A stretch of 64,000 nt of DNA from Hyphomicrobiales bacterium 4NK60-0047b (GTDB lineage: Bacteria; Pseudomonadota; Alphaproteobacteria; Rhizobiales; HXMU1428-3): positions 1 through 64,000 of the forward strand of contig BAABWY010000004.1 of the NCBI GenBank assembly GCA_040367435.1, read 5' to 3'. Below are positions 1 to 64,000 of this stretch, piece after piece (position 1 is the first letter of the stretch; every line of letters begins with the position of its first letter). The notes below the pieces were generated by a model that searched no databases, had not been told where the DNA came from, and saw nothing but the letters and a program-made list of their open reading frames with translations. The position numbers were made by a program, and so were the translations under genes.

Positions 1-122
1 AAAAATATGCTGGTGAAAAAGAAAAACAATGCTCACAAATATGGAAGCGAACCAGAACGTTGAATTTTCGTGTTTAGCGGGGAAGGAAAGCGTACCCTCT
101 TTTCGTCATTGTAGAATAGTTT

Positions 123-1301
123 TTAACAATCAGATGAGTTGAATAAAGGGTGTGCCTGGTCATATTCCTTTCGTTTGGTATAAAACTCTCTGTAAGGTAA
201 TTGATCTGATCGTGAGGGCTCGAGAATGACATTGCCTTGCCTGCCTTCTCTGGCTTCATCTAAACGCCCATGATGGATGTTGTTTTGTATCTGGTGGGTT
301 GTAAAATTCTTGGTCGCCCGGATGATAATTTTTGCGTCAAATAAAACGCATCCTTTTTTTGTTTTGGGATGAACTCAAAATACTGGCTCTATGGTGTAGC
401 GGCCAATAATGTCATCAAGCTCATCCAAAATTTTAACGACATATTTTAAATTATCACTCATTCGTTCATAAAGTGAGATTCAGCTATTTTCTATGATGGT
501 TGAGAGCATGATATTAAAGCTCTTGTTGGGAGAGGCATAGGTATATTTCAAACCTAACAAAGTACGTAACCAGCCCCCTAAAAAAGAGTGATCTCAAATA
601 ATACGCTCATAATCAATTTGCCTCCAATTGCGAGCCAAGATTGATTTGGAAATCAATTTGTTCAGATGGACACAAATGGTTGCTTTTGTTCAATTGAGCT
701 CTCAGTCGTCTTTATTAAAATAGCTGGTATCTCAAAGGGGGGAGATGATCATATTCTCTTCGCCATCGAGGGATTTGATATGAAGTTTGGTTTTCGTCAA
801 TACCTGTATGGCCTCTCTAATTTGATCATATGAATAGCTTTTGCTCTTACGGCGTTTTTTACCGCGTTTTTTCAATTCTGTGTGGATGCGATAGAGAGTG
901 GTAGGGACCAGAAAGTTATCAGTTGATTTATTGTCTCCTCAACCATTGTAAAAATACCCACTATCAACAGCGAGCTTCATGATGATTTTTTCAATGACCA
1001 TTTCTCTGGTGCCTGGAAATAGAGCTTTGGTGCTACCATCCTTTCATTCAATAAATGCAGGCTCAAGAAGTAAGCGATATTCTGTTTTTTCATAACGGAA
1101 ATATCTTTTAATGGGAGCTGCAGTTCAGTCTTTATTACGTCTTATGATTTTAGCATTACCACGTCCTACCACAAAGCGAGGAATGCTTTCATAAAAGGCA
1201 AAGCCGTTCATGTAGTTAGGCGTTGAAACAATGCGGAATAAATCCAATTGTTTCGGTTGGTTTTTCAGCGTGTCATTAAGCTCAAATTTGTTTTTTTGCA
1301 T
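123..1301 (-). CDS. Plasmid-type replication initiator read with TGA as Trp
   Basis: The frame is open for 392 residues from ATG 1301 to TAA 123 only if TGA encodes tryptophan. Nine in-frame TGA codons lie at 1125, 1044, 939, 732, 702, 690, 594, 480 and 375 (lowest base of each); two TGG codons are also used and there is no internal TAA or TAG. The translation resembles proteobacterial plasmid replication proteins: N-terminal QLDLFRIVSTPNYMNG, FYESIPRF, a PGTREMVIEKIIMKLA segment, TLYRIHTELKKRG, SYSYDQIREAIQVL, and a C-terminal SFNIMLSTIIENSW stretch followed by SLYERMSDNLKYVV. Many TGA positions sit where Trp is structurally reasonable (PLWDTSYF, DDWELNW). It overlaps the preceding small gene by 26 bp and is the last gene of a parA-rhh-rep operon. 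With TGA as stop it would break into short fragments. The family call is inference from remembered motifs; the recoded frame is seen directly. Confidence 0.8.
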
Positions 1302-1542
1302 CTTGTTGTTGATTAAAATCTATAACGAGCTGACGAAGAACTTTAGAAACTGAGGTTCGTCCAATATGTGAGATGAAACACTCATATTCTGAAGGTTTTA
1401 TATGACCATTGATTTTGCGAGAGCACTTTTCTTCAAAAGAGATTCATTTAATTTGTGATGGTCTAGCTAAAACTGTCTGATCAAAATTAACTGATTGAGT
1501 TTCTGCAAATGAGATGTCTTTTGCAAATTTATTTTTAGTCAT
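1276..1542 (-). CDS. Small ribbon-helix-helix (ParB/CopG-like) protein read with TGA as Trp
   Basis: This 88-residue frame runs from ATG 1542 to TAA 1276 with two in-frame TGA codons, at 1444 and 1282. The C-terminal half (SEYECFISHIGRTSVSKVLR) has the look of a ribbon-helix-helix DNA-binding fold: a short strand, then two helices with an R-S/T-x-S turn. Its ATG overlaps the parA stop (ATGACTAA), and its end overlaps the rep start by 26 bp, so translation of the three genes is probably coupled. The position between parA and rep suggests a partition or copy-control partner that binds DNA. It could also be a simple operon repressor. No homologue is claimed by name. Confidence 0.65.
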
Positions 1543-2173
1543 GTGGTTTAAAATTATCAAGGTAAGTATGAAACTCTATGAGTTGTGGCATGATATAGCG
1601 CAGAGCATATCTGTCGGTTCCATTGAGCTCATAAAGTTCAAATGGTGTGAGGTTTTCATCGGCCATTCGAGCAATATATTTAGATGGATTGATGATAAAG
1701 ACGGGATGATTTGGAAAGTGCTCTTGTAATGTTTCTTTCAAATCTTTGGCCATAACTTTGGGTGTGTTGTTGATGAGTATCACAATATTAGGGTTGTAGC
1801 TTTCAAGGTTCTTAATGGTCTTGATGGCAGGGATTAAATCGCCTCTTGATTGATAGCGAATTGGTACAACGCAAAGGTCTGATAATTTAGCCGCTTGTGG
1901 CACGCGAGATTCCACCCAGCCTCAAAAATCGATGACATAGTTTTCTCATGAAGTTAAGTTGAGTGGTTCTCAAGGATGAATGGTAATGATCTGTCCTGGT
2001 TCGAACATGTTTTTATAGATTTCTTCAGTGCAGTTTTCGACATCATTGGTCAGCAACATGCGACCAGATTGCTTGGCATAAAGACAAGCATGAGAGCTTT
2101 TGCCTTGTCTTCAGATGATAGAGTAAAAGAATATATTCATGGAATGGAAGTTAAGGGCTATTACATTCATCAT
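1535..2173 (-). CDS. ParA-like partition ATPase read with TGA as Trp
   Basis: This 212-residue frame starts at ATG 2173 (or ATG 2170) and ends at TAA 1535. It holds four in-frame TGA codons (2111, 1970, 1946, 1922) and one TGG (1916). A Walker A-like loop WRQGKSSHA follows a hydrophobic strand. The ParA switch region appears as YVIDFWGWVESRVPQA, where both W residues of FWGW come from adjacent TGA and TGG codons. Later segments DLCVVPIRYQSRGDLIPAI and NIVILINNTPK match the C-terminal part of ParA/MinD-type NTPases. The segment visible under the standard code is only the last 126 residues from GTG 1915, and that would lack the P-loop. It heads a tight operon with the ribbon-helix-helix and rep genes, as in plasmid maintenance modules. 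Confidence 0.78.
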
Positions 2174-2221
2174 AGTGAAATAAAAAAGAAGTCAAAACTA
2201 TTTGCCCCAGTGGGGCAGTAA

Positions 2222-2312
2222 TTTTTTTTAGATTTAAAAATTTTAAAAATAATAAATTTTAGGAGGACCTAAATTTAGTGAAAATATAAATTTTATATAT
2301 TTACTTCATCGA
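2222..2312. promoter_or_regulatory. AT-rich spacer with inverted repeat upstream of recoded parA
   Basis: The gap between parA and the RES gene is almost pure A/T. It carries an inverted repeat at 2253-2277: TAAATTT-T-AGG, a 4-nt AGGA centre, then CCT-AAATTTA. As this lies just upstream of parA on the minus strand, it may be the operon promoter/operator, a partition site, or part of a replication origin. No iteron series is visible in this short stretch, so the role is open. Confidence 0.35.
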
Positions 2313-2927
2313 CTAGGTTTTTAAGGCAATTTCTTCTTCTTTTTTATTGACAAAATGTGTGAGTCTATCTTCTTCACAATACCAACGGAGTTGAAATCTA
2401 TGCTCAAGTGATGGCGAAATTTCAAGAATACTATCAATGAAAATAGGATAAGATATACCGCCATTATATCGCACTGATTTTGCTTTTAGTGAACAATGCT
2501 TATTATCTTTAGCTTGTTCAGCAAAAGTTTGACAAGCACTATAGTCATCTGGATGATGATAACATTTTTCATCGGGTACTTCTTTTTGATTAATAAATTT
2601 AGCTTTAATCTTATAAACTATTTTTGACGTTTTTCTGTATGTAACTTGATTTTCTTTTTCAAAGAATTCTTTACGGAAGTGATGAGCGACTTCATATATG
2701 GCTGTTATTGGATCTTTTGCTGCATATAACACTGACCAGTTACCATTTGTAAAGCGTGATGGAGCTTTAGGTAGCAATGAGTTCATAAAAGCAAATTTAA
2801 TGTCATCCATTACTATTTTTTTAATCAAAATTTGATTGTCAAATGCTGCTAATGTCTCATTAGGCCAACCATCTTTTGCGGTATAATTATTTAACCTATC
2901 ACCACAAACTCTATAAATTTCTTGCAT
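2313..2927 (-). CDS. RES-domain toxin-like protein
   Basis: A 204-residue protein with RES-family features: an N-terminal YRVCGDR, then RFTNGNWSVLYAAKDPITAI and EVAHH, then SVRYNGGISYP near the end. RES toxins bind and degrade NAD+ and are usually paired with an Xre/MbcA/ParS antitoxin. Its ATG overlaps the stop of the upstream gene (TAATG at 2925-2929), so it is translationally coupled as the last gene of a three-gene operon on the minus strand. All three Trp codons are TGG and the stop is TAG. The residue pattern supports RES; toxicity and NAD+ cleavage are family knowledge, not shown here. Confidence 0.75.
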   Translation of the reverse strand: MQEIYRVCGDRLNNYTAKDGWPNETLAAFDNQILIKKIVMDDIKFAFMNSLLPKAPSRFTNGNWSVLYAAKDPITAIYEVAHHFRKEFFEKENQVTYRKTSKIVYKIKAKFINQKEVPDEKCYHHPDDYSACQTFAEQAKDNKHCSLKAKSVRYNGGISYPIFIDSILEISPSLEHRFQLRWYCEEDRLTHFVNKKEEEIALKT

Positions 2928-3805
2928 TATCCAAGGATCCTATTTACTAATGCTGCAACAATGACGAGGTCATCATGCTTACCTGTTTCTAATAAATCCC
3001 ATGCGCATTTGCCATTTAGTTCTTGGCGTTTTGTATACATCCAATTTAATTGTTCCTCGAGATTATCTGGCCCCAGGCACGACATTAAACCTTCTTTGAT
3101 GTATCTTAGTGTCTCAATTCTATCTTTTAAATCTTCACCGTAAACATTATTACCCGTATTTCTTGCCTCTAGCCAATTTTTTGCGTCACTATCAACGTAT
3201 CCTAGTAGGGTTGGTAGCAGTGGAAAACCGTTTTCATGTCGAGAGATGTCACCATAAGATTTTTCAATGGCGCAAAAGTATTCTTCTAAGATTTTAGGCT
3301 TATGTATTGCGTTAAAATTGACCTTATATAAATTAGCGAATTTTTCAAAACTATCAATATTACCATGGTTATCTTTATGTATTTTGAATATCTTTTGACC
3401 ATTGCTTTCTAGTAAATTGATTGTCAAAGTAGCTTCTTCAATATCGTCGTATTCAGATAATGAGGCGCAAAATTCTATTTGATTATCTTCCCCATCATTA
3501 GTTATGCTAGCTATAGTTGCTGGACCAGCGCCCGCACCTGCGTAGGTTCTATGTCCGTGAATATCATTGGACACATTGTCCATTTTTGTATCAAAAGAAT
3601 AAAGTGACCTGTTTCCAATTCTTTTATATCTATCGATTACTAAATCTGGATCTCTGGTGATAAGGATATTAAATCCTTCATGTTTTAAAAAGCTTACATA
3701 AGCTTGTATAGATTCGTATATATCTTCTAGAAATGTAGCTGTTGGTGAAATTAGACCGTTTTCAATATAAACCAATTGATCGTTATTCGTATTTGTTAAA
3801 TTCAT
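2927..3805 (-). CDS. Protein with Xre/MbcA/ParS-like C-terminus, putative antitoxin of the RES gene
   Basis: A 292-residue protein between a GHKL ATPase gene and a RES toxin gene, overlapping both (23 bp and 1 bp). The last 35 residues, including CAWDLLETGKHDDLV and VAALVNRILG, resemble the toxin-binding domain (DUF2384) of Xre/MbcA/ParS antitoxins, which pair with RES toxins. The first 200 residues are not recognised. They include an HRTYAGAGAGP segment and mixed alpha/beta content, and have no clear helix-turn-helix. If the C-terminus is a real antitoxin domain, this is an unusually large antitoxin whose N-terminal part may take input from the kinase-like neighbour. Domain assignment is tentative. 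Confidence 0.5.
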   Translation of the reverse strand: MNLTNTNNDQLVYIENGLISPTATFLEDIYESIQAYVSFLKHEGFNILITRDPDLVIDRYKRIGNRSLYSFDTKMDNVSNDIHGHRTYAGAGAGPATIASITNDGEDNQIEFCASLSEYDDIEEATLTINLLESNGQKIFKIHKDNHGNIDSFEKFANLYKVNFNAIHKPKILEEYFCAIEKSYGDISRHENGFPLLPTLLGYVDSDAKNWLEARNTGNNVYGEDLKDRIETLRYIKEGLMSCLGPDNLEEQLNWMYTKRQELNGKCAWDLLETGKHDDLVIVAALVNRILG

Positions 3806-5099
3806 CGCTATCCTCAGATATTAAAACGATAGGTAGTTCCAACATTATTTTAAATATTTTTGTATGTTTTTTACTGCTATGTTCTTCATAAGTTGCGTTT
3901 TTTCTGATTCCATATGCATCGCATATATCTTTTGCCATACCTAGTCCTAAACCCTCACCTTCAATATTTTCTCTCGATGCAAAATCCCCTCTCTTCTCAT
4001 ATTTCCAGATATCATTTAAATTGTCTTCACGGTCTTTAGGTATATCATTACTAATTGTTAATATATAACTTTTTCTATATTTGCCACTTTTTTCAATCTT
4101 TGTTTGAACTACTCCCCCTGGAATAGAATATTTTACCGTATTGGAGTAAAACTGTGTAAGTAGCATGTCTAGATCATCAGGATGAAAATTAATTTTCATA
4201 TTATTTGGTATGTTTATTTCGCCTGAAGTAAGTTCATTAGGAGATTTTAGAACATTTATTGTTTTGCTAATAATATCGACAACAGCTTTTTTTAAATATA
4301 TAGCTTCTTTGTTTCTAAATCTGTCTGAAACTCGTTCTTTGAACGAAGAACTTTTATATGATTGGCGAAGTACTCTTACGGAGGAAGAGATATCATTAGC
4401 TCTTCTAGAAACTCTTTCATAGTTATTTTCATCCGATTTAAGTTTTGTTATATCTTGAACTATTTTATCAAATTTAGATGAAATAATCCTAGTGTGATAC
4501 ATTATTTCATGTCGGTCTTTTCTGCGTTCTAAGCGGCTTGCTCTCAGAGTTTCATCAATGGCTTCAATGGTAGCTCTAATAATTCCAGCAATACCAAATA
4601 AAATATCATTAGGTAAGTTTCTAGGTGCTTTATCGAAATACAGAGATAGTATTCTTACAGGCTGTTCAAAACGGTCTAGTATGGGGATAATGGCGATGTA
4701 TTGTATGCCTAAGTTGGGTAGTTTTCTTGTATAATCCTTTTGTAACCAATTCTTATCAAATGGTCTCTCTCCGAACTTACCTCTTATTATTCTATTTCTA
4801 TTAAGGGCAACACTCGCTACAACATTATCTTTTTTGGTATCTAAGAACATATTGTTTATTTTTCCAGCAAGGTCACTTCTGTTATAGTACCCAATTAGCA
4901 CAAATTTTTTTGTTGAAAGCGAAGTTTTATTGTTACACCAAAGTGTGGCTGAGGTCGCGCCAGTTAGTCCGCAGATATTTTTCAAATATATCTCAGGGTG
5001 ATCGCAGTTTAGCATTATTGTTTCAGATAGTTTAAATAAACTACTGTAAGTGTAGTAATGTTTATTATTTTTTTTTTGCATATAAGATGTGCTTTTCAT
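3783..5099 (-). CDS. GAF-GHKL ATPase sensor protein
   Basis: A 438-residue cytosolic protein with no membrane segment. Residues about 20-190 look like a GAF sensory domain. Residues about 200-260 form a helical, possibly coiled region, and residues 270-425 are a GHKL ATPase: N-box FYSNTVKYS, a degenerate G1 region (LTISNDIP), and a clear G2 box (GEGLGLGMAKDICDAYG). A canonical H-box (HE-x-R-x-P-L) is not evident; the nearest candidate is HEIMYHTRIISSKF. It may therefore be a histidine kinase with an unusual H-box, or an ATPase that works without phosphotransfer. It is the first gene of the operon and overlaps the next by 23 bp, which suggests it senses a signal and controls the RES/antitoxin-like pair. 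Confidence 0.7.
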   Translation of the reverse strand: MKSTSYMQKKNNKHYYTYSSLFKLSETIMLNCDHPEIYLKNICGLTGATSATLWCNNKTSLSTKKFVLIGYYNRSDLAGKINNMFLDTKKDNVVASVALNRNRIIRGKFGERPFDKNWLQKDYTRKLPNLGIQYIAIIPILDRFEQPVRILSLYFDKAPRNLPNDILFGIAGIIRATIEAIDETLRASRLERRKDRHEIMYHTRIISSKFDKIVQDITKLKSDENNYERVSRRANDISSSVRVLRQSYKSSSFKERVSDRFRNKEAIYLKKAVVDIISKTINVLKSPNELTSGEINIPNNMKINFHPDDLDMLLTQFYSNTVKYSIPGGVVQTKIEKSGKYRKSYILTISNDIPKDREDNLNDIWKYEKRGDFASRENIEGEGLGLGMAKDICDAYGIRKNATYEEHSSKKHTKIFKIMLELPIVLISEDSDEFNKYE

Positions 5100-5189
5100 G
5101 TTAAAGCCAAGTGCTAACGTTTATACTTATATAAATGATTTTTAATCTATCCTAGTTTCATTGTAGATATGATTTATTTACTGATGATA

Positions 5190-5287
5190 GCTTATTTTTG
5201 TTGTTTGCACCAGGGATCGTGACCCGAATGGGCCGAGACAAAAAAGCTGATAAGCGTTTTGGCTTGGTGAAGCGTTTAGCGAAATAG
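5190..5287 (+). pseudogene. Short 3' coding remnant of unknown gene
   Basis: This stretch is richer in G/C than its surroundings and reads on the plus strand as a possible C-terminal tail (TRMGRDKKADKRFGLVKRLAK, about 30 codons) ending in TAG at 5285-5287, with no start or upstream body. It looks like the tail left by deletion of a larger gene on the element. A hairpin CTTGACC-GTCTTAA-GGTCAAG follows at 5296-5316. Origin is not recognised. Confidence 0.25.
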
Positions 5288-5331
5288 AGCTCGGTCTTGA
5301 CCGTCTTAAGGTCAAGAGGTGCCAGATAAGA

Positions 5332-5366
5332 AAACCGTCAGTTTGCCCAGATCTCACTGACGGTTT
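5332..5366 (-). terminator. Rho-independent terminator downstream of alpA-like gene
   Basis: Perfect 11-bp arms AAACCGTCAGT and ACTGACGGTTT enclose a 13-nt loop, with T-rich tracts on both sides. It lies 8 bp after the stop of the minus-strand AlpA/DUF433 gene and could act in both directions. Confidence 0.75.
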
Positions 5367-5373
5367 TTAAATT

Positions 5374-5811
5374 TTAAGGAGAACAAACGACTTCTTCACT
5401 TTTGATGTCACTTAAATATGAAAAACAAGCCGCAACATCTGCATGTGTCAATGAGCAATGTATTTCAATCATTTCAGTAACATTTTTACCTTTTAGAAAA
5501 AGTTCTAAAACAGATAGAACTGGAATCTGAGCCTCTTTGACATAAGGCATACCATTAAACTTCCTGGGACAAGAAATGATCCTTTCATTATGGGAAATCT
5601 TAATTTCAGGAAGTTGATATTTAATGGGATGTGCCAAAGCTTCACAACTATCTATCCAGGTATCAATTTCTTCTTCAATCCAAGCAACTCGGTTTTTACC
5701 AATTTGTCGTCTTGGAGGAAATTGACCTAATTTTTCTAATCGTAAAATATGTTGAGAAGAATAGGGAATTCTCTCTAAAAGTTCTTTTTTGTCGATTAAT
5801 TTTTTACGCAT
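5374..5811 (-). CDS. AlpA-like regulator fused to DUF433
   Basis: 145 residues from ATG 5811. An upstream GTG at 5841 would add ten residues but overlaps the palindrome, so the ATG is preferred. Residues 1-45 are an AlpA-type winged helix-turn-helix (IPYSSQHILRLEKLGQFPPR, then W..EEIDTWIDS), the kind that controls excision and integrase expression in integrative elements. Residues about 65-140 resemble DUF433, found in VapB-like antitoxins (ISCPRKFNGMPYVKEAQIPV, then LELFLKGKNVTEM). It reads in the same direction as the integrase, some 250 bp downstream of it, and carries its own palindromic operator. The likely role is excisionase/repressor of the element; a toxin-neutralising role for DUF433 is possible. 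Confidence 0.65.
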   Translation of the reverse strand: MRKKLIDKKELLERIPYSSQHILRLEKLGQFPPRRQIGKNRVAWIEEEIDTWIDSCEALAHPIKYQLPEIKISHNERIISCPRKFNGMPYVKEAQIPVLSVLELFLKGKNVTEMIEIHCSLTHADVAACFSYLSDIKSEEVVCSP

Positions 5812-5832
5812 AACAACGCCTTTGTTTGTTTC

Positions 5833-5850
5833 ATATGACACATGTCATAT
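5833..5850. promoter_or_regulatory. Palindromic operator upstream of alpA-like gene
   Basis: ATATGACA-CA-TGTCATAT has perfect 8-bp arms about 20 bp upstream of the chosen ATG. This placement is typical of an autoregulatory operator. Confidence 0.6.
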
Positions 5851-6056
5851 ATATGGTTAAAATTAACCCACAGGATGATGTATCTTGTTATTCTTGTTAT
5901 GTTTTTTCTTCTTCTTAAGAAAAATCATGTGTCAAATTGAAACAATTATCAAGTGCAATCATAGGTTGTGTTGTACTATGTTGTAATCCATTAGTCCAAA
6001 AAATCGAAATAAATGATGTTTTCAGTGTTCTTTTTTATAAGTGATTACACTTGATG

Positions 6057-7289
6057 CTAGAGATGCTCGTCATTCAGTGTAAGTTTTGAATCTTTTTCTC
6101 CATCGCTGATTAAGCAAAGAAGATGAGATTCCCAGGTTTCTAAGGCATTTCTCATTTCTGGGAGATAACCAAAACGATTATACACACCAGCCACCCCTCC
6201 AAAAGTGCCTGACTTATGATTTAAAATACGTTCGACCACATGGGGAGGAATTTGTTTTTTGGCCATACCGGTTGCAACGGTTCGCCGCAAATCATGTATG
6301 CGCCAATCAAAGACTTGGCTTATTTCATCCAGTCTTGATTTAAATTTGCTGATCCCTGAAACGGGGCGATCCGCATTATTTTTTTGAGCTGGAAATAATA
6401 GTTCCTTATGCAGATAAGGTATGCTCTCAATGAGGGCTACAGTAGAATTTGTTAATGGAACAATATGGGCTCTGCCAGATTTATTTCTTGTTGCCTCAAG
6501 GTTCCAAAGTTTTTCCCCTAAATCAATATCCTGCCATCTCATTGTTGTTACTTCGCCAATACGTTGACCAGTAAGTATGAGCAATTGGGTGATAACACCA
6601 AAAGGGTAGGCCTCTTGATCAGCGGTTCTCCAAACAGCTTGAAGTTCTTCATCAGTTAGAACGCGGTCTCTACTTATATCTTTTGTGGGACGTTTCATGC
6701 CAGTACAGGGTGATTTTTCAATAAGGCCGCGCTCGATTGCCCAATTAAAAACTCGTCTTATCATTGCAAAGCAGTGATTAGCTCCACTTGGTGCTCCTCT
6801 TTCAATAATGGCATCTAGTATTATATTAACGTCAGCTCTTGTAATTTGGTCAATTCTCTTATTTCTCCAGGGAGGGAGGAAGTCCCTTTTTAAAATTCGC
6901 TCTGTCTCTCTCCAGGTTTTATTTTGGCGCTTTGCGTATTTTTCAATAAATTCATCAACCAATTCGGGGAATAGGAGAGTATCGGATAAGTTATTGGTAT
7001 GACGTTTTTCTGAAGCAGGGTCTCCACCAGCATTGACTTTAACTAGTGCTTCATGTGCTTTTGCACGAGCTGTAGCAAGGGATAAGATGGGGTAGCGTCC
7101 AAGCGTAAATCTTCTAGATTTACCTTCGAAGCGATAGAGCAAAACAAAAGAAGTTGTGCCCTTGGAAGTTATACGCACTCCAAAACCTGGTAGTTTATTA
7201 TCCCATATTTCGCTTTGTCCCTTTACAGGTGGTTTTAGTTTTTTTATTTTTAAATCTGTTAGTGTGTCTTTAGTCATGGTCTTTCTCAT
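6057..7289 (-). CDS. Tyrosine recombinase / phage-type integrase
   Basis: A 410-residue integrase. It has an N-terminal DUF4102-type arm-binding domain (LKPPVKGQSEIWDNKLPGFG, FVLLYRFEGKSRRFTLGRYP), a core-binding region near residues 100-200, and a catalytic domain with TGQRIGEV (Arg), an H-x-L-R-R box at HDLRRTVATG, and the C-terminal Tyr in GVYNRFG. Two starts are possible, ATG 7289 or ATG 7277. It sits 140 bp from a tRNA-Lys 3' fragment, as expected for an island that uses a tRNA 3' end as its attachment site. The stop is TAG. Confidence 0.92.
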   Translation of the reverse strand: MRKTMTKDTLTDLKIKKLKPPVKGQSEIWDNKLPGFGVRITSKGTTSFVLLYRFEGKSRRFTLGRYPILSLATARAKAHEALVKVNAGGDPASEKRHTNNLSDTLLFPELVDEFIEKYAKRQNKTWRETERILKRDFLPPWRNKRIDQITRADVNIILDAIIERGAPSGANHCFAMIRRVFNWAIERGLIEKSPCTGMKRPTKDISRDRVLTDEELQAVWRTADQEAYPFGVITQLLILTGQRIGEVTTMRWQDIDLGEKLWNLEATRNKSGRAHIVPLTNSTVALIESIPYLHKELLFPAQKNNADRPVSGISKFKSRLDEISQVFDWRIHDLRRTVATGMAKKQIPPHVVERILNHKSGTFGGVAGVYNRFGYLPEMRNALETWESHLLCLISDGEKDSKLTLNDEHL

Positions 7290-7428
7290 AGGTAAAAAAT
7301 AGGTAGCAAAATGCTGGAATTTCAGCGTTCAACTAAGTTACCTTATGAGATGGGTGAGGTGGGTATAATAAAGTGAGAACAGTGAGTTAGGTCGCGTCAT
7401 GTTCCGCTAGGGTTGCTTACCTAATGAA

Positions 7429-7474
7429 ACTTTTAATCAGTAGGTCGAAGGTTCGAATCCTTCAGGGCTCACCA
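7429..7474 (+). repeat. attR-type 3' fragment of tRNA-Lys(TTT)
   Basis: These 46 bases read as the 3' part of tRNA-Lys: anticodon loop CTTTTAA, variable loop, T-arm GAAGG-TTCGAAT-CCTTC, acceptor strand AGGGCTC and ACCA. The bases to the left do not form a D-arm or 5' acceptor strand, so it is not a whole tRNA. It marks the right junction of the integrated element; the chromosome resumes at about 7475. The intact tRNA gene should lie at the other end, outside this window. Confidence 0.8.
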
Positions 7475-7811
7475 CTTTTCCATAAGATGCACCTCTTACC
7501 TAATGCTTAGTTTTCTTTTGGAAACAAGATGTGGAGATTATTTATCGGGGGCTTAGTTTTTCTTAATACTGGTTTGAATTGTTTGGGGTTGTATTAACCT
7601 TGATACTTTTTAATTCATATCAGTTGCCAAGAACTAAACTTCAATTCTTTCATTTGCAATTGTAAATGCCATGCTTTTTCAAAGGTGTTGAAACAAAGAT
7701 TTTCATTTTTTTCTCTCATCTTTGTTAAAGGATGTATCTGGCGGCCACCTTTCAATACTTAGTCAAGCTTCCTATCTGTAATTTACCCGCTGAATACTTT
7801 TCGTTGTTTTT
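7475..7811. other. Intergenic region right of the attachment site
   Basis: Between the tRNA fragment and the end of the SDR gene there is no convincing reading frame, RNA or repeat. The stretch is AT-rich and probably holds the transcription end of the catabolic operon. Confidence 0.5.
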
Positions 7812-8579
7812 TTATTTTGGAGATAAGCGTATGGCTCCATCTAGACGATGAACTGAGCCATTTATCATATCATTTTCACATATTTGCTGTGCTAGCATTG
7901 CATATTCATCTGGTTTAGCTAAACGAGATGGAAATGGAATTTGTTTTCCCAATGCATCTTGGACATCTTGTGGTAAGCCTTTTAGCATAGGTGTCTCAAA
8001 TATACCGGGGGCGATTGTGACGACCCGTATACCGTCACGGGATAGATCTCGTGCCATTGGTAAAGTTAAACCAATTACTCCAGCTTTTGATGCTCCGTAT
8101 GCGGCTTGACCAACTTGCCCTTCCATTCCTGCAACAGAGGCAGTCATAATGATGACACCTCGGGCTCCATCATCTGAAATTGGAGAGGTCTTCACCATGC
8201 CTGTTGCTGCTAAAGATCCGCTGTAGAAAGTACCGTTTAAATTTATAGATGTTGTTTTGGCAAAAAGCTCTGGATCATGAGGTAAGCCTTTTGATACAGT
8301 TTTCTGTCCTGGGGCAATGCCTGCGCAACAAATTAGAATACGCTCCTGTCCATGAGCTTTGCGCGCTTTTTCAAAACCAGAAGATAGACTTTCGTAACTG
8401 GAAACATCAACTTCACAGAAGACACCGCCCAAGTTTTTTGCGACCTCTGTACCGGCTTCTACGTTGAGGTCGAAAATAGCGACTTTAATTCCAAATGATG
8501 CTAGTCGTTGAGCTGTTGCTTTTCCTAAACCTGAACCTCCGCCAGTGATAATAGCGGAAATGTCTTGGGATAATTTCAT
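7812..8579 (-). CDS. Short-chain dehydrogenase, 3-hydroxyacyl-CoA dehydrogenase type
   Basis: 255 residues with the SDR cofactor motif TGGGSGLGKA near the N-terminus, CCAGIAPG as the NNAG equivalent, and the catalytic Ser plus YGASK (Tyr and Lys). The closest type is mammalian HSD10-like 3-hydroxyacyl-CoA dehydrogenase, which oxidises 3-hydroxyacyl-CoA with NAD+. ARGVIIMTASVAGMEGQVGQ and APGIFETPML are typical of that group. It is the last gene of a minus-strand operon, and its ATG overlaps the TGA stop of the enoyl-CoA hydratase gene, which fits sequential beta-oxidation steps. Confidence 0.85.
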   Translation of the reverse strand: MKLSQDISAIITGGGSGLGKATAQRLASFGIKVAIFDLNVEAGTEVAKNLGGVFCEVDVSSYESLSSGFEKARKAHGQERILICCAGIAPGQKTVSKGLPHDPELFAKTTSINLNGTFYSGSLAATGMVKTSPISDDGARGVIIMTASVAGMEGQVGQAAYGASKAGVIGLTLPMARDLSRDGIRVVTIAPGIFETPMLKGLPQDVQDALGKQIPFPSRLAKPDEYAMLAQQICENDMINGSVHRLDGAIRLSPK

Positions 8580-9358
8580 CTTTTTGGACTTTCTTTATTG
8601 AATTGGGCTGTGCGTTTTTCTGCGAAAGCTCTCATGCCTTCTACTCGATCCTCAGTCGCAAAGCATGCATGGAAAGCTCGACGCTCAAAAAGCAATCCCT
8701 CAGAGAGAGAGGTTTCAAAGCTACGGCCTAATGTTTCTTTAATCATCATTGCAGCGACCCGGCCATAGCTTGCTATGGTTTGTGCTGCTTCAAGGGCGAT
8801 TTTGTCTGTATCTTCATTTGCGACAATGCGAGAAATTAAACCGGCTCTTTCTGCTTCTTGAGCATCCATATATCTTCCGGTTAAAAGTAAATCTGCAGCT
8901 TTTGCTTTTCCAATGGCATGAGTGAGGCGTTGTGTTCCGCCCATACCTGGAATGACACCTAACTTAATTTCAGGTTGTCCGAATTTTGCATCTTCTCCAG
9001 CAATTATCATGTCGCAACTCATTGCTAATTCACAACCACCACCTAATGCATAACCTCTGACAGATGCGATAAGTGGTAATCTGATTTTTGAAATGCGTTC
9101 CCAACCGGCTAACCAATTTTCACTAAATACATCAGGGTATTCGCGTTGAATACTTTCATTGATGTCTGCTCCTGCTGAGAATGCTTTTTCACTACCTTTA
9201 AGAAGAATACAGCCAATTTTATTGTCAGTATCATAGCCTTCCATGACATCCGCTAATTGCAGCATGACATCTGTATTAATTGCATTTAATGCTTCTGGTC
9301 GTGATATCGTTAGGATGGCAACTCTATCTTCTCGCTCTATTTTTATGGAGGTGTTCAA
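8576..9358 (-). CDS. Enoyl-CoA hydratase/isomerase (crotonase family)
   Basis: 260 residues with the crotonase oxyanion-hole segments FSAGADI and GYALGGGCELAMSCD, and the catalytic Glu region KLGVIPGMGGTQRLTHAIG. It hydrates 2-enoyl-CoA to 3-hydroxyacyl-CoA, feeding the SDR product next door. The start is TTG at 9358, overlapping the TGA stop of the nitroreductase gene (TTGA). The stop is TGA overlapping the SDR start (ATGA), direct evidence that TGA terminates in this chromosome. Confidence 0.9.
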   Translation of the reverse strand: MNTSIKIEREDRVAILTISRPEALNAINTDVMLQLADVMEGYDTDNKIGCILLKGSEKAFSAGADINESIQREYPDVFSENWLAGWERISKIRLPLIASVRGYALGGGCELAMSCDMIIAGEDAKFGQPEIKLGVIPGMGGTQRLTHAIGKAKAADLLLTGRYMDAQEAERAGLISRIVANEDTDKIALEAAQTIASYGRVAAMMIKETLGRSFETSLSEGLLFERRAFHACFATEDRVEGMRAFAEKRTAQFNKESPKR

Positions 9359-10068
9359 CTGCTTAACTCCCTAACAAATGTTGTAAAGTTTTCTGCAGGT
9401 TCACGCTCTGTAATAAAGCTGTTTTCAGGTGCACGCATGTCAGCGAACCCTAAGGCCATTCCGCAAATGATCATTTCTTCTTTTGGTATTGCAAGGCGGT
9501 GTTGGATGATTGTGTGATATTGTGCAAAGGCTTGTTGTGGACAAGTGTCAAGGCCAAAACTCCTGGCGGCAATCATTATGGATTGTAAAAACATGCCATA
9601 ATCTAGCCATGAGCCAATTTCCAGGTCTCGGTCAATAGTAAATATCAAACCAACAGGGGCGTCAAAAAACAGGTAATTACGCCCATGTTGGTGTTTCATT
9701 TTTTCATGATCGCCTTTAGTGATGCCAATTGATCCGTAAAGTCCCCATCCATTTGCACGGCGTCGTTTTAAATAAGGGTCGCGCCAGTCTTTTGCATAAT
9801 AGTCATATTCAAATTGATGGTCATCACCAGATTCAAATGCGGTCAAGATTTCAGAGCTTAGTTTTTTTTTGACAGTGCCTGAGACAACATAAGCTTTCCA
9901 GGGTTGTGTGTTTGAGCCACTTGGAGAACGAGACGCAATATTGAGGATGTCCTTAATCATTTTGTCTGTGACAGGATTTGGTAAGTATGAACGGATTGAC
10001 CTTCGTGATGTGATGGCATCATTGGGGGTTAAAGATATAGGCCGGATGTGTTGTTTCAAATTATTCAC
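9355..10068 (-). CDS. Nitroreductase-family flavoprotein
   Basis: 237 residues with the nitroreductase N-terminus (SRRSIRSYLPNPVTDKMI) and the FMN-binding segment ASRSPSGSNTQPWKAYVV. GMALGFADM lies near the C-terminus. Members reduce nitro compounds, quinones or enones with NAD(P)H and FMN. Its place inside an acyl-CoA operon suggests a reductive step on an unsaturated or aromatic substrate, but the substrate cannot be told from sequence. Its start overlaps the end of the GntR gene by 8 bp. Confidence 0.85.
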   Translation of the reverse strand: MNNLKQHIRPISLTPNDAITSRRSIRSYLPNPVTDKMIKDILNIASRSPSGSNTQPWKAYVVSGTVKKKLSSEILTAFESGDDHQFEYDYYAKDWRDPYLKRRRANGWGLYGSIGITKGDHEKMKHQHGRNYLFFDAPVGLIFTIDRDLEIGSWLDYGMFLQSIMIAARSFGLDTCPQQAFAQYHTIIQHRLAIPKEEMIICGMALGFADMRAPENSFITEREPAENFTTFVRELSS

Positions 10069-10825
10069 TATCGTTTTCTCCTGCTAGAGGGAAGCGAGTA
10101 ATTGGAGTGTCAATATCAAGATTGGCGAGTTCATAACCGCGACGGAAATCTTCAATATGTCGTTTCATCCATTCTTCTGCTGTGGTTGCATCTCCGCTCT
10201 TTAGAGCATCAAGTATATTTCGGTGCGCGGCGAGTAAGCGTTCACTTGCATTTAAACTTTTTATCACGCCACTAAAAGCTGGATAAAATAGGTCACTGAT
10301 GGGATCACGGCAGAGTTGTATAGCTCTGTTATTACTTGCTTCGCATAATAGATCGTGGAATTCGACATCTAACTCTAGAACTACTTGGTTATCTGATAAA
10401 TTTTTCTCAGTTAATAAAACATTTTCTTCCAGAGCTAAGATTTGTGCATCAGTTGCAAATTTAGAAGCATCAACTGCTATTGGAGGTTCTAATATGAGCA
10501 TGGTTCTATAGAGTTCATCGATTTTTATTTTTTGTAAAATCATTGCTGCAGTCATGCGGTTGGATAGTTCTGCCCTTTGGGGAACTGTAACAAATAGTTT
10601 TTTTCCGCCAGGTTTTCTTGCAACTATTCCATTCTCTTCTAAAAGACGAATTGCCTCTCTTATTGTTGACCTATTTACACCTAGTAGGTTAGCCATTGAG
10701 GTTTCAGATGGAAGAACTTCTCCAACATTTATTTCCCCAGATAGGATCTTAGTGCGTAAGGATGCGGCAGCAACTCTGTAAGCAGGTTCTGTATGAATGG
10801 GTTCTAAAGAAATGTTTTTGGTCAT
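10061..10825 (-). CDS. GntR-family regulator, FadR/FCD subfamily
   Basis: 254 residues. The N-terminal winged helix (LRTKILSGEINVGEVLPSET, then NRSTIREAIRLLEENG) is followed by an all-helical FCD ligand domain with metal-type residues (ELDVEFHDLLCEASNN, LAAHRNILDAL). FCD regulators usually bind acyl or carboxylate ligands and repress neighbouring catabolic operons through short palindromes. The palindrome TTATTGTC-N-GACAATAA, found before the thiolase/phosphotransferase pair and before the liv operon, is the best candidate operator. The gene lies within the operon it may control. Confidence 0.88.
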   Translation of the reverse strand: MTKNISLEPIHTEPAYRVAAASLRTKILSGEINVGEVLPSETSMANLLGVNRSTIREAIRLLEENGIVARKPGGKKLFVTVPQRAELSNRMTAAMILQKIKIDELYRTMLILEPPIAVDASKFATDAQILALEENVLLTEKNLSDNQVVLELDVEFHDLLCEASNNRAIQLCRDPISDLFYPAFSGVIKSLNASERLLAAHRNILDALKSGDATTAEEWMKRHIEDFRRGYELANLDIDTPITRFPLAGENDSE

Positions 10826-12441
10826 TTTTCATCTTTCAGTCGGTCAAACTCTTCGTCACGTAATGAGCGACGTAGAATTTTGCCAGTTGGCCCCTTAGGA
10901 AGGGAAGGTCTATATTCAATTCTTCTAGGGTATTTATAGGGAGAGGCTACTTTTTTAACAAAATTTTGTATTGCTGACGTTAATTTTTCTGATGGTGTGA
11001 TGCCTTCTCTTAGTACGATAAATGCTTTTACCACTTCACCTCTAGAAGCATCCGGGGACGCAACTGCAGCACAATCAAGGACACTTTCATGTTTTAAGAT
11101 TGCATTCTCAACTTCTGTTGGGCCGATGCGGTAACCAGCCGAGTTAATAACATCATCCGAGCGCCCTTCATACCAGAAGTATCCATCGGCATCTTTTTTA
11201 CCAAGATCACCAGTTACAAACCATTCGTATTCTTTTCCTTTAATGATTGCATCGGATAATCTCTCGGGTTCTTTCCAGTACCCTATCATCATTTGTGGAT
11301 TGGGTAGTTTTAGAGCTATGTGGCCAACTTCATTGATAGGTAATTCCAGACCATTGTCATTTATAATTGAGAGTTCTGTCCCAGGAGCAGAAACACCCAT
11401 AGAGCCAACGCGGACGTCAATGTTAGTTAAAGTCAATGCGGTCATTAAAGTTTCTGTTTGGCCGTAAGCTTCCGCAACTGATAATCCAGAAGCCTTCTGC
11501 CATTTATCTGCAATTGTTGGGCTCATGGCTTCGCCTGAGGAGACTGTGCGCCGTAGCGCACTTATGTCATAATTTGAAATAACTTCTTGAACAACACGGT
11601 TTAGTTCTGTTGCCGGTGCGCAATAAATTGTGACTTTGTTCTCCGATAGTAAGCGTAACCGTTCTTTTGGATCAAAAGGTCCATCATAGAAAAAACTAGT
11701 TCCTCCTTCAGACCAGGGGCCAAACAATATGCTGGTACCAGCTTTTGACCAACCAGTATCTGCAGTGCACCAAATGCAATCACCAGGCTTTACATCTAGC
11801 CAATAGCGGGCGGAAAATCGCCAAGAATAAAGACCTCTAGCTGAATGTAGAACCCCTTTAGGATACCCGGTTGAGCCTGATGTGTAATAGAGTAAAACAG
11901 GATCTTCAGCATGGACGGGTACAGCTTGGGCTTCTTTTGTTTGATCAAGACAGTCGTTAATATTTACCCAACCCTCTTGAGAACCGACAGAGAAACGTAA
12001 ATCAATATTTTTTAAACCGGCGTCTATGTTTTCAATATGTTGCGCGCGACAAACAATGGCTTTTGCTCCTGCATGATCCACCCTGTAAGCAATTTCATCT
12101 GCTGTGAGCATTTCTATGCATGGTATAGGTACAGCGCCAATACGAAGGGCTGCCACTACAGCTATTTGCCATTCTGGTATTCTGGGTAAAACGACCAGGA
12201 CCCGATCACCTTTTTTTATTCCACTTTTTTGAAAAGACCATGCCAGCCTTTTTGTTAGCGTTGACATTTCACTATAAGTGTACCGTTTTTTCTCTCCGTT
12301 TGAATTTTCCCAAATTAAACAAAGGTTATCATTTTTTTCAGCCCAATAATCAACGACATCTTCCGCAAAATTGAATGAGGAGGGGATGTCCCATTTGAAA
12401 TCATCACATTGGTGGGCGGGCTTTTCATTTAGTTCTATCAT
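10822..12441 (-). CDS. Acyl-CoA synthetase (medium-chain ACSM-like)
   Basis: 539 residues of the adenylate-forming family. Visible motifs are the P-loop YYTSGSTGYPKG, AYGQTETL, the A8 region TGDLGKKDADGYFWYEGRSDD, and the C-terminal lysine PKGPTGKILRRSLR. The opening FKWDIPSSFNFAEDVVDYWA matches the ACSM/benzoate-CoA ligase-like group. It activates a carboxylic acid with ATP and CoA, the entry step to the pathway. This intact copy is a useful reference for the damaged paralogue at 38934-40457. Confidence 0.88.
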   Translation of the reverse strand: MIELNEKPAHQCDDFKWDIPSSFNFAEDVVDYWAEKNDNLCLIWENSNGEKKRYTYSEMSTLTKRLAWSFQKSGIKKGDRVLVVLPRIPEWQIAVVAALRIGAVPIPCIEMLTADEIAYRVDHAGAKAIVCRAQHIENIDAGLKNIDLRFSVGSQEGWVNINDCLDQTKEAQAVPVHAEDPVLLYYTSGSTGYPKGVLHSARGLYSWRFSARYWLDVKPGDCIWCTADTGWSKAGTSILFGPWSEGGTSFFYDGPFDPKERLRLLSENKVTIYCAPATELNRVVQEVISNYDISALRRTVSSGEAMSPTIADKWQKASGLSVAEAYGQTETLMTALTLTNIDVRVGSMGVSAPGTELSIINDNGLELPINEVGHIALKLPNPQMMIGYWKEPERLSDAIIKGKEYEWFVTGDLGKKDADGYFWYEGRSDDVINSAGYRIGPTEVENAILKHESVLDCAAVASPDASRGEVVKAFIVLREGITPSEKLTSAIQNFVKKVASPYKYPRRIEYRPSLPKGPTGKILRRSLRDEEFDRLKDEK

Positions 12442-12452
12442 CTTCCCATCCT

Positions 12453-13658
12453 CTAAGTCGTTTTTGTTTTTGATTGTCTGTGTACTTCAACGGCGTCGTA
12501 CCCAATTTTTTCTAATTCTTCCTTGGTATGTTCTCCCAGCAAGGGGGGAGGTAATCGAATTTCACACGGAGTTTCAGATAGTTTAATTGGAAATCCTAAT
12601 TGAGGAATGGTTCCTTCAACTGGATGATCGACTTCCAAAATCATATCTCGTGCTTGCAGTTGTGGATCATTGAAAGCCTCGTCGACTTCATTGACAGGGG
12701 AAAAAGGTATATCAACAGTCTCCAAATAGCTGACCCATTCATCTCTAGATTTTGTCTTAAATAGTTGATCTAGTTTTTTGAACTGCTCTTCAGCGTCATG
12801 ACCTGTTGGCCATTGCTGTTTTATGAGCTCGGGTAAGTTTACTTTGTTGCAAAACGTCTCCCAGAAATGAGGTTCAATAATTCCAAGTGCAATGAATGCA
12901 TCATCTTTACATTGATAGACATTATAGCAAGGGGCTTGGCCAATGAAAGGGCGTTCGCCTCCACGAGGATTTGTGCCGTCAAATAACCAATCTGCTCCAT
13001 GATATGATAGCCAAGAAAATGCACCATCGGTCATGGAGATATCGACGAATTGACCTCTACCTGATGTTGAGCGGGAGATCACCGCAGCAAGAATTCCCGT
13101 TGCTGCCATAAGTGAACCACCGCCAACATCTGCTATTGAAAGGCCAGGGACTATTGGGGCCGCGCCGGCATTTCCAAACAAGCGTAACGTTCCGGCGTAT
13201 GCCATGTAATTTAAATCATGCCCTGCTACTGTCCGGTAGGGACCGGTTTGCCCATATCCTGAAATAGCGCAATAAATAATTCTTGGGTTTATTTCTTTTA
13301 ACACATCATAGCCAAGACCTAGGCGATCCATGACGCCAGGACGAAATCCTTCTACAACGATATCAGCATCCATTGCCATTCGTTTGAAGACATCTTTACC
13401 GGTTTCAGATTTAAAATTTAGTGTCACACTTTTTTTGTTTCGATTGAGTAATAAAAATGAGCCTGATTCTTCTTTGTTTAGAGGGGGGAAGCTGCGATTA
13501 TAGTCACCTTTTGTTGGTTCTTCGATTTTAATAACTTCTGCACCCATATCAGCAAGTATCTGAGTGCAGAACCCGCCAGGTAACAATCTGGTGCAGTCCA
13601 GTATCTTTAGCCCACTTAGAGCGCCTTTTGCGATTGTGTCATTCATGTTGCGATCCAC
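12453..13658 (-). CDS. Family III CoA-transferase (CaiB/BaiF)
   Basis: 401 residues. It opens with LSGLKILDCTRLLPGGFCTQ and ADMGAEVIKIEEP, the hallmark of family III transferases. The catalytic Asp lies in the AGHDLNYMAYAG segment, and FVDISMTDGAFSW is also typical. It moves CoA between acyl donors and acceptors such as succinyl-CoA and a free acid, possibly acting on alpha-methylacyl or bile-acid-like CoAs (racemase relatives share the fold). Its start overlaps the SDR gene upstream by 16 bp. Confidence 0.88.
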   Translation of the reverse strand: MDRNMNDTIAKGALSGLKILDCTRLLPGGFCTQILADMGAEVIKIEEPTKGDYNRSFPPLNKEESGSFLLLNRNKKSVTLNFKSETGKDVFKRMAMDADIVVEGFRPGVMDRLGLGYDVLKEINPRIIYCAISGYGQTGPYRTVAGHDLNYMAYAGTLRLFGNAGAAPIVPGLSIADVGGGSLMAATGILAAVISRSTSGRGQFVDISMTDGAFSWLSYHGADWLFDGTNPRGGERPFIGQAPCYNVYQCKDDAFIALGIIEPHFWETFCNKVNLPELIKQQWPTGHDAEEQFKKLDQLFKTKSRDEWVSYLETVDIPFSPVNEVDEAFNDPQLQARDMILEVDHPVEGTIPQLGFPIKLSETPCEIRLPPPLLGEHTKEELEKIGYDAVEVHRQSKTKTT

Positions 13659-14401
13659 CCTCCATCAACAGCTAGAGTGGAGCCTGTGACATAGCTTGCA
13701 GCGTCAGACCCTAAAAAAATTACCGCCCCTGCCATTTCAGTTGTATCTGCGAAGCGTCCCATTGGTGTGCGGTTTTCAACCATGCTTCTTAATTTTTCAT
13801 TGTCTGCTAACCCAGCTGTTAAATCTGTTTTGACATAGCCTGGTGCGACATTGTTTACTCGAACACCTTGTGATGCCCAATCTTTTGCAAGAGATTTTGT
13901 TAATGCTTCAACTCCTGCTTTTGCTGCGCAATATGCCCCTGACCGAGATAGTCCTGTATGCGCTGCTACAGAAGTAATATTGATTATTGATCCGCTTTTT
14001 TGTTCGAGCATTTTCTTACCGAATTCACGAATACATAAGAATACGCCCGTTAAGTTGACATCAATAATATTAGACCATTCAGAGAGTTCTGTATTTTCTG
14101 TGTATTTATAGTATGGATTAATTCCAGCATTGTTTACTAGTATATCAATCTGATCAAAATTTGATTCTGTATATTTAACTAAATTCTTAACTTCGTCCTC
14201 TTTCGAAATATCGGCACTATATCCATAGGCCATTTCCCCTAATTTAGATAAAGCAGTATTGATTGAATTTTGATTTCGACCTGTAATGATAACCCTCGCG
14301 CCGGCCTCAATAAAAGCTTGAGCAATTTCTAAGCCGATGCCCCGACTTGCACCTGTAATCACGGCGGTTTTGTTTTTTAGATCTATAGCTTTAGGCATCA
14401 C
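13643..14401 (-). CDS. Short-chain dehydrogenase/reductase (FabG-like)
   Basis: 252 residues with a standard SDR layout: TGASRGIGLEIA cofactor loop, NNAGINPYY, the active-site Ser in IINITSVAAHTG, and YCAAK for Tyr/Lys. The C-terminal FLGSDAASYVTGSTLAVDGG is classical. It is an NAD(P)-dependent alcohol or beta-keto dehydrogenase; substrate is unknown. It is coupled by overlap to the acyl-CoA dehydrogenase gene (11 bp) and the CoA-transferase gene. Confidence 0.87.
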   Translation of the reverse strand: MMPKAIDLKNKTAVITGASRGIGLEIAQAFIEAGARVIITGRNQNSINTALSKLGEMAYGYSADISKEDEVKNLVKYTESNFDQIDILVNNAGINPYYKYTENTELSEWSNIIDVNLTGVFLCIREFGKKMLEQKSGSIINITSVAAHTGLSRSGAYCAAKAGVEALTKSLAKDWASQGVRVNNVAPGYVKTDLTAGLADNEKLRSMVENRTPMGRFADTTEMAGAVIFLGSDAASYVTGSTLAVDGGWIAT

Positions 14402-15584
14402 TTGGTGCCTCCAGGTTGAGTGTTTTGTGTTTAATTATTTTTCTTGCTAATGACCATCTGTGGACTTCGGAGGGGCCATCATAAATTCTAAACCCTCTTA
14501 CCTCTCGAAAAATTCGTTCAATTGGTGTTTCATCTGAAATCCCTATGCCGCCGAGTACTTGCATTGATCTATCGACAATATTCCAGATTGCTTCTGAGCA
14601 TTGAACTTTTGCCATTGAACTTTCAGTTGTGGCTTGTTTTCCTTGATCTAACATCCAGGCTGCTTGTTGAAGTGAAAGGCGAGCTGTGCGCATATCTATT
14701 TCATTATCAGCTAGCATAAAACCTATACCCTCGTGACGCCCTAAAATTTGCCCAAAAGCCTCTCGTGTTGCTGCATGATTTGTTGCTGTATTGTGAGCGC
14801 GCTGGGCTGAGCCGAGCCAACGCATGCAGTGAGTTAAGCGGGCAGGTGCTAATCGCACTTGAGCATATTTAAAACCCTCACCAACTGCCCCTAATATGTC
14901 TTCTTCTTGCAGCAATAAATCTTCAAAAACAACGATTGAATGTCCACCAGAAAAACTAGAATCGAGAGTATTCATATCTCGTTCAATACGTATGCCTTTT
15001 CGCGGTAAGGAAGTGAGGAACATGGTTGCTCCACTTTGGTCTCCTTTTTCAACCTTAGCCATGATGATCATAAAACTTGCGTTTCTAGCGCCAGTTATTA
15101 GCCATTTGCGTCCATTAATAAGATATCCATTTTTAGTTAATTCGGCAGTGGTTTGCATCATTGATGGGTCAGAGCCGGCGCCATCTGGTTCAGTCATGGC
15201 AAAACAAGAACGCGCGCCCTTAATTAAAGGGGATAAGTATTCTTCTCTTTGGCTTTTGTTTGCAACAACATCTAGCAAGTGTGCATTGCCTTCGTCAGGA
15301 GCAGCGCAGTGTAGGGCTATGGGGCCAAGTAAAGAGTAACCGGCGGCTTCAAAGACATAACTTCGTTCTAAGTGTGATAAGCCCATACCTCCTAATTCTT
15401 TTGGGCCGTGTGGTGACCAAAGGCCTTCTTCTTTAGCTAAAGAGTTTAAATCAAGGCGCAAGTCTTCTGTTGGACCATGTTCAGTCCAGCGGGGATCTTT
15501 TTCAAAAGGTATAACCTTTTCTTCAACAAACTCTCTTGTTTGTTTTGCGACTTTTTTTAGTCGTGGTTCCACAGTGAAATCCAT
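14391..15584 (-). CDS. Acyl-CoA dehydrogenase
   Basis: 397 residues. FAD and substrate motifs are clear: CFAMTEPDGAGSDPSMMQTT, WLITGARNASF, the C-terminal QVLGGIGISDETPIERIFRE and RIYDGPSEVHRWSLA. Members of this ACAD10/11-like group often sit beside an aminoglycoside-phosphotransferase-like gene, as here. It introduces the 2,3 double bond in an acyl-CoA using FAD, and provides the substrate for the enoyl-CoA hydratase further along the operon. Confidence 0.92.
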   Translation of the reverse strand: MDFTVEPRLKKVAKQTREFVEEKVIPFEKDPRWTEHGPTEDLRLDLNSLAKEEGLWSPHGPKELGGMGLSHLERSYVFEAAGYSLLGPIALHCAAPDEGNAHLLDVVANKSQREEYLSPLIKGARSCFAMTEPDGAGSDPSMMQTTAELTKNGYLINGRKWLITGARNASFMIIMAKVEKGDQSGATMFLTSLPRKGIRIERDMNTLDSSFSGGHSIVVFEDLLLQEEDILGAVGEGFKYAQVRLAPARLTHCMRWLGSAQRAHNTATNHAATREAFGQILGRHEGIGFMLADNEIDMRTARLSLQQAAWMLDQGKQATTESSMAKVQCSEAIWNIVDRSMQVLGGIGISDETPIERIFREVRGFRIYDGPSEVHRWSLARKIIKHKTLNLEAPSDA

Positions 15585-15608
15585 TTTTATTCCCTCTATA
15601 TTTTATTT

Positions 15609-16652
15609 CTAACAGCTAGCTGTTACATCTCGTGCGTATTCCAAAATCTCAATTCCTAAATCATCAAAATTGGCGTATCTGCTATCACCTAACGTATTGT
15701 TTTCCCAGCGAGCGTGGAGCTGTAAAAAGACTACAGCAAGCTTAGTTAGGCAAAGGCCTCGTAAAGCATGAATTCCTTGAACAGAACGACCGGTTGCAGA
15801 AGCGTACGCCTCAATCATATTGTCTCTTGTGGGAAAATCTTTGTGACTAGTGGGCATTTGTTTTAAATTTTGCATACAGGCTGGATCTTCTGGCTCTGCC
15901 CAATAGCTGAGTAGCGTTGCTAAATCGTACAAAGGGTCACCTAGGGTGGTCATGTCCCAATCAAGTAGCGCAACAGGTGTAAGTTCGTGTTTATCAATTA
16001 TGAAATTATCCAATTTGAAGTCACAGTGCAGGAAGGTTGGTTGCCCTCCATTCCAATCCGCGAGAGTTCTTTGTAATTCTCTGCTGAGTTCTTTTGCTAA
16101 TTTTAAAAAAGGTTTTTCTTCAGCAAAATAAATTGCGCCCTCGGACCATCTTTTGGCGTTTCTTGGAATGAAGCCTTTCGGGTTACCAAGGTCTTTTAAC
16201 CCACAATTTATAGGGTCAAGCTTATGTAAGCGTGACATACTCTCTGTAATTATAGGGATAAGCTTTTTCGACATGCTTTCCCCCTGGTTTAACAAAGATA
16301 AATCTTCACCACGAAAGACACGACCTGGCCTGTATTCAATAAGTTGAAATGGGGCCCCAAGAACTTTTAGATCTTGGCATAGATGCAAGCTGTTAGGTGC
16401 AAGGGGGAAATGCTTTGATAATTTTGATAAGACTTTATGCTCACGAACCATGTCATGAGCCCCCTTTGGCAGAGGCCCAGATGGTGCTTTTCGCAAAATT
16501 GCTTTTTCACCATTTACAATGACTTCTATGTTTATGTTAGCAAGCCCGCCAACACAGAGTTTTGGTTTTTTTCTGATATCGAGCTCAAATCCAACCTCGG
16601 ATAAATAGTTGGACAATAATTTAGTATTTAGCTCGTATTCACCTATTTTCAC
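15609..16652 (-). CDS. APH-fold phosphotransferase paired with acyl-CoA dehydrogenase
   Basis: 347 residues of the choline/aminoglycoside phosphotransferase fold: FLHCDFKLDNFIID (catalytic loop H-x-D-x-x-x-x-N) and LLDWDMTTLGDPLYDLATLL (metal-binding DxD-like). In ACAD10/11 proteins this kinase domain is fused to an acyl-CoA dehydrogenase and is thought to phosphorylate hydroxyacyl-CoAs before elimination. Here it is a separate gene next to one, which suggests 4-hydroxy acid catabolism. It is the first gene of the operon; its promoter holds the TTATTGTC palindrome. Confidence 0.82.
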   Translation of the reverse strand: MKIGEYELNTKLLSNYLSEVGFELDIRKKPKLCVGGLANINIEVIVNGEKAILRKAPSGPLPKGAHDMVREHKVLSKLSKHFPLAPNSLHLCQDLKVLGAPFQLIEYRPGRVFRGEDLSLLNQGESMSKKLIPIITESMSRLHKLDPINCGLKDLGNPKGFIPRNAKRWSEGAIYFAEEKPFLKLAKELSRELQRTLADWNGGQPTFLHCDFKLDNFIIDKHELTPVALLDWDMTTLGDPLYDLATLLSYWAEPEDPACMQNLKQMPTSHKDFPTRDNMIEAYASATGRSVQGIHALRGLCLTKLAVVFLQLHARWENNTLGDSRYANFDDLGIEILEYARDVTASC

Positions 16653-16676
16653 TTCTAGTCTCGTCTTTCTCTTGAC

Positions 16677-16693
16677 TTATTGTCGGACAATAA
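16677..16693. promoter_or_regulatory. Palindromic operator TTATTGTC-G-GACAATAA
   Basis: Perfect 8-bp arms around one central G, in the divergent promoter between the phosphotransferase gene (minus) and the thiolase gene (plus). A half site TTGGACAATAA lies nearby at 16609-16619, inside the 5' end of the phosphotransferase gene. Similar sites occur before the liv operon. The FCD-type GntR regulator at 10061-10825 is the likely ligand. Confidence 0.7.
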
Positions 16694-16790
16694 TAGTATA
16701 TTACGCATACAAGATAATTATTTTCAAGTGCTTTTTTCTTCAGAAACGATTTTGTGGAAATGCAGCTAATAAAAACAGGAATGTTGAATT

Positions 16791-17963
16791 ATGAATGCAA
16801 TTATTCGAATGCAGGGGTGGTCTCATAGTAAATTTGGTAAGCTGGATGATTTGAGTTTAGAGGGTTTAGTTGAGCAAGTAACAGAGGATGCAATTACAAA
16901 TGCAGGTTTGGATCCGCATCAAATTGATGAAGTATTTGTAAGCCACTATAATCACGGTTTAAGTGAACAAGGTTTTCCTGCTTCATTGCCAATTTCAGCC
17001 GTACCGCAATTGCGAAATAAACCAGCTACACATGTAGAAAATGCCTGTGCTAGTGGTTCTGCGGCAGTGCATCAAGCAGCTAGAAGTATCCAAGCTGGAG
17101 AGGCAAAATCCGTTTTAGTTATTGGTGTTGAAAAGATGACTGATGTATCACATGACACTGTGCGCCACGCGTTAATTGCCGCTAGTCACGTTCCGACGGA
17201 AGGGCAGGGGCAAGCAAGTTTTGCAGGTCTTTTTGCTCAGATGGCACAGGCTTATTTTGAAAAATATGGAGATCATTCAGAAGCACTTGCTCGGATTGCG
17301 GCAAAAAATCATTCATATGGTTCGCAAAACCCATTGGCTCACATGCAACGCGATTTGGGGTTTGATTTTTGTTTTAACACTTCTGAAAAAAACCCTGTTG
17401 TTGCGGCTCCCTTGAAACGCACTGATTGTTCAATGGTCTCGGATGGAGCTGCGGCACTTGTTCTAACTGATGGTTCTTTTTCTGGGGGGCAAATGGCTGA
17501 TATACGTTTGCGTTCAAAATCACATGTGAGTGAAATGCTTCCTCTTCAAGGCCGAGATATAACTAAATTAGAAGGTTGTTCTAGAGCATGGAAACAGGCT
17601 CTCCAAAGAGGGGGGGTAGAGCTTGATGACTTGGATTTTATTGAAACACATGATTGTTTTACCATTGCAGAGTTATTGCAATATGAGGCGATGGGACTTG
17701 CTGAGGAAGGCCGTGGCGCTGATGTTCTTAAGGAGGGTGATTCTTCTTTGGGAGGACGTATGCCAACTAACTTGTCGGGTGGTTTAAAATCAAAAGGACA
17801 TCCAATTGGTGCGACGGGAGTATCAATGCACATAATGGCTGCTCGTCAACTTGCGGGTGATGCATGTGGTGTTTCTTTAGATAATGCGCGGCTCGGTGGT
17901 GTCTTTAATATGGGGGGGGCTGGGGTTGCTAATTATTGCAGTATCCTTGAGCGTTTGTCGTAA
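16791..17963 (+). CDS. Thiolase (acetyl-CoA acetyltransferase / SCP2-type)
   Basis: 390 residues. The nucleophile Cys is in ENACASGSAAVHQAARSI, the catalytic His in IETHDCFTIAELLQYE, and the C-terminal GGLKSKGHPIGATGVS holds the GHP His. The motif set fits the SCP2-like/acetyl-CoA acetyltransferase branch. It cleaves 3-ketoacyl-CoA with CoA, the last beta-oxidation step. It is divergently transcribed from the catabolic operon and shares its operator. Confidence 0.9.
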   Translation: MNAIIRMQGWSHSKFGKLDDLSLEGLVEQVTEDAITNAGLDPHQIDEVFVSHYNHGLSEQGFPASLPISAVPQLRNKPATHVENACASGSAAVHQAARSIQAGEAKSVLVIGVEKMTDVSHDTVRHALIAASHVPTEGQGQASFAGLFAQMAQAYFEKYGDHSEALARIAAKNHSYGSQNPLAHMQRDLGFDFCFNTSEKNPVVAAPLKRTDCSMVSDGAAALVLTDGSFSGGQMADIRLRSKSHVSEMLPLQGRDITKLEGCSRAWKQALQRGGVELDDLDFIETHDCFTIAELLQYEAMGLAEEGRGADVLKEGDSSLGGRMPTNLSGGLKSKGHPIGATGVSMHIMAARQLAGDACGVSLDNARLGGVFNMGGAGVANYCSILERLS

Positions 17964-17978
17964 GTTCTGAGGTGTTTT

Positions 17979-18010
17979 GGAACAGAATTTTGTGATTAAA
18001 ACTCTGTTCC
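17979..18010. terminator. Hairpin between convergent thiolase and livF-like genes
   Basis: GGAACAGA and TCTGTTCC form perfect 8-bp arms around a 16-nt A/T-rich loop, just after the thiolase stop and ahead of the end of the convergent ABC gene. Probable shared terminator. Confidence 0.55.
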
Positions 18011-18087
18011 AATTATCTCATAATCCACTGTTTCAAGAAGTCGATTTATTGAAAATTAAATTGCTCTAATTAGCACCCATTCTGAAG

Positions 18088-18801
18088 CTAAATTGATAGG
18101 TACTTATCAATTATTTCTTGATTGGCGACAAGGGCATCAATGCTGTCCTCAAAAACGGATGTTCCATGATCAATGATTGTTGCTCTGGTTGCAATGTCTA
18201 GGCAAAACCTCATGTTTTGCTCTGCTAACACGATAGTTAGTCCCTGTTTGTTTAGCTGTTTTAATACGTCTCCTATTTGTTGTACGATTAAAGGAGCTAG
18301 TCCTTCACTTGGTTCATCTAATAAAAGTACTGTTGGGTTTCCCATTAATGCTCTAGCTAGTGACAGCATTTGTTGCTCTCCACCTGATAATAAGCCAGCT
18401 CGCCTTGTCTTTAGTGGTATTAATAATGGAAATTTTTTATAAACGACTGCTAATGTCCATTCATCTTGACCTTCCGGTCCCTTTTTTGCTCCAAGTCTTA
18501 AATTATCTTCAACAGTATGGTTTGAAAAAACTTGGCGATCTTCTGGAACATAGCCAACTCCCATTTTGGCTATTTTGTCATGGCGCATGCCGGTTATTTT
18601 TTGTCCGTTAAAATATGAGATTCCTTCTTTGGTTTTTAAAATTCCCATTAAGGTTTTCATTGTTGTGCTTTTACCAACACCGTTGCGGCCAAGGAGAGCC
18701 AAGGTCTCACCTTGTTTTACTGATAAATTCATACCGAATAACACCTGACTTAAACCATATGATGAAGAAAGGTTGTCCGCTTTTATAATAAAGTCATTCA
18801 T
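18088..18801 (-). CDS. livF: Branched-chain amino acid-type ABC transporter ATPase (LivF)
   Basis: 237 residues: Walker A ALLGRNGVGKSTTMKTL, signature LLSGGEQQMLSLARAL, Walker B PTVLLLDEPSEGLAP. The LivF type is shown by the order within the operon and by VGYVPEDRQVFSNHTV. It energises import with LivG. It is the last gene of a five-gene minus-strand operon, and its ATG overlaps the livG TGA stop (ATGA). Given the acyl-CoA context, the substrate may be a carboxylate or aromatic acid rather than an amino acid. Confidence 0.92.
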   Translation of the reverse strand: MNDFIIKADNLSSSYGLSQVLFGMNLSVKQGETLALLGRNGVGKSTTMKTLMGILKTKEGISYFNGQKITGMRHDKIAKMGVGYVPEDRQVFSNHTVEDNLRLGAKKGPEGQDEWTLAVVYKKFPLLIPLKTRRAGLLSGGEQQMLSLARALMGNPTVLLLDEPSEGLAPLIVQQIGDVLKQLNKQGLTIVLAEQNMRFCLDIATRATIIDHGTSVFEDSIDALVANQEIIDKYLSI

Positions 18802-19568
18802 GAAGCAGCTCCCAGAACTGGAGCTTCGTCTAATGAGCTCCCTAAATATGCATCGATAACTTTTTGATTTCCTCTAACTTGTTCGGGAGTACCACTGGCT
18901 ATTACTGTGCCACTAACCAAAACATGGATTTTTTGTGCTGTTGCAAATACTATGTCCATATCGTGCTCGATGAAAATGACGGTGATGCCGAGTTTTTTCC
19001 AAATGCTTTCGATTTGTTCAATCATCTTCCAACGTTCTTGTGGGCCTAGGCCTGCGGTTGGTTCGTCTAACAATAGTACTTTTGGCTCCATGGCTAGCGC
19101 TAAGCCGATGTCTAATAACTTTTGATCTCCGTGAGATAATGAACTTATGAGAGTATTGCTTGCTTTATCGAGTTCTAAAATGCTTAGAATTTCAAGAGCT
19201 TTATCCTCTATGTGACTTCCCCTAAAGGGTTGCCAAATTTTCATTGATTGATGCGTATGTGAATTTAAAGTCGCTATCATTGCTTCTATCACTGTTAAAG
19301 AGGGAAATAAGCTAGCCACTTGAAAAGCTCGAACAATACCTGCGCGAACAATCTGAGATCGGTTTAGTCCAGCTAAATCACTATCATTTAACAATATTTG
19401 CCCTGAGCTAGCTCTTAGTTGTGAGGAGATCAGATTAAATATTGTTGTCTTTCCAGCACCGTTAGGGCCTATGATTGCTGATAGACTTCCTGTTGGAAAT
19501 TCTAAATCCACTTGATTGGTAGCTATGATGCCTCCAAAAGATTTTTTAAGATTTATAAGTTCAAGCAT
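18798..19568 (-). CDS. livG: Branched-chain amino acid-type ABC transporter ATPase (LivG)
   Basis: 256 residues: Walker A AIIGPNGAGKTTIFNLIS, signature-like SSLSHGDQKLLDIGLALA, Walker B PKVLLLDEPTAGLGP, and H-loop FIEHDMDIV. The signature reads LSHGDQ, as is common in LivG. It pairs with LivF as the second nucleotide-binding subunit. Its start overlaps the livM end by 8 bp. Confidence 0.92.
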   Translation of the reverse strand: MLELINLKKSFGGIIATNQVDLEFPTGSLSAIIGPNGAGKTTIFNLISSQLRASSGQILLNDSDLAGLNRSQIVRAGIVRAFQVASLFPSLTVIEAMIATLNSHTHQSMKIWQPFRGSHIEDKALEILSILELDKASNTLISSLSHGDQKLLDIGLALAMEPKVLLLDEPTAGLGPQERWKMIEQIESIWKKLGITVIFIEHDMDIVFATAQKIHVLVSGTVIASGTPEQVRGNQKVIDAYLGSSLDEAPVLGAAS

Positions 19569-20583
19569 CTGAATTCTCCACTTCAGAAGTATCGTTTGGA
19601 GTTTTGATTTTTTTATTGAGTAAATTTTCTAAAACGGGGTCAAGGAAATCTAAGATTCCTTTTTTCAAAACCAATGCGAATAGGAGTATTATTGATCCAA
19701 GGAATAGGCCGAAGTGATTAGTGTAATGGACCACAAGGTCATTTAGTCCGGTTAATAATATTGCGCCGACTAAAGGTCCTAAAAAGTTGTTTACGCCTCC
19801 TAGCATGACCATAAAAATAGCCTCTCCTGATGTTGTCCAGAAAGCAAAGTCTGGGTATGCACCTGAAATAAATAGGGCCAAGATTATTCCGCCAATAGAG
19901 GCAAAAACTGCTGATAAAGTGAAACAAATTAGTTTTGTTAGAAACACATTTACACCGAGGAAAATTGCTCGCCGTTCATTATCACGGATCATACGTAATG
20001 TGTAGCCGAAGTGAGAAGTCACAATGCGGCGTAAAAGGTAAATGCTTAGGATTGCTAGAGATACACAAAAAGCATATTTTGTCCCAGCTTGTGCCAGGTT
20101 GATACCAAAGAAAACTGGTGTGGGAATACCACCTAATAAACCATTGTCGCCTCCGGTTACTTCGACCCAAGATAATAATACGCTGTGAAAAAACATTTGA
20201 AAAGCAAGTGTTAGAAACGCGAAATATATTTCACTTAATCGGACACAGATAGCACCGATTACAGCAGCAATGGTTGCCGTAATTATCAATGTTAAGACAA
20301 TTGCTATGGGAACAGATGTTGTTTCGGATTGCATTAATGCACCGAAACTATATGCACCTGAGGCAAAAAACATTGCATGACCAAATGAGATTAATCCTGT
20401 GTATCCAATCAACAGGTTTAAGGCTGTGGCTAAGACGCCGTAGGCGGCTGCGAAAATCACAAAGTCCATTATTTTTTGACTGCCCGTTAAAGAGGGTAGG
20501 GCCAATAATATTAAAAGAGCTGCGATTGTTATCAGAGCTTCATTTAAGCTTTTTCTTTTACCTTCTTGTTGTGTGATTTTCAT
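19561..20583 (-). CDS. livM: Branched-chain amino acid-type ABC permease (LivM)
   Basis: 340 residues with about 9-10 hydrophobic segments and the LivM signature NLLIGYTGLISFGHAMFF. The permease-ATPase coupling region is near LRMIRDNERRAIFLG. Forms the inner-membrane channel with LivH. The start overlaps the livH stop by 4 bp. Confidence 0.92.
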   Translation of the reverse strand: MKITQQEGKRKSLNEALITIAALLILLALPSLTGSQKIMDFVIFAAAYGVLATALNLLIGYTGLISFGHAMFFASGAYSFGALMQSETTSVPIAIVLTLIITATIAAVIGAICVRLSEIYFAFLTLAFQMFFHSVLLSWVEVTGGDNGLLGGIPTPVFFGINLAQAGTKYAFCVSLAILSIYLLRRIVTSHFGYTLRMIRDNERRAIFLGVNVFLTKLICFTLSAVFASIGGIILALFISGAYPDFAFWTTSGEAIFMVMLGGVNNFLGPLVGAILLTGLNDLVVHYTNHFGLFLGSIILLFALVLKKGILDFLDPVLENLLNKKIKTPNDTSEVENSDA

Positions 20584-21503
20584 GGTCTATCCGCCTTTTT
20601 TTCGCCTAACAGTCCGGTTGGTTTGATGATTAATACGGCCGCCATCAAAAGATAAATTAGCCCGTCTACAAATAGTGGAAAACCGATTGAGCCATAAGAT
20701 CTTGTCAGTCCGATAAGTATTGCGGCAATGAAAGCGCCAGAAACAGAGCCCATTCCCCCAATGACAGTGATTACAAAAGATACAATGAGAACAGAAAAAC
20801 CCATTCCTGGAGTAAGGGCGCGGATGGGGGCTGCTAAACCACCAGCTATTCCAGCTAAAAACAAACCTAGTACGACGACTGATAAATAAATTAAAGGAGT
20901 AGGGATGCCTAAGGATGAAACCATTTCAGGGTTGGTTGCAGTTGCTCGAATGATACGTCCGTATTGTGTTCGCTCGATAAGAAACCATAAAAGAAATGCT
21001 ATAATAGAAGATGTGCAAATAATGAAAATGTAGAAAGGTGGGACAAACCCACCTGCGATAACGAGAGGAGGTAATCTGAATGTTTCAGGCATGCCCATTG
21101 ATAGATATTCGGAACCCCAGATAATCTGAACCAGGTCATCTGCTATGAGTACCACTCCGTAGCAAACTAAGAGTTGTAGGAGGACGTTTTGTCCATAAAC
21201 TCTCCTGACGGCCAGACATTCAAACAAAGCGCCGGCAAGTGCTGCTCCTAATCCAGCTGATATGACAGCTATCGCGTAATTTTGTGTCACTTGATAAGCT
21301 GAATAACCAATATAAGCACCGAGCATGTAGAATGCTCCGTGTGCAAAATTGACAATGCCCAAGACACCAAAAATTAATGTTAAGCCTGAGGCAACCAAAA
21401 AAAATAGCATACCTATAATCAGACCGCTTGTTGTTTGGGTGACCAAACATGATTGATCACTTAAGCAACTTAGAAGTGCTCCTAGTTCCATTTTCCCTCC
21501 CAA
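20580..21503 (-). CDS. livH: Branched-chain amino acid-type ABC permease (LivH)
   Basis: 307 residues, polytopic. The LivH segments GLTLIFGVLGIVNFAHGAFY and YGRIIRATATNPEMVSSLGI are clear, and GGMGSVSGAFIAAILIGL lies in the C-terminal half. Starts 48 bp after the end of the substrate-binding protein gene. Partner of LivM. Confidence 0.92.
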   Translation of the reverse strand: MGGKMELGALLSCLSDQSCLVTQTTSGLIIGMLFFLVASGLTLIFGVLGIVNFAHGAFYMLGAYIGYSAYQVTQNYAIAVISAGLGAALAGALFECLAVRRVYGQNVLLQLLVCYGVVLIADDLVQIIWGSEYLSMGMPETFRLPPLVIAGGFVPPFYIFIICTSSIIAFLLWFLIERTQYGRIIRATATNPEMVSSLGIPTPLIYLSVVVLGLFLAGIAGGLAAPIRALTPGMGFSVLIVSFVITVIGGMGSVSGAFIAAILIGLTRSYGSIGFPLFVDGLIYLLMAAVLIIKPTGLLGEKKADRP

Positions 21504-21551
21504 TTTATTATTATGGAGCTGCGATAACTAGTGTTATCGCAGCCAAGTATT

Positions 21552-22829
21552 TTATAGGTAACCTTTGCGTTTTTTCCATTTTGTCTCGAGTTCAAATATT
21601 TGATCCCAAGCGGTTGTTTGGAAATCCTTCATAAAGGGCTCTTTTTTGGTGGTAATTCCATATCCTACTGCGTAGCCAACCAATGTATTGTCTTCGCTTC
21701 GCATGGTTAGTGTGCCATCAACACCGAACGGGGATTTGATTTTACGACCTTTTATTGATTCAGCTAATTTCAAGGGGTTGTCAGCTGATCCTACATCTTT
21801 AAGAGCTTCTATAATAAAGCTCATAGCAGTAGCATTTTCCCATGACCAATTTGTCGGTAGCACTTTGTTTTTCTCAACATAGCGATCATAGAAATCTGAA
21901 TTCTCAGGTGTGTCCGGGATTTTTTTATTATAGCGACTACCTGAGCGAATACCATCTGGTAGGTTTTCCACTGCTGTTAATACAGGGTAATCCCCAAGAT
22001 TAACGGCAAATGCTTCCATCTGGCCAAACAGCGCATATAAGTTTGACTGATCAACAAAAGAGACCAGATCGCCACCCCATAATGCCGAATACATTGCATC
22101 AGGTTTTAGTTGCAATAGTTTTGTTACAACTTCTGTGAAATCAGGTTGGAATAATTTCGGCCAAACTTGACCTATGACTTCTATGTCTCCATTGAAATGT
22201 TTTGCAAATTCCATAAATTCAGCAGTGGTTGTTCGGCCATATGCATAATCTGGAGAACATGTAGCCCATCGTTTCAATCCTTTTTCACGAGATATTGCGG
22301 CGGCATATGCTCCGCCACCAATGGCATCATGTATTCCCTGACGGGCTGATCTGAATGCTGTTGGTACTCTGAGTTTTGGATCTGCGCTTAATGGCGTAGC
22401 TTCGGAAACAGTATGTAAACACAATACGCCTAATTCCCTGATAGCTTCCTGTACAGCAAAAGACCCGCTTGATGCTTCGGCGTCGATGATGATTTTACAA
22501 CCCTCTCCATTTACCAAATCACGAACAGCCTTTACAGCCTCTTCAGGTTTGGCTCTAGAATCTCGGGTTATTAATTCTAGTGGTCGTCCATTTAAGCCTC
22601 CATTTTTATTGAACTCATCGATCATGAGTTGTGCACCAGCTCTGCTGCTTTCTCCTAAAATTGATACGACACCCGAAAGGATTGTTGGCATACCAATTTT
22701 GATTGTATCTGATTTTTTTGCCTGCAGGATTGCGGGGCTAGCAAGTAGTGTTGCAGCAGATACTGAAGTGGCTAAAAACTGACGTCTATCTAATAGTTTT
22801 GATTTATGTGTCACTTTAATTCCTCCCAA
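21552..22829 (-). CDS. ABC transporter substrate-binding protein (LivK-like), Tat-type signal
   Basis: 425 residues. The N-terminus has twin arginines (LLDRRQFLATSVSAATLLAS) before a hydrophobic stretch, which suggests Tat export, and a likely cleavage near PAILQAKK. The mature part is a type I periplasmic binding protein (IKIGMPTILSGVVSILGESSR, LNGRPLELITRDSRAKPEEA). It is first in the operon and preceded by two TTATTGTC-like operators, so expression is probably tied to the acyl-CoA block. The true ligand is unknown; LivK relatives in catabolic clusters often bind aromatic or short-chain acids. Confidence 0.88.
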   Translation of the reverse strand: MGGIKVTHKSKLLDRRQFLATSVSAATLLASPAILQAKKSDTIKIGMPTILSGVVSILGESSRAGAQLMIDEFNKNGGLNGRPLELITRDSRAKPEEAVKAVRDLVNGEGCKIIIDAEASSGSFAVQEAIRELGVLCLHTVSEATPLSADPKLRVPTAFRSARQGIHDAIGGGAYAAAISREKGLKRWATCSPDYAYGRTTTAEFMEFAKHFNGDIEVIGQVWPKLFQPDFTEVVTKLLQLKPDAMYSALWGGDLVSFVDQSNLYALFGQMEAFAVNLGDYPVLTAVENLPDGIRSGSRYNKKIPDTPENSDFYDRYVEKNKVLPTNWSWENATAMSFIIEALKDVGSADNPLKLAESIKGRKIKSPFGVDGTLTMRSEDNTLVGYAVGYGITTKKEPFMKDFQTTAWDQIFELETKWKKRKGYL

Positions 22830-22854
22830 TTATTGTCCCACTGTCGGATAATAA
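22830..22854. promoter_or_regulatory. Imperfect operator TTATTGTCC-N7-GGATAATAA before liv operon
   Basis: Two 9-bp arms, one mismatch, immediately upstream of the substrate-binding protein start. The half sites match the palindrome at 16677, with wider spacing. It overlaps the leader, so binding would block transcription or translation initiation. Confidence 0.5.
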
Positions 22855-23213
22855 CTGGGAAGCTCTCTTGCGTCAATAGGAGCGGCTGCGTCAAAATAAT
22901 GATTAAAAACAAGTTGTTAATTAAAACTACAAAAAGAAAATATTTTTAAAACTAATTATTGTCCGACAAAAAATATGTTTTTAGTGTTGTTTTTGTGTGA
23001 TTGAGCAGGGGGGAGATTGGGAGTTTAGGGAGATGATGATTGGGTAAGGTTGTGAGAAAAGTCATCGTTATTGCTTCTAAAAATTGCAGATAGTTTTATG
23101 AATACATCACTCACAGGTAATTGAGAAATGTGATGATTTATATAGGACGTGTGCACCTAATTGATCGGCCCCCATTGAGTGGTCCAATTGGAAAGTTAAT
23201 TTAAAGCTGGCAA
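22855..23213. other. Intergenic region between liv operon and ro60 fragment, with second operator copy
   Basis: A second operator-like palindrome lies at 22956-22972 (TTATTGTC-C-GACAAAAA, six of eight arm positions paired), at promoter distance for the minus-strand liv operon. The rest has no convincing gene. The missing N-terminal part of the ro60 gene is not found here; the frame upstream of 23214 meets TAA at 23202. Confidence 0.55.
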
Positions 23214-24023
23214 ATGGTCCGCATGAACTTAAACACATTTCAGCGACAAGGTGCTTTTAGTATTAAAGGAGTAACAAAAGATGTTGCTGAAATTTTAAGA
23301 GATCCGACACGCATCAAAAAAGCACGGGTATTCCCGTATCAATTGATGACGGCCTATCAATCACTTTCTACGGATATTCCTGTAGAAATTAGAGACGCGT
23401 TGCACGATGCAATGGAAATTGCAGTTGCAAACGTACCTAAGATTGAAGGGCAGGTGGTCATTTGTCTGGACGTTTCCGGCTCAATGTTGTCACCTGTAAC
23501 CGGTTATCGTAAAGGAGCGACAACATCAACAAGGTTTGTTCATGTTGCAGCTCTGGTCTCAGCAGCATTCTTACGACGTAATCGTGGTACAACAGTGCTA
23601 CCGTTTGAGTTTAAAGTTTGTAAGACACAGCTTGATGCTCGAGTTACGGTTTTAACCAATGCACAGAGACTAACGGATCTGGCAGGTGGCGGAACAAACT
23701 GTTCTGCACCACTAGAGTGGTTACTTGCCCGAAAACAGGCGCCAGATTTAGTTATCTTTGTTTCAGATAATGAATACTGGGCAGATGCCAATCACTATGG
23801 AAGAGGTACGATGATGATGAAAAATTGGGAAAAGCTTAAAAAGTGGAACCCAAAAGCCAAATTGGTTTGCATCGATATTGCGCCTTATGGAACGACACAA
23901 GTTCCATCTCGCTCAGATGTTTTAAATATTGGCGGTTTTCGGATGCGGTCTTTGATCAGATCGCAGCCTTTGCTGAGGACCGTCTTGGAGCAGACCATTG
24001 GGTTGGTGAAATTGAAGGCATGA
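23214..24023 (+). pseudogene. rsr: N-terminally truncated Ro60 (TROVE/vWA) gene
   Basis: 269 residues. Opens at MVRMNLNTFQRQGAF, which corresponds to the end of the TROVE HEAT-repeat domain, and continues into a full von Willebrand A domain with a MIDAS-type CLDVSGSMLSP and GGGTNCSAPLEWLL, plus VIFVSDNEYW. Ro60 proteins are normally about 500 residues; here the RNA-ring N-terminal half is absent and an in-frame TAA lies at 23202. Ro60 binds Y RNAs and misfolded RNAs and often sits beside rtcB, as it does here. The remaining frame is undamaged, so a stand-alone vWA product is possible, but RNA binding through the HEAT ring would be lost. Confidence 0.8.
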
Positions 24024-24045
24024 AATTGTAATAGAAGAAAATAGT

Positions 24046-24074
24046 GGAAACGGATGAGGTTGTCATCTGCTTCC
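24046..24074 (+). terminator. Hairpin after the ro60 fragment
   Basis: GGAAACGGATGA and TCATCTGCTTCC pair around a 5-nt loop with one internal mismatch, followed by an A-rich stretch (ATCAAAAAAAT). A plausible transcript end for the ro60 gene or start of the RNA cluster; the lack of a T-tract makes this uncertain. Confidence 0.4.
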
Positions 24075-24091
24075 ATCAAAAAAATAACCTT

Positions 24092-24114
24092 GGTGAATGC
24101 AGGTGGAACTACAT
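24092..24114 (+). repeat. Copy 1 of 23-nt repeat in Y-RNA-like cluster
   Basis: Begins GGTGAATGCAGG and ends GGAACTACAT. It is shared with copies at 24197 and 24363. It may be the Ro-binding stem strand of a separate small RNA. Confidence 0.55.
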
Positions 24115-24196
24115 CATTAAGCTATGACAAAGACGTTTCATCAAATCTTGTCACCAGGACATTTGAAAAAAATGAATTGTAATTAAATTGAATTTT

Positions 24197-24219
24197 GACG
24201 AATGCAGAAGGAACTACAT
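24197..24219 (+). repeat. Copy 2 of 23-nt repeat, followed by a weak T-arm-like hairpin
   Basis: Begins GACGAATGCAGAAG and ends GGAACTACAT, then TTTGCACC. The GACGAATG start fits the GNCGAA-type motif described for Ro-binding stems of Y RNAs (from memory, not checked). About 23 nt downstream, GGG-TTCGTCT-CCC at 24244-24256 could be a short T-arm, so copy 2 may head a further tRNA-like RNA. Confidence 0.5.
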
Positions 24220-24362
24220 TTTGCACCTTGGGATGCTTCGAGTGGGTTCGTCTCCCCTCCTTGCAGGCGCTTTCAGGCGGAGATGTTTCATCTCTGAGGC
24301 GGGACTCCCTGTTGTTTCTTCAACTTTTGTCGTCAAAACAAAAACGAAATTTTTAAAATTAG

Positions 24363-24491
24363 GGCGAATGCCTGCAGAACTACATCGTGTCTTAATCGCC
24401 AGGTCGCGGGTTCGAATCCCGCCGCTGCAACCATTTATGGCAGCGTAGCTCAGTGGTAGAGCAGGAACGTTTTGCATCACACTTGTCGCCC
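24363..24491 (+). ncRNA. Y-RNA-like RNA with circularly permuted tRNA-like domain (A)
   Basis: The segment reads, in order: third 23-nt repeat (24363-24385), an anticodon-like region with CTT, variable loop AGGTC, T-arm GCGGG-TTCGAAT-CCCGC (24406-24422), acceptor-type strand CGCTGC (24423-24428), loop AACCATTTATG, the pairing strand GCAGCG (24440-24445), TA, then a D-arm GCTC-AGTGGTA-GAGC (24448-24462). The 3' half of a tRNA therefore precedes its 5' half, with the acceptor helix closed by a loop. This is the architecture reported for tRNA-like domains of bacterial Y RNAs, which occur next to Ro60. Outer bases GGGCGA (24362-24367) and TCGCCC (24486-24491) can pair to close the RNA. It lies between ro60 and rtcB. 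A true permuted tRNA is the less likely alternative. Confidence 0.72.
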
Positions 24492-24507
24492 ACCTTTTTT
24501 GAGGGAT

Positions 24508-24622
24508 GCCAGTAGGATTACAGGGTAGACGCAATTCTTCCAGTTTGGGAAGAATGATTTTGAGGAAACTCAGGATGTGCTGGTTCAAATCCAGCCTGAA
24601 GTAATTCAGTGGCGGAATTAAA
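24508..24622 (+). ncRNA. Second circularly permuted tRNA-Leu/Ser-like RNA (B)
   Basis: In order: GGTAGACGCA (a tRNA-Leu-type D-arm 3' strand, 24524-24533), an 8-bp hairpin ATTCTTCC/GGAAGAAT in the anticodon position (24534-24555), a long variable arm TGAG-GAAA-CTCA with GNRA tetraloop (24561-24572), a T-arm GCTGG-TTCAAAT-CCAGC (24579-24595), acceptor-type helix CTGAA/TTCAG closed by a GTAA tetraloop (24596-24609), then TGGCGGAATT, the D-arm 5' strand of tRNA-Leu. Joining the last and first pieces recreates the TGGCGGAATT-GGTAGACGCA of a class II tRNA, so the domain is permuted at the D-loop. It ends about 70 nt before rtcB. Likely a second Ro-associated or RtcB-associated RNA. Confidence 0.65.
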
Positions 24623-24695
24623 ATATCTTACTAACAACTTGCTCTCATTTAAATGAAGTAAATATCTAACCGACCGATTATGAACGAGATGTAAA

Positions 24696-25524
24696 ATGAC
24701 TGAAACAACAACAAATAAATTGACCAGCGAAACGCTTTCCTCTTGGGGACATAAGCCAGGGAAAGAATTTGGCGCAGCGTTACGTGATGGAACAACAGCT
24801 CTTATCGAAGGTAAATCCTTGGTCGAAGTTCGTGCAATGTTGGAAAGCTATAAACCAGCACCAACAATCCCTCTTAGAGATAAGGGTGAGCTAGAGTTTT
24901 CTATAAACATTGAAGCATCATCTCCAGATGAAGAAGAAAACATCATCAAAGTTTCAGAAACAATGACTGAGCTTATGCGGACCCCGACTGTTGAAGCTGG
25001 GACTGTGATGCCAGACGCTTGTCCAGCTGGGCCACTTGGTACTATTCCAGTTGGCGGTGTGGTGGCGACAAAAAATGCCATTCACCCTGGGATGCATAGC
25101 GCTGATATTTGTTGCTCGGTTATGATGACAAACTTCGGTGAGGCGGAACCTAAATCTGTTTTAGATGCTGTAAATGAGGTTACTCATTTTGGTCGTGCGC
25201 GGTAAAGATGCAAAACATGTCTTGGGCTTTAGCCCACATGGCGCTGGGCGTAATTTTTCACGGGCTGAGCATCGCCGCCGTATGGGAAACATGACAGCTG
25301 AGGAAATGCTTGCCTTGGAAACTGAGGGGTTGGATGTCCGTTTCTTTGGCGGCAATATTGATCCGTCAGAATTGCCATCTGGTTATAAAAATGCTGAAGC
25401 TGTTGTTCGTCAAATAGAGAAATATGAGCTCGCTGAAATTGAGGATTATATTGATCCTTATGGGTGCATCATGGCCGGTGATCAGCCAAAGCCCTGGCTT
25501 AATAAAAAGAAAAAAAGAGGATGA
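24696..25524 (+). pseudogene. rtcB: RtcB RNA ligase gene with internal deletion and frameshift
   Basis: Two joined fragments. The first (24696-25205) holds the N-terminal part, with the metal-site Asp and Cys in HPGMHSADICCSVM, then stops at GRAR-TAA. In the second (reading in another frame to TGA at 25524) the text resumes with VVRGKDAKHVLGFSPHGAGR, which carries the guanylate-binding His of RtcB (HGAGR-x-x-SR). Compared with the family, roughly 200 residues between EVTHFG and VVRGKD are missing, including the central His/Asn metal and catalytic residues, and the join is out of frame near 25190-25200. RtcB seals 2',3'-cyclic phosphate RNA ends; this copy cannot. The start follows the RNA cluster closely. 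Confidence 0.88.
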
Positions 25525-25640
25525 TGAAAAAAGGAATTTCCTCTGGAGGTTCCTTTTTATTAGAGAGAGAAATTTCATGAAAGTGACCGTGCAGAATAAT
25601 ACAATATAAAATTACTCTGAAAAATAAGAAAGAAAACAAA

Positions 25641-26162
25641 ATGACAATTATAATGGTCGATGTTGAAAGCGACGGCCCGATACCTGGAGATTATTCTATG
25701 ATCTCTTTTGGTGCAGTGATCGTAGACCAAGATTTGGATAAAACATTTTATGGTCAACTTAAACCAATAAGTGAAAAATGGATACCCGAAGCACTTGCCG
25801 TCTCTGGCTTTAAACGGGATGAAACTCTAGAGTTTGATGAACCTAAAGTGGTGATGAAAAAATTCAGTAAATGGCTAAATGAAAACTGTAAAACACGTCC
25901 GCTTTTCTTTAGTGATAATAATGGTTTTGATTGGCAGTTCATTAATTGGTATTTCATCCGTTTCTTAGAGAAGAACCCGTTTGGGTTTAGCTCAACCAAT
26001 CTTGGCTCGTTATATAAGGGGTTAGTAAAAGATTCATTTAAAAATTTTAAACATCTGAGAAAAACAAAGCACACTCACAACCCTGTTGATGATGCGATGG
26101 GAAATACTGAAGCATTGCTGCATATGAAAAATGAAATGGGATTAAAAATTAGTTTAAAATGA
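25641..26162 (+). CDS. DEDDh-type 3'-5' exonuclease
   Basis: 173 residues: DVESDGP gives the first Asp and Glu, FSDNNGFDWQFINW the second Asp, and THNPVDDAMGNTEALLHM the His and last Asp of a DnaQ-like exonuclease. The protein is short, a stand-alone domain, and fits the small bacterial exoribonuclease group. Its place just after rtcB suggests a part in the same RNA repair or turnover locus: trimming RNA ends. Unlike rsr and rtcB it looks intact. A DNA-directed role cannot be excluded. Confidence 0.75.
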   Translation: MTIIMVDVESDGPIPGDYSMISFGAVIVDQDLDKTFYGQLKPISEKWIPEALAVSGFKRDETLEFDEPKVVMKKFSKWLNENCKTRPLFFSDNNGFDWQFINWYFIRFLEKNPFGFSSTNLGSLYKGLVKDSFKNFKHLRKTKHTHNPVDDAMGNTEALLHMKNEMGLKISLK

Positions 26163-26196
26163 AGAACTATTCATTGTGACTGCTTTGATGAAAACT

Positions 26197-27744
26197 TTAG
26201 GCTTCATGCAATGAATGTTCTGTATGTTTTTCATTGTTGACTGTTTGCTGCTTTTTTTCTTCTTTGCTTGGTGAATTGAGCTTAAGTTCATCTACAATTT
26301 CGCAGAGGACCTTGATTGCTTTTGAGATATCTTCCGAGGGCACAGATGAATAGCCAAGAAGGATAATGTTATCGGCTGAACTATTGTTTAAGTCTATTGC
26401 TGCTCCGCTTTTTAGTGAATAAATGCCGATATTTTTGTTTCTTGCTTTCATCTGAATTTCTGTGGCTGTTGGAAAGCCATCTGGTAATTGCCAGACAAGA
26501 TGTAAACCGCAATCAAATCCTCTTATTGAGGTTTCTGGGAAATGTTTTTCAATGGATGAAATCAAGCGGTCTCTTCGTCTTTTATAAAGTTTGCGCACAC
26601 GACGTAAATGTCGGTCAAACTCGCCCATCTCTAAAAATTTTGATAGCACAACTTGCTCGAGCCAGGGTTGTCCGTTGTTCATAAATGCTTTTGTCTGTCT
26701 TGCTTGTGCATTGAAGGGTTTGGGGGCTACTGTGTATCCAAGGCGAAGACCGGCTCCAAGTGATTTAGAAAAAGTGCCAAGATAAAAAACGCGTTGACTG
26801 TTATCAAGCCCTGAGAGAGATGTTAGGGGTGGTCCGTCATAGCGAAAGTCACCGTCATAATCATCTTCAATAATATAACTATCTGTTGCTTCTGCCCACT
26901 TTAAGATTTGTTTTCGTCGTTCAAGAGATAGTGTTGCCCCTGTTGGAAACTGATGTGAGGGCGTGACGAAGACTATGCTGGAATGGTCCGTTGGAAGTTG
27001 ATCTACTATCATGCCGTTTTCATCAACGGGTATTGGGATAACTTCAATGCCCAGGCTTTGAAATAAAAAGACGGCACCTTGATAACAAGGGTTTTCAACG
27101 TAAACTTTTTTGTAATTATTTTGTAAAAGACGATAAACCAAATTCAAACCATCTTGTGAACCACTGGTGATTATGACTTGTTCTGCATCGACTTCAATTC
27201 CTCGTGATCGCGCTAAATGTTCAGCTATTGCTTTGCGTAACACTAGTAACCCTGCCGGGTCACTGTAATCTGCTATATAGAGGCCGGATGAATTTAGAGT
27301 TTGAACGAGTAGTTTTTTCCATATTTGCAAAGGGAATGAATCAGGGGCAGACCTGCCAACCCAAAAATCGATTTCAGGGCGGCTAGAGGCTCCATCGCCT
27401 CCAGGTGAGCCTGCAAAGCAAAGTACAGGTTCAGGATCAACATTATCACTTGTAGAATTTTTCTTTTGATCGTTAGAAACACCTATCAAATCATCGGGCA
27501 ATATTTTGCTAACAAATGTACCTGCTGTACCGCGAGATTCGATATATCCTTCAGATATTAAGGTCTCATAGCCAAAAATGACAGTGTTGCGAGCAATACA
27601 TAATTCTTCCGCTAATACTCTACTAGAGGGTAAAAGTGCGCCTAAAGGTATTTTTCCAGAAACTATTAAACTTCTAATTTGGATGAAAATCTGAGTGTTT
27701 AGAGGTTCTTCGAGATTAGCATCAAGGGACAAATTTAATTTCAA
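26197..27744 (-). CDS. MocR/PdxR-type transcriptional regulator
   Basis: 515 residues. The N-terminal GntR winged helix (FIQIRSLIVSGKIPLGALLP) is followed by a class I aminotransferase domain with ITSGSQDGLNLVYRLL, EDDYDGDFRYDGPP and GTFSKSLGAGLRLGY, whose Lys should bind PLP. MocR regulators sense PLP-amine adducts and typically control a divergent gene. The molybdopterin oxidoreductase gene starts 250 bp away in the opposite direction and could be its target. The last 30 residues are a charged tail. Confidence 0.9.
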   Translation of the reverse strand: MKLNLSLDANLEEPLNTQIFIQIRSLIVSGKIPLGALLPSSRVLAEELCIARNTVIFGYETLISEGYIESRGTAGTFVSKILPDDLIGVSNDQKKNSTSDNVDPEPVLCFAGSPGGDGASSRPEIDFWVGRSAPDSFPLQIWKKLLVQTLNSSGLYIADYSDPAGLLVLRKAIAEHLARSRGIEVDAEQVIITSGSQDGLNLVYRLLQNNYKKVYVENPCYQGAVFLFQSLGIEVIPIPVDENGMIVDQLPTDHSSIVFVTPSHQFPTGATLSLERRKQILKWAEATDSYIIEDDYDGDFRYDGPPLTSLSGLDNSQRVFYLGTFSKSLGAGLRLGYTVAPKPFNAQARQTKAFMNNGQPWLEQVVLSKFLEMGEFDRHLRRVRKLYKRRRDRLISSIEKHFPETSIRGFDCGLHLVWQLPDGFPTATEIQMKARNKNIGIYSLKSGAAIDLNNSSADNIILLGYSSVPSEDISKAIKVLCEIVDELKLNSPSKEEKKQQTVNNEKHTEHSLHEA

Positions 27745-27996
27745 TCTATACTCCTGGATAAATGCTTTGAACTTATTTAGAAATTAGAACTCACATAATG
27801 AGTTTAACATGCATCTCATTAATCTTCGAATCTCTTAATTCATAAAAAGAATACCTTAATTCAAATGAGAATTGGATCCCCCAAATAGACCAACATTGGA
27901 CCTTTTAAGCTGCACTGTAATAGGATTACCATTGGGGAAAAGTTACTGCTTTATAAAAATGCTGTCTAATCAAAATGCTGTGGGAGGAACTGCTTT

Positions 27997-30123
27997 ATGA
28001 ATGAGCTAACCAAGAAAACTGAATTTTTTGGAGGTTGTCCGCATGATTGCCCCGATACTTGCTCAATGATTTTTAACGTTGAAGATGGTGTTGTGAAGGG
28101 CGTGCGAGGAAATCCGGATCATCCCATGACCCGTGGTGGCTTGTGTGTAAAGCTTAAAGATTATGAAAAACGTCATTATCATCCAGACCGTGTGCTTTAT
28201 CCAATGCGCCGCACTGGTCCTAAGGGCTCAAAACAATTTGAGCGGATTAGTTGGGATGATGCCCTTGAAGAAATTGTTACTCGTTGGAAAACAATAATAG
28301 ATGAGCATGGGCCTCAGGCTATCATCCCATACAGCTACCTTGGACACCAAGGGCTTGTGCATGGTTTGAATGGCGGAGATGCTTTCTTTAATCGCTTAGG
28401 TGCTACTGTGTGTGAGCGCACTTTTTGCGGCGAGGGTTCTTGTACGGCATGGTTACTAACAGTTGGGCCGACTGCTGGTGTTGATCCGGAAAGTTATATC
28501 CATTCAAAATATATTGTTATCTGGGCTTGTAATTCAGTGAGTACCAATTTGCATCATTGGGCTATCGTCAAAGAAGCGCAACGTAGTGGTGCCAAAGTCG
28601 TAGTGATTGATTCATATGCTTCAAGAACCGCTAAGGAAGCGGATTGGCATATTTGCCCAAAACCTGGAACTGATGGCGCCTTGGCAATGGCGGTTATTAA
28701 TTCAATCATTGATCAAGACCTCGTTGATGAGGATTATGTTGAAAATTATACATCAGGATTTGATGCTCTTAAAGACAGGGCTGCAGAGCGGACGCCGGAA
28801 TGGGCTTCTGAAATTACAGGTGTTCCTGCAGATGATATTCGTAAGCTCGCACGTGAGTTAGCGACGGAGCAACCAGCTGCGATCCGTATTGGTGTTGCGC
28901 TTGAGCGTCATCACGGCGGCGGGCAAACCATTCGTGCTGTTAGTTCTATTCCTGCACTTACTGGTGCATGGCGGCATGTTGGTGGAGGGATCACTCAGTT
29001 TCCTGTTTGGGAACATCCGTACAAATTTGATGTGATCTGTCGTCCTGACTTAATTCCTGAAGGAACACAAGTCGTGAACAACCTTCAGATTGGCCGCGCG
29101 CTTCTTGGTGAACTTGATTTGAAAGTTCCTATTAAGTCTATGATGTGTTGGAATTCTAACCCGGTTACACAAGCTCCTGAGACAGACAAAATTGTTGAAG
29201 GTCTTAAGAATGAGGATTTGTTCTTAGTTTCAGCGGAGCACTTTATTTCGGATACGGCTTCATATGCTGACATTGTTTTACCTGCTTCAATGGGCGCTGA
29301 GATGGAAGACATGATCTTATCCTGGGGGCACTTATATCTAACATATAATGCCAAGTCTGCCGACTCGCCTGGGGAAGCTATTCCTAATAATGAAATTTTC
29401 AGACGCCTTGCAGCTAAGCTCGGGTTTGAGGAAGATAACTTTAAATGGTCAGATTCTGAGTGCCTTGAAAATTATGTTGATTGGGAGTCGCCGGCTTGTG
29501 AAGGCATTGATCTTGAGTATATGCGCAAGAATGGCTTTGCTCGTTTAACAGTTGGAACGAAAGATGACCGAGCACCGCACAAGGAAGGTAATTTTCCGAC
29601 AGAGTCTGGCAAGTGTATGTTTGAAGTACCTGGAGCCGCCAATTTTGTGGCTGGGCCATTTAGACAAATGTATGATGATTTTCAACCTGGTGAACCATTG
29701 GACCCGTTACCGGATTATACGGCTCCTCGTGAATCACCTGCTAGCAATCCGCTGTTGGCTGAGAAATTTCCGCTTAATATCATCTCGCCAAAAAGCCATG
29801 GCTTTTTAAATTCATGTTACGCGAACATGGAGCATAAAATTAAAGGGCAGGGTGAGCAATTTGTTTTAATTAGTGCTGTTGATGCGGAAACTCGAAACAT
29901 TGCTGAAGGTGATCGCGTTCAGGTTTCAAATCAACGGGGTGCTTTTAAAGGGGTTGCTCGCGTGACCGAAGATGTTAACCCAGGAGTTGTTGTTGCTACT
30001 CTTGGATATTGGCGCCAACTCAACACAGGGACTGTAAATTCCATTAGTTCTGCTGAATTTACGGATATGGGGCATGCCCCGTCCTTTTCGGACAATCTTG
30101 TTGAAGTGACACGCAGTAATTAA
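27997..30123 (+). CDS. Molybdopterin oxidoreductase (DMSO reductase family)
   Basis: 708 residues. The N-terminal [4Fe-4S] motif is C-x3-C-x3-C in CPHDCPDTC, closed by the later LCVKLKDYEKR Cys. Other family segments include FERISWDDALEEIV, GEGSCTAWLLTVGPTAGVDP, VIWACNSVSTNLHHWA and the C-terminal molybdopterin-dinucleotide domain (NIISPKSHGFLNSCYANME, WRQLNTGTVNSI). No Tat signal, so it is cytosolic. It is followed by ferredoxin and ferredoxin reductase genes, a natural electron chain, and by a DUF2478 gene. Substrate is unknown; acetylene-hydratase-like and other BisC-type enzymes are possible. Confidence 0.85.
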   Translation: MNELTKKTEFFGGCPHDCPDTCSMIFNVEDGVVKGVRGNPDHPMTRGGLCVKLKDYEKRHYHPDRVLYPMRRTGPKGSKQFERISWDDALEEIVTRWKTIIDEHGPQAIIPYSYLGHQGLVHGLNGGDAFFNRLGATVCERTFCGEGSCTAWLLTVGPTAGVDPESYIHSKYIVIWACNSVSTNLHHWAIVKEAQRSGAKVVVIDSYASRTAKEADWHICPKPGTDGALAMAVINSIIDQDLVDEDYVENYTSGFDALKDRAAERTPEWASEITGVPADDIRKLARELATEQPAAIRIGVALERHHGGGQTIRAVSSIPALTGAWRHVGGGITQFPVWEHPYKFDVICRPDLIPEGTQVVNNLQIGRALLGELDLKVPIKSMMCWNSNPVTQAPETDKIVEGLKNEDLFLVSAEHFISDTASYADIVLPASMGAEMEDMILSWGHLYLTYNAKSADSPGEAIPNNEIFRRLAAKLGFEEDNFKWSDSECLENYVDWESPACEGIDLEYMRKNGFARLTVGTKDDRAPHKEGNFPTESGKCMFEVPGAANFVAGPFRQMYDDFQPGEPLDPLPDYTAPRESPASNPLLAEKFPLNIISPKSHGFLNSCYANMEHKIKGQGEQFVLISAVDAETRNIAEGDRVQVSNQRGAFKGVARVTEDVNPGVVVATLGYWRQLNTGTVNSISSAEFTDMGHAPSFSDNLVEVTRSN

Positions 30124-30144
30124 CCGTTTCTTTAAACAAACCAT

Positions 30145-30195
30145 TTTTTTGAATTGAGCTCGTTTTAACTTTCTTTGCTTGCTCAATTCAAAAAA
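30145..30195 (+). terminator. Long hairpin between molybdopterin oxidoreductase and ferredoxin genes
   Basis: Perfect 15-bp arms (TTTTTTGAATTGAGC / GCTCAATTCAAAAAA) around a 21-nt pyrimidine-rich loop. It may attenuate rather than end transcription, since ferredoxin and reductase follow on the same strand. Confidence 0.55.
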
Positions 30196-30277
30196 GGACT
30201 TTTCAACTTGCCCTAAGTTAGCTCTTAGGCGAACTCAGTTTTCTAGTGCCTAATTGGCAAAAAGGGAAATCATTATA

Positions 30278-30583
30278 ATGCCTCATATTGTTACTGAGAA
30301 CTGCCAGTCATGTCGATTTACGGACTGTGTTTCTCATTGTCCAGTTGAATGTTTTCATGAAGATGATGAACGTCTTTATATCAACCCGGATGTTTGTGTC
30401 GATTGCGGTGCTTGTATTCCGGCTTGTCCGGTCCAAGCTATTTACGATGTCGTTGATATGCCGGAAGACAAAAATCCCTGGATTAAGGTCAATGCTGAAC
30501 GTTCTAAAAACCTGCCAGTGATTATGAGTAAGCAAGACCAGCTTCCAACTGCCGAAGCGCGTCGCAGGGAACTTGGGCTTTAA
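30278..30583 (+). CDS. 7Fe/8Fe ferredoxin (FdxA-like)
   Basis: 101 residues from ATG 30278, with AAAAAGGGA as ribosome site; an upstream TTG is less likely. Two cysteine clusters are visible: CQSCRFTDCVSHCP and CVDCGACIPACP, with spacing of FdxA-type dicluster ferredoxins. It should carry electrons between the reductase encoded next and the molybdopterin oxidoreductase. Confidence 0.88.
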   Translation: MPHIVTENCQSCRFTDCVSHCPVECFHEDDERLYINPDVCVDCGACIPACPVQAIYDVVDMPEDKNPWIKVNAERSKNLPVIMSKQDQLPTAEARRRELGL

Positions 30584-30619
30584 AGTTTTTGTAACCGAAA
30601 TATATAAAGAGAGACTGTC

Positions 30620-31990
30620 GTGGTTAAAATTCATATAGCAATAGTTGGGAGTGGTCCAAGTGGGTTTTATGCAGCTGAAGCTCTGCTAAGATCTGATCTT
30701 AACTTTGAAGTTAATATGATAGAAAAACTGCCCACTCCATTTGGCCTTGTCCGAAGTGGTGTAGCACCTGATCATCCTAAGCTAAAGCAAACAATCTTGG
30801 TTTATGATCGTATTCTGAAACAAGATGGGATGAACTTTTTTGGCAATGTGACAGTTGATGAGGATATCTCAGTTGAAGACTTATTGAAGACCCATCATGG
30901 AGTGATTATGGCTTGCGGTGCCCCGCTTGATAATAAGTTAAATATTGCTGGTGAGAATTTACAAGGAAGTCATGCGGCGACTGCGTTTGTTGGTTGGTAT
31001 AATGGTCACCCTGAATATCGTGATGAGCAATTTAATTTTAAGCAAAAGACAGCCATAGTTATTGGACATGGAAATGTAGCAGCTGATGTTTGCCGAATTC
31101 TTTCTAAACCGGTTAGTGAGCTGAAGAAGAGTGATATTGCCGAACATGCTCTTGATGCGCTTGCTGAAAGTCAAATTAGGGAAATTCATGTTATTGGACG
31201 CCGTGGACCTGTGCAGGCTAAGTTTTCTCCTAAGGAGTTGCTGGAATTAGCTGATATTCCAAATATCACAACTGAGGTTGACGCAAATGATTGTGAGATT
31301 GGAGAGCAGTGTAAAGTTGAGTTAAGTGATCCAAAGAATATTTCCAGAGGAAAGAACTTAGAACTCTTTCAATCTTTTCCAGAATTACAAACATCACCTG
31401 AACTCCCACCACATCAGCTACGCAAAATAAAATTTCGTTTTTATCTCACGCCACAAAAATTTCATGGAACCGAAACGGTTGAAGGAATGTCATTTCTTAA
31501 AAATCAACTGGGTGGTCAGGCATTTTCGCAAACTGTAATTTCAACAGGGGAAACAGAACACATTTCTTGTGGACTTGTATTTCGTAGCATTGGCTATAGG
31601 GGAGTACCTTTTAAAGATATTCCGTTCAACGATGATCAAGGTAAAATTCCAAATAAAGAGGGGCGGGTTATAAAAAATGGAAAAGCTATGCCGGGGGTTT
31701 ATGTCACGGGATGGCAAAAGAGAGGGCCTTCAGGAATTATAGGTACGAACCGTGCTGACAGTATTGAAACTGTAGACTGTTTACTTGCGGATATAGCTAG
31801 TGTTGAGAAAACACCCAAGTCTGGCTCAGATGGCTTAACGGCTATACTTAAGAAGCGGCAAGTTCAAATTGTTGGGCTTGATGATTGGCTGAAAATTGAT
31901 ACCTCAGAAATAGCCCGCGGCAAGAAATTTGGTAAGCCTCGGGAAAAGTTTACTCGAGTTGATGAGATGCTTGATGTGCTGTCCGTATAG
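30620..31990 (+). CDS. Ferredoxin/adrenodoxin-NADP+ reductase (FAD)
   Basis: 456 residues, GTG start. The FAD motif is IVGSGPSGFYAAEALL, the NADP motif VIGHGNVAADVCRIL, with HVIGRRGPVQAKFSPKEL and the C-terminal GWQKRGPSGIIGTNRADS typical of mammalian-like adrenodoxin reductase (FprA). It passes electrons from NADPH to the ferredoxin encoded just upstream (36 bp gap). The gene set oxidoreductase-ferredoxin-reductase reads as one functional unit. Confidence 0.9.
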   Translation: MVKIHIAIVGSGPSGFYAAEALLRSDLNFEVNMIEKLPTPFGLVRSGVAPDHPKLKQTILVYDRILKQDGMNFFGNVTVDEDISVEDLLKTHHGVIMACGAPLDNKLNIAGENLQGSHAATAFVGWYNGHPEYRDEQFNFKQKTAIVIGHGNVAADVCRILSKPVSELKKSDIAEHALDALAESQIREIHVIGRRGPVQAKFSPKELLELADIPNITTEVDANDCEIGEQCKVELSDPKNISRGKNLELFQSFPELQTSPELPPHQLRKIKFRFYLTPQKFHGTETVEGMSFLKNQLGGQAFSQTVISTGETEHISCGLVFRSIGYRGVPFKDIPFNDDQGKIPNKEGRVIKNGKAMPGVYVTGWQKRGPSGIIGTNRADSIETVDCLLADIASVEKTPKSGSDGLTAILKKRQVQIVGLDDWLKIDTSEIARGKKFGKPREKFTRVDEMLDVLSV

Positions 31991-32063
31991 AAATTGAAAG
32001 AGCTATGATGATCATTTGATAGTGACTTGATTGTCTGACTGTAAAAATTATAGGTGACCAGTA

Positions 32064-32624
32064 ATGCAACGAAAACAAGCGAAAAAACGAAAGTTATTAG
32101 CAGCAATAGAATATCAAAAAGATTTCGATATTGATGTTTTATTAGATACTGTTGCGTTGAATTTAAAGGCAAGGGGTAACTATCTTGCGGGCTACACTCA
32201 GTATGAAGTTAAAGATCCTAAAGGCCGTTGTCCGGTTATGAAACTTCGTAATTTAAAAACGGATGAGACGATTAGGATCTCTCAAGCTATGGGACTGGAA
32301 TCTCGAGGATGCCGTATGGATGCGGGTGCACTTGCGGATGTTTCCGGGAAGCTTGTGAATGAGTTAGAGCCTAAGATCCAACTCTTGATCATCAATCGTT
32401 TTGGAAAAGCGGAAACTGAAGGGCATGGCTTTCGCAATGTGATTGAAGAAGCGTTTGCGATGGAGATCCCGATTTTGACCACAGTACGAGCGCCTTATGT
32501 TGAGGGTTGGTATAGTTTTTGTGGTGAACTCGGTGAGACTTTGCCAACCATGCCGTACGATATTTTAAGTTGGTTTGATGAAATTAATTTAGAAGAAAAT
32601 ACTTTAGCAACAATAGAATTATAA
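32064..32624 (+). CDS. DUF2478 protein (P-loop-like, molybdenum-linked)
   Basis: 186 residues. It looks like DUF2478: MQRKQAKKRK then DIDVLLDTVALNLKARGNYL, SRGCRMDAGALADVSGKLV, LIINRFGKAETEGHGFRNVI, and a C-terminal AMEIPILTTVRAPYVEGWYS. This family tends to lie near molybdenum transport or molybdoenzyme genes, which matches its location after the molybdopterin oxidoreductase set. Function is unproven; a nucleotide-binding or cofactor-insertion role is speculative. GKAETEGHGF may bind nucleotide in place of a classical Walker A. Confidence 0.7.
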   Translation: MQRKQAKKRKLLAAIEYQKDFDIDVLLDTVALNLKARGNYLAGYTQYEVKDPKGRCPVMKLRNLKTDETIRISQAMGLESRGCRMDAGALADVSGKLVNELEPKIQLLIINRFGKAETEGHGFRNVIEEAFAMEIPILTTVRAPYVEGWYSFCGELGETLPTMPYDILSWFDEINLEENTLATIEL

Positions 32625-32667
32625 TTTTAACCCCCCACTCATTTTTTAGCCTTAAAGGAAAATCAAA

Positions 32668-33042
32668 ATGGCCAATGAAGTTCAAAATTCAGAAGATATC
32701 GAAATGATTAAAAAAACTGTTCAGCATTATATTAATGGAGCAATCTCGGGAAGTGGTGCTGAAATGAAACCAGCTTTTCACGATGAAGCAACTATTTATG
32801 GATATATTGGAGAAGATCTTTTTGCTGGTCCAATCCAAAAACTCTTCGATTGGAATGATGAAAATGGCGCAGCAACGGATCTTCAATCTAACATTTCAAA
32901 AATAGATTTAGTCGGCACTACGGCGCAAGTCAAACTTGATCTTGATAACTGGACCGGTCATAAGTTTACAGATTATTTTAACCTGCTGAAAACAGATGGA
33001 TCATGGAAGATTATGAATAAGGTCTTTCATCTTCACGCTTAA
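32668..33042 (+). CDS. SnoaL/NTF2-like putative lumazine-binding protein
   Basis: 124 residues of an NTF2-like fold: VQHYINGAISGSGAEMKPAF near the start, then TIYGYIGEDLFAGPIQKLF, and DLDNWTGHKFTDYFNLLKTD with WKIMNKVFHLHA at the end, as in PF12893-type lumazine-binding-like proteins. It is small and cytosolic. Its role here is unknown; it follows the DUF2478 gene by 43 bp and may belong to the same transcript. Confidence 0.7.
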   Translation: MANEVQNSEDIEMIKKTVQHYINGAISGSGAEMKPAFHDEATIYGYIGEDLFAGPIQKLFDWNDENGAATDLQSNISKIDLVGTTAQVKLDLDNWTGHKFTDYFNLLKTDGSWKIMNKVFHLHA

Positions 33043-33046
33043 TTTT

Positions 33047-33190
33047 ATGCAAGTGCTGCAAATGGTTGAAGGTGTTTCTGAGCCTTGGATGCCCCGCATT
33101 GAAGCGATGACAATGTCACGCTTTGATGATGTGCGACGTGTGGCGGCTGAAATGTTAGTCAAACAAGAGGATAGCCCAAAGGAATTTTGA
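33047..33190 (+). pseudogene. Short C-terminal gene fragment next to IS element
   Basis: A 47-codon frame (opening MQVLQMVEGVSEPWMPRIEA, ending KQEDSPKEF) with TGA at 33188, 35 bp left of the IS terminal repeat. The composition is protein-like, yet there is no ribosome site, and it looks like the tail of a longer lost gene. Family not recognised. Confidence 0.35.
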
Positions 33191-33299
33191 GCCATAATGA
33201 GTGATGTTTAATGCCTGAAAATATCTGTCCGTCATCAAATAAAATGGGACTGATTAGAGCCTAATTTATGAAAGTTTTTAGCTCATCTGTTGGTTAATG

Positions 33300-34315
33300 T
33301 TAAGCAGCCGCATTGCGATGTTGCAAGCGTATTGTTTCAATGGTTTTCAGTTTAATCCTTTCCCTTTTTTGTAAAATTGATTGTGCTCGTCCAAAATAGA
33401 CATCAGAGGGTGTAAGGTTATTCAGACTCTCGTGGTATCTGTGATGGTTGTAGTGGTCGACAAACTTTCCAATTTGAGCCTTCAGACCCCCTGGCAAAAA
33501 GTAGTTTTCATGCAGAATATGGTTCTTCAAAGTTTGATGCCAGCGTTCGATCTTTCCTTGAGTTTGTGGATGATAAGGAGCGCCTCGCACATGATCCATT
33601 TTCTTATCTGAGAGCCATTCAGCGAGTTCACCAGAGACATATGAAGCCTCGTTATCCGAGAGCAAACGGGGTTTGTGAAGAGCATGGATTTGATCACACC
33701 GAGATGTCTGCAGTGCTAACTCTAATGTATCTGTCACATCACTTGTCTTCATGGTGGTACAAAGTTTCCAGGCGATAATGTAACGTGAAAAGTCATCAAG
33801 GATTGTGCTTAGATAGAACCACCCCCAGCCCAAAACTTTCGATAAATAAAAAACGCGGTTGCTGGTGGGCATCCGAAGCGTCACTAAAAAATCTGCCATA
33901 TTTGGTTTATAGCTGTGGTTTTATCTTTGAACTCATTGGCGGCTTTGATGACCACAAAATATAGACTTGTAATGAGATCCTGAGCCTTCAAAAGTCGATA
34001 AACAGACGCTTCAGATACAAAATAACGTCGTGTATCAGTGAACCTTACCGCCAGCTCTCGTGGTGAGAGCTGAGGTTCTTCTAATGCTAGGTCAATGATC
34101 TGGCCTCTAAGGTTATCAGGAATACGGTTCCAAATATGTCTTGGCTTTGGCGACTGATCATCAAGTGCCTCGATACCGCCATCCTGATATTTATCATACC
34201 AACGATAGAAGGTGGTACTTGGAATGCCAAGCTTATCTAGGGTTTGTTTGGCTGACAGATGTGATTTTTCAACCAGACGGATGATCTCAAGCTTCTCAGA
34301 TGCAGGGTACCTCAT
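33300..34315 (-). pseudogene. IS3 OrfB transposase, frameshifted
   Basis: Two frames. The first (33884-34315, 143 aa) is the N-terminal helix-turn-helix part, with SEKLEIIRLVEKSHLSAKQT and ITSLYFVVIKAANEFKDKT. The second (33300-33899, 199 aa) holds the DDE integrase core: LDDFSRYIIAWKL, LLSDNEASYVSGELAEWL and QGKIERWHQTLKNHI give the D, D and E. The frames are offset near 33884-33899, and the sequence around PTSNRVFYLSKVLGWGW carries extra residues compared with the family. The transposase is unlikely to be active. Confidence 0.8.
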
Positions 34316-34572
34316 TCGATATCCTCCCCATCCCCGATCATGCTTTTTTTGAGGAGACGCAACTCAAGAACTTGCTCGGCAACGACTTCTTTGAGATCTT
34401 TGGCTTCCTGGCGACAAAGTTCAGCGATGCTGTCCTCACCTCTAAGGCCCGCTAAGACAAACCGGATTTTATCTTCTGATGAATAACGCTTGCGTGTTTT
34501 GCGGCGTATGTCTTTAACACTACGCTCTGCAGCATTCTGATGGCGTGTTGGTCTATCTCTCATCTTCCACAC
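34312..34572 (-). pseudogene. IS3 OrfA with internal deletion
   Basis: 86 residues. The start (RRKTRKRYSSEDKIRFVLAG and ESIAELCR-like) matches IS3 OrfA and the end matches the leucine-zipper region (KDLKEVVAEQVLELRLLKKS), but about 45 residues including the second half of the helix-turn-helix are absent. The join is at CRQEAKDLKE, where CR-x-E and LR-x-E repeats may have recombined. The 3' end overlaps the next frame by 4 bp as in frameshifting IS3 elements. Confidence 0.7.
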
Positions 34573-34760
34573 CTTCGTGGTTACGATGACCTAAAACACT
34601 CCCTTATGTAAATACTTTAATCTGTTCCATAAGTCTTGATGGGGGACAGTTTGACTTAGAGGATTTATTTTTTCTTGTGAGAAACTTAGTTTTTTAGAAG
34701 TCTGATCAAAGATTTTTCTTTGCTTATGACAGAAAAAACTTGGGAGGTTGAAGTTACACA

Positions 34761-36882
34761 ATGAACTTTAAGGCAATATTATTAGGAGGGGTGCTTGCGT
34801 CGCTTGCCGTTACGCCTGTCCTTTCTGACGGGCATAAAGTAATTAGTCCGAAAAAAATAAAAGACGTAACAAGTAAAATAGATTCTTCAGCGATTATTGC
34901 AAATGATAAGGATGATAAGAACTGGCCGACCCATGGACTTAATTATGGTGAGACACGTTATAGCACATTAGATTAAATCAAAAGAAAAAATGTTGCTAAA
35001 CTCGGTTTGAGTTGGTCAACTTCACTTGAGTCTCGACGCAGTGTTGAAGCGACACCAATTGTTGTTGATGGTGTTATGTTTGTTTCTTCTTCTTGGAGCA
35101 TTGTTCATGCAATTGATGCCGTATCTGGAAAAGAACTCTGGCGTTATGATCCTGAAGTTCCAAAAGATTATGCCGGTAAAGGTTGCTGTGATGTGGTTAA
35201 CCGTGGTGTTGCTGTTTATAAGGGCATGATTTTTGTTGGAGCTTTTGATGGAAACTTACATGCTATTGATGCCGCAACTGGTAAACGCGTCTGGAAGACA
35301 GACACTATAATTGATCGAACTCGAAATTATACAATTACTGGCGCTCCGCGTGTTTATAATGGGAAAGTTTTGATTGGTAATGGTGGTGCTGAATATGGTG
35401 TGCGTGGGTACATCACAGCTTTTGATTATAAGAGCGGCCAGAAATCATGGCGTTGGTTTTCTGTGCCAGGAGCACCAAATAAAGCTTATGAAAATGCTTC
35501 TATGAAAAAAACTGCCAAGACTTGGGATATTTCTGCCGAGTTTTGGAAAGCCGGTGGTGGTGGCACCATTTGGGATTCTATGGCTTTTGACCTTGAGCTT
35601 AATCTTGTTTATGTGGGTGTTGGTAATGGTAGCCCATGGAGCCAGAAAATCCGTAGCTCTAAAGGAGGTGATAACCTTTATTTAAGTTCTGTTGTTGCTT
35701 TGAATGCAGATAGTGGTGAATATCATTGTCATTACCAGACAACTCCTGGTGATACTTGGGACTACACATCAACACAACAGATCATACTTGATGACATTGA
35801 GCTTGATGGTAAAAAACGTAAAGTGTTTATGCAGGCTCCTAAGAATGGTTTCTTCTTTGTTGTTGATAGAACTGACTGCTCATTTATTTCAGCAAAACCA
35901 TTTGTAAAAGTCACTTGGGCAACAGGTCACGATAAAAATGGTAAGGCAATTGTTGCCAAAGGCGCTCGCTATGAGAATGGTTCGACTTACGAAGCTGTTC
36001 CTAGTGCTTATGGTGGTCATAACTGGCATTCAATGTCTTTTAACCGCAAAACTGGTCTGGTTTACCTCCCAACACAGGGCATTACTCTTACATATACTGA
36101 TGACCCGAACTGGAAACTTAATACTCAAGTTTCAGGCCAGGCAATGTCTGGTATGGGGTGGAACCTTGGCGTTGTATTCAATAAAGTACCACCGAAGGAA
36201 AAACCTTTTGGTCAGCTCTTGGCTTGGGACCCTGTTAAACAAAAACCGGCTTGGAAGGTGCAATATGCATCACCTTGGAATGGTGGAACATTGACCACTG
36301 CTGGTGATCTTGTTTTCCAAGGTACGGCTGATGGACGCTTTATCGCTTATGATGCGATTTCTGGTAAGTCTCTATGGCGAACACCTGTTGGAACCGGTGT
36401 TGTTGCAGCACCAATTACCTGGGAACATAATGGTAAACAGTATGTCTCTATCGCAGTTGGTTGGGGTGGTGTTTATGGCCAGTTGCAAAGAGCCACAGAA
36501 ACAGCTGGACCTGGACGTATTTATACTTTCGCTGTTGGAGATACCGCTAAAATGCCATCACTCGTAAAGCGTGATCCGGCGAAATTATTAACTGGTGTTG
36601 CTTACAAGAAAGAAGACTTTGGACCAGGCGCGGACCTTTATGTGGCCAACTGTCTGTTCTGCCATGGTGTTCCTGGTGTGAACAATGGTGGTAACATTCA
36701 GAACTTGGGCTATTCAGATAAAGCAACGATTGAAAATTTACATGATATTGTTTTAACAGACGCCCCTTCAGGGAAAAGGAATGCCTAACTTTAAAGGCAA
36801 GCTATCCAAAGAGCAGACAAAACAAATTTCTGCTTTTATTCAAGGTGTAGCTGATTCATTGAAACCAAAACCTAAAAAGTAA
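34761..36882 (+). pseudogene. PQQ-dependent alcohol dehydrogenase (quinohemoprotein), nonsense plus frameshift
   Basis: A quinoprotein with signal peptide (MNFKAILLGGVLASLAVTPV), the vicinal Cys pair of alcohol dehydrogenases (GKGCCDVVNRG), active-site GDTWDY, beta-propeller tryptophan-docking repeats, and a C-terminal heme c motif CLFCH. Two lesions: TAA at 34974 replaces the Gln of LDQI..., and one extra A in GGGAAAAGG near 36765 shifts the last 40 codons, which otherwise read GMPNFKGKLSKEQTKQI to TAA 36882. A fragment starting at 35007 could still be translated, but without the export signal. It would have oxidised alcohols in the periplasm. Confidence 0.85.
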
Positions 36883-36907
36883 GTTCTGTTAAATAACTTA
36901 GAATAAG

Positions 36908-36936
36908 GCCTGTACCGGAAGAATTCTGGTGCAGGC
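36908..36936 (+). terminator. Terminator after PQQ dehydrogenase gene
   Basis: GCCTGTACCGGA and TTCTGGTGCAGGC pair (one or two mismatches) over a short loop, followed by TATTTTGTTTT. Confidence 0.65.
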
Positions 36937-37131
36937 TATTTTGTTTTAGATTTATAGGAATTTCCTGAAGGAAAATTTACTAAAATCTTACCCTTGTTGT
37001 CATGATTTACCAAGTCTTCAGCGTTCATTGCCAAGTCAATGTTGCTCAACTGAATTAGAGTTTCTTCATTGAATTTATTCTGTTGGTTTTTCAAAAAATT
37101 TACTTAGGCGATTAGTGTAAAGAGGTTCTCT

Positions 37132-38886
37132 GTGGTTGAAGATACACATGTTAGTGAGATGGCTTTGAGTGATACCCTTAACTTAAATACAGAGACTTTG
37201 AGTACTGTTCCCAAAAACAATATTTCTCATGTTTTGGGGCACCGTGATTTACCATTGATAGAGAAAACAATACCGACGTTGTTACAAGACATAGTTGCTC
37301 GTTTTCCTGACAATGAAGCTGCTGTTTTTTGCGAACAAAATATCCGTTGGAAATATTCTGAATTTTCAGCCGCTGTTGATGCATTGGCAGGTGGACTATA
37401 TCGTTTAGGTTTTAAAAAAGGAGATCGTCTTGGTATTTGGTCTCCAAATAGGTATGAGTGGCTATTAACTCAATTTGCGACAGCTCGCCTTGGGATTGTT
37501 CTTGTTAACATTAACCCAGCATACAGGGTTTTTGAGCTTGAATATGCTCTTAATAAAGTTGGTTGCCGCGGGATCATTACAGCGAATAGTTTTAAGTCTT
37601 CTAATTATGTTGGGATGCTTGAAAACCTTATAAATAATCATGATATAAATTCAGATGTTGCCACTTCTAATTCTCAATCTTTTAAGGACCTTATTGTTAT
37701 TTGTATGGGAGATGAAATCCCTTCAGGTATTCTTGGTTTTGATGAGATTGTTGATACAGGATGTGATGTTGAAGTTGATGAACTTGATTTGATTTCTAAT
37801 AGTTTGTGCGCTGACGATGTGATTAATATTCAATTTACAAGTGGTACAACCGGCTTACCCAAAGGGGCCTGTCTTACGCATATAAATATAATTAATAATG
37901 CGCATTTTGTGACTTTAGCCATGAAGCTGACAGAACAAGACCGGCTTTGTATTCCCGTGCCATTTTATCATTGTTTTGGAATGGTTATGGGAACACTTGG
38001 CTGTGTGACTAAAGGGGCTGCCATGGTTGTGCCGGGAGAGGGGTTTGAACCTGGCGCAACAATAAATGCGGTGTCTAAAGAAAAATGCACTGCGTTATAT
38101 GGTGTGCCAACTATGTTTGTTTCTCAATTGGATTTGCCCAACTTTGATGGCTATGATTTATCGAATTTGCGTACAGGTATTATGGCGGGGGCGCCGTGTC
38201 CTGTTGAGGTGATGAAGAAAGTTCAATCTCGTATGAATATGAGTGAGGTCACCATTGCTTATGGGATGACAGAAACCAGCCCGGTTTCTTTTCAGAGTTA
38301 TGTTGATGACCCGCTTGATAAGCGTGTTTCATCTGTAGGGCGGATACATCGCCATGTTGAAGTAAAAATTGTTGATGAAGTTGGTGCGACAGTTCCTGTT
38401 GGTGTTCAAGGGGAGTTATTAACTCGAGGCTATTCGGTTATGAAGGGCTAGTGGGGGGACCAGTCTCAGACGGATGCTACCATCGATGAAGATGGGTGGT
38501 TACATACAGGGGATTGGGCTACACTCGATGAAGAAGGTTATTGCAAGATAACCGGCCGGGTTAAAGATATGATTTGCTGCGGCGGAGAGAATATTTATCC
38601 ACGTGAAATTGAAGAATTTCTATTTAGTCATCCTTCAATTTCACAGGCGCAAGTGTTTGGAATTCCAAATGATCTTTATGGCGAGGTTACTTGTGCCTGG
38701 ATCATCATTAAAGATGGTGAAACACTCACTGAAGATGAAGTGATTGCTTTTTGCAAACTCAATATAGCGCACTTTAAGGTTCCGGCTTTCGTCAGGTTTA
38801 AAGAAGAATTTCCTATGACTATTTCGGGAAAACCGCAGAAGTTCCTGATGAGAGACAAAATGGTAGAAGAACTCTCTCTTCAATAA
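37132..38886 (+). pseudogene. Acyl-CoA synthetase (FadD-like) with nonsense codon
   Basis: A 584-codon adenylate-forming enzyme, GTG start at 37132. P-loop [12 protein letters not shown] and [15 protein letters not shown] are intact. TAG at 38449 replaces a residue in the conserved MKGYWGDQ-type segment (Tyr codon expected), and the same frame continues to TAA at 38884 with TGDWATLDEEGYCKITGR, GGENIYPREIEEFL and the C-terminal TISGKPQKFLMRDK. Apart from the single stop the gene is whole, so the change may be recent. It would activate medium-chain fatty acids. Confidence 0.82.
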
Positions 38887-38933
38887 GCTCATCAACTTTT
38901 TCCATTATTTTAGTTAGTTAATGAAACAAGGTA

Positions 38934-40457
38934 TTGATTATGATCATTGATAAATTTAGCGCTGTTGACAGATCTTATGAGACAGCAAAGTTAAATTTCA
39001 AAAATGAAATTCCAAAGGATTTTAATTTTGCTTGTGTTGTCATAGGGCGGATACCTGAATGGTATTCGGTGTTGTTTGGCTGTATGAAGGCCGGTGTTAT
39101 TTCTATGCCAGGCACTAATTTGTTAACGGCAAAAGATATTACTTATCGGGTTAATCATTCTGGTGCGAAGGCGGTTATTGTTTCTGAAGAACATTGCTCA
39201 AAAGTAGATGAGATCAAGAAAGCTTGTCCGACTTTGGAATATTTTATAGTAGTTGGTGATTATGAAGCTCCTAAAAAAAGTTTGTTTGGTGTTTTTAATA
39301 TTGGCGGCAATAACAAATGGTTGAATTTTGATGATTTATGCCATGATCAAAGTGTTGAAGTTGATAGATCCAAGATTGGGAATACTGTTTCTTCTGACAT
39401 GATGATGGCTTATTTTACATCAGGAACCACAGCTTTACCAAAGATGGTTCCACGTGATTATAGTTATGCGCTTGCCCATGCCGCTACTGGACTTTTTTGG
39501 ATGGATCTATCTGAAAAAGATATTCACTGGACATTAACTGACACTGGGTGGGCTAAAGCGGCTTGGGGTATGCTGTTTCCACAATTGTTACTTGGAGCGT
39601 CGATTGTTCTTTATGACTCAGAGGGGCAGTTTGATGTTGAAGCTCATCTCAACCTTATTCATAAATTAGGAGTGACTACTTTTTGTGCTCCACCGACTGT
39701 CTATCGTTTGTTTGCGCAAAGAGATTTAAAAGGATTTGATTTTTCTAGTTTAAGACGCTGCATTGGGGCAGGTGAGCCCTTAAATCCGGAAGTCATTCGT
39801 TATTGGCAAGATGTGACTGATACAATTGTTGCTGATGGTTATGGGCAGACAGAGACGATTAATATCGTTGGTAATTTTCCAGACAAAGAAACGAAAATTG
39901 GTTCGATGGGATTGCCTGTACCTGGTTTTGATGTCGATATTGTTAGTGATGAGGGAGAAAGAATGCCGGATAATGAGGTTGGTAATATTGCGATTAATAT
40001 TGAACATGAGTGGCCAGCTGGTTTGTTTGAGGGCTATTATACAGAAGATGGTTTAGATAAACCCTCTTTTCGTCATGGATGGTATTTTACGGGTGACACA
40101 GCCAAGCGAGATGAAAATGGCTATCTTTGGTTTGTTGGGCGGGCGGATGATCTTATTAGTTCAGTAGGGTATCGTATCAGCCCGTTTGAAGTGGAAAGTT
40201 CTTTGCTTGAGCATGATGCCGTTGCTGAAAGTGCTGTGATTGGACAAGTAGATGAAACCAGAGGGCAGGTTGTTATGGCCTATATAATTTTAGCAGCTGG
40301 CTATGAACCTACTGAAAAGTTAGCAAAAGAAATTCAGGAATTTTGTAAACAGCACACTGCACCATATAAATATCCTCGTATTGTTGAATTTGTTGAAGAA
40401 TTACCTAAAACAATTTCCGGGAAAATACGCCGGGTTGAATTACGTGAAAAAAGTTAA
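38934..40457 (+). pseudogene. ACSM-like acyl-CoA synthetase with in-frame N-terminal deletion
   Basis: 507 residues, open throughout. Its start, LNFKNEIPKDFNFAC, matches the ACSM N-terminus, but the next residues are VVIGRIPEWYSVLFGCMKAG, which normally lie about 75 residues later. Comparison with the intact paralogue at 10822-12441 (FNFAEDVVDYWA ... VLVVLPRIPEW) shows that the intervening N-terminal segment is missing. Core motifs AYFTSGTTALPKMVPRDYS, GYGQTETINIVG and ISGKIRRVELREK remain. The enzyme may not fold correctly. An altered but functional protein is the alternative. Confidence 0.7.
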
Positions 40458-40519
40458 GTAATCAATTTATCTGTTTTGATGGCTGCTGTTTGTCCTGAGG
40501 TGATGTTTGCTTTGTAAGC

Positions 40520-40801
40520 TTATTGCCACTCAAGCTGTTCTAATTTTTCACGAAACGCGAATCTGATGATGTGACTTTCAATTATTGACTTGCTTTGGTT
40601 CAAGTCTTCGTTTGTTTCAGCTGTGACTTTAAAGATTAAGTTGTTTTTATCTACGAGGAATTCGACTTTTCCGCAAGGAAAGTCAACTTTACCTTGGGTG
40701 TTGGAATAGGTGGTCTCAACTTTATGAGCGAAGTGTTTGCACATTTGTACGAGGTATTTTTCAGGGGTTTCTGTTGTGAACTGGCTTTGACTACTTAACA
40801 T
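40520..40801 (-). CDS. DUF2218 protein
   Basis: 93 residues, resembling DUF2218: LVQMCKHFAHKVETTYSNTQ, GKVDFPCGKVEFLVDKNN and a C-terminal FAFREKLEQLEWQ. This small family is often found beside siderophore or heme transport genes, and here lies 24 bp from the siderophore-type ABC ATPase on the same strand. The biochemical role is unknown. Confidence 0.75.
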   Translation of the reverse strand: MLSSQSQFTTETPEKYLVQMCKHFAHKVETTYSNTQGKVDFPCGKVEFLVDKNNLIFKVTAETNEDLNQSKSIIESHIIRFAFREKLEQLEWQ

Positions 40802-40825
40802 TTCTATCTCCTTTTTGAATGAAAT

Positions 40826-41611
40826 TTACTTTTTTGTTTTTATTGGTGCAATAATTTCTATGCGCTGGGTATTATAGTTTGTTGACTCTATTTTGGCTTC
40901 AACTTGGTATACTTCTGATAGTGTTTTTTCAGTTAAAACTTCAAGTGGTTTGCCTGATGCTATGAGTTCTCCATTATTAAGAAGGATGAGTTTGTCGCAA
41001 TATTTGAGTGCTAAATTAAGATCGTGCAGTGCGATGATTGCAATTTTTTCGTTTGATTTAATTATGTTTCTCATCTCAGAAAGAACCGTTAAGCGCCAGT
41101 GTAAATCTAAAGCGCTTGTTGGTTCATCTAGCAAGTAAATATCTGGTGAACGTAGGAGAAGCATTGTTAAACCAACAAGCTGACGTTTGCCGCCAGATAA
41201 ACTTTCAAGTGGTTTTAAGGCTTCCTCTCGTAGGCCAAACAATTCTAGTTGTTCTGTGATTGTTGTTTGTAGTGGCTCATTTGATAGTGGTAGATTTAAT
41301 GCTCTAGCTAAACTCCATAATAATTCATAAGGCGTTAGTGAACTTGCTTGAGGTGGTGTTTGTGTCATTAAACCAAAAATTTGACTGCGTTTTTTTCTCG
41401 AGATATGCGTAATATCATTTGAGTTATAAGTTGCGACTTGTTCTGCATTTCCGGGCCACAATAGTGATTTGAGTAAAGTTGATTTACCTGCTGCATTCGG
41501 GCCAATGAGGCCAACGACTTCTCCTGGATATATAATTGGAAGGGAGAGGTTTTTAAGTGCGTGTTGTTTACCGTACCAGAGATTTAATTGAGTGATTTCA
41601 AGGGAATTCAT
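40826..41611 (-). CDS. Siderophore-type ABC transporter ATPase (FecE/FepC-like)
   Basis: 261 residues. Walker A GLIGPNAAGKSTLLKSLL, signature LSGGKRQLVGLTMLL, Walker B DIYLLDEPTSALDLHW, H-loop IALHDLNLALKYC. Cytoplasmic energy unit of an Fe-siderophore/heme/B12-type importer with the FecCD permease and FecB-like binding protein of the same operon. The start overlaps the permease stop by 4 bp. Confidence 0.9.
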   Translation of the reverse strand: MNSLEITQLNLWYGKQHALKNLSLPIIYPGEVVGLIGPNAAGKSTLLKSLLWPGNAEQVATYNSNDITHISRKKRSQIFGLMTQTPPQASSLTPYELLWSLARALNLPLSNEPLQTTITEQLELFGLREEALKPLESLSGGKRQLVGLTMLLLRSPDIYLLDEPTSALDLHWRLTVLSEMRNIIKSNEKIAIIALHDLNLALKYCDKLILLNNGELIASGKPLEVLTEKTLSEVYQVEAKIESTNYNTQRIEIIAPIKTKK

Positions 41612-42663
41612 AGACGTTGCCCCCTAGTAAAAATTAGTACAACTAAAATTGGTACGCCGATGAATGATGTAATTATACCTACTGGAATGAGTATGCCTGG
41701 CATGAGTGTTTTTGATATCAGTGAAGCAAAAGATAAAATTACTGCACTGCAAAGGCACGCACCAGGTAAGAGAAAACGATGGTCTTCACCTAAAATCAAT
41801 CGTGCTATATGAGGCCCAACGAGACCGATGAAACCAATTGTGCCAACGAAACAAACTGAAAAGGCAGTTAGGACTGAAACGCGTAAGATCATAAGCAGTC
41901 TGTAACGTTCTATGTTTAAGCCTATGCTAGTTACTTGATTTTCTCCGCTTCTTAAAAGGGTCATGATCCATATGTTGCGCAAACTAAAGGGGAGAATGAT
42001 AAGAAAAATAATGCAAACAATTATTACCTCTGGCCAGCCAGCTTTCGTCAGGTTGCCGATGGTCCAAAATACGATTTGCTGTACAGCTTCCGCAGACGCT
42101 ACATATTGCAAAAGACTGGTTAGGGCGTTGCACAAAAACATGATGGCCACGCCAAATAGTATGATTGTATTTTTAGAGCCGGATTGGATTGCAGTACTGA
42201 ATATTATGAGTGCACTTGCTATGAGTGCAAAAAGAAGACTCAATGCTGGGACTATTATTGAAGTGGGCAAAAATGGAATAGTATTTGTAAAAGTGCCTGC
42301 GAAGACAATCGCGCAACTTGCTCCTAGCACTGCGGCTGACGAAATGCCAAGAGTAAAGGGGCTTGCTAAAGGATTGTTTAATCCCGTTTGAGTTTCAATG
42401 CCAGCTAGACCAAGTGCACAACCGATGATGATAGCAATGAGTGCATCGGGCAAGCGGATGTCCCAGAGGATAATTCTATCTGTAGTTGATAGACTTTCAG
42501 GTGAGATCAGGCCATTTAAGATCGTTAGAAAAGATAAGTTTGATGGACCTGTCATGATGTCCAGGGATAGAAATGCAATACAAAGAAAAAATAAACAAAA
42601 GAGAAAGCTGATCTTTTGATAGCTCTTTATTTTATACTGATCATGTAAATTAATTGATTTCAT
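41608..42663 (-). CDS. FecCD-family ABC permease
   Basis: 351 residues, about 10 membrane segments. LPDALIAIIIGCALGLAGIE, LASPFTLGISSAAVLGASCA and GFIGLVGPHIARLILG are FecCD signatures. Serves as both halves of the permease dimer. Lies between its ATPase and binding-protein genes. Confidence 0.92.
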   Translation of the reverse strand: MKSINLHDQYKIKSYQKISFLFCLFFLCIAFLSLDIMTGPSNLSFLTILNGLISPESLSTTDRIILWDIRLPDALIAIIIGCALGLAGIETQTGLNNPLASPFTLGISSAAVLGASCAIVFAGTFTNTIPFLPTSIIVPALSLLFALIASALIIFSTAIQSGSKNTIILFGVAIMFLCNALTSLLQYVASAEAVQQIVFWTIGNLTKAGWPEVIIVCIIFLIILPFSLRNIWIMTLLRSGENQVTSIGLNIERYRLLMILRVSVLTAFSVCFVGTIGFIGLVGPHIARLILGEDHRFLLPGACLCSAVILSFASLISKTLMPGILIPVGIITSFIGVPILVVLIFTRGQRL

Positions 42664-42665
42664 TA

Positions 42666-43796
42666 TTATTTTTCTAATGTTGTTAGATAGATACCATCTA
42701 ATTTAAAGATAAGAAATTGATCGTAAATTTCTAACATTGTTTTGTCTGGGGTGAGGTCTTTGAAAAGTTCTGGGTTGATCCATTTTGCAAAACTTTCAAT
42801 TGCAACTATATTAAAAGGAGAGTTATAGAAGTTGTGCCAAATGCCATGAGCGCGACCCGTTTGAACGGCCTTTAAAGATTGCATTGCAGGGGATGATAGT
42901 GCACGTTTTAATGATTTTTGGGCTAGGTTTTTATTCGATGTTGGGCCGAGCACAGGGATGACTTTACCATTTTCGAATTCTTCTTTTGTTCCTGAAACTG
43001 TGCCGATCCACACGTCTGGGTTTTCTGTTAACAAGAACTCCATTGAATGCCGCCCTGTAGGGCCGGGTGCTATTGGAGTTGAAATGTTTTTCCCGCCAAG
43101 AAGATTGATAAAGGGGCCAAGCATGCCGCTTGCCATACCGACGCAGCAATCAAATCGGCCAATGTGGGCTTGTAAAAACACTGTTGGTTTTTTACCTGTG
43201 TATCCTGATAATCGTTTCTTGATTTTTTTAATTCGTTGTTGATAAAATTGAATGTATTTATTTGCGTTCTCTTCTTTACCTAGGGCTTTTCCTAATGCTT
43301 GAATGGAGGGGACTGTGTTTTGAAGCGGGTTCATTCTAAAATCAATAAAAATGATTTTAATGCCTGCTTTTTGGAGCTGATTGATCAGTTCTTTGTTTTT
43401 TGCTCCGGGGCCATGATCTTTAATGCCGAAAATGGCTAGATCAGGTTGGAGTGTTATGATTTTTTCAGTTGAGATGCTATCTGCATTTTGTAATCCGAAA
43501 TATTTTATCTTATCGTAATTAGTAAATTTTTCTTTGAGCTTTTTTTCCAAAACAGGGTTGGTGTCTCTTAATGGATTTAACATGCCAACAATACGTTTGA
43601 TTGGATTTTCTTTATCGAGCAATGCAAGGGTTGTTAAATAGCGTCCTTCGCTCAAGATGATTCGAGAGGCTGGCTTTTCTAGAGTGATGGTTCTTTCTAG
43701 AACATCTTTTATTATCAGCTGTTTTGCAGCGGATAGGTTTGTTTGAATTAACAAAAAAGCTAGGATTAAAATTAATTTTTTCATTTTATTTTTCAA
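42666..43796 (-). CDS. Periplasmic iron-complex binding protein (FecB/BtuF-like)
   Basis: 376 residues: N-terminal signal peptide (KKLILILAFLLIQTNLSAA), then an IKDVLERTITLEKPASRIIL opening typical of type III binding proteins, with KIIFIDFRMNPLQNTVPS and RFDCCVGMASGML in the body. It delivers an iron complex or heme to the FecCD-type permease. The paired Cys (DCCVG) is uncommon. The gene is separated from the receptor gene by a strong terminator, so it is transcribed apart or by read-through. Confidence 0.85.
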   Translation of the reverse strand: MKNKMKKLILILAFLLIQTNLSAAKQLIIKDVLERTITLEKPASRIILSEGRYLTTLALLDKENPIKRIVGMLNPLRDTNPVLEKKLKEKFTNYDKIKYFGLQNADSISTEKIITLQPDLAIFGIKDHGPGAKNKELINQLQKAGIKIIFIDFRMNPLQNTVPSIQALGKALGKEENANKYIQFYQQRIKKIKKRLSGYTGKKPTVFLQAHIGRFDCCVGMASGMLGPFINLLGGKNISTPIAPGPTGRHSMEFLLTENPDVWIGTVSGTKEEFENGKVIPVLGPTSNKNLAQKSLKRALSSPAMQSLKAVQTGRAHGIWHNFYNSPFNIVAIESFAKWINPELFKDLTPDKTMLEIYDQFLIFKLDGIYLTTLEK

Positions 43797-43817
43797 GCTC
43801 TGTTTTTAAAATATATA

Positions 43818-43851
43818 AACTCCATCCTCTCGCAAATGAGAGGATGGAGTT
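43818..43851 (-). terminator. Strong terminator after the TonB-dependent receptor gene
   Basis: Perfect 14-bp arms (AACTCCATCCTCTC / GAGAGGATGGAGTT) around a 6-nt loop, then a T/A-rich run on the minus strand. A second, smaller hairpin (CCAAGAA / TTCTTGG) lies at 43857-43882. Confidence 0.85.
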
Positions 43852-43885
43852 CTTTTCCAAGAATAGAAATGTCTGTTCTTGGGGG

Positions 43886-45916
43886 TTAGAATTCAGCTTT
43901 GGCACTTAGGTAAACTGAACGCCCTGGTTCAAGTAGCGGTACATAAAATGCTTCATAATCTTGACCTGTTGTTGCTCGGTCAGAGTAGGTTTCATTAAAG
44001 ATGTTATTAACTTCAGCTCTCAAAGTCAGCTTAGGTATAGATTTAGGTTCATATTGAACAAAAGCGTTTACAACTTCGTAGGCTGGTAATGGGTTTCCTG
44101 GAGTGTTATCGGAAACCAGGAATATATTTGAGAAGTCATTTTGTTTAAGGGCGATTTGTATATCACCACCAATGGTTAGGCCTGTACCTTCAAATTGATG
44201 AGATGCCTCTAGAGTTATCAATTCACCCATATTTGTACCCCACGACCATGCGGTTGTACTGATTGGCTCACCATCACCAGTTGTATCGATATTTGAGTAT
44301 TTAGCTTTTACAAAGCCATTATCCCACTTATATCCAAGTGCTATATCAAAAGCTTTTGACTTGATATCTAAGGTATTGTTCCGATCGACACTTCTGAAAC
44401 CGGCATTGTGACCAATTGCATCATCAATGTTGATTATTGAGTAGCTTACATCAGCTGTGAAGCCTTTATATTTAGCTGAAATACCAGCTGTGAAATTGTC
44501 TGAATGAAAGGTTTCTACATTTGTGTAGTCCCAAGCGTTATAATTGAGTAAGGCTTCGGCTAGCGGGATTCGACCAAAGACATGGGCATATCCACCTTTG
44601 ACTGTAAATATATCGTTGAGGTCATATTCGCCAGAGATATTGCCACTAAAGCCGGTGTCATTTAGCTCTGTACCATCAACGCCAGTGAACCTTTGGTTGT
44701 CAACACGTCCACCGAATGAAAGCCTGGCGTTTTTCATGATATCTAGTCTTGCTTGGGCATAAACACCAATATTGCGATCTTTTTCAGTCCCTGGTGCGAA
44801 GGCTGGGTCACCGAGTGTTCCTCCTTCCGAATTTGTATGGAAGAAATCAACACCAGCAACAATATCCCCTTGAGAAATGTTAAACTTGTTTTCAAGCTTC
44901 CCTGACCAGGTTTTTGTTTCAGCTAGGTTTGTTAATGTTGAAAAAGGTAGGTCTAAATATTCTAACTTAGCTTCACTATATGCAATGGTGAGTTTGGGAT
45001 CCCACCAGCCATTTGGTTTTTCATCTGTGTAGTTAAAGACAAAACCGTTACGGGTCATGTTAAACTCTTTTGGATCTCTCGGTGCACCAAAGGTTACAGC
45101 GCCAAAATTAGGACGGAAAGGGCGCAGGGCTTCATCGTTGACCCATTCATAACTAAGCTCGAAACGATCACCTGTCATTGCTTCATAAGCAAGTTTGCCT
45201 AAGGCTGACTGTAAATCAACAGCGGTTCCTTCTTGCTCCACTCTATTTCCGGCATCCCAATTTTCACCGTCGGCATATTTATAATAGCCAAGAGCTTCAA
45301 ATCCATTGGACATGGTGTAACCCGAGACATCTGTTGTGAATGTTTTGCTGTTTGTATCGTAAGAAACCTTAGCAAACCCGCCTAAGGTTTTACCTGGTTC
45401 TAAAAGATCTTTGACGTCTACAGTTTCGAACTGAATGGATCCGCCGAGTGCGCCAGGACCAGCATCGGCTGGAGCAACACCTGGATCAACACGGGCAGCT
45501 TTAAGTAGTGAGGGGTCGATTAACAAAGTGCCAGTATGGTGGAAAAGGTCATTGGACTGGACTGCACCATCAACTGTAACGGCTAGGTTTTTATCTTCAA
45601 TACCATACAAGAAGATTTTTTGACTTACTGCGGTAGAGCCACCGACTGAAACTGATGTTTCATTTCCGAAAATATCTTGTAAATCCTTAGGATTAATACG
45701 ATCTAGATCGTCTTTGGCAATGACAATACCTGGCACCCCTATGGCTGGATCTTCTAAAATTGTTCCTTCATATTTATCGTTAGTTTTTGTTTTGTTAGCC
45801 CCATCAACATTGATTTGATCAAGTGGTGTATTAGATTGTGCTGATGCTGCAATACTTCCAGTACTTATTAGTGCGAACACACTAAGCGCTGTTGCAAAAT
45901 TAGATGCAACTTTCAT
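43886..45916 (-). CDS. TonB-dependent outer-membrane receptor
   Basis: 676 residues. An N-terminal signal (SVFALISTGSIAASAQS) precedes a plug domain (AVTVDGAVQSNDLFHHTGTL, GPGALGGSIQFETVDVK) and a 22-strand-type barrel ending in a C-terminal aromatic VYLSAKAEF. A periplasmic TonB-box-like motif is near EGTILEDPAIG. Likely takes up a siderophore or related iron complex, given the FecBCE-type genes directly downstream on the same strand and the AraC regulator upstream. Specific ligand cannot be told. Confidence 0.88.
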   Translation of the reverse strand: MKVASNFATALSVFALISTGSIAASAQSNTPLDQINVDGANKTKTNDKYEGTILEDPAIGVPGIVIAKDDLDRINPKDLQDIFGNETSVSVGGSTAVSQKIFLYGIEDKNLAVTVDGAVQSNDLFHHTGTLLIDPSLLKAARVDPGVAPADAGPGALGGSIQFETVDVKDLLEPGKTLGGFAKVSYDTNSKTFTTDVSGYTMSNGFEALGYYKYADGENWDAGNRVEQEGTAVDLQSALGKLAYEAMTGDRFELSYEWVNDEALRPFRPNFGAVTFGAPRDPKEFNMTRNGFVFNYTDEKPNGWWDPKLTIAYSEAKLEYLDLPFSTLTNLAETKTWSGKLENKFNISQGDIVAGVDFFHTNSEGGTLGDPAFAPGTEKDRNIGVYAQARLDIMKNARLSFGGRVDNQRFTGVDGTELNDTGFSGNISGEYDLNDIFTVKGGYAHVFGRIPLAEALLNYNAWDYTNVETFHSDNFTAGISAKYKGFTADVSYSIINIDDAIGHNAGFRSVDRNNTLDIKSKAFDIALGYKWDNGFVKAKYSNIDTTGDGEPISTTAWSWGTNMGELITLEASHQFEGTGLTIGGDIQIALKQNDFSNIFLVSDNTPGNPLPAYEVVNAFVQYEPKSIPKLTLRAEVNNIFNETYSDRATTGQDYEAFYVPLLEPGRSVYLSAKAEF

Positions 45917-46244
45917 TTTGAACTCCCAAGTTACTAAATTTCCCTCAACTTGCCACCACTATATTTTACTAGTTGAGTTACTGCCTTTCAGAAATCGTCA
46001 GTTATCTTTGCGAAAAAGCCATATTGACGATTAAAGCCAGATTTAAAAGTTCGTTCTAATCAAATTTGAAGATGAGTAGGATGCATATATGTTGAAGAAA
46101 AATATGCATTTATCTGTGTTTGACTTTTTGTGTAATATCTTAATTTGCCTAAGGGATATCAGGCCAAACCATTGTAGCCTTAATGAGTAACTTTCATTTG
46201 CACTAGCAGTTCTGTTTAGTATTGAGTCTGCTGCTGAGGACAAT
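45917..46244. promoter_or_regulatory. Divergent promoter region between TonB receptor and AraC gene
   Basis: A CAAGTT...AACTTG inverted pair (45927-45932 and 45947-45952) lies just upstream of the receptor start. No clear Fur or Irr box was recognised. AraC/PchR-type control is suggested by position only. Confidence 0.35.
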
Positions 46245-47228
46245 ATGAACAATAGTAATTACACTTTAATCAAGAACGATCCGCCTGGAACTATGCGTCA
46301 ACTTGAAGAATTTATCTCAAGTGACACAGATAAAATTTCGGGTAGAATTGGGTTTATTGAACTCAATTCAGGGATTGATTTGCACTTTACTGACGTCACA
46401 GAGCTTGTTAATGGCAGGTCAGATTGTATGTCTCAAGCGAGTTTGACAATCTCTTTGCTACTTGAAGGGCAAGTGAAATTTTATATGAATGATCAACCCT
46501 ATTATTTGGGGTCTAATGATAATCATGAAAATTCTCAAATTGTTGGCAAAATTTGGTCAACAACAAAACCAGTGCATTTCTCTCGTGATTTTATAAAAGG
46601 TCGCAAGGTTAAAAAAATCATTATAAATGTTGATACTGATTGGTTAGCAGGGATGGGGCTTTCTGAGACATTGTCTAATGGAGGGTCTAAACTGGATAAA
46701 AGCTTATTTGAATTTGCTTGTTCTCATTTGTCTTGCAAAGATTGGGTTCCTTCGAAGGAAGCGATTAGGGCTGCTGAAGAAATTATTAATCCACCTCATG
46801 ATGCTGAATGTATGAAAAAGATGACACGAGAGTGTCGTGCCATAGAATTGGTTACATTAGCGTTTGAGCAATTTACTAAGCCAGTGCCTGGGATTATTAC
46901 GGCTAAAAATGATACAAAACAAAATTGCCGATTGATAAAAGTTTTAAACTTTATAGAAAATAATTTAACATCAGAATTCACATTAGAAGAAATTGCCAAA
47001 AATGTAGGGTTTAGTGTTAGTTCTCTTCAAAGGCATTTTAAATCGACTTATGGTTCTACAGTGGTTGATTACATCAGAAAAAGAAAATTAGAGTTGGCTC
47101 GAGACGCAATGATAAATGAAGGATTGTCTGTAAGTGAAGCCTGTTTTATAGCCGGTTATTCTAACCCCTCTAGTTTTGCAACAGCTTTTAAGCGTGCTTT
47201 TGGAGTTTCTCCTGGAGCGTTGATTTAA
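46245..47228 (+). CDS. AraC-family regulator (PchR-like)
   Basis: 327 residues. The C-terminal part has two helix-turn-helix units: FTLEEIAKNVGFSVSSLQRH and EACFIAGYSNPSSFATAFKR then AFGVSPG. The N-terminal 220 residues would bind the ferri-siderophore, as in PchR-type activators of receptor genes. It is divergent from the receptor gene, the usual arrangement for such regulators. Confidence 0.88.
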   Translation: MNNSNYTLIKNDPPGTMRQLEEFISSDTDKISGRIGFIELNSGIDLHFTDVTELVNGRSDCMSQASLTISLLLEGQVKFYMNDQPYYLGSNDNHENSQIVGKIWSTTKPVHFSRDFIKGRKVKKIIINVDTDWLAGMGLSETLSNGGSKLDKSLFEFACSHLSCKDWVPSKEAIRAAEEIINPPHDAECMKKMTRECRAIELVTLAFEQFTKPVPGIITAKNDTKQNCRLIKVLNFIENNLTSEFTLEEIAKNVGFSVSSLQRHFKSTYGSTVVDYIRKRKLELARDAMINEGLSVSEACFIAGYSNPSSFATAFKRAFGVSPGALI

Positions 47229-47361
47229 CTCTTTTGGGTTTGTGAACTGAACATATTGATATGCATGTTTTTCATCTTTGTTTCTGAAAAAAACTCATTC
47301 GTTTTTTGTGTGATTGCGAACTAGAGTAGAGCCTTCTTCTAACGTTTTAATGAGACCGCTT

Positions 47362-47574
47362 ATGCCGAATAATGCAAATTCTGAAACTAATTTTGATTTG
47401 AGAGTTGCTTACTTACTCACTCATTATGGACCTGAGGTGCTTCTGGTTGTCAGGGAGCACATCCAAAAATACCGAGTTGCTAAAGATTGGGATAAAGAGC
47501 AGGAGTGGTTGGATATCTATAGCCAGATTTTACTTCTTTCTGATCATGGCCTTCAGAATAGCTATATGAATTAG
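47362..47574 (+). CDS. Small hypothetical protein
   Basis: 70 residues from ATG 47362 (ATG 47350 would add four). An acidic, helical protein (FDLRVAYLLTHYGPEVLLVV, then WDKEQEWLDIYSQILLLSDH). No family recognised, no signal peptide. It lies just after the AraC regulator and before the Exb/TonB operon. Confidence 0.5.
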   Translation: MPNNANSETNFDLRVAYLLTHYGPEVLLVVREHIQKYRVAKDWDKEQEWLDIYSQILLLSDHGLQNSYMN

Positions 47575-47745
47575 ATTTCTCGCGGCGATTTTTATTATTT
47601 GATTTTTCTCATCTATATCCATTCATAATATGCATTTGTTGAGATGCTGAGCATGTTTTATGTTTTTGGAAATTTGTTTGATTGCTTTCTTTTTTATATG
47701 CGGAGGCAATTTAATTTTTATTTTTCCTATAGAGATAAAGCTATC

Positions 47746-48180
47746 ATGCGATTGTTCTTCATAATCATCAGTCTTTTGATTTTTCCTTCTTCTGCTTTCG
47801 CGGAAATGGAAAAAGAAAAGCAAACTTCAAATAAATCTCTGTTTGTAGAACTAAACTCTCAAAACCAAGTCGGGCCGGATTGTCAGGTTAGTTTTTTGAT
47901 GAAAAATGCACTTGGTAAAGAGGTGAAACAATTTTCTTTTGAAATTGTTATTTTTAATGAAAAACAGCAGGTTGAGAAGTTATTAGTTTTGAAAAGCGGT
48001 GAACTTGCTGAAGGTAAATCACGTGTTAAGCGGTATGGATTGAAAAATCTAACGTGTCGTAAAATCAGCCGTTATCTCATTAATGATATTAAACAATGTG
48101 ATGCTAAAGGCTTCACGCCAAAACTCTGTTTACAAGCCCTTGTATTATCGAACAAGACAACCTCAAAATTTGGATCTTAA
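47746..48180 (+). CDS. Small secreted protein at head of exb-tonB operon
   Basis: 144 residues from ATG 47746, chosen because it starts a signal peptide (RLFFIIISLLIFPSSAFAE). Mature part is about 120 residues with four Cys (CQVSFLMKN, TCRKISRYL, QCDAKG, LCLQA), likely periplasmic and disulfide bonded. It precedes exbB by 4 bp and belongs to the operon. It may assist TonB/Exb assembly, but no family is recognised. Confidence 0.6.
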   Translation: MRLFFIIISLLIFPSSAFAEMEKEKQTSNKSLFVELNSQNQVGPDCQVSFLMKNALGKEVKQFSFEIVIFNEKQQVEKLLVLKSGELAEGKSRVKRYGLKNLTCRKISRYLINDIKQCDAKGFTPKLCLQALVLSNKTTSKFGS

Positions 48181-48184
48181 ATAA

Positions 48185-48889
48185 ATGAAAGAGTATCTAT
48201 TTTCAGCGCAGATTGATTCTGCGCTAAATATAATCAATCAGGGTGGACCGGTTGTTATTATTTTACTCGGACTGTCTGTGATTGCGACGACTTTTATTCT
48301 CATCAAACTATTTCAAATTGTCTGGTTTCGTATTGGTTCGAGCGCTGGTGTCAATAAAGTAATTGAACTTTGGCTTAAGGGTTACACTCATGAGGCTTAT
48401 GAGCTGGTGAAAAACAGTCATAACCCGACTAAGAACATTCTGGCTCATTTGATGAGAGGGTTGCTTCAACGGACAACAGATAAAGCTGTGGTTCGAGAGG
48501 ATATTGAGCGGATTGCTTTGAAAGAGGTTGGAAAGCTTCGCTCTTTTATGAGGCCGCTTGAGGCAATTGTGCAAATTGCTCCTCTCTTAGGATTGTTTGG
48601 TACAGTTATTGGGATGATTGAGGCGTTTCAAACTTTGCAAAGCGCTGGGAGTGAAGCGGATCCTGCCGTATTGGCCGGTGGTATTTGGGTTGCGTTACTG
48701 ACCACTGCGGTTGGTTTAGCGGTTGCTATTCCATTAGCGTTTGTTGTTTCCTGGTTTGATGGACGAATTGAAGCTGAACGATTGACCATGCAGGAAGCAA
48801 TAACGAGTTTGCTTACTGGTCGGGTTACAGATGAGGCCCGCATATCAGAAGACAGTGTACAGCAAGAGACAGTTCGTAATGCAGCTTAA
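48185..48889 (+). CDS. exbB: ExbB / MotA-TolQ-ExbB proton channel protein
   Basis: 234 residues with three membrane segments. The family motif is IAPLLGLFGTVIGMIEAFQ (TM2), with LLTTAVGLAVAIPLAFVVSW (TM3). Forms the pentameric channel that uses proton flow with ExbD to energise TonB. Overlaps the exbD start by 11 bp. Confidence 0.93.
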   Translation: MKEYLFSAQIDSALNIINQGGPVVIILLGLSVIATTFILIKLFQIVWFRIGSSAGVNKVIELWLKGYTHEAYELVKNSHNPTKNILAHLMRGLLQRTTDKAVVREDIERIALKEVGKLRSFMRPLEAIVQIAPLLGLFGTVIGMIEAFQTLQSAGSEADPAVLAGGIWVALLTTAVGLAVAIPLAFVVSWFDGRIEAERLTMQEAITSLLTGRVTDEARISEDSVQQETVRNAA

Positions 48890-49265
48890 TGTACCTGATA
48901 AAAAGTCATTAAACCTTAGTCTGACACCTTTGATTGATGTGGTGTTTCTCTTGCTGATCTTTTTTATGCTGGCGTCTACATTCTCTCGTTTTTCTTCGAT
49001 GCCTTTGTCTGTTAACAGTGGGCAAAGTCAGAGTGAAACTTTGAAGAAGTTTATTTTGATCCGGATACAAAAAGAGGGTGAGGTTGAGATAAATGGTCAG
49101 AAAGTATTGCTTGTGGACCTGATTAAAGTGATTGATGGGCTGGTTGTGGAAGAGGGGATGAAGCTATTCATCAAACCTCTTGAGGGGACGACTGTACAGC
49201 AGTTGGTTTCTGTAATGCAAAAGGCGAGACAATCTAAAATTAATAATCCAATTGTGGTTCGATAG
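48879..49265 (+). CDS. exbD: ExbD-like protein 1
   Basis: 128 residues from ATG 48879, overlapping the exbB end. The membrane segment carries the essential Asp in SLTPLIDVVFLLLIFFMLAS. The periplasmic domain follows. Works with ExbB and TonB. Confidence 0.9.
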   Translation: MQLNVPDKKSLNLSLTPLIDVVFLLLIFFMLASTFSRFSSMPLSVNSGQSQSETLKKFILIRIQKEGEVEINGQKVLLVDLIKVIDGLVVEEGMKLFIKPLEGTTVQQLVSVMQKARQSKINNPIVVR

Positions 49266-49274
49266 GTTGCGCCA

Positions 49275-49670
49275 ATGGAAATAAATTTTGAAAAGAAAAA
49301 ACAAAGTGAGGAGAACTTAATTCCTCTCATTAATATTGTATTTTTGATTTTGATTTTCTTTTTGATCACGACAGTTATACGACCGTTTTCAGCCAAGGAC
49401 ATAGATTTAGCTAGAGCTGCTAAAAATGACAAGTTAAGCAAGATTACTCATAGCCTGGTGATTGATAAAAATGGTTCTCTTATCGCAAATGGTGAATTTG
49501 CGACGATTGAGACCTTACCTGATTTTTTTGTGTCTGAAGGTGAGCTAGCGCAAACGGTTAATATTATTGCTGATAAAGAACTTGTGGCGGATAAGTTGCT
49601 AGAGATTGTTGGGCGGCTTGGAAATTTAAAATTGAACAATATAAAATTGATTATTGAGATCTCGGAATAA
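49275..49670 (+). CDS. ExbD-like protein 2, key Asp replaced by Asn
   Basis: 131 residues, same layout as ExbD, membrane segment LIPLINIVFLILIFFLITT. The position of the proton-carrying Asp (LIDVV in the first ExbD) is Asn here. Two ExbD genes in tandem could form a heterodimer within the ExbB pentamer in which only one subunit carries the Asp. The stop overlaps the tonB ATG (TAATG). Confidence 0.88.
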   Translation: MEINFEKKKQSEENLIPLINIVFLILIFFLITTVIRPFSAKDIDLARAAKNDKLSKITHSLVIDKNGSLIANGEFATIETLPDFFVSEGELAQTVNIIADKELVADKLLEIVGRLGNLKLNNIKLIIEISE

Positions 49671-50431
49671 TGAAAAACCTTTCTTTCTATCATTGGTTCA
49701 CTGCACTTTTTGGTGCGGTGTTTTTTCATGCTTTATTAGCGGTTAGCTGGCCGACTGATGAAACGTCTAAGATTGAGCGCTCAGCTGGTGCACCTGTGAC
49801 CATTGTTGGGTCTTTATCTGCTTTTGCGGAGCAGAAGGCTGTAGAAGAAATTGTAGAAGAGGTAACGGAGCCAGTCGAAGACGTTTCTGAGATCGAACCT
49901 CTTGAACCTGTTACCGACCCAGTTCCTCAGGTTGTTGAAAAACAACTTGTTTCTAAGGAAATTGAACCTGATGAGCAATCTGAATTGCCGGTGATAAAAC
50001 CGACGAAAAAAATAAAGAAGGCTAAGCCTAAGAAGAAAAAGAAGAAGGTTAAAAAGACTAAAAAGGATAAGAAGAAGCAAAAGAAGCGCCGTGCTGGCAA
50101 ACGTCTTGCCGCCTTAAAAAAGGGGGGAGGCGCACGGGGTAAGCAAAAACGTATAGCCGGTAAGGCAGCGATGTCTAATTATAGAGGGCGTGTACAATCC
50201 CATTTAGCGCGGTACAAACGAAAAGTTGGTTCCTCTAGAGGGCGTGTTGTTGTTAGCTTTTCTCTTTCTCGATCTGGTGGTGTGCGCGGAGTGCGTGTAG
50301 TTAGAAGTTCAGGGAATGGTTCAATTGATAGGGCGGCTATTAGTATGGTGAAACGTGCTTCTCCTTTCCCTAGGATGCCTGCAGGGGGGCCTGCTTCTAT
50401 GAGATTTTCAGTACCCATTAGTTATCGCTAA
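49670..50431 (+). CDS. tonB: TonB-family protein
   Basis: 253 residues. N-terminal membrane anchor (WFTALFGAVFFHALLAVSW), an acidic Glu/Pro/Val region, an unusually Lys-rich linker around residues 105-145 (over thirty K/R), then the TonB C-terminal fold (YRGRVQSHLARYKRKVGS, VVVSFSLSRSGGVRGVRVVR). Transfers energy from ExbBD to the TonB-dependent receptors at 43886 and 52607. The basic linker may span the peptidoglycan. Confidence 0.92.
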   Translation: MKNLSFYHWFTALFGAVFFHALLAVSWPTDETSKIERSAGAPVTIVGSLSAFAEQKAVEEIVEEVTEPVEDVSEIEPLEPVTDPVPQVVEKQLVSKEIEPDEQSELPVIKPTKKIKKAKPKKKKKKVKKTKKDKKKQKKRRAGKRLAALKKGGGARGKQKRIAGKAAMSNYRGRVQSHLARYKRKVGSSRGRVVVSFSLSRSGGVRGVRVVRSSGNGSIDRAAISMVKRASPFPRMPAGGPASMRFSVPISYR

Positions 50432-50546
50432 GTTTTTAAATTGATGCGCGGTGTGCAGGAACTCCTGTTCAAAGAATGCATTTTTCAAACACGTGAATTT
50501 GATTTTTACTGGAGCCTTATAATTTTATTATTATGGGGTCATTGTT

Positions 50547-52403
50547 ATGTTTTCTTCTTTGCGTTTCATGTGTTTTGTATCGCTTTTCTTTGTTGTTTAT
50601 TTATTTACTCCAGCACTTGCTAAGACAGAGAACCGTGAAGGGGAAACTTGTCGATATTCTCCGATACATGATTTGAAATATTCTGATAGTTCCCCAAATT
50701 TTTCTTATGTTAATCCGCAAGCTCCTAAGGGCGGAAAGATCTCCATTGGCCGTGTTGGATATTTTGATTCATTAAATTTTTTAAGATATCCAGGGACGAC
50801 AATTTCTGACCGTAAGCAAATTCCTCTTCATATTGATGATTATTTATTTGATAGTTTCCTTGTTCAAAGTTCTGATGAGGTGGCAGGCTTTTATTGTCTG
50901 GCAGCAAAGAAGATTTTTGTTGCTAAAGATTTCTCGCAGGTTTCTTTTGTTTTGAACTCAGACGTTCGTTTTCATGATGGCACACCTTTGACAGTTGAAG
51001 ATGTTATTTTTACTTTTGATACTTTGAAGAAACAAGGACACCCTTATTACAGACAAGTTTTAAGGCAAGTTACTATTTCTCGTTTTGGAGAGAATGGAGT
51101 GACTTATAAGAGTGTTAGGAAAGGTGATAAGAAATTTGTTTCTCTTGTTGGAACGCTTCCACTTCATCCTAAACATTTTTGGCAAAATGGTAAGTTAGAA
51201 AATAAAAGTATGATTTTGCCTTTGGGAAGTGGACCTTATCGAATTTCTGAGGTTCAATCAGGGAAGTTTGTTTCATTGGAACGTGAAAAAAATTATTGGG
51301 CCCGTGATCATTATACTCAAAAGGGGCGGTATAATTTTGATCAGATAAAAATTGACTATTTTAGAGATCATGGTTCGGCCATAGAAGCTTTTAAGGGCCG
51401 TCATTTTGACATTCGTGTAGAAAAATCGGCATTAGACTGGAAAAAGGCTTATACGGGAGCAAACTTTAAATCCGGTGATATTCAAAAGCATGTGATTAAG
51501 ACAAGCAAACCAGGTGATATGTATTTTCTGGCATTTAATCAGAGGCGTGCTCTTTTTAAAAATAGGAATGTTAGAAAAGCGTTTGCTTTGCTCTACGATT
51601 TTGATCAGACAAACAAACTGCTTTTTCATGGATTGCATAATCCGATTGAAAGTATTTATGGAAATAGTGACCTTGCGGCGAAGGGAGTTGCAAGTGATGA
51701 TGAAGGGCGGATATTAAAAAAATTCATTAAGCAACTTCCAGCAAAAATTCTGGACCGTGAAACTCCTTTTGATTTAAAGAATAGGAAAACTACACGTCAG
51801 CAAATTAGACAAGCTATTAAGTTATTGGATGACGCGAAGATTGTTTTAAAGAATGGGAAGCGTATTGATCCTCAAACCGGAGCGCCTCTTAAACTTGAAG
51901 TTGCTTATTTGGATCTTCGCCATAGGCGCATCTTATTAAATTATGCTGAGAAATTAAAAGTAGTTGGTATTCAACTTATCTTAGCTGAGCGTGAAGCCTT
52001 TGCTGCTCGTAAAAAAGTGCTTGATCATGAATTTGATATGGTTGTTTTGAAATGGAGCCCTGAGTTATTACCAGGTACGACTGAGGGCTTGTTATGGGGA
52101 AGTGCTTTAGCCGATGTGAAAGGCAGTTATGCTCTGGCTGGGGTTAAGGATCCGGTTTTAGATTTTACAATCGGTTTGCTTAGACGGGCTCGTAGTTGGG
52201 ATGAAATGACGAGAGCTGCAAAGATTTTTGATCGTGTATTTCGATGGCAAATACATGCTGTGCCCTTATGGCAAACAAACGAAACCTGGGTAGCGTATTG
52301 GGATAAATTTTCAAGACCAGTTCCTTCATCGCTTTTTGATGTCACATTAATTGATTTGTGGTGGTCTAAAGACTTAAGGCAAACAAAAGTGATTAATGAA
52401 TAA
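50547..52403 (+). CDS. ABC-type peptide/microcin substrate-binding protein (YejA-like)
   Basis: 618 residues with a signal peptide (FVSLFFVVYLFTPALA). A SBP_bac_5 family protein: YVNPQAPKGGKISIGRVGYF, then DVRFHDGTPLTVEDVIFTFD, and KVVGIQLILAEREAFAARKK. The opening with PQAPKGG is typical of YejA-type proteins, which bind microcin C and oligopeptides. No permease or ATPase genes accompany it here. It may bind a peptide siderophore, since it lies inside the TonB block. Confidence 0.82.
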   Translation: MFSSLRFMCFVSLFFVVYLFTPALAKTENREGETCRYSPIHDLKYSDSSPNFSYVNPQAPKGGKISIGRVGYFDSLNFLRYPGTTISDRKQIPLHIDDYLFDSFLVQSSDEVAGFYCLAAKKIFVAKDFSQVSFVLNSDVRFHDGTPLTVEDVIFTFDTLKKQGHPYYRQVLRQVTISRFGENGVTYKSVRKGDKKFVSLVGTLPLHPKHFWQNGKLENKSMILPLGSGPYRISEVQSGKFVSLEREKNYWARDHYTQKGRYNFDQIKIDYFRDHGSAIEAFKGRHFDIRVEKSALDWKKAYTGANFKSGDIQKHVIKTSKPGDMYFLAFNQRRALFKNRNVRKAFALLYDFDQTNKLLFHGLHNPIESIYGNSDLAAKGVASDDEGRILKKFIKQLPAKILDRETPFDLKNRKTTRQQIRQAIKLLDDAKIVLKNGKRIDPQTGAPLKLEVAYLDLRHRRILLNYAEKLKVVGIQLILAEREAFAARKKVLDHEFDMVVLKWSPELLPGTTEGLLWGSALADVKGSYALAGVKDPVLDFTIGLLRRARSWDEMTRAAKIFDRVFRWQIHAVPLWQTNETWVAYWDKFSRPVPSSLFDVTLIDLWWSKDLRQTKVINE

Positions 52404-52443
52404 TCGAAACGTTCTGATTTTCTTGTTTCTATGAAAATAAGTA

Positions 52444-52477
52444 GGCTCTCTGGGTATTGATTCAGAGGGCCTTTTTT
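52444..52477 (+). terminator. Terminator after the yejA-like gene
   Basis: GGCTCTCTG and CAGAGGGCC arms (one G-T pair) with a 10-nt loop, followed by TTTTTT. Confidence 0.8.
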
Positions 52478-52606
52478 ATGTTTTGGGCCTTCTAATTATT
52501 TCATGCAGCAAAATCATCTACTATATTGAATAGTTTGAGTTTTTGTTCATGACACGGATGGCTTAACTTCATTGTTAGTACTTTGTTAATTTTTGGGGGA
52601 CTAACT

Positions 52607-54844
52607 ATGACCACGCGTATTCATGTGGGTAATTTGCTGTGTAGTACAGCCTTTATAAGTTCATTATTTTTATTTTCTAGTCATGTTTTGGCTCAAGATG
52701 ACGCGGTTACTCTGGATGAGTTAACCATTATCGGGACTCGTACGGATGTACCAGTCCAGGACAACCCTAGATCTGTTAGTGTGGTTGGTCAGGAACAACT
52801 AAAGCGTCAAGCGCCACTCTCTATTGGAGAGGCATTGCGTGATATTCCCGGAGTTGAACTCGTTGATGCTGGTGTGCCAGGTATGAAGCGCTTGCGTATT
52901 CGCGGCGAATCTTCGCGGCGCGTGACAATTCTTGTTGATGGGCAGGAAATCACTGACCATTCGAGCTACGGCACCCCAATTCTTATAAATCCCGCAGCTG
53001 TTGAACGCATTGATGTTGTCCGCGGACCGGCTTCTGTTTTGTGGGGTGCTAAAGCGATAGGCGGCGTTGTCAATATCATCACCAAAAAAGGTACCAAAGG
53101 AAAAGCCGCAGAGTTAGAACTGGGCGGCTCTTATTATTCTGGCACGAAAGGACGCCAGGGCTGGGCTAGTCTCGGCGGTACAATTGGCAACTTTGACTAT
53201 CGTATTACTGGCGGTGTTGCCGAACATAATGACCAAAGGACACCTAAGGGGCAATTTACAAATTCAGGGCGATTAGAGAATACAGAATTTGAAAATGATG
53301 ACATTTCCGCACATATCGGATTGACGTTTGGTGCCAATAAAAATCATTATTTGTCGTTCAAAGCTGAGCAGTATCGGTTGGAAAGTGAGAGCTACACTGA
53401 TCCGTCTGAGATCACAGGTAGTACAGATATTGACTTTGGATCATTGGTTTTTCCATCATCTGGAATTACCGCGTTTGACATTGATTTACCTCAACGGGAT
53501 CGAAAAAAGTTCGGGTTGTTTTACGATGGTAAAGACTTAAGCTCTACGATCCGGAAGGTGCATTTTGATGCTTACTATCAAACGATTGATAGAGAATTTA
53601 CAGGTTTTTTTGAGGAAGTTGACGTTGTTGTGAACCCGCCTGCGACGGTTCCATTTAATAATGACTTCAATATTTCACGCGTTGGCACTACTTCAGACGA
53701 TCAAATAACCAATATTGGCGGCACCGCTCAGATTGATTTGCAATTTCATTCAGATCATCTCACAATTTTGGGGGCGCAATATCTACACGACAATCTAGAA
53801 ACAGATAAAACAACAAATATTTTTTCAGGTTCGATCACGCCAGGTGGAATTTTCGGTGGCGGACCGCCGGTTATCACATCTTTTGATGAGGCCAACATTC
53901 AGACATTTTCTCTATTCGGACAAAATGAATGGTCTATTACCAATGACTTGAAGTTGACCACTGGTCTACGTTACTATCATGTGGAGACTGAGCTTGAAGA
54001 AACACGTACGAATTTAGGCGTTGGCAGAGAGGCGTTTCTTGGCTCATCAAGCGAAGATAAACTCCTAACAAGTGTTGGTCTTACTTATAAGGGTATTCAG
54101 GATACAACTTTGCGCGCTCTTTACTCTGAGGGTTATATTACACCAACACTTATTCAACTATTTGGAAGCACAAGTGCGGGTGGCCAGCAGGTTATCGGAA
54201 GTCCAGACCTCGAATCAGAAACATCGCAAAACTACGAAATAGGCTTTCGTTATGATGCTTCGGGTTTTGCGGTGGACATGGCGCTTTACTACAGCGAGAC
54301 AGAAAATTACATTAACACGATTTCTTGTGCTGCTTCCCCTGGAAACTGTCCGTCTACCAGTGGAGCTGATTATACATTTGCAAATATCGACGTTGCCAAA
54401 ACACATGGTGTTGAACTGCTACTCCAATATACGTTGCCCAATACAGGCATTACACCTTATTTTAGTGGGGCTTATACGAAACGAGAACTACAGTTTGAGA
54501 ATTTCTCAACCTATAACTCAAACGTGCCTCGTTTTTCCGGTCGTTTCGGTGTGCGCTATGAATGGCAATTCGCCAATATCAACGCATGGGCCGATTTGTT
54601 CGCGCGTGCCTCAACGGACGTCAAGAGAACCGAGTTGGACCTAAATGAAAATGCTGTGGGTACTGACGAAGTCGATTCCTGGGCCACCCTCAACTTAGCA
54701 TTTGGTGGGACCTATGGACCTGATGACAAATATCGGTTTGCTGTTCAAATCAATAATATTACTGATGAAGAATATCGGCCGCTTATCGATGCTCTTCCAG
54801 GGGTTGGTCGGAGCATAGAAGTGACTGCTGCTGTAAAATTTTAA
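52607..54844 (+). CDS. TonB-dependent receptor (heme/siderophore type)
   Basis: 745 residues from ATG 52607 (GGGGG ribosome site; an upstream TTG is less likely). Signal peptide, TonB box-like VTLDELTIIGTRTDVPVQDN, plug with RIRGESSRRVTILVDGQEI and VVRGPASVLWGAKAIGGVVN, and a long barrel ending VTAAVKF. A GSPDLESETSQNYEIGFRYD region matches the usual conserved barrel motif of FrpB/heme receptors. An ABM-type monooxygenase follows 660 bp downstream, which suggests heme. Confidence 0.88.
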   Translation: MTTRIHVGNLLCSTAFISSLFLFSSHVLAQDDAVTLDELTIIGTRTDVPVQDNPRSVSVVGQEQLKRQAPLSIGEALRDIPGVELVDAGVPGMKRLRIRGESSRRVTILVDGQEITDHSSYGTPILINPAAVERIDVVRGPASVLWGAKAIGGVVNIITKKGTKGKAAELELGGSYYSGTKGRQGWASLGGTIGNFDYRITGGVAEHNDQRTPKGQFTNSGRLENTEFENDDISAHIGLTFGANKNHYLSFKAEQYRLESESYTDPSEITGSTDIDFGSLVFPSSGITAFDIDLPQRDRKKFGLFYDGKDLSSTIRKVHFDAYYQTIDREFTGFFEEVDVVVNPPATVPFNNDFNISRVGTTSDDQITNIGGTAQIDLQFHSDHLTILGAQYLHDNLETDKTTNIFSGSITPGGIFGGGPPVITSFDEANIQTFSLFGQNEWSITNDLKLTTGLRYYHVETELEETRTNLGVGREAFLGSSSEDKLLTSVGLTYKGIQDTTLRALYSEGYITPTLIQLFGSTSAGGQQVIGSPDLESETSQNYEIGFRYDASGFAVDMALYYSETENYINTISCAASPGNCPSTSGADYTFANIDVAKTHGVELLLQYTLPNTGITPYFSGAYTKRELQFENFSTYNSNVPRFSGRFGVRYEWQFANINAWADLFARASTDVKRTELDLNENAVGTDEVDSWATLNLAFGGTYGPDDKYRFAVQINNITDEEYRPLIDALPGVGRSIEVTAAVKF

Positions 54845-54974
54845 TCTGTAGCATTACGGTTTGCTCGGCGGTCCTATGAACGGCACTGAGGATGAATGCA
54901 GCCATCGTGATGATAGGGAAACTTTTTACAACAGTGAGGTTTGGTGGTTAGCTTTGAGCGCGGGGGGCAATGAC

Positions 54975-55313
54975 ATGCATTCTTTACCTTCATTGGATTT
55001 AGAGGAAACACGAGTTTATTATCAAAATAATTTGGGTTTCACTATTGATCTTGTTGATGAGGGTTATTTAATTGCCTCTCGTGAAACTATGTCTATCAAA
55101 TTTTATTTAACTGAAGATGAGAGGTTACCACTCAAGATAACTTGTACGATTTGTTCTGAAAAAATAGACTTATTGTATCAAGAGTATATTACTCGGAAAA
55201 TCTTGGGTTTGAGTAAGGTGAATGCTTATGAGATGAAGGCTATCCGCGAGTTTTTTATCAAAGATCCTCATGAAAATTTATTGAGATTTAAAACAAAACC
55301 GAATTTAGAATAG
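54975..55313 (+). CDS. VOC-family (glyoxalase/bleomycin-resistance) protein
   Basis: 112 residues from ATG 54975; an upstream start at 54861 would add 38 unlikely residues. SLPSLDLEETRVYYQNNLGF, then IASRETMSIKFYLTED, and AIREFFIKDPHENLLRFK match the vicinal-oxygen-chelate pattern. It lacks obvious metal His residues, so its role is unclear; non-enzymatic binding members exist. Confidence 0.65.
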   Translation: MHSLPSLDLEETRVYYQNNLGFTIDLVDEGYLIASRETMSIKFYLTEDERLPLKITCTICSEKIDLLYQEYITRKILGLSKVNAYEMKAIREFFIKDPHENLLRFKTKPNLE

Positions 55314-55343
55314 TCAGTTTTTTAGTCAGTCTATTCTAGGTAT

Positions 55344-55391
55344 TAGAGTGACCGGAGCAATTTGAGCAGTGTTATTGTTTTGGTCACTCTA
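55344..55391 (+). terminator. Terminator hairpin after VOC gene
   Basis: TAGAGTGACC and GGTCACTCTA arms, perfect over 10 bp, 28-nt loop, followed by AAAAAC. Functional on either strand is uncertain. Confidence 0.5.
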
Positions 55392-55502
55392 AAAACATTA
55401 TTTGTTTTGATTCATAAATATTCATGCAGACTATGCAGTTCGGTAAAATTCTCTTCAGCGTTAAGATGGTTTTTTGTTGATTAGAAATAAAGGATACTAC
55501 GC

Positions 55503-55811
55503 GTGTTTATTGCGATGAATAGATTTCAAGTGATCAAAGGTAAGGAAACTGACTTTGAAAAAGTTTGGCAAGGTAGAGATAGCCGATTAAGTGAAATGGC
55601 AGGGTTTGAGGAATTTAAACTCCTTAAAGGACCTGAGCAGGATGAGCATACGCTCTATTCTTCATTTACAATTTGGAGCTCTAAAGAAAACTTTGAAGCG
55701 TGGACTAAATCTGAGCAGTTTAGAGATGCTCATAGGAACGCTGGACAGAATGATAAGTTATATTTAGGCCACCCTAATTTTGAAGGTTTTGAGCCGGTAC
55801 AATATGTTTGA
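55503..55811 (+). CDS. ABM-fold monooxygenase (heme-degrading-like, IsdG/HmuD type)
   Basis: 102 residues, GTG start. MFIAMNRFQVIKGKETDFEK, EEFKLLKGPEQDEHTLYSSF, then a WSSKENFEAWTKSEQFRDAH segment as in antibiotic-biosynthesis-monooxygenase-fold proteins. The His (FRDAHRN) lies where IsdG-type proteins bind heme iron. With the TonB receptor and TonB system nearby, heme breakdown to release iron is the most likely role. Confidence 0.7.
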   Translation: MFIAMNRFQVIKGKETDFEKVWQGRDSRLSEMAGFEEFKLLKGPEQDEHTLYSSFTIWSSKENFEAWTKSEQFRDAHRNAGQNDKLYLGHPNFEGFEPVQYV

Positions 55812-55854
55812 TAGTTTATAACTATTCTATTTTCTTGGGCTTATTTTCCTAATT

Positions 55855-55899
55855 TTTAATATCCCCCTTATAATGCATAGTTATAATGGGGATATTAAA
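55855..55899. terminator. Bidirectional terminator between ABM gene and histidine kinase gene
   Basis: TTTAATATCCCC and GGGGATATTAAA form perfect 12-bp arms, with an inner TTATAA pair, between convergent genes. Confidence 0.7.
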
Positions 55900-55927
55900 T
55901 TTTCCGTTTTAAAAGGTGTTTTCTTAT

Positions 55928-58306
55928 TCATTTGTTATGTTGGTTATTCTTGGCTGACAGAATGCTAATTTTAAATTTAGAACCTTTTCCTAACTTACTT
56001 GCAACATTAATATTCCAGCCATGTCGTTGGCAAATTGTGTTGCAAATAGCTAGACCAATGCCGGAGCCAGGATAATCTGCTTCATTATGTAGCCGTTGGA
56101 AAGGTTCGAAAATTCGGTCACTATATTTCATATCAAGACCTATTCCATTATCACAGACCAGTAAGTTTGTGATCTTTTTACTCTCTGACTTATAACTTGT
56201 TATTTCTATTTTTGGTTTTCTTTCTGGGTGATGATATTTGATAGCATTGTTGATTAAATTTCTCAGCAAATGTTCGAGGGCGGTTGGGTCACCAGTTATA
56301 ATTGGTAATTTACCGACCTGGATCTCAGCTTGTGTTTCAGATATCATAACTTCTAATTCAAAAATTATATTTTCGACTATTTTGGAAAGGTCAACTTCAA
56401 CAAGTTTTAGTTCACTACTGCTGTTGCGTGAATAACTCAATAAATCTTTGATCAATTGGCTCATTCGTTTGCTTGATGCTTTGATTACGCCAAGAAAGTA
56501 GTGTCCATCTTTACTTAGCTGTTCTGAACAATCTTCTTCTAGAAAACTTGAAAATTGCTGCAGTTTTTTTAGTGGCTCTTGAAGGTCGTGGGAGGCTACG
56601 AAATTAAATCTTTTTAAATCAATATTTGCTTTTTCGAGATCTGCAACCACTCCCTTCAATCTCTCTTCGCTTTCCTTTAAAGACGTTTGTACTTGATTGA
56701 TTTCTGTAATGTCTCGTGAAACACCTAAAACAAATGATGATCCACTACTGTCTTCGAAGCGAACTTTTTTTGTGTATAAAGTTTTGGTTTCTCCGTTGGG
56801 AAAATTGATTTTTTCTTCTGTTTCAGAACTTCCTTCTTCTAATGCCTGGCGGTCATAAATAAGAAATGCTTCTACTTCTTTTTGATCATATTTTTCAAAT
56901 GTTGTTGTTCCGATTACATTGTCACGCATATCTTGTGGGTAGACATTTAGAAAAGCTGGATTGGCTTCAATAATCCGATAGGTACTGTCTTTTACAAAAA
57001 TTAAATCAGGAATATGTTCCATGATTAAATCTTGAAATTTTTTAGTATCCTTCATTTCTTTTTCAGTAGCTTCTTTTGCTATGAGACCTAACTTGAATTC
57101 TTCCAGCGCTTGAGACATTTGTGAGATTTCATTGTTTCCGGAGGTGTCGATTTTTGTTTCAAAGTCTCCGTTGGCAATTTTTTGTGTGTCGTTTGAAAGC
57201 CGCTTGAGGCGTGCAACAAATTTTGGGTAAACATAAAATGCTACAAATATGATAGAGGCTAAGAAGATTAAGCCTGTGACAAAATACAATGTTAAAATGT
57301 TTTGGCTTATATCCCTTTCAATGTTTGAAAATTCACTTTGTGTTTCGTATCGAACATCATTCAAAAATGACAGAATGTTTTCATTTAGATTGCTCTGAAG
57401 TAATTGGTTTTGAGACGTTATTATTTTTAACTTTTGCGATTGCTTAAAGAGCTGTAATAAGTAATGAAAAATCGCTTTGTTTGGTGTGATTTGAGACAGT
57501 AAGGGGTCAGCTGATTGGGCTAATGTTTTCCTAAGAGGGGCATGGGTGATATTTACTATTTTTTTTGAAATCACTCTTACACGTTGAATATATGATTGCT
57601 GAAACCGCAAAATAACATTTTGAGACATTTGATCATTTAGTTGCCCAACGATGGCCTGCAATTCTATATACTGATTTCTGATCTGGTTTAATTTGGGGTC
57701 TATAGAGTTTTGAAGGTTATTTATCTGAAAGCGTTTAATTGAGATTAATCCCAATCGTAAACTTTTTTCTGTTGCTTGTTTGTTTTGTTCAAACAAGGCT
57801 TGATAAAGTGGGACTAACTTAAATTTTTGTTGCTCTAGTGTTCGTGTGTTTTCAAATATCGTTTTGAAAAGGTGACTGAGTTTTTCCGTTTTGGAGTGTT
57901 TGGCCAAGCCGTTTGTGTGAAGTGAACTTAGGGTCGTTTTAAGCTTGATTTCTTGAGTGGATAATTCTTGCTTTAAAGCCTTGTTGCTGGTCTTTGAATT
58001 TTGCAAACGCTCAACTAAAACAACATATGAGCGGACCTGTTGTGATAGATCCTGGGCTTTGGAGAGAAAAGGAACTGTTACATTTTCAATTTTCTGTTGA
58101 GCAACACTAATTTGATTTAAAGATCTTATTGAGATCGCAAGACCTACAATAGAGAATAGCCCGATTAGAACGAAACTCAGCAATATTTGAACTACAATTC
58201 TTGTAGATAAAAATGTGAGATGAGAAGCAAATTTTGAAAATAAAATTTTTAAATTTTTGTATACTGATGATATAGTTTGGAGACTGTACGTTAGCGCATA
58301 TCTCAT
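55928..58306 (-). CDS. Membrane PAS histidine kinase
   Basis: 792 residues. Membrane segments near residues 35-60 and 335-358 border a long helical periplasmic sensor. Next are HAMP, a PAS domain (EHIPDLIFVKDSTYRIIEAN, then FPNGETKTLYTKKVRF), a coiled linker (SLKESEERLKGVVADLEKAN), a HisKA-type H-box FVASHDLQEPLKKLQQF (His near 570) and a HATPase with LRNLINNAIKYHHP, CDNGIGLD and GSGIGLAICNTICQRHGW. This is a typical light- or ligand-sensing hybrid-free kinase. The solute-binding protein and CheY-like regulator beyond it could be partners. Confidence 0.88.
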   Translation of the reverse strand: MRYALTYSLQTISSVYKNLKILFSKFASHLTFLSTRIVVQILLSFVLIGLFSIVGLAISIRSLNQISVAQQKIENVTVPFLSKAQDLSQQVRSYVVLVERLQNSKTSNKALKQELSTQEIKLKTTLSSLHTNGLAKHSKTEKLSHLFKTIFENTRTLEQQKFKLVPLYQALFEQNKQATEKSLRLGLISIKRFQINNLQNSIDPKLNQIRNQYIELQAIVGQLNDQMSQNVILRFQQSYIQRVRVISKKIVNITHAPLRKTLAQSADPLLSQITPNKAIFHYLLQLFKQSQKLKIITSQNQLLQSNLNENILSFLNDVRYETQSEFSNIERDISQNILTLYFVTGLIFLASIIFVAFYVYPKFVARLKRLSNDTQKIANGDFETKIDTSGNNEISQMSQALEEFKLGLIAKEATEKEMKDTKKFQDLIMEHIPDLIFVKDSTYRIIEANPAFLNVYPQDMRDNVIGTTTFEKYDQKEVEAFLIYDRQALEEGSSETEEKINFPNGETKTLYTKKVRFEDSSGSSFVLGVSRDITEINQVQTSLKESEERLKGVVADLEKANIDLKRFNFVASHDLQEPLKKLQQFSSFLEEDCSEQLSKDGHYFLGVIKASSKRMSQLIKDLLSYSRNSSSELKLVEVDLSKIVENIIFELEVMISETQAEIQVGKLPIITGDPTALEHLLRNLINNAIKYHHPERKPKIEITSYKSESKKITNLLVCDNGIGLDMKYSDRIFEPFQRLHNEADYPGSGIGLAICNTICQRHGWNINVASKLGKGSKFKISILSAKNNQHNK

Positions 58307-58406
58307 TTTAGTTCCCCAGTATCATTTATTCACTAGTAGTCCCTGCCCATTCTTCATCAATTGGCTTTTGGGTTTAATGTAAAAATTAGAATCTTGTAAA
58401 ACTTAG

Positions 58407-58434
58407 TAGCAAATAAGCTTACAGTTATTTGCTA
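58407..58434. promoter_or_regulatory. Inverted repeat upstream of solute-binding protein
   Basis: TAGCAAATA and TATTTGCTA, perfect 9-bp arms with a 10-nt spacer, in the divergent gap between the kinase gene and the binding-protein gene. Possible operator. Confidence 0.4.
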
Positions 58435-58552
58435 AAAAAGCTACAGAGAAACTTATAGGGTTTGTTTTATTTTATAATAAAAAAGTTTAATAGTAACTTT
58501 TATTACCGACAGTTCTAAGAACCTGTTTTTATGGGTTTAGATGGAGGGGTTT

Positions 58553-59980
58553 ATGCAATACACACGAAGGAAGTTTGTTAAAAAATCACTGTGTGCCTTA
58601 GCGTTTAGTTCATGTCAGCCATTTGGAACCCAACAGTTTACTGCGATGGCATCTCAAGGCAATAGCCCTGAAGAAGCTATTCTTACAGCTGTTAAAAAAC
58701 TTAAAGCTGGAAAAAAACTCCAACTAAAACTGCTCTATCCGCAAGGCTCTATAGGTAATATTAAACCGGTGGCCAATTTGTTTGCAAAACTAACTGGTGT
58801 TGAGATTGCTTTTATTAAAACGACTGTGGATGATATTAATACAAAAATTTTCATTGACACGGCAGGCCAAAAAGCTGGTTTTGATATTGCTCTTCCGGCA
58901 ACTTTTGGGATACCCGATTTGGCTGAAGCGGGTGCTTTGGCTGATCAAAGTGCATTTGCAAATAAGTATGAAAAACAGATTGGCTATAAACCATCTTTAT
59001 ATAGTTTAGGAGACCGATATAAGCGCAGCTTTTATGGGTATCAAACTGATGGAGATGTGTACTTAACATTTTTCCATAAGGAATGTATGGAAAATCAAGA
59101 TGAACAAAAAAAGTTTGCTGATAAGTATGGACGTCCATTAACCTTGCCTCAAACGTGGGAACATCTTGATCAAATTATGGAATTTTTTCATAGACCAGAT
59201 GATAGTAAATTTGGGGGCTGCTTATTTAGAACGCCTGGTTATATGGTTTGGGAATGGTGGATTAGATTTCATGCCAAAAATTATTTTCCTGTACAAGATG
59301 ACATGACCCCAAATATTGATAACCTTGCCGGGGTTGAGGCGTTAGAAGATTTACTAAGAGCAACTGAGTTTCAACATCCTTCAGCTCGTGTAAATGGACT
59401 TTTTGATAATTGGCGTGAATACGCCAAAGGACAATGTGCTGTGAATATTGGTTGGGGAGGGACGCAGAAATATTTAAACAGTGAAAGCTCGCAAATGAAA
59501 GGACGTATGTTATTTGCACCAACTCCGCAAATTTCTTATTTCAATTGGGGCTGGAATTATGTGACGTCAAAGCTTTCTCCACATAAAGAAATCGCTTATC
59601 TTTTTTCTCTTTATGCAACCTTGGCAGAACCTTCAAAAATGGCTGTTCAAAACCAGACTGGTTTCTTTGACCCTTTCAGACAAGATCATTACCAGGATCA
59701 AAAAATTGAGCAATCTTACAGCAAAGAATTTTTAATTGCTCACAAGAAAGCAATGGAAACTGCTATTCCAGATTTCTATTTGAAAGGGCAAGGTAAATAT
59801 ATTCAAACGTTGAGAGAAAATATTATGTTGGCAGCAGAAAAAGAAATATCACCCCAGGAAGCTTTGTCATTCACGGCTAAACAATGGGAGAGGATTACAG
59901 AAGAAGAGGGCCGTGATGGGCAAATTGATCAATGGTTATTTTTAAAGAAGCAATATCCAAAGCACTTGATTTTGAAATGA
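58553..59980 (+). CDS. ABC sugar-type extracellular solute-binding protein, Tat-exported
   Basis: 475 residues from ATG 58553, with a GGAGGGG ribosome site. Twin-arginine signal MQYTRRKFVKKSLCALAFSS. Mature part matches the family 1 (MalE-type) binding proteins: TGVEIAFIKTTVDDINTKIF, then YGRPLTLPQTWEHLDQIMEF and AKGQCAVNIGWGGTQKYLN. No permease genes are nearby. Next to a sensor kinase and a response regulator, so it may serve signalling as well as transport. Confidence 0.82.
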   Translation: MQYTRRKFVKKSLCALAFSSCQPFGTQQFTAMASQGNSPEEAILTAVKKLKAGKKLQLKLLYPQGSIGNIKPVANLFAKLTGVEIAFIKTTVDDINTKIFIDTAGQKAGFDIALPATFGIPDLAEAGALADQSAFANKYEKQIGYKPSLYSLGDRYKRSFYGYQTDGDVYLTFFHKECMENQDEQKKFADKYGRPLTLPQTWEHLDQIMEFFHRPDDSKFGGCLFRTPGYMVWEWWIRFHAKNYFPVQDDMTPNIDNLAGVEALEDLLRATEFQHPSARVNGLFDNWREYAKGQCAVNIGWGGTQKYLNSESSQMKGRMLFAPTPQISYFNWGWNYVTSKLSPHKEIAYLFSLYATLAEPSKMAVQNQTGFFDPFRQDHYQDQKIEQSYSKEFLIAHKKAMETAIPDFYLKGQGKYIQTLRENIMLAAEKEISPQEALSFTAKQWERITEEEGRDGQIDQWLFLKKQYPKHLILK

Positions 59981-60110
59981 CTATCTATATGCACTCTAAG
60001 CTATAAAAATACGATGAAGCATTAAGATTCGAAAGCTTAACGAATTCTTTATACTGGCGGTCAATACTCAATAATTAAATATTTTGATTCGTAGGCGGAA
60101 ATATATTCTA

Positions 60111-60527
60111 ATGTTTGGCAAAGAAAACCGATTAAACATTCTTATGATAGATGATGATAAGGATGATATATATATTACCCAACGCCGATTGAAAAAAGCG
60201 AATGTTTCATGTAATTTTTTTTCTGAAACGAGTGGCTTTAACTTATTTGTAAAACTCGCGGAACTCACTGAAAACAAAAACACTAAAAACAATCTAATCA
60301 TTTTATTGGACATTAATATGCCGATTGTGAATGGTTTGGATGTCCTTACACTATTAAAGACTAAATCTCCCTATAAGAACATTCCGGTTATTATGTTGTG
60401 CACATCAGATGATGAAAGCTATATGAATGATTCTTTTTCCTATGGTGCGGATGCTTATCTCGTCAAACCTATAAATACGGAAGATTTTAGGTTTGCGATC
60501 GATAATTTGAGAGGCGTTAAGCTTTGA
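60111..60527 (+). CDS. CheY-like response regulator
   Basis: 138 residues from ATG 60111. Receiver domain only: acidic pocket MIDDDKDDIYITQRRLKKAN, phosphorylation Asp in LIILLDINMPIVNGLDVL, and the Thr/Lys positions in MLCTSDD and YLVKPINTEDF. Rcp1-type regulators of this form work with phytochrome-like kinases such as the one at 55928. No output domain. Confidence 0.88.
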   Translation: MFGKENRLNILMIDDDKDDIYITQRRLKKANVSCNFFSETSGFNLFVKLAELTENKNTKNNLIILLDINMPIVNGLDVLTLLKTKSPYKNIPVIMLCTSDDESYMNDSFSYGADAYLVKPINTEDFRFAIDNLRGVKL

Positions 60528-60872
60528 AACGTTTAAACACATTGTGAAAAAATTGATATGGTTTGATTTTAGCATGATTATGTTGGCTATGCTGGAGTGA
60601 TTTTTTCGCTGAATGGTGCGAATAGCCCTTGAAAGCGAGCATCGTTTTTTAATGATGTGAGTACTCTATTCAAATTTCTATTATTAGCAGTGATTTATAG
60701 TCCCTATTACATTGTAACTTTCCATTATTGATGCAGATCAATAGCTATCTTAAGTGTTTAAAATAAAACACTTAAGATAAATAACTCTCTATTGTCTAAT
60801 AAACTAGAATGAAAGCTTGATTTCTCTTTTTAGGATTGGTTCTTATAAGGTGAATAGGGGCAGTGTAAGCGT
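60528..60872. other. Intergenic region with perfect 14-bp palindrome
   Basis: TATCTTAAGTGTTT and AAACACTTAAGATA (60746-60759 and 60766-60779) form perfect 14-bp arms with a 6-nt A-rich loop, about 95 bp before the GMC oxidoreductase start. It may be a terminator for the response regulator (a run of A follows) or an operator. Nothing else was recognised in this 345 bp. Confidence 0.5.
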
Positions 60873-62651
60873 ATGAGTATACATTTTGATTGGTCATTAT
60901 CCAAACCTTTAGAACAGATGCAAGCACATTATGATGTGGTTGTTATTGGATCAGGTTATGGAGGGGGAGTTGCGGCTTCTCGTCTTTCTAGAGCGGGACT
61001 TTCCGTATGTGTTTTAGAACGCGGACGTGAAATTAAATCTGGTGAGTTTAAGCCGGGGGCGATTTCTAATTTAAATGCGACCCAGGTCAATGGTCGCAAA
61101 ATTCAAATGGGGGATCCGACCAATCTCTATGATTTTCGAACAGGTGATGACCTTCACGTTCTGTTGGGGTGTGGCCTTGGGGGAGGGTCATTGATTAATT
61201 CTGCTTTGGCATTACGTCCTGAGTTAGATAGTTTAAAAAATAGAGAATGGCCGACGGAACTCTTTAAAGGAGATGAATTAGAGCAGAGCTTTGTTCGAGC
61301 TGAACGTATGCTTGGTGCTAACCCCTATCCAGATCCAGAAAATATTCAAAAATTCAAGGCATTTGATGATGGTGCTAAGTTGCTTGGGCTACGGGCTAAG
61401 GTGAAAAACAACGCTATCCATTTTAGTGAAGGCGTTAACCAGGCCAATGTTAAGCAATCTGCTTGTACTTTGTGTGGTGATTGTTGGTCTGGTTGTAATT
61501 TTGGGGCTAAGAACACTGTTGCACTAACTTACCTTACTGATGCTCTTAATCATGGGGCAGACATCTTTACAACTTTGAAAGTAAGCCATCTCGAGAGGGG
61601 TACTACTTCAGATGAAGATACTTCTTGGTGTGTGAAATTTAAGTTGAATAAAAAACAAAAATTACGAGATAAAGTTAAAGAAGTTTCTCCTCGCTACAGG
61701 ACTGATCCAAACGAGTATTTATTAAAAAGTGTGACAGCTGATATTGTCATTATGGCAGCTGGTTCTCTTGGTTCAACAGAGATATTACTTCGCTCTAGAG
61801 ATAGGGGGCTTGAGCTTTCAGACAGGTTGGGTAAAGGCTTTTCAGCGAATGGAGATGATATTGTTTTAGGTGTTAATCAGGAAGGGCGAGTGAACGGGAA
61901 TGCTTGTCAACGCCGTGCTGATGAAGTTGATGGTTCCCCAGTTGGACCTAATTGTATGGGGTATGTCTGTTACAAGGATGATGAGTTGGAGGGTGGTGCT
62001 TTGCTTATTGAAGATGGGGCTATGATTCCTGCTATGTCGGCATTAGCGCCCTTAAAAGCTTTGACATCAGGTAAGCCCAAACGCGCGTTTAAGATGCTTG
62101 TTGATGGGCCTTTTGAAGGTTTGCGTGCCCATACACAAACTCATTATCTTGTATCTCACGATAGTTCTGAAGGTGAGATGATTTTAAAGAATGATCGTTT
62201 AGAGATTCATTGGCCAGAAATTCATGACCAGGCACTTTATAAAAAATATGAAACCGTTATGAAAAAAATGATCGAAGGGTTGGGCGGTGAGTACAAAGAA
62301 AGTCCGTTGTCTGAGATGAGCGGACGTAAGGTAACTGCTCATCCTCTAGGTGGTTGTGGTATGGGGAGTGATGTGCAGTTTGGGGTTGTTAATCACAAAT
62401 GCCAAGTTTTTAATTCTGGATCAGAGACGGGGCAAGATGGTACTGGAGTTCATCCGGGGCTTTATGTTTGTGATGGTTCAGTTATGCCCACTTCACTTGG
62501 AGCCAATCCAATGCTTATGATTGCAGCTATGGCGGAGCGCGCTATGATTTTTCTTGCTCAAGACCATGAGCTTAGCTTTGATGACCAAAGAAGAGAAGAT
62601 GTTCCTTTAAGATCCGCGGTTTTAAAAAACAATAAATATACTTCTAAATAA
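60873..62651 (+). CDS. GMC oxidoreductase / cholesterol oxidase-like
   Basis: 592 residues. FAD-binding VVIGSGYGGGVAASRLSRAG, the GMC signature GLGGGSLINSALALRPEL, and the C-terminal HPLGGCGMGSDV and DGSVMPTSLGANPML catalytic region. A Cys cluster CTLCGDCWSGC (residues about 200) looks like a metal or iron-sulfur site, which is unusual for cholesterol oxidase but found in some membrane-linked members. No signal peptide. Substrate is likely a sterol or fatty alcohol. Confidence 0.82.
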   Translation: MSIHFDWSLSKPLEQMQAHYDVVVIGSGYGGGVAASRLSRAGLSVCVLERGREIKSGEFKPGAISNLNATQVNGRKIQMGDPTNLYDFRTGDDLHVLLGCGLGGGSLINSALALRPELDSLKNREWPTELFKGDELEQSFVRAERMLGANPYPDPENIQKFKAFDDGAKLLGLRAKVKNNAIHFSEGVNQANVKQSACTLCGDCWSGCNFGAKNTVALTYLTDALNHGADIFTTLKVSHLERGTTSDEDTSWCVKFKLNKKQKLRDKVKEVSPRYRTDPNEYLLKSVTADIVIMAAGSLGSTEILLRSRDRGLELSDRLGKGFSANGDDIVLGVNQEGRVNGNACQRRADEVDGSPVGPNCMGYVCYKDDELEGGALLIEDGAMIPAMSALAPLKALTSGKPKRAFKMLVDGPFEGLRAHTQTHYLVSHDSSEGEMILKNDRLEIHWPEIHDQALYKKYETVMKKMIEGLGGEYKESPLSEMSGRKVTAHPLGGCGMGSDVQFGVVNHKCQVFNSGSETGQDGTGVHPGLYVCDGSVMPTSLGANPMLMIAAMAERAMIFLAQDHELSFDDQRREDVPLRSAVLKNNKYTSK

Positions 62652-62846
62652 GAAAGCTGATAGTGAACTATTATCCCAGTTTTTTAATCCCAACACTAAT
62701 TTATTGGTCTGTGTACATATTTTAATTTATAGCAGGTTAAGACCTTAGTAATTAATCTCTTAGTCATTATTTCATTTTTTTAACAATGTTCCACACCTGT
62801 TTCTATTTTGAAAGAGATGTGTTTGTGATGATGCTAAGAGGGCTAG

Positions 62847-64000
62847 ATGCAAAGTGAATCTGAATTTTTAAGGCGACTTGATGATTTTGAGATCGATCAA
62901 TATCAAGTTTTGCCTGAAGTCTGTAAGGTTCTAGAAAAAGATATTTCTAAGATAATCAAAGATTTCTATTTGACATCTAAATCTGACCCAGCTTTGCAAG
63001 CACTCTTAAGTGAGGGGCTTGATGAAGAGAAATTTGTTCAGGAGCAAACAGAGCATTGGGGCTCTTTGTTTAGCGGTAAAATTACAAATGATATTCGTGA
63101 TCATGCTTTTCGTAATGGTGCTACGAAGAGATGTGTGGGGTTGAAGCCGGATAATTACATTGCTGCTTATTCCTACTTACTTGAATCTTTATTGCCAACC
63201 CTTTTTAAGAATGATCATAAGCTTTGCTCTAAGGTAAGTGTTCTTATTCGTGCTGTTTTTATCGATATGAAACTTGCAATGGGTGCTCATTTCGCTTTGG
63301 AAAAAGATGAAATCAAACGGCAAGAAGCAATTTTGTTCTCAGAGTCTATCTCGGAGGAGCTTGATCATTCTAAGGTTGTACTTGATGAACTTTGCGGGGA
63401 TCTTGGTGGGGCAAGTAATGACCTTTCATGTTCTATTCAAGAGATGAGTGAAGGAGTTAATATAGTTGATCGAAGTTCTGAGATGACTGGGAATGCCATT
63501 CAAACCGTTGCCTCTCGTATTGAAGAAATTCAATCTAACAGTCTTGAAGTTGGTGGTCAGGCTGAGAATATGTCAAAATTAGCTGGTGATGCCGTTGATA
63601 AAACAGATGTTGCTGGTACTACGATTGAGCAGTTAAAAGAGACAGCTTTACGTATCTCTGATATTACAGCGTTGATTGATACGATTTCTCGTCAGACTAA
63701 TTTGCTTTCTCTTAATGCTACTATTGAAGCTGCTCGTGCTGGTGAAGCTGGTAAGGGGTTTGCTGTTGTTGCTGGAGAAGTTAAAGCACTGTCTGAGCAA
63801 ACAGCAGATGCAGCGCGTCAAATCAGTGAAAATATTACGAGTGTTGAAGAGGCTGTGAGTACTACCGTTGTTAATATGAGTGAAATTACTCAAATTATTG
63901 GACAAATGAATTTAGCGGCTAACTCTGTCGCAGGTAATGTTTCAAACCAAGTCTCAGCATTAAATGAACTTAGTACCAATGCCCAGGCTGCTGCTGGAGG
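62847..64000 (+). CDS. Globin-coupled chemoreceptor (MCP), incomplete at window end
   Basis: 384 codons visible, continuing past the window. The N-terminal 165 residues resemble a protoglobin sensor ([60 protein letters not shown]). The rest is a methyl-accepting signalling domain with the conserved hairpin [20 protein letters not shown] and [20 protein letters not shown]. No membrane segment, so cytosolic. At the position of the proximal heme His (HVRIGL in HemAT-type proteins) this sequence has KRCVGL, so heme binding is doubtful. Confidence 0.85.

Follow-up and report, generated by a model that had tools for sequence, protein, structure and literature searches.

What TGA stands for in a plasmid-type replication operon that lies beside standard-code genes, and where such an operon can be expressed, are the questions raised by the left end of the window. 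The window, a stretch of 64,000 nt, is the start of contig C4 of Hyphomicrobiales bacterium 4NK60-0047b (genome G000 below; 3.47 Mb, 99.67% complete). Three frames, for a ParA-type ATPase, a small RHH-like protein and Rep, are present on its minus strand (Table 1). Counted from ATG, they comprise 681 codons with 15 TGA and 3 TGG, and no TAA or TAG precedes the gene ends. As the module genes were read up to the first TAA or TAG, the internal absence of these triplets is by construction; the evidence lies in the frames reaching the full length of their homologues, and the genes' own stop codons were dropped as evidence. Among the stop triplets in six frames of the stretch 123-2140, 121 of 239 are TGA, and 15 out of 15 TGA would occur by chance with a probability of about 4e-5. 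Eleven of the 39 mechanically called window ORFs of at least 190 aa end in TGA, which points to the standard code around the module. A parA-rhh-rep operon of plasmid type with TGA as a sense codon, otherwise undamaged and adjoined by standard-code genes, had been described in the earlier note, and this description holds, including its counts of TGA, TGG and terminal TAA.

Table 1. Features of the module and of the surrounding element in the window
Feature	Position	Strand	Remarks
Rep	123..1301	-	392 aa, 9 in-frame TGA, stop TAA; distant relative of IncA/C-type plasmid replication initiator
Small RHH-like protein	1276..1542	-	88 aa, 2 in-frame TGA, stop TAA; start overlaps parA stop (ATGACTAA)
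ParA-type ATPase	1535..2140	-	201 aa, 4 in-frame TGA, one at P-loop glycine; stop TAA
Upstream region common to the host's copies	2141..2217	-	inverted repeat TGCCCCACTGGGGCA at 2203-2217, also a terminator-like match
RES-domain protein, toxin-like, cargo	2313..2927	-	standard code
Cargo protein, likely RES partner	2927..3805	-	standard code; weak Xre/MbcA/ParS C-terminal match, 18.6 bits (cut-off 24.5)
Cargo protein, HATPase_c-like C-terminus	3783..5099	-	standard code; 24.7 bits, below cut-off 26.4
Non-coding block 3' of alpA	5203..5366	-	conserved in three host copies (also L004 2674-2860, L005 382-560)
Integrase-AlpA end of element	5205..7485	.	83% identical to contig C14; homology stops near 7485
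AlpA/DUF433 regulator	5374..5841	-	standard code
Tyrosine integrase	6057..7289	-	410 aa, 25 Gly codons, none TGA

The host genome has three copies of the module, on contigs C4, C14 (93%) and C13 (75%). A fourth rep-like sequence in the host (L007, G000:C16, about 1431-2392, plus strand) is distant and decayed, with 24-33% identity and broken frames, and a 79-base sequence (96%) lies in opposite orientation at the outer ends of C14 and C13 (L004 29-107 and L005 15063-15141). In 397 genomes of the order, a Rep profile matched six, four with TGA (the host, G018, G025 and G159) and two, G244 and G302, with distant, TGA-free homologues. The ParA profile matched 18 of the same 397, with TGA in the host, G018, G159 and G390 and without TGA in G158 (Chthonobacter albigriseus, Hyphomicrobiales by sequence); the other 13 matches are weaker and look like general ParA proteins. 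Two of the five genomes in the family of G018 matched, both already known, and two of the 103 in the family of G390, one of them with a further intact module (G836). Two more families of this alphaproteobacterial order have relatives of the module, and a third has a decayed fragment. No match to either profile was obtained in the seven other genomes of the host's genus, the ParA profile at E 1e-8 found the host alone in 385 genomes of the class, and the Rep profile found no relatives in genome_contigs. A ParA scan of genome_contigs returned seven loci, two with TGA in alphaproteobacterial MAGs and five in standard code; none is in a code-25 genome, and the scan is insensitive in that one of its two patterns demands GGN glycines. 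Viral contigs yielded no relatives of Rep, ParA or a pilin-like gene described below.

Six modules with 17 genes and 3,561 codons have 59 TGA codons that are read through, a count that leaves out the frameshifted parA of C13 and the truncated or decayed copies of G390 and G025. Rep has nine in-frame TGA in C4, eight in C14, ten in C13 (two of which lie beyond the end of the homologues and are hence uncertain), six in G159 and four in G836. Rep of G159 meets a TAA about 33 codons before the end of the window's Rep, a TAA that the profile search counts inside its match, and the contig of G018 ends 85 codons into Rep. A TGA at codon 10 or codon 20 is found in every ParA with a readable start (C4, C14, C13, G018, G159, G390 and G836).

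No Pfam or NCBIfam model matched any of the window's three module proteins above cut-off, and the RHH label of the small protein, to which no family model matched, is that of the earlier note. When searched against plasmid records with TGA open and entered as W, Rep matched 1121 of 72,556 records over up to 98% of its length, including IncC plasmid pR55, and the identity to plasmid replication proteins was 25-28% among the best 20 of the 1121 matches. ParA matched eight plasmid records, with Smac51 as the best (31.7%). Its family membership is supported by the P-loop alignment, and ParA of G159 matches weakly, below the cut-offs. The distant RepA homology, together with direct repeats after rep in G836, G159 and C13, is a trait of IncA/C-type replicons; no such repeats were found in the 140 bases left of the window's copy. 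In the region upstream of parA, promoter-like boxes TTGACT/TATGAT with a 15-nt spacer were recognized by eye and are absent from the list of the promoter scan.

Judging by the alignments, UGA in the module appears to stand for glycine and not for tryptophan. The P-loop of standard-code ParA homologues from Bathymodiolus gill symbionts and a Lutibacter MAG is SAIGRQGKTTHAIGYAQ, and that of the window is SII-TGA-RQGKSSHACLYAKQ. This column holds TGA in C4, C14, C13, G390 and G836, and glycine in each of the six remaining sequences that have a residue there; TGA positions agree with glycine in the DFGG columns as well. Over ParA and Rep, glycine stands in another copy at 22 of the 31 TGA columns and tryptophan at none. 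Codon inference from the alignments scores TGA as Gly with 69.9, followed by Ser with 12.2. The same inference called 54 of 61 sense codons right, and as TGG itself is among the seven miscalled, it is by itself weak on tryptophan. Between Rep of C4 and of C13 there are 12 codon pairs with TGA: five are TGA-TGA, four pair TGA with GGC or GGT, each of these two mutational steps apart, three pair it with Gln, Asp or Ala, and none with TGG. In the 14 such pairs between C4 and G159, TGA stands opposite TGA once, Gly five times and other residues eight times. Taken alone, the distant Rep homologues score best for Ser, with Gly in mid-table; other sequences have D, E, K, Q or P at several TGA columns, and the wider Rep alignment has one Trp at a TGA column, in one distant homologue. 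For Rep, both rankings place tryptophan at the bottom of the 20 amino acids; for ParA, with all sequences used, it comes 17th.

The earlier note had read TGA as tryptophan (code 4), a reading that the open frames allow and that some contexts suggest by eye, and it had itself named homologues with other residues at the TGA columns as evidence to the contrary. Such residues, at many columns glycine, are what the homologues hold. With TGA at the P-loop and DFGG glycines and no tryptophan at any of the 31 columns, code 4 was rejected, and its probability is close to nil.

With TGA counted as Gly, dN/dS of Rep between C4 and C14 was 0.063 (53 synonymous and 14 non-synonymous changes) and between C4 and C13 0.072, with saturated dS (2.3); between C4 and C14, it was 0.078 for ParA and 0.121 for the integrase. 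By these ratios, Rep is under strong purifying selection as a protein. Rep is open over essentially the whole homologous length, with no frameshift, in C4, C14, C13, G159 (where it ends about 33 codons early) and G836, and so is ParA in C4, C14, G018, G159 and G836. Decayed copies occur too: parA of C13 is frameshifted, and the copies of G390 and G025 are truncated. The GC3 of ParA and Rep in C4 and C14 is 0.39-0.43 at a host GC of about 0.40 (0.19 in the small RHH-like gene of C4), that of the G018 and G159 modules 0.53-0.58 at genome GC of about 0.50 and about 0.47, and that of the G836 and G390 modules 0.74-0.85 at genome GC of 0.56 to 0.64. Module GC3 thus tracks the GC of each host, as far as GC3 can be set against overall GC, which suggests long residence in these lineages. 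A recent arrival, which the earlier note had offered beside a suppressor, is not supported, as the composition follows each host and the copies diverged under purifying selection.

The same results bear on the view that the modules are dead passengers derived from a code-25 organism. The decayed parA of C13, the decayed copies of G390 and G025 and the lack of a decoder found in the host would agree with it; five Rep and five ParA genes open over essentially full homologous length without a frameshift, dN/dS of 0.06-0.08 and a base composition that follows each host do not. Disfavoured by selection and composition, relic status is quite unlikely.

The gene order in C4 and C14 is integrase, AlpA/DUF433 regulator, cargo and parA-rhh-rep, and C13 has the same order from AlpA onward, where its contig begins. 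In G159, cargo stands between integrase and AlpA, and the module is followed by the repeats, a TOPRIM protein, a protein that we take to be MobC-like, a relaxase and a T4SS coupling protein; the copy in the window runs into the end of its contig. The integrases of C4 and C14 have a Pfam match, that of G159 is similar, and a different one, by eye, lies beside a tRNA-Leu gene in G018. An assembly chimera was rejected, as the same gene set recurs elsewhere: integrase, AlpA and module are together in C14, G159 and G018 (in the last with the other integrase and rep cut), and AlpA, cargo and module in C13. The border of the element in the window is likely near 7485, where homology to C14 ends. By its gene content, the module appears to be the replicon of an integrative element of mobilizable type. 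TGA codons are absent from the G159 genes for the relaxase, the coupling protein and the TOPRIM protein. Four of 25 non-module genes checked end in TGA, all four in G159, as expected under standard code. With an integrase and other genes free of TGA and a module that contains it, a single element appears to combine two codes.

The cargo of C13 (L005 649-2502 and 2517-11326) includes two trypsin-like proteins, a long WD40 protein, a MORN-repeat protein and a Memo/PGA_cap protein. In G159, JAB, E2-like (by eye) and ThiF/E1-like genes of a ubiquitin-like pathway stand in a row (L111 4346-6734, plus strand), which may represent phage defence. The non-coding block 3' of alpA is possibly a structured RNA. 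It has no Rfam match, and nhmmer found it in the three host copies alone among the loci compared. As a decoder of UGA it was rejected. It is not tRNA-like, and by its z values it seems structured in C4 (-2.9), less so in C14 (-1.8) and not in C13 (-0.15).

A second frame with TGA was identified on the contig of the G159 module (L111, G159:C45, 1193-3316, plus strand). It has 708 codons with 14 TGA and no TAA or TAG, and is open solely with TGA as sense. The type IV pilin N-terminal methylation motif was recognized in it (Pfam N_methyl, E 1.2e-5), and such pilin-like proteins are typical of Gracilibacteria. Since the contig ends 1.2 kb away, the place of this frame within the element is uncertain. 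A homologue search that included viral contigs found no sequence for a comparison of its TGA columns.

The earlier note had proposed a search of the host genome for a tRNA-Trp with UCA anticodon; no UCA tRNA was found. The host has 36 tRNA hits, 35 of them named by ARAGORN and none UCA, with 62 of 212 first-look candidates unscored, so one could be missed. None of the 46 tRNA hits in G836 is UCA. In a first pattern scan of G000, G018, G159, G390 and G025, all four hits were inspected and no UCA tRNA was recognized. A second scan of the same five genomes gave none among 36 of 72 hits inspected, two of which are tRNA-Glu and the rest no ARAGORN gene, and there was none among 10 of 12 inspected pattern hits of G000 alone. 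A tRNA-like sequence of the host (L067 1001-1067, minus strand; G000:C6:121856-121922) reached 53.5 bits, with a weak acceptor stem, the anticodon TAG by eye and no ARAGORN call. On the element stretches examined, the tRNA genes are tRNA-Leu by the G018 integrase, a more distant tRNA-Ser and, at the far end of the G159 contig, tRNA-Arg; there is no UCA tRNA. A scan of viral contigs gave nine pattern hits, and ARAGORN calls a UCA tRNA in four (L118, L119, L120 and L125). Two of these were compared with phage records, and no annotated tRNA-Gly was among the 12 of 371 and 12 of 387 matches listed; that of L118 resembles tRNA-Trp of Agrobacterium phage Atu_ph07.

If the element or the host had an unusual UGA-decoding glycine tRNA that the tools miss, the module would always be translated, in line with the strong selection on Rep and the three copies in one genome. 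The lack of a UCA tRNA on the element stretches, the ordinary UCA-less tRNA sets of G000 and G836 and the host ORFs that end in TGA make such a tRNA unlikely.

The reading that we prefer, with a probability of about 0.5, is an element whose replicon is written with UGA as glycine and the rest in standard code (code 11), with ParA and Rep silent in the present host and made only where UGA is glycine, most likely in a second host of code 25. In the alphaproteobacterial host, the element would be integrated in the chromosome and copied along with it. There, with UGA as a stop and no UCA tRNA found, ParA and Rep could not be produced. Only in a cell that decodes UGA as glycine would both proteins be made, and the element would then replicate like a plasmid from iterons; the likeliest such cell would be a host with genetic code 25 of the Absconditabacteria/Gracilibacteria type. 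Genes used solely in this host would be free to drift from GGN to TGA, and genes needed in standard-code hosts would stay free of TGA. As module GC3 follows the alphaproteobacterial hosts, the module would have evolved there for long, and the two-host idea needs frequent passages.

In the main alternative, the element stays in standard-code hosts and a helper plasmid, integrative element or phage brings tRNA-Gly(UCA), with TGA as a lock. The TGA at codon 10 or 20 of each ParA with a readable start, the GC3 of the modules and the distant relationship of Rep to the IncA/C initiator would suit such gating. Support from published systems is that SGI1, a mobilizable island, is reported to be quiescent without its helper and switched on by IncA/C plasmids (PMC5704250), and that a phage-borne tRNA-Gly(TCA) is reported (PMC13059738). 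No such helper or tRNA was found, and the viral UCA tRNAs compared had no tRNA-Gly among the matches listed; a helper is a tentative and rather doubtful explanation. For the broader statement that this is a mobile element in two codes, whose replicon (and, in one relative, pilin-like gene) would function only with a helper tRNA or in a second host with code 25, which would make the genetic code itself a host switch, the odds are slightly better than even.

UGA as glycine that is confined to a replicon in standard-code Alphaproteobacteria would mean either cross-code gene flow or a translational lock on plasmid replication, and either outcome would allow a direct test of whether genetic codes act as barriers to gene transfer. 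Since standard annotation splits such genes at each TGA, similar modules are probably overlooked. In titles and openings of abstracts (few subscription journals and no preprints among them), no UGA=Gly genes are mentioned in Alphaproteobacteria, on plasmids or on integrative elements, and UGA=Gly is described there for a single class of bacteria, tiny epibionts, and for the phages of this class, with no others found. UGA=Gly is reported as the code of class JAEDAM01 (PMC13092985), and its reported places are Absconditabacteria and Gracilibacteria (PMC13092985, PMC10746230, PMC13059738).

As in code 25 of this class, UGA is apparently read as glycine beside GGN in the module; the whole genome is concerned there, whereas here it is a few genes in standard-code alphaproteobacterial genomes, with the tRNA not found. 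Phages with stop-codon recoding, which have a suppressor tRNA and recoded late genes, likewise combine standard and recoded genes in one mobile genome. However, the element here is not a phage, UGA would be Gly and not Trp or Gln, the replication genes are the recoded ones, and no suppressor tRNA was found on the element. With IncA/C-type RepA plasmids with iterons, the module shares distant homology of the initiator (about 25% identity over up to 98%) and repeats after rep in C13, G159 and G836, but its Rep has 4-10 in-frame TGA, and the module is integrated in the chromosome. SGI1 with its IncA/C helper has in common with the element an integrase, a plasmid-type initiator and toxin-antitoxin-like cargo, as well as a relaxase and coupling protein in G159. 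Gating of SGI1 is transcriptional, whereas the initiator here would, as we propose, be blocked by its UGA codons.
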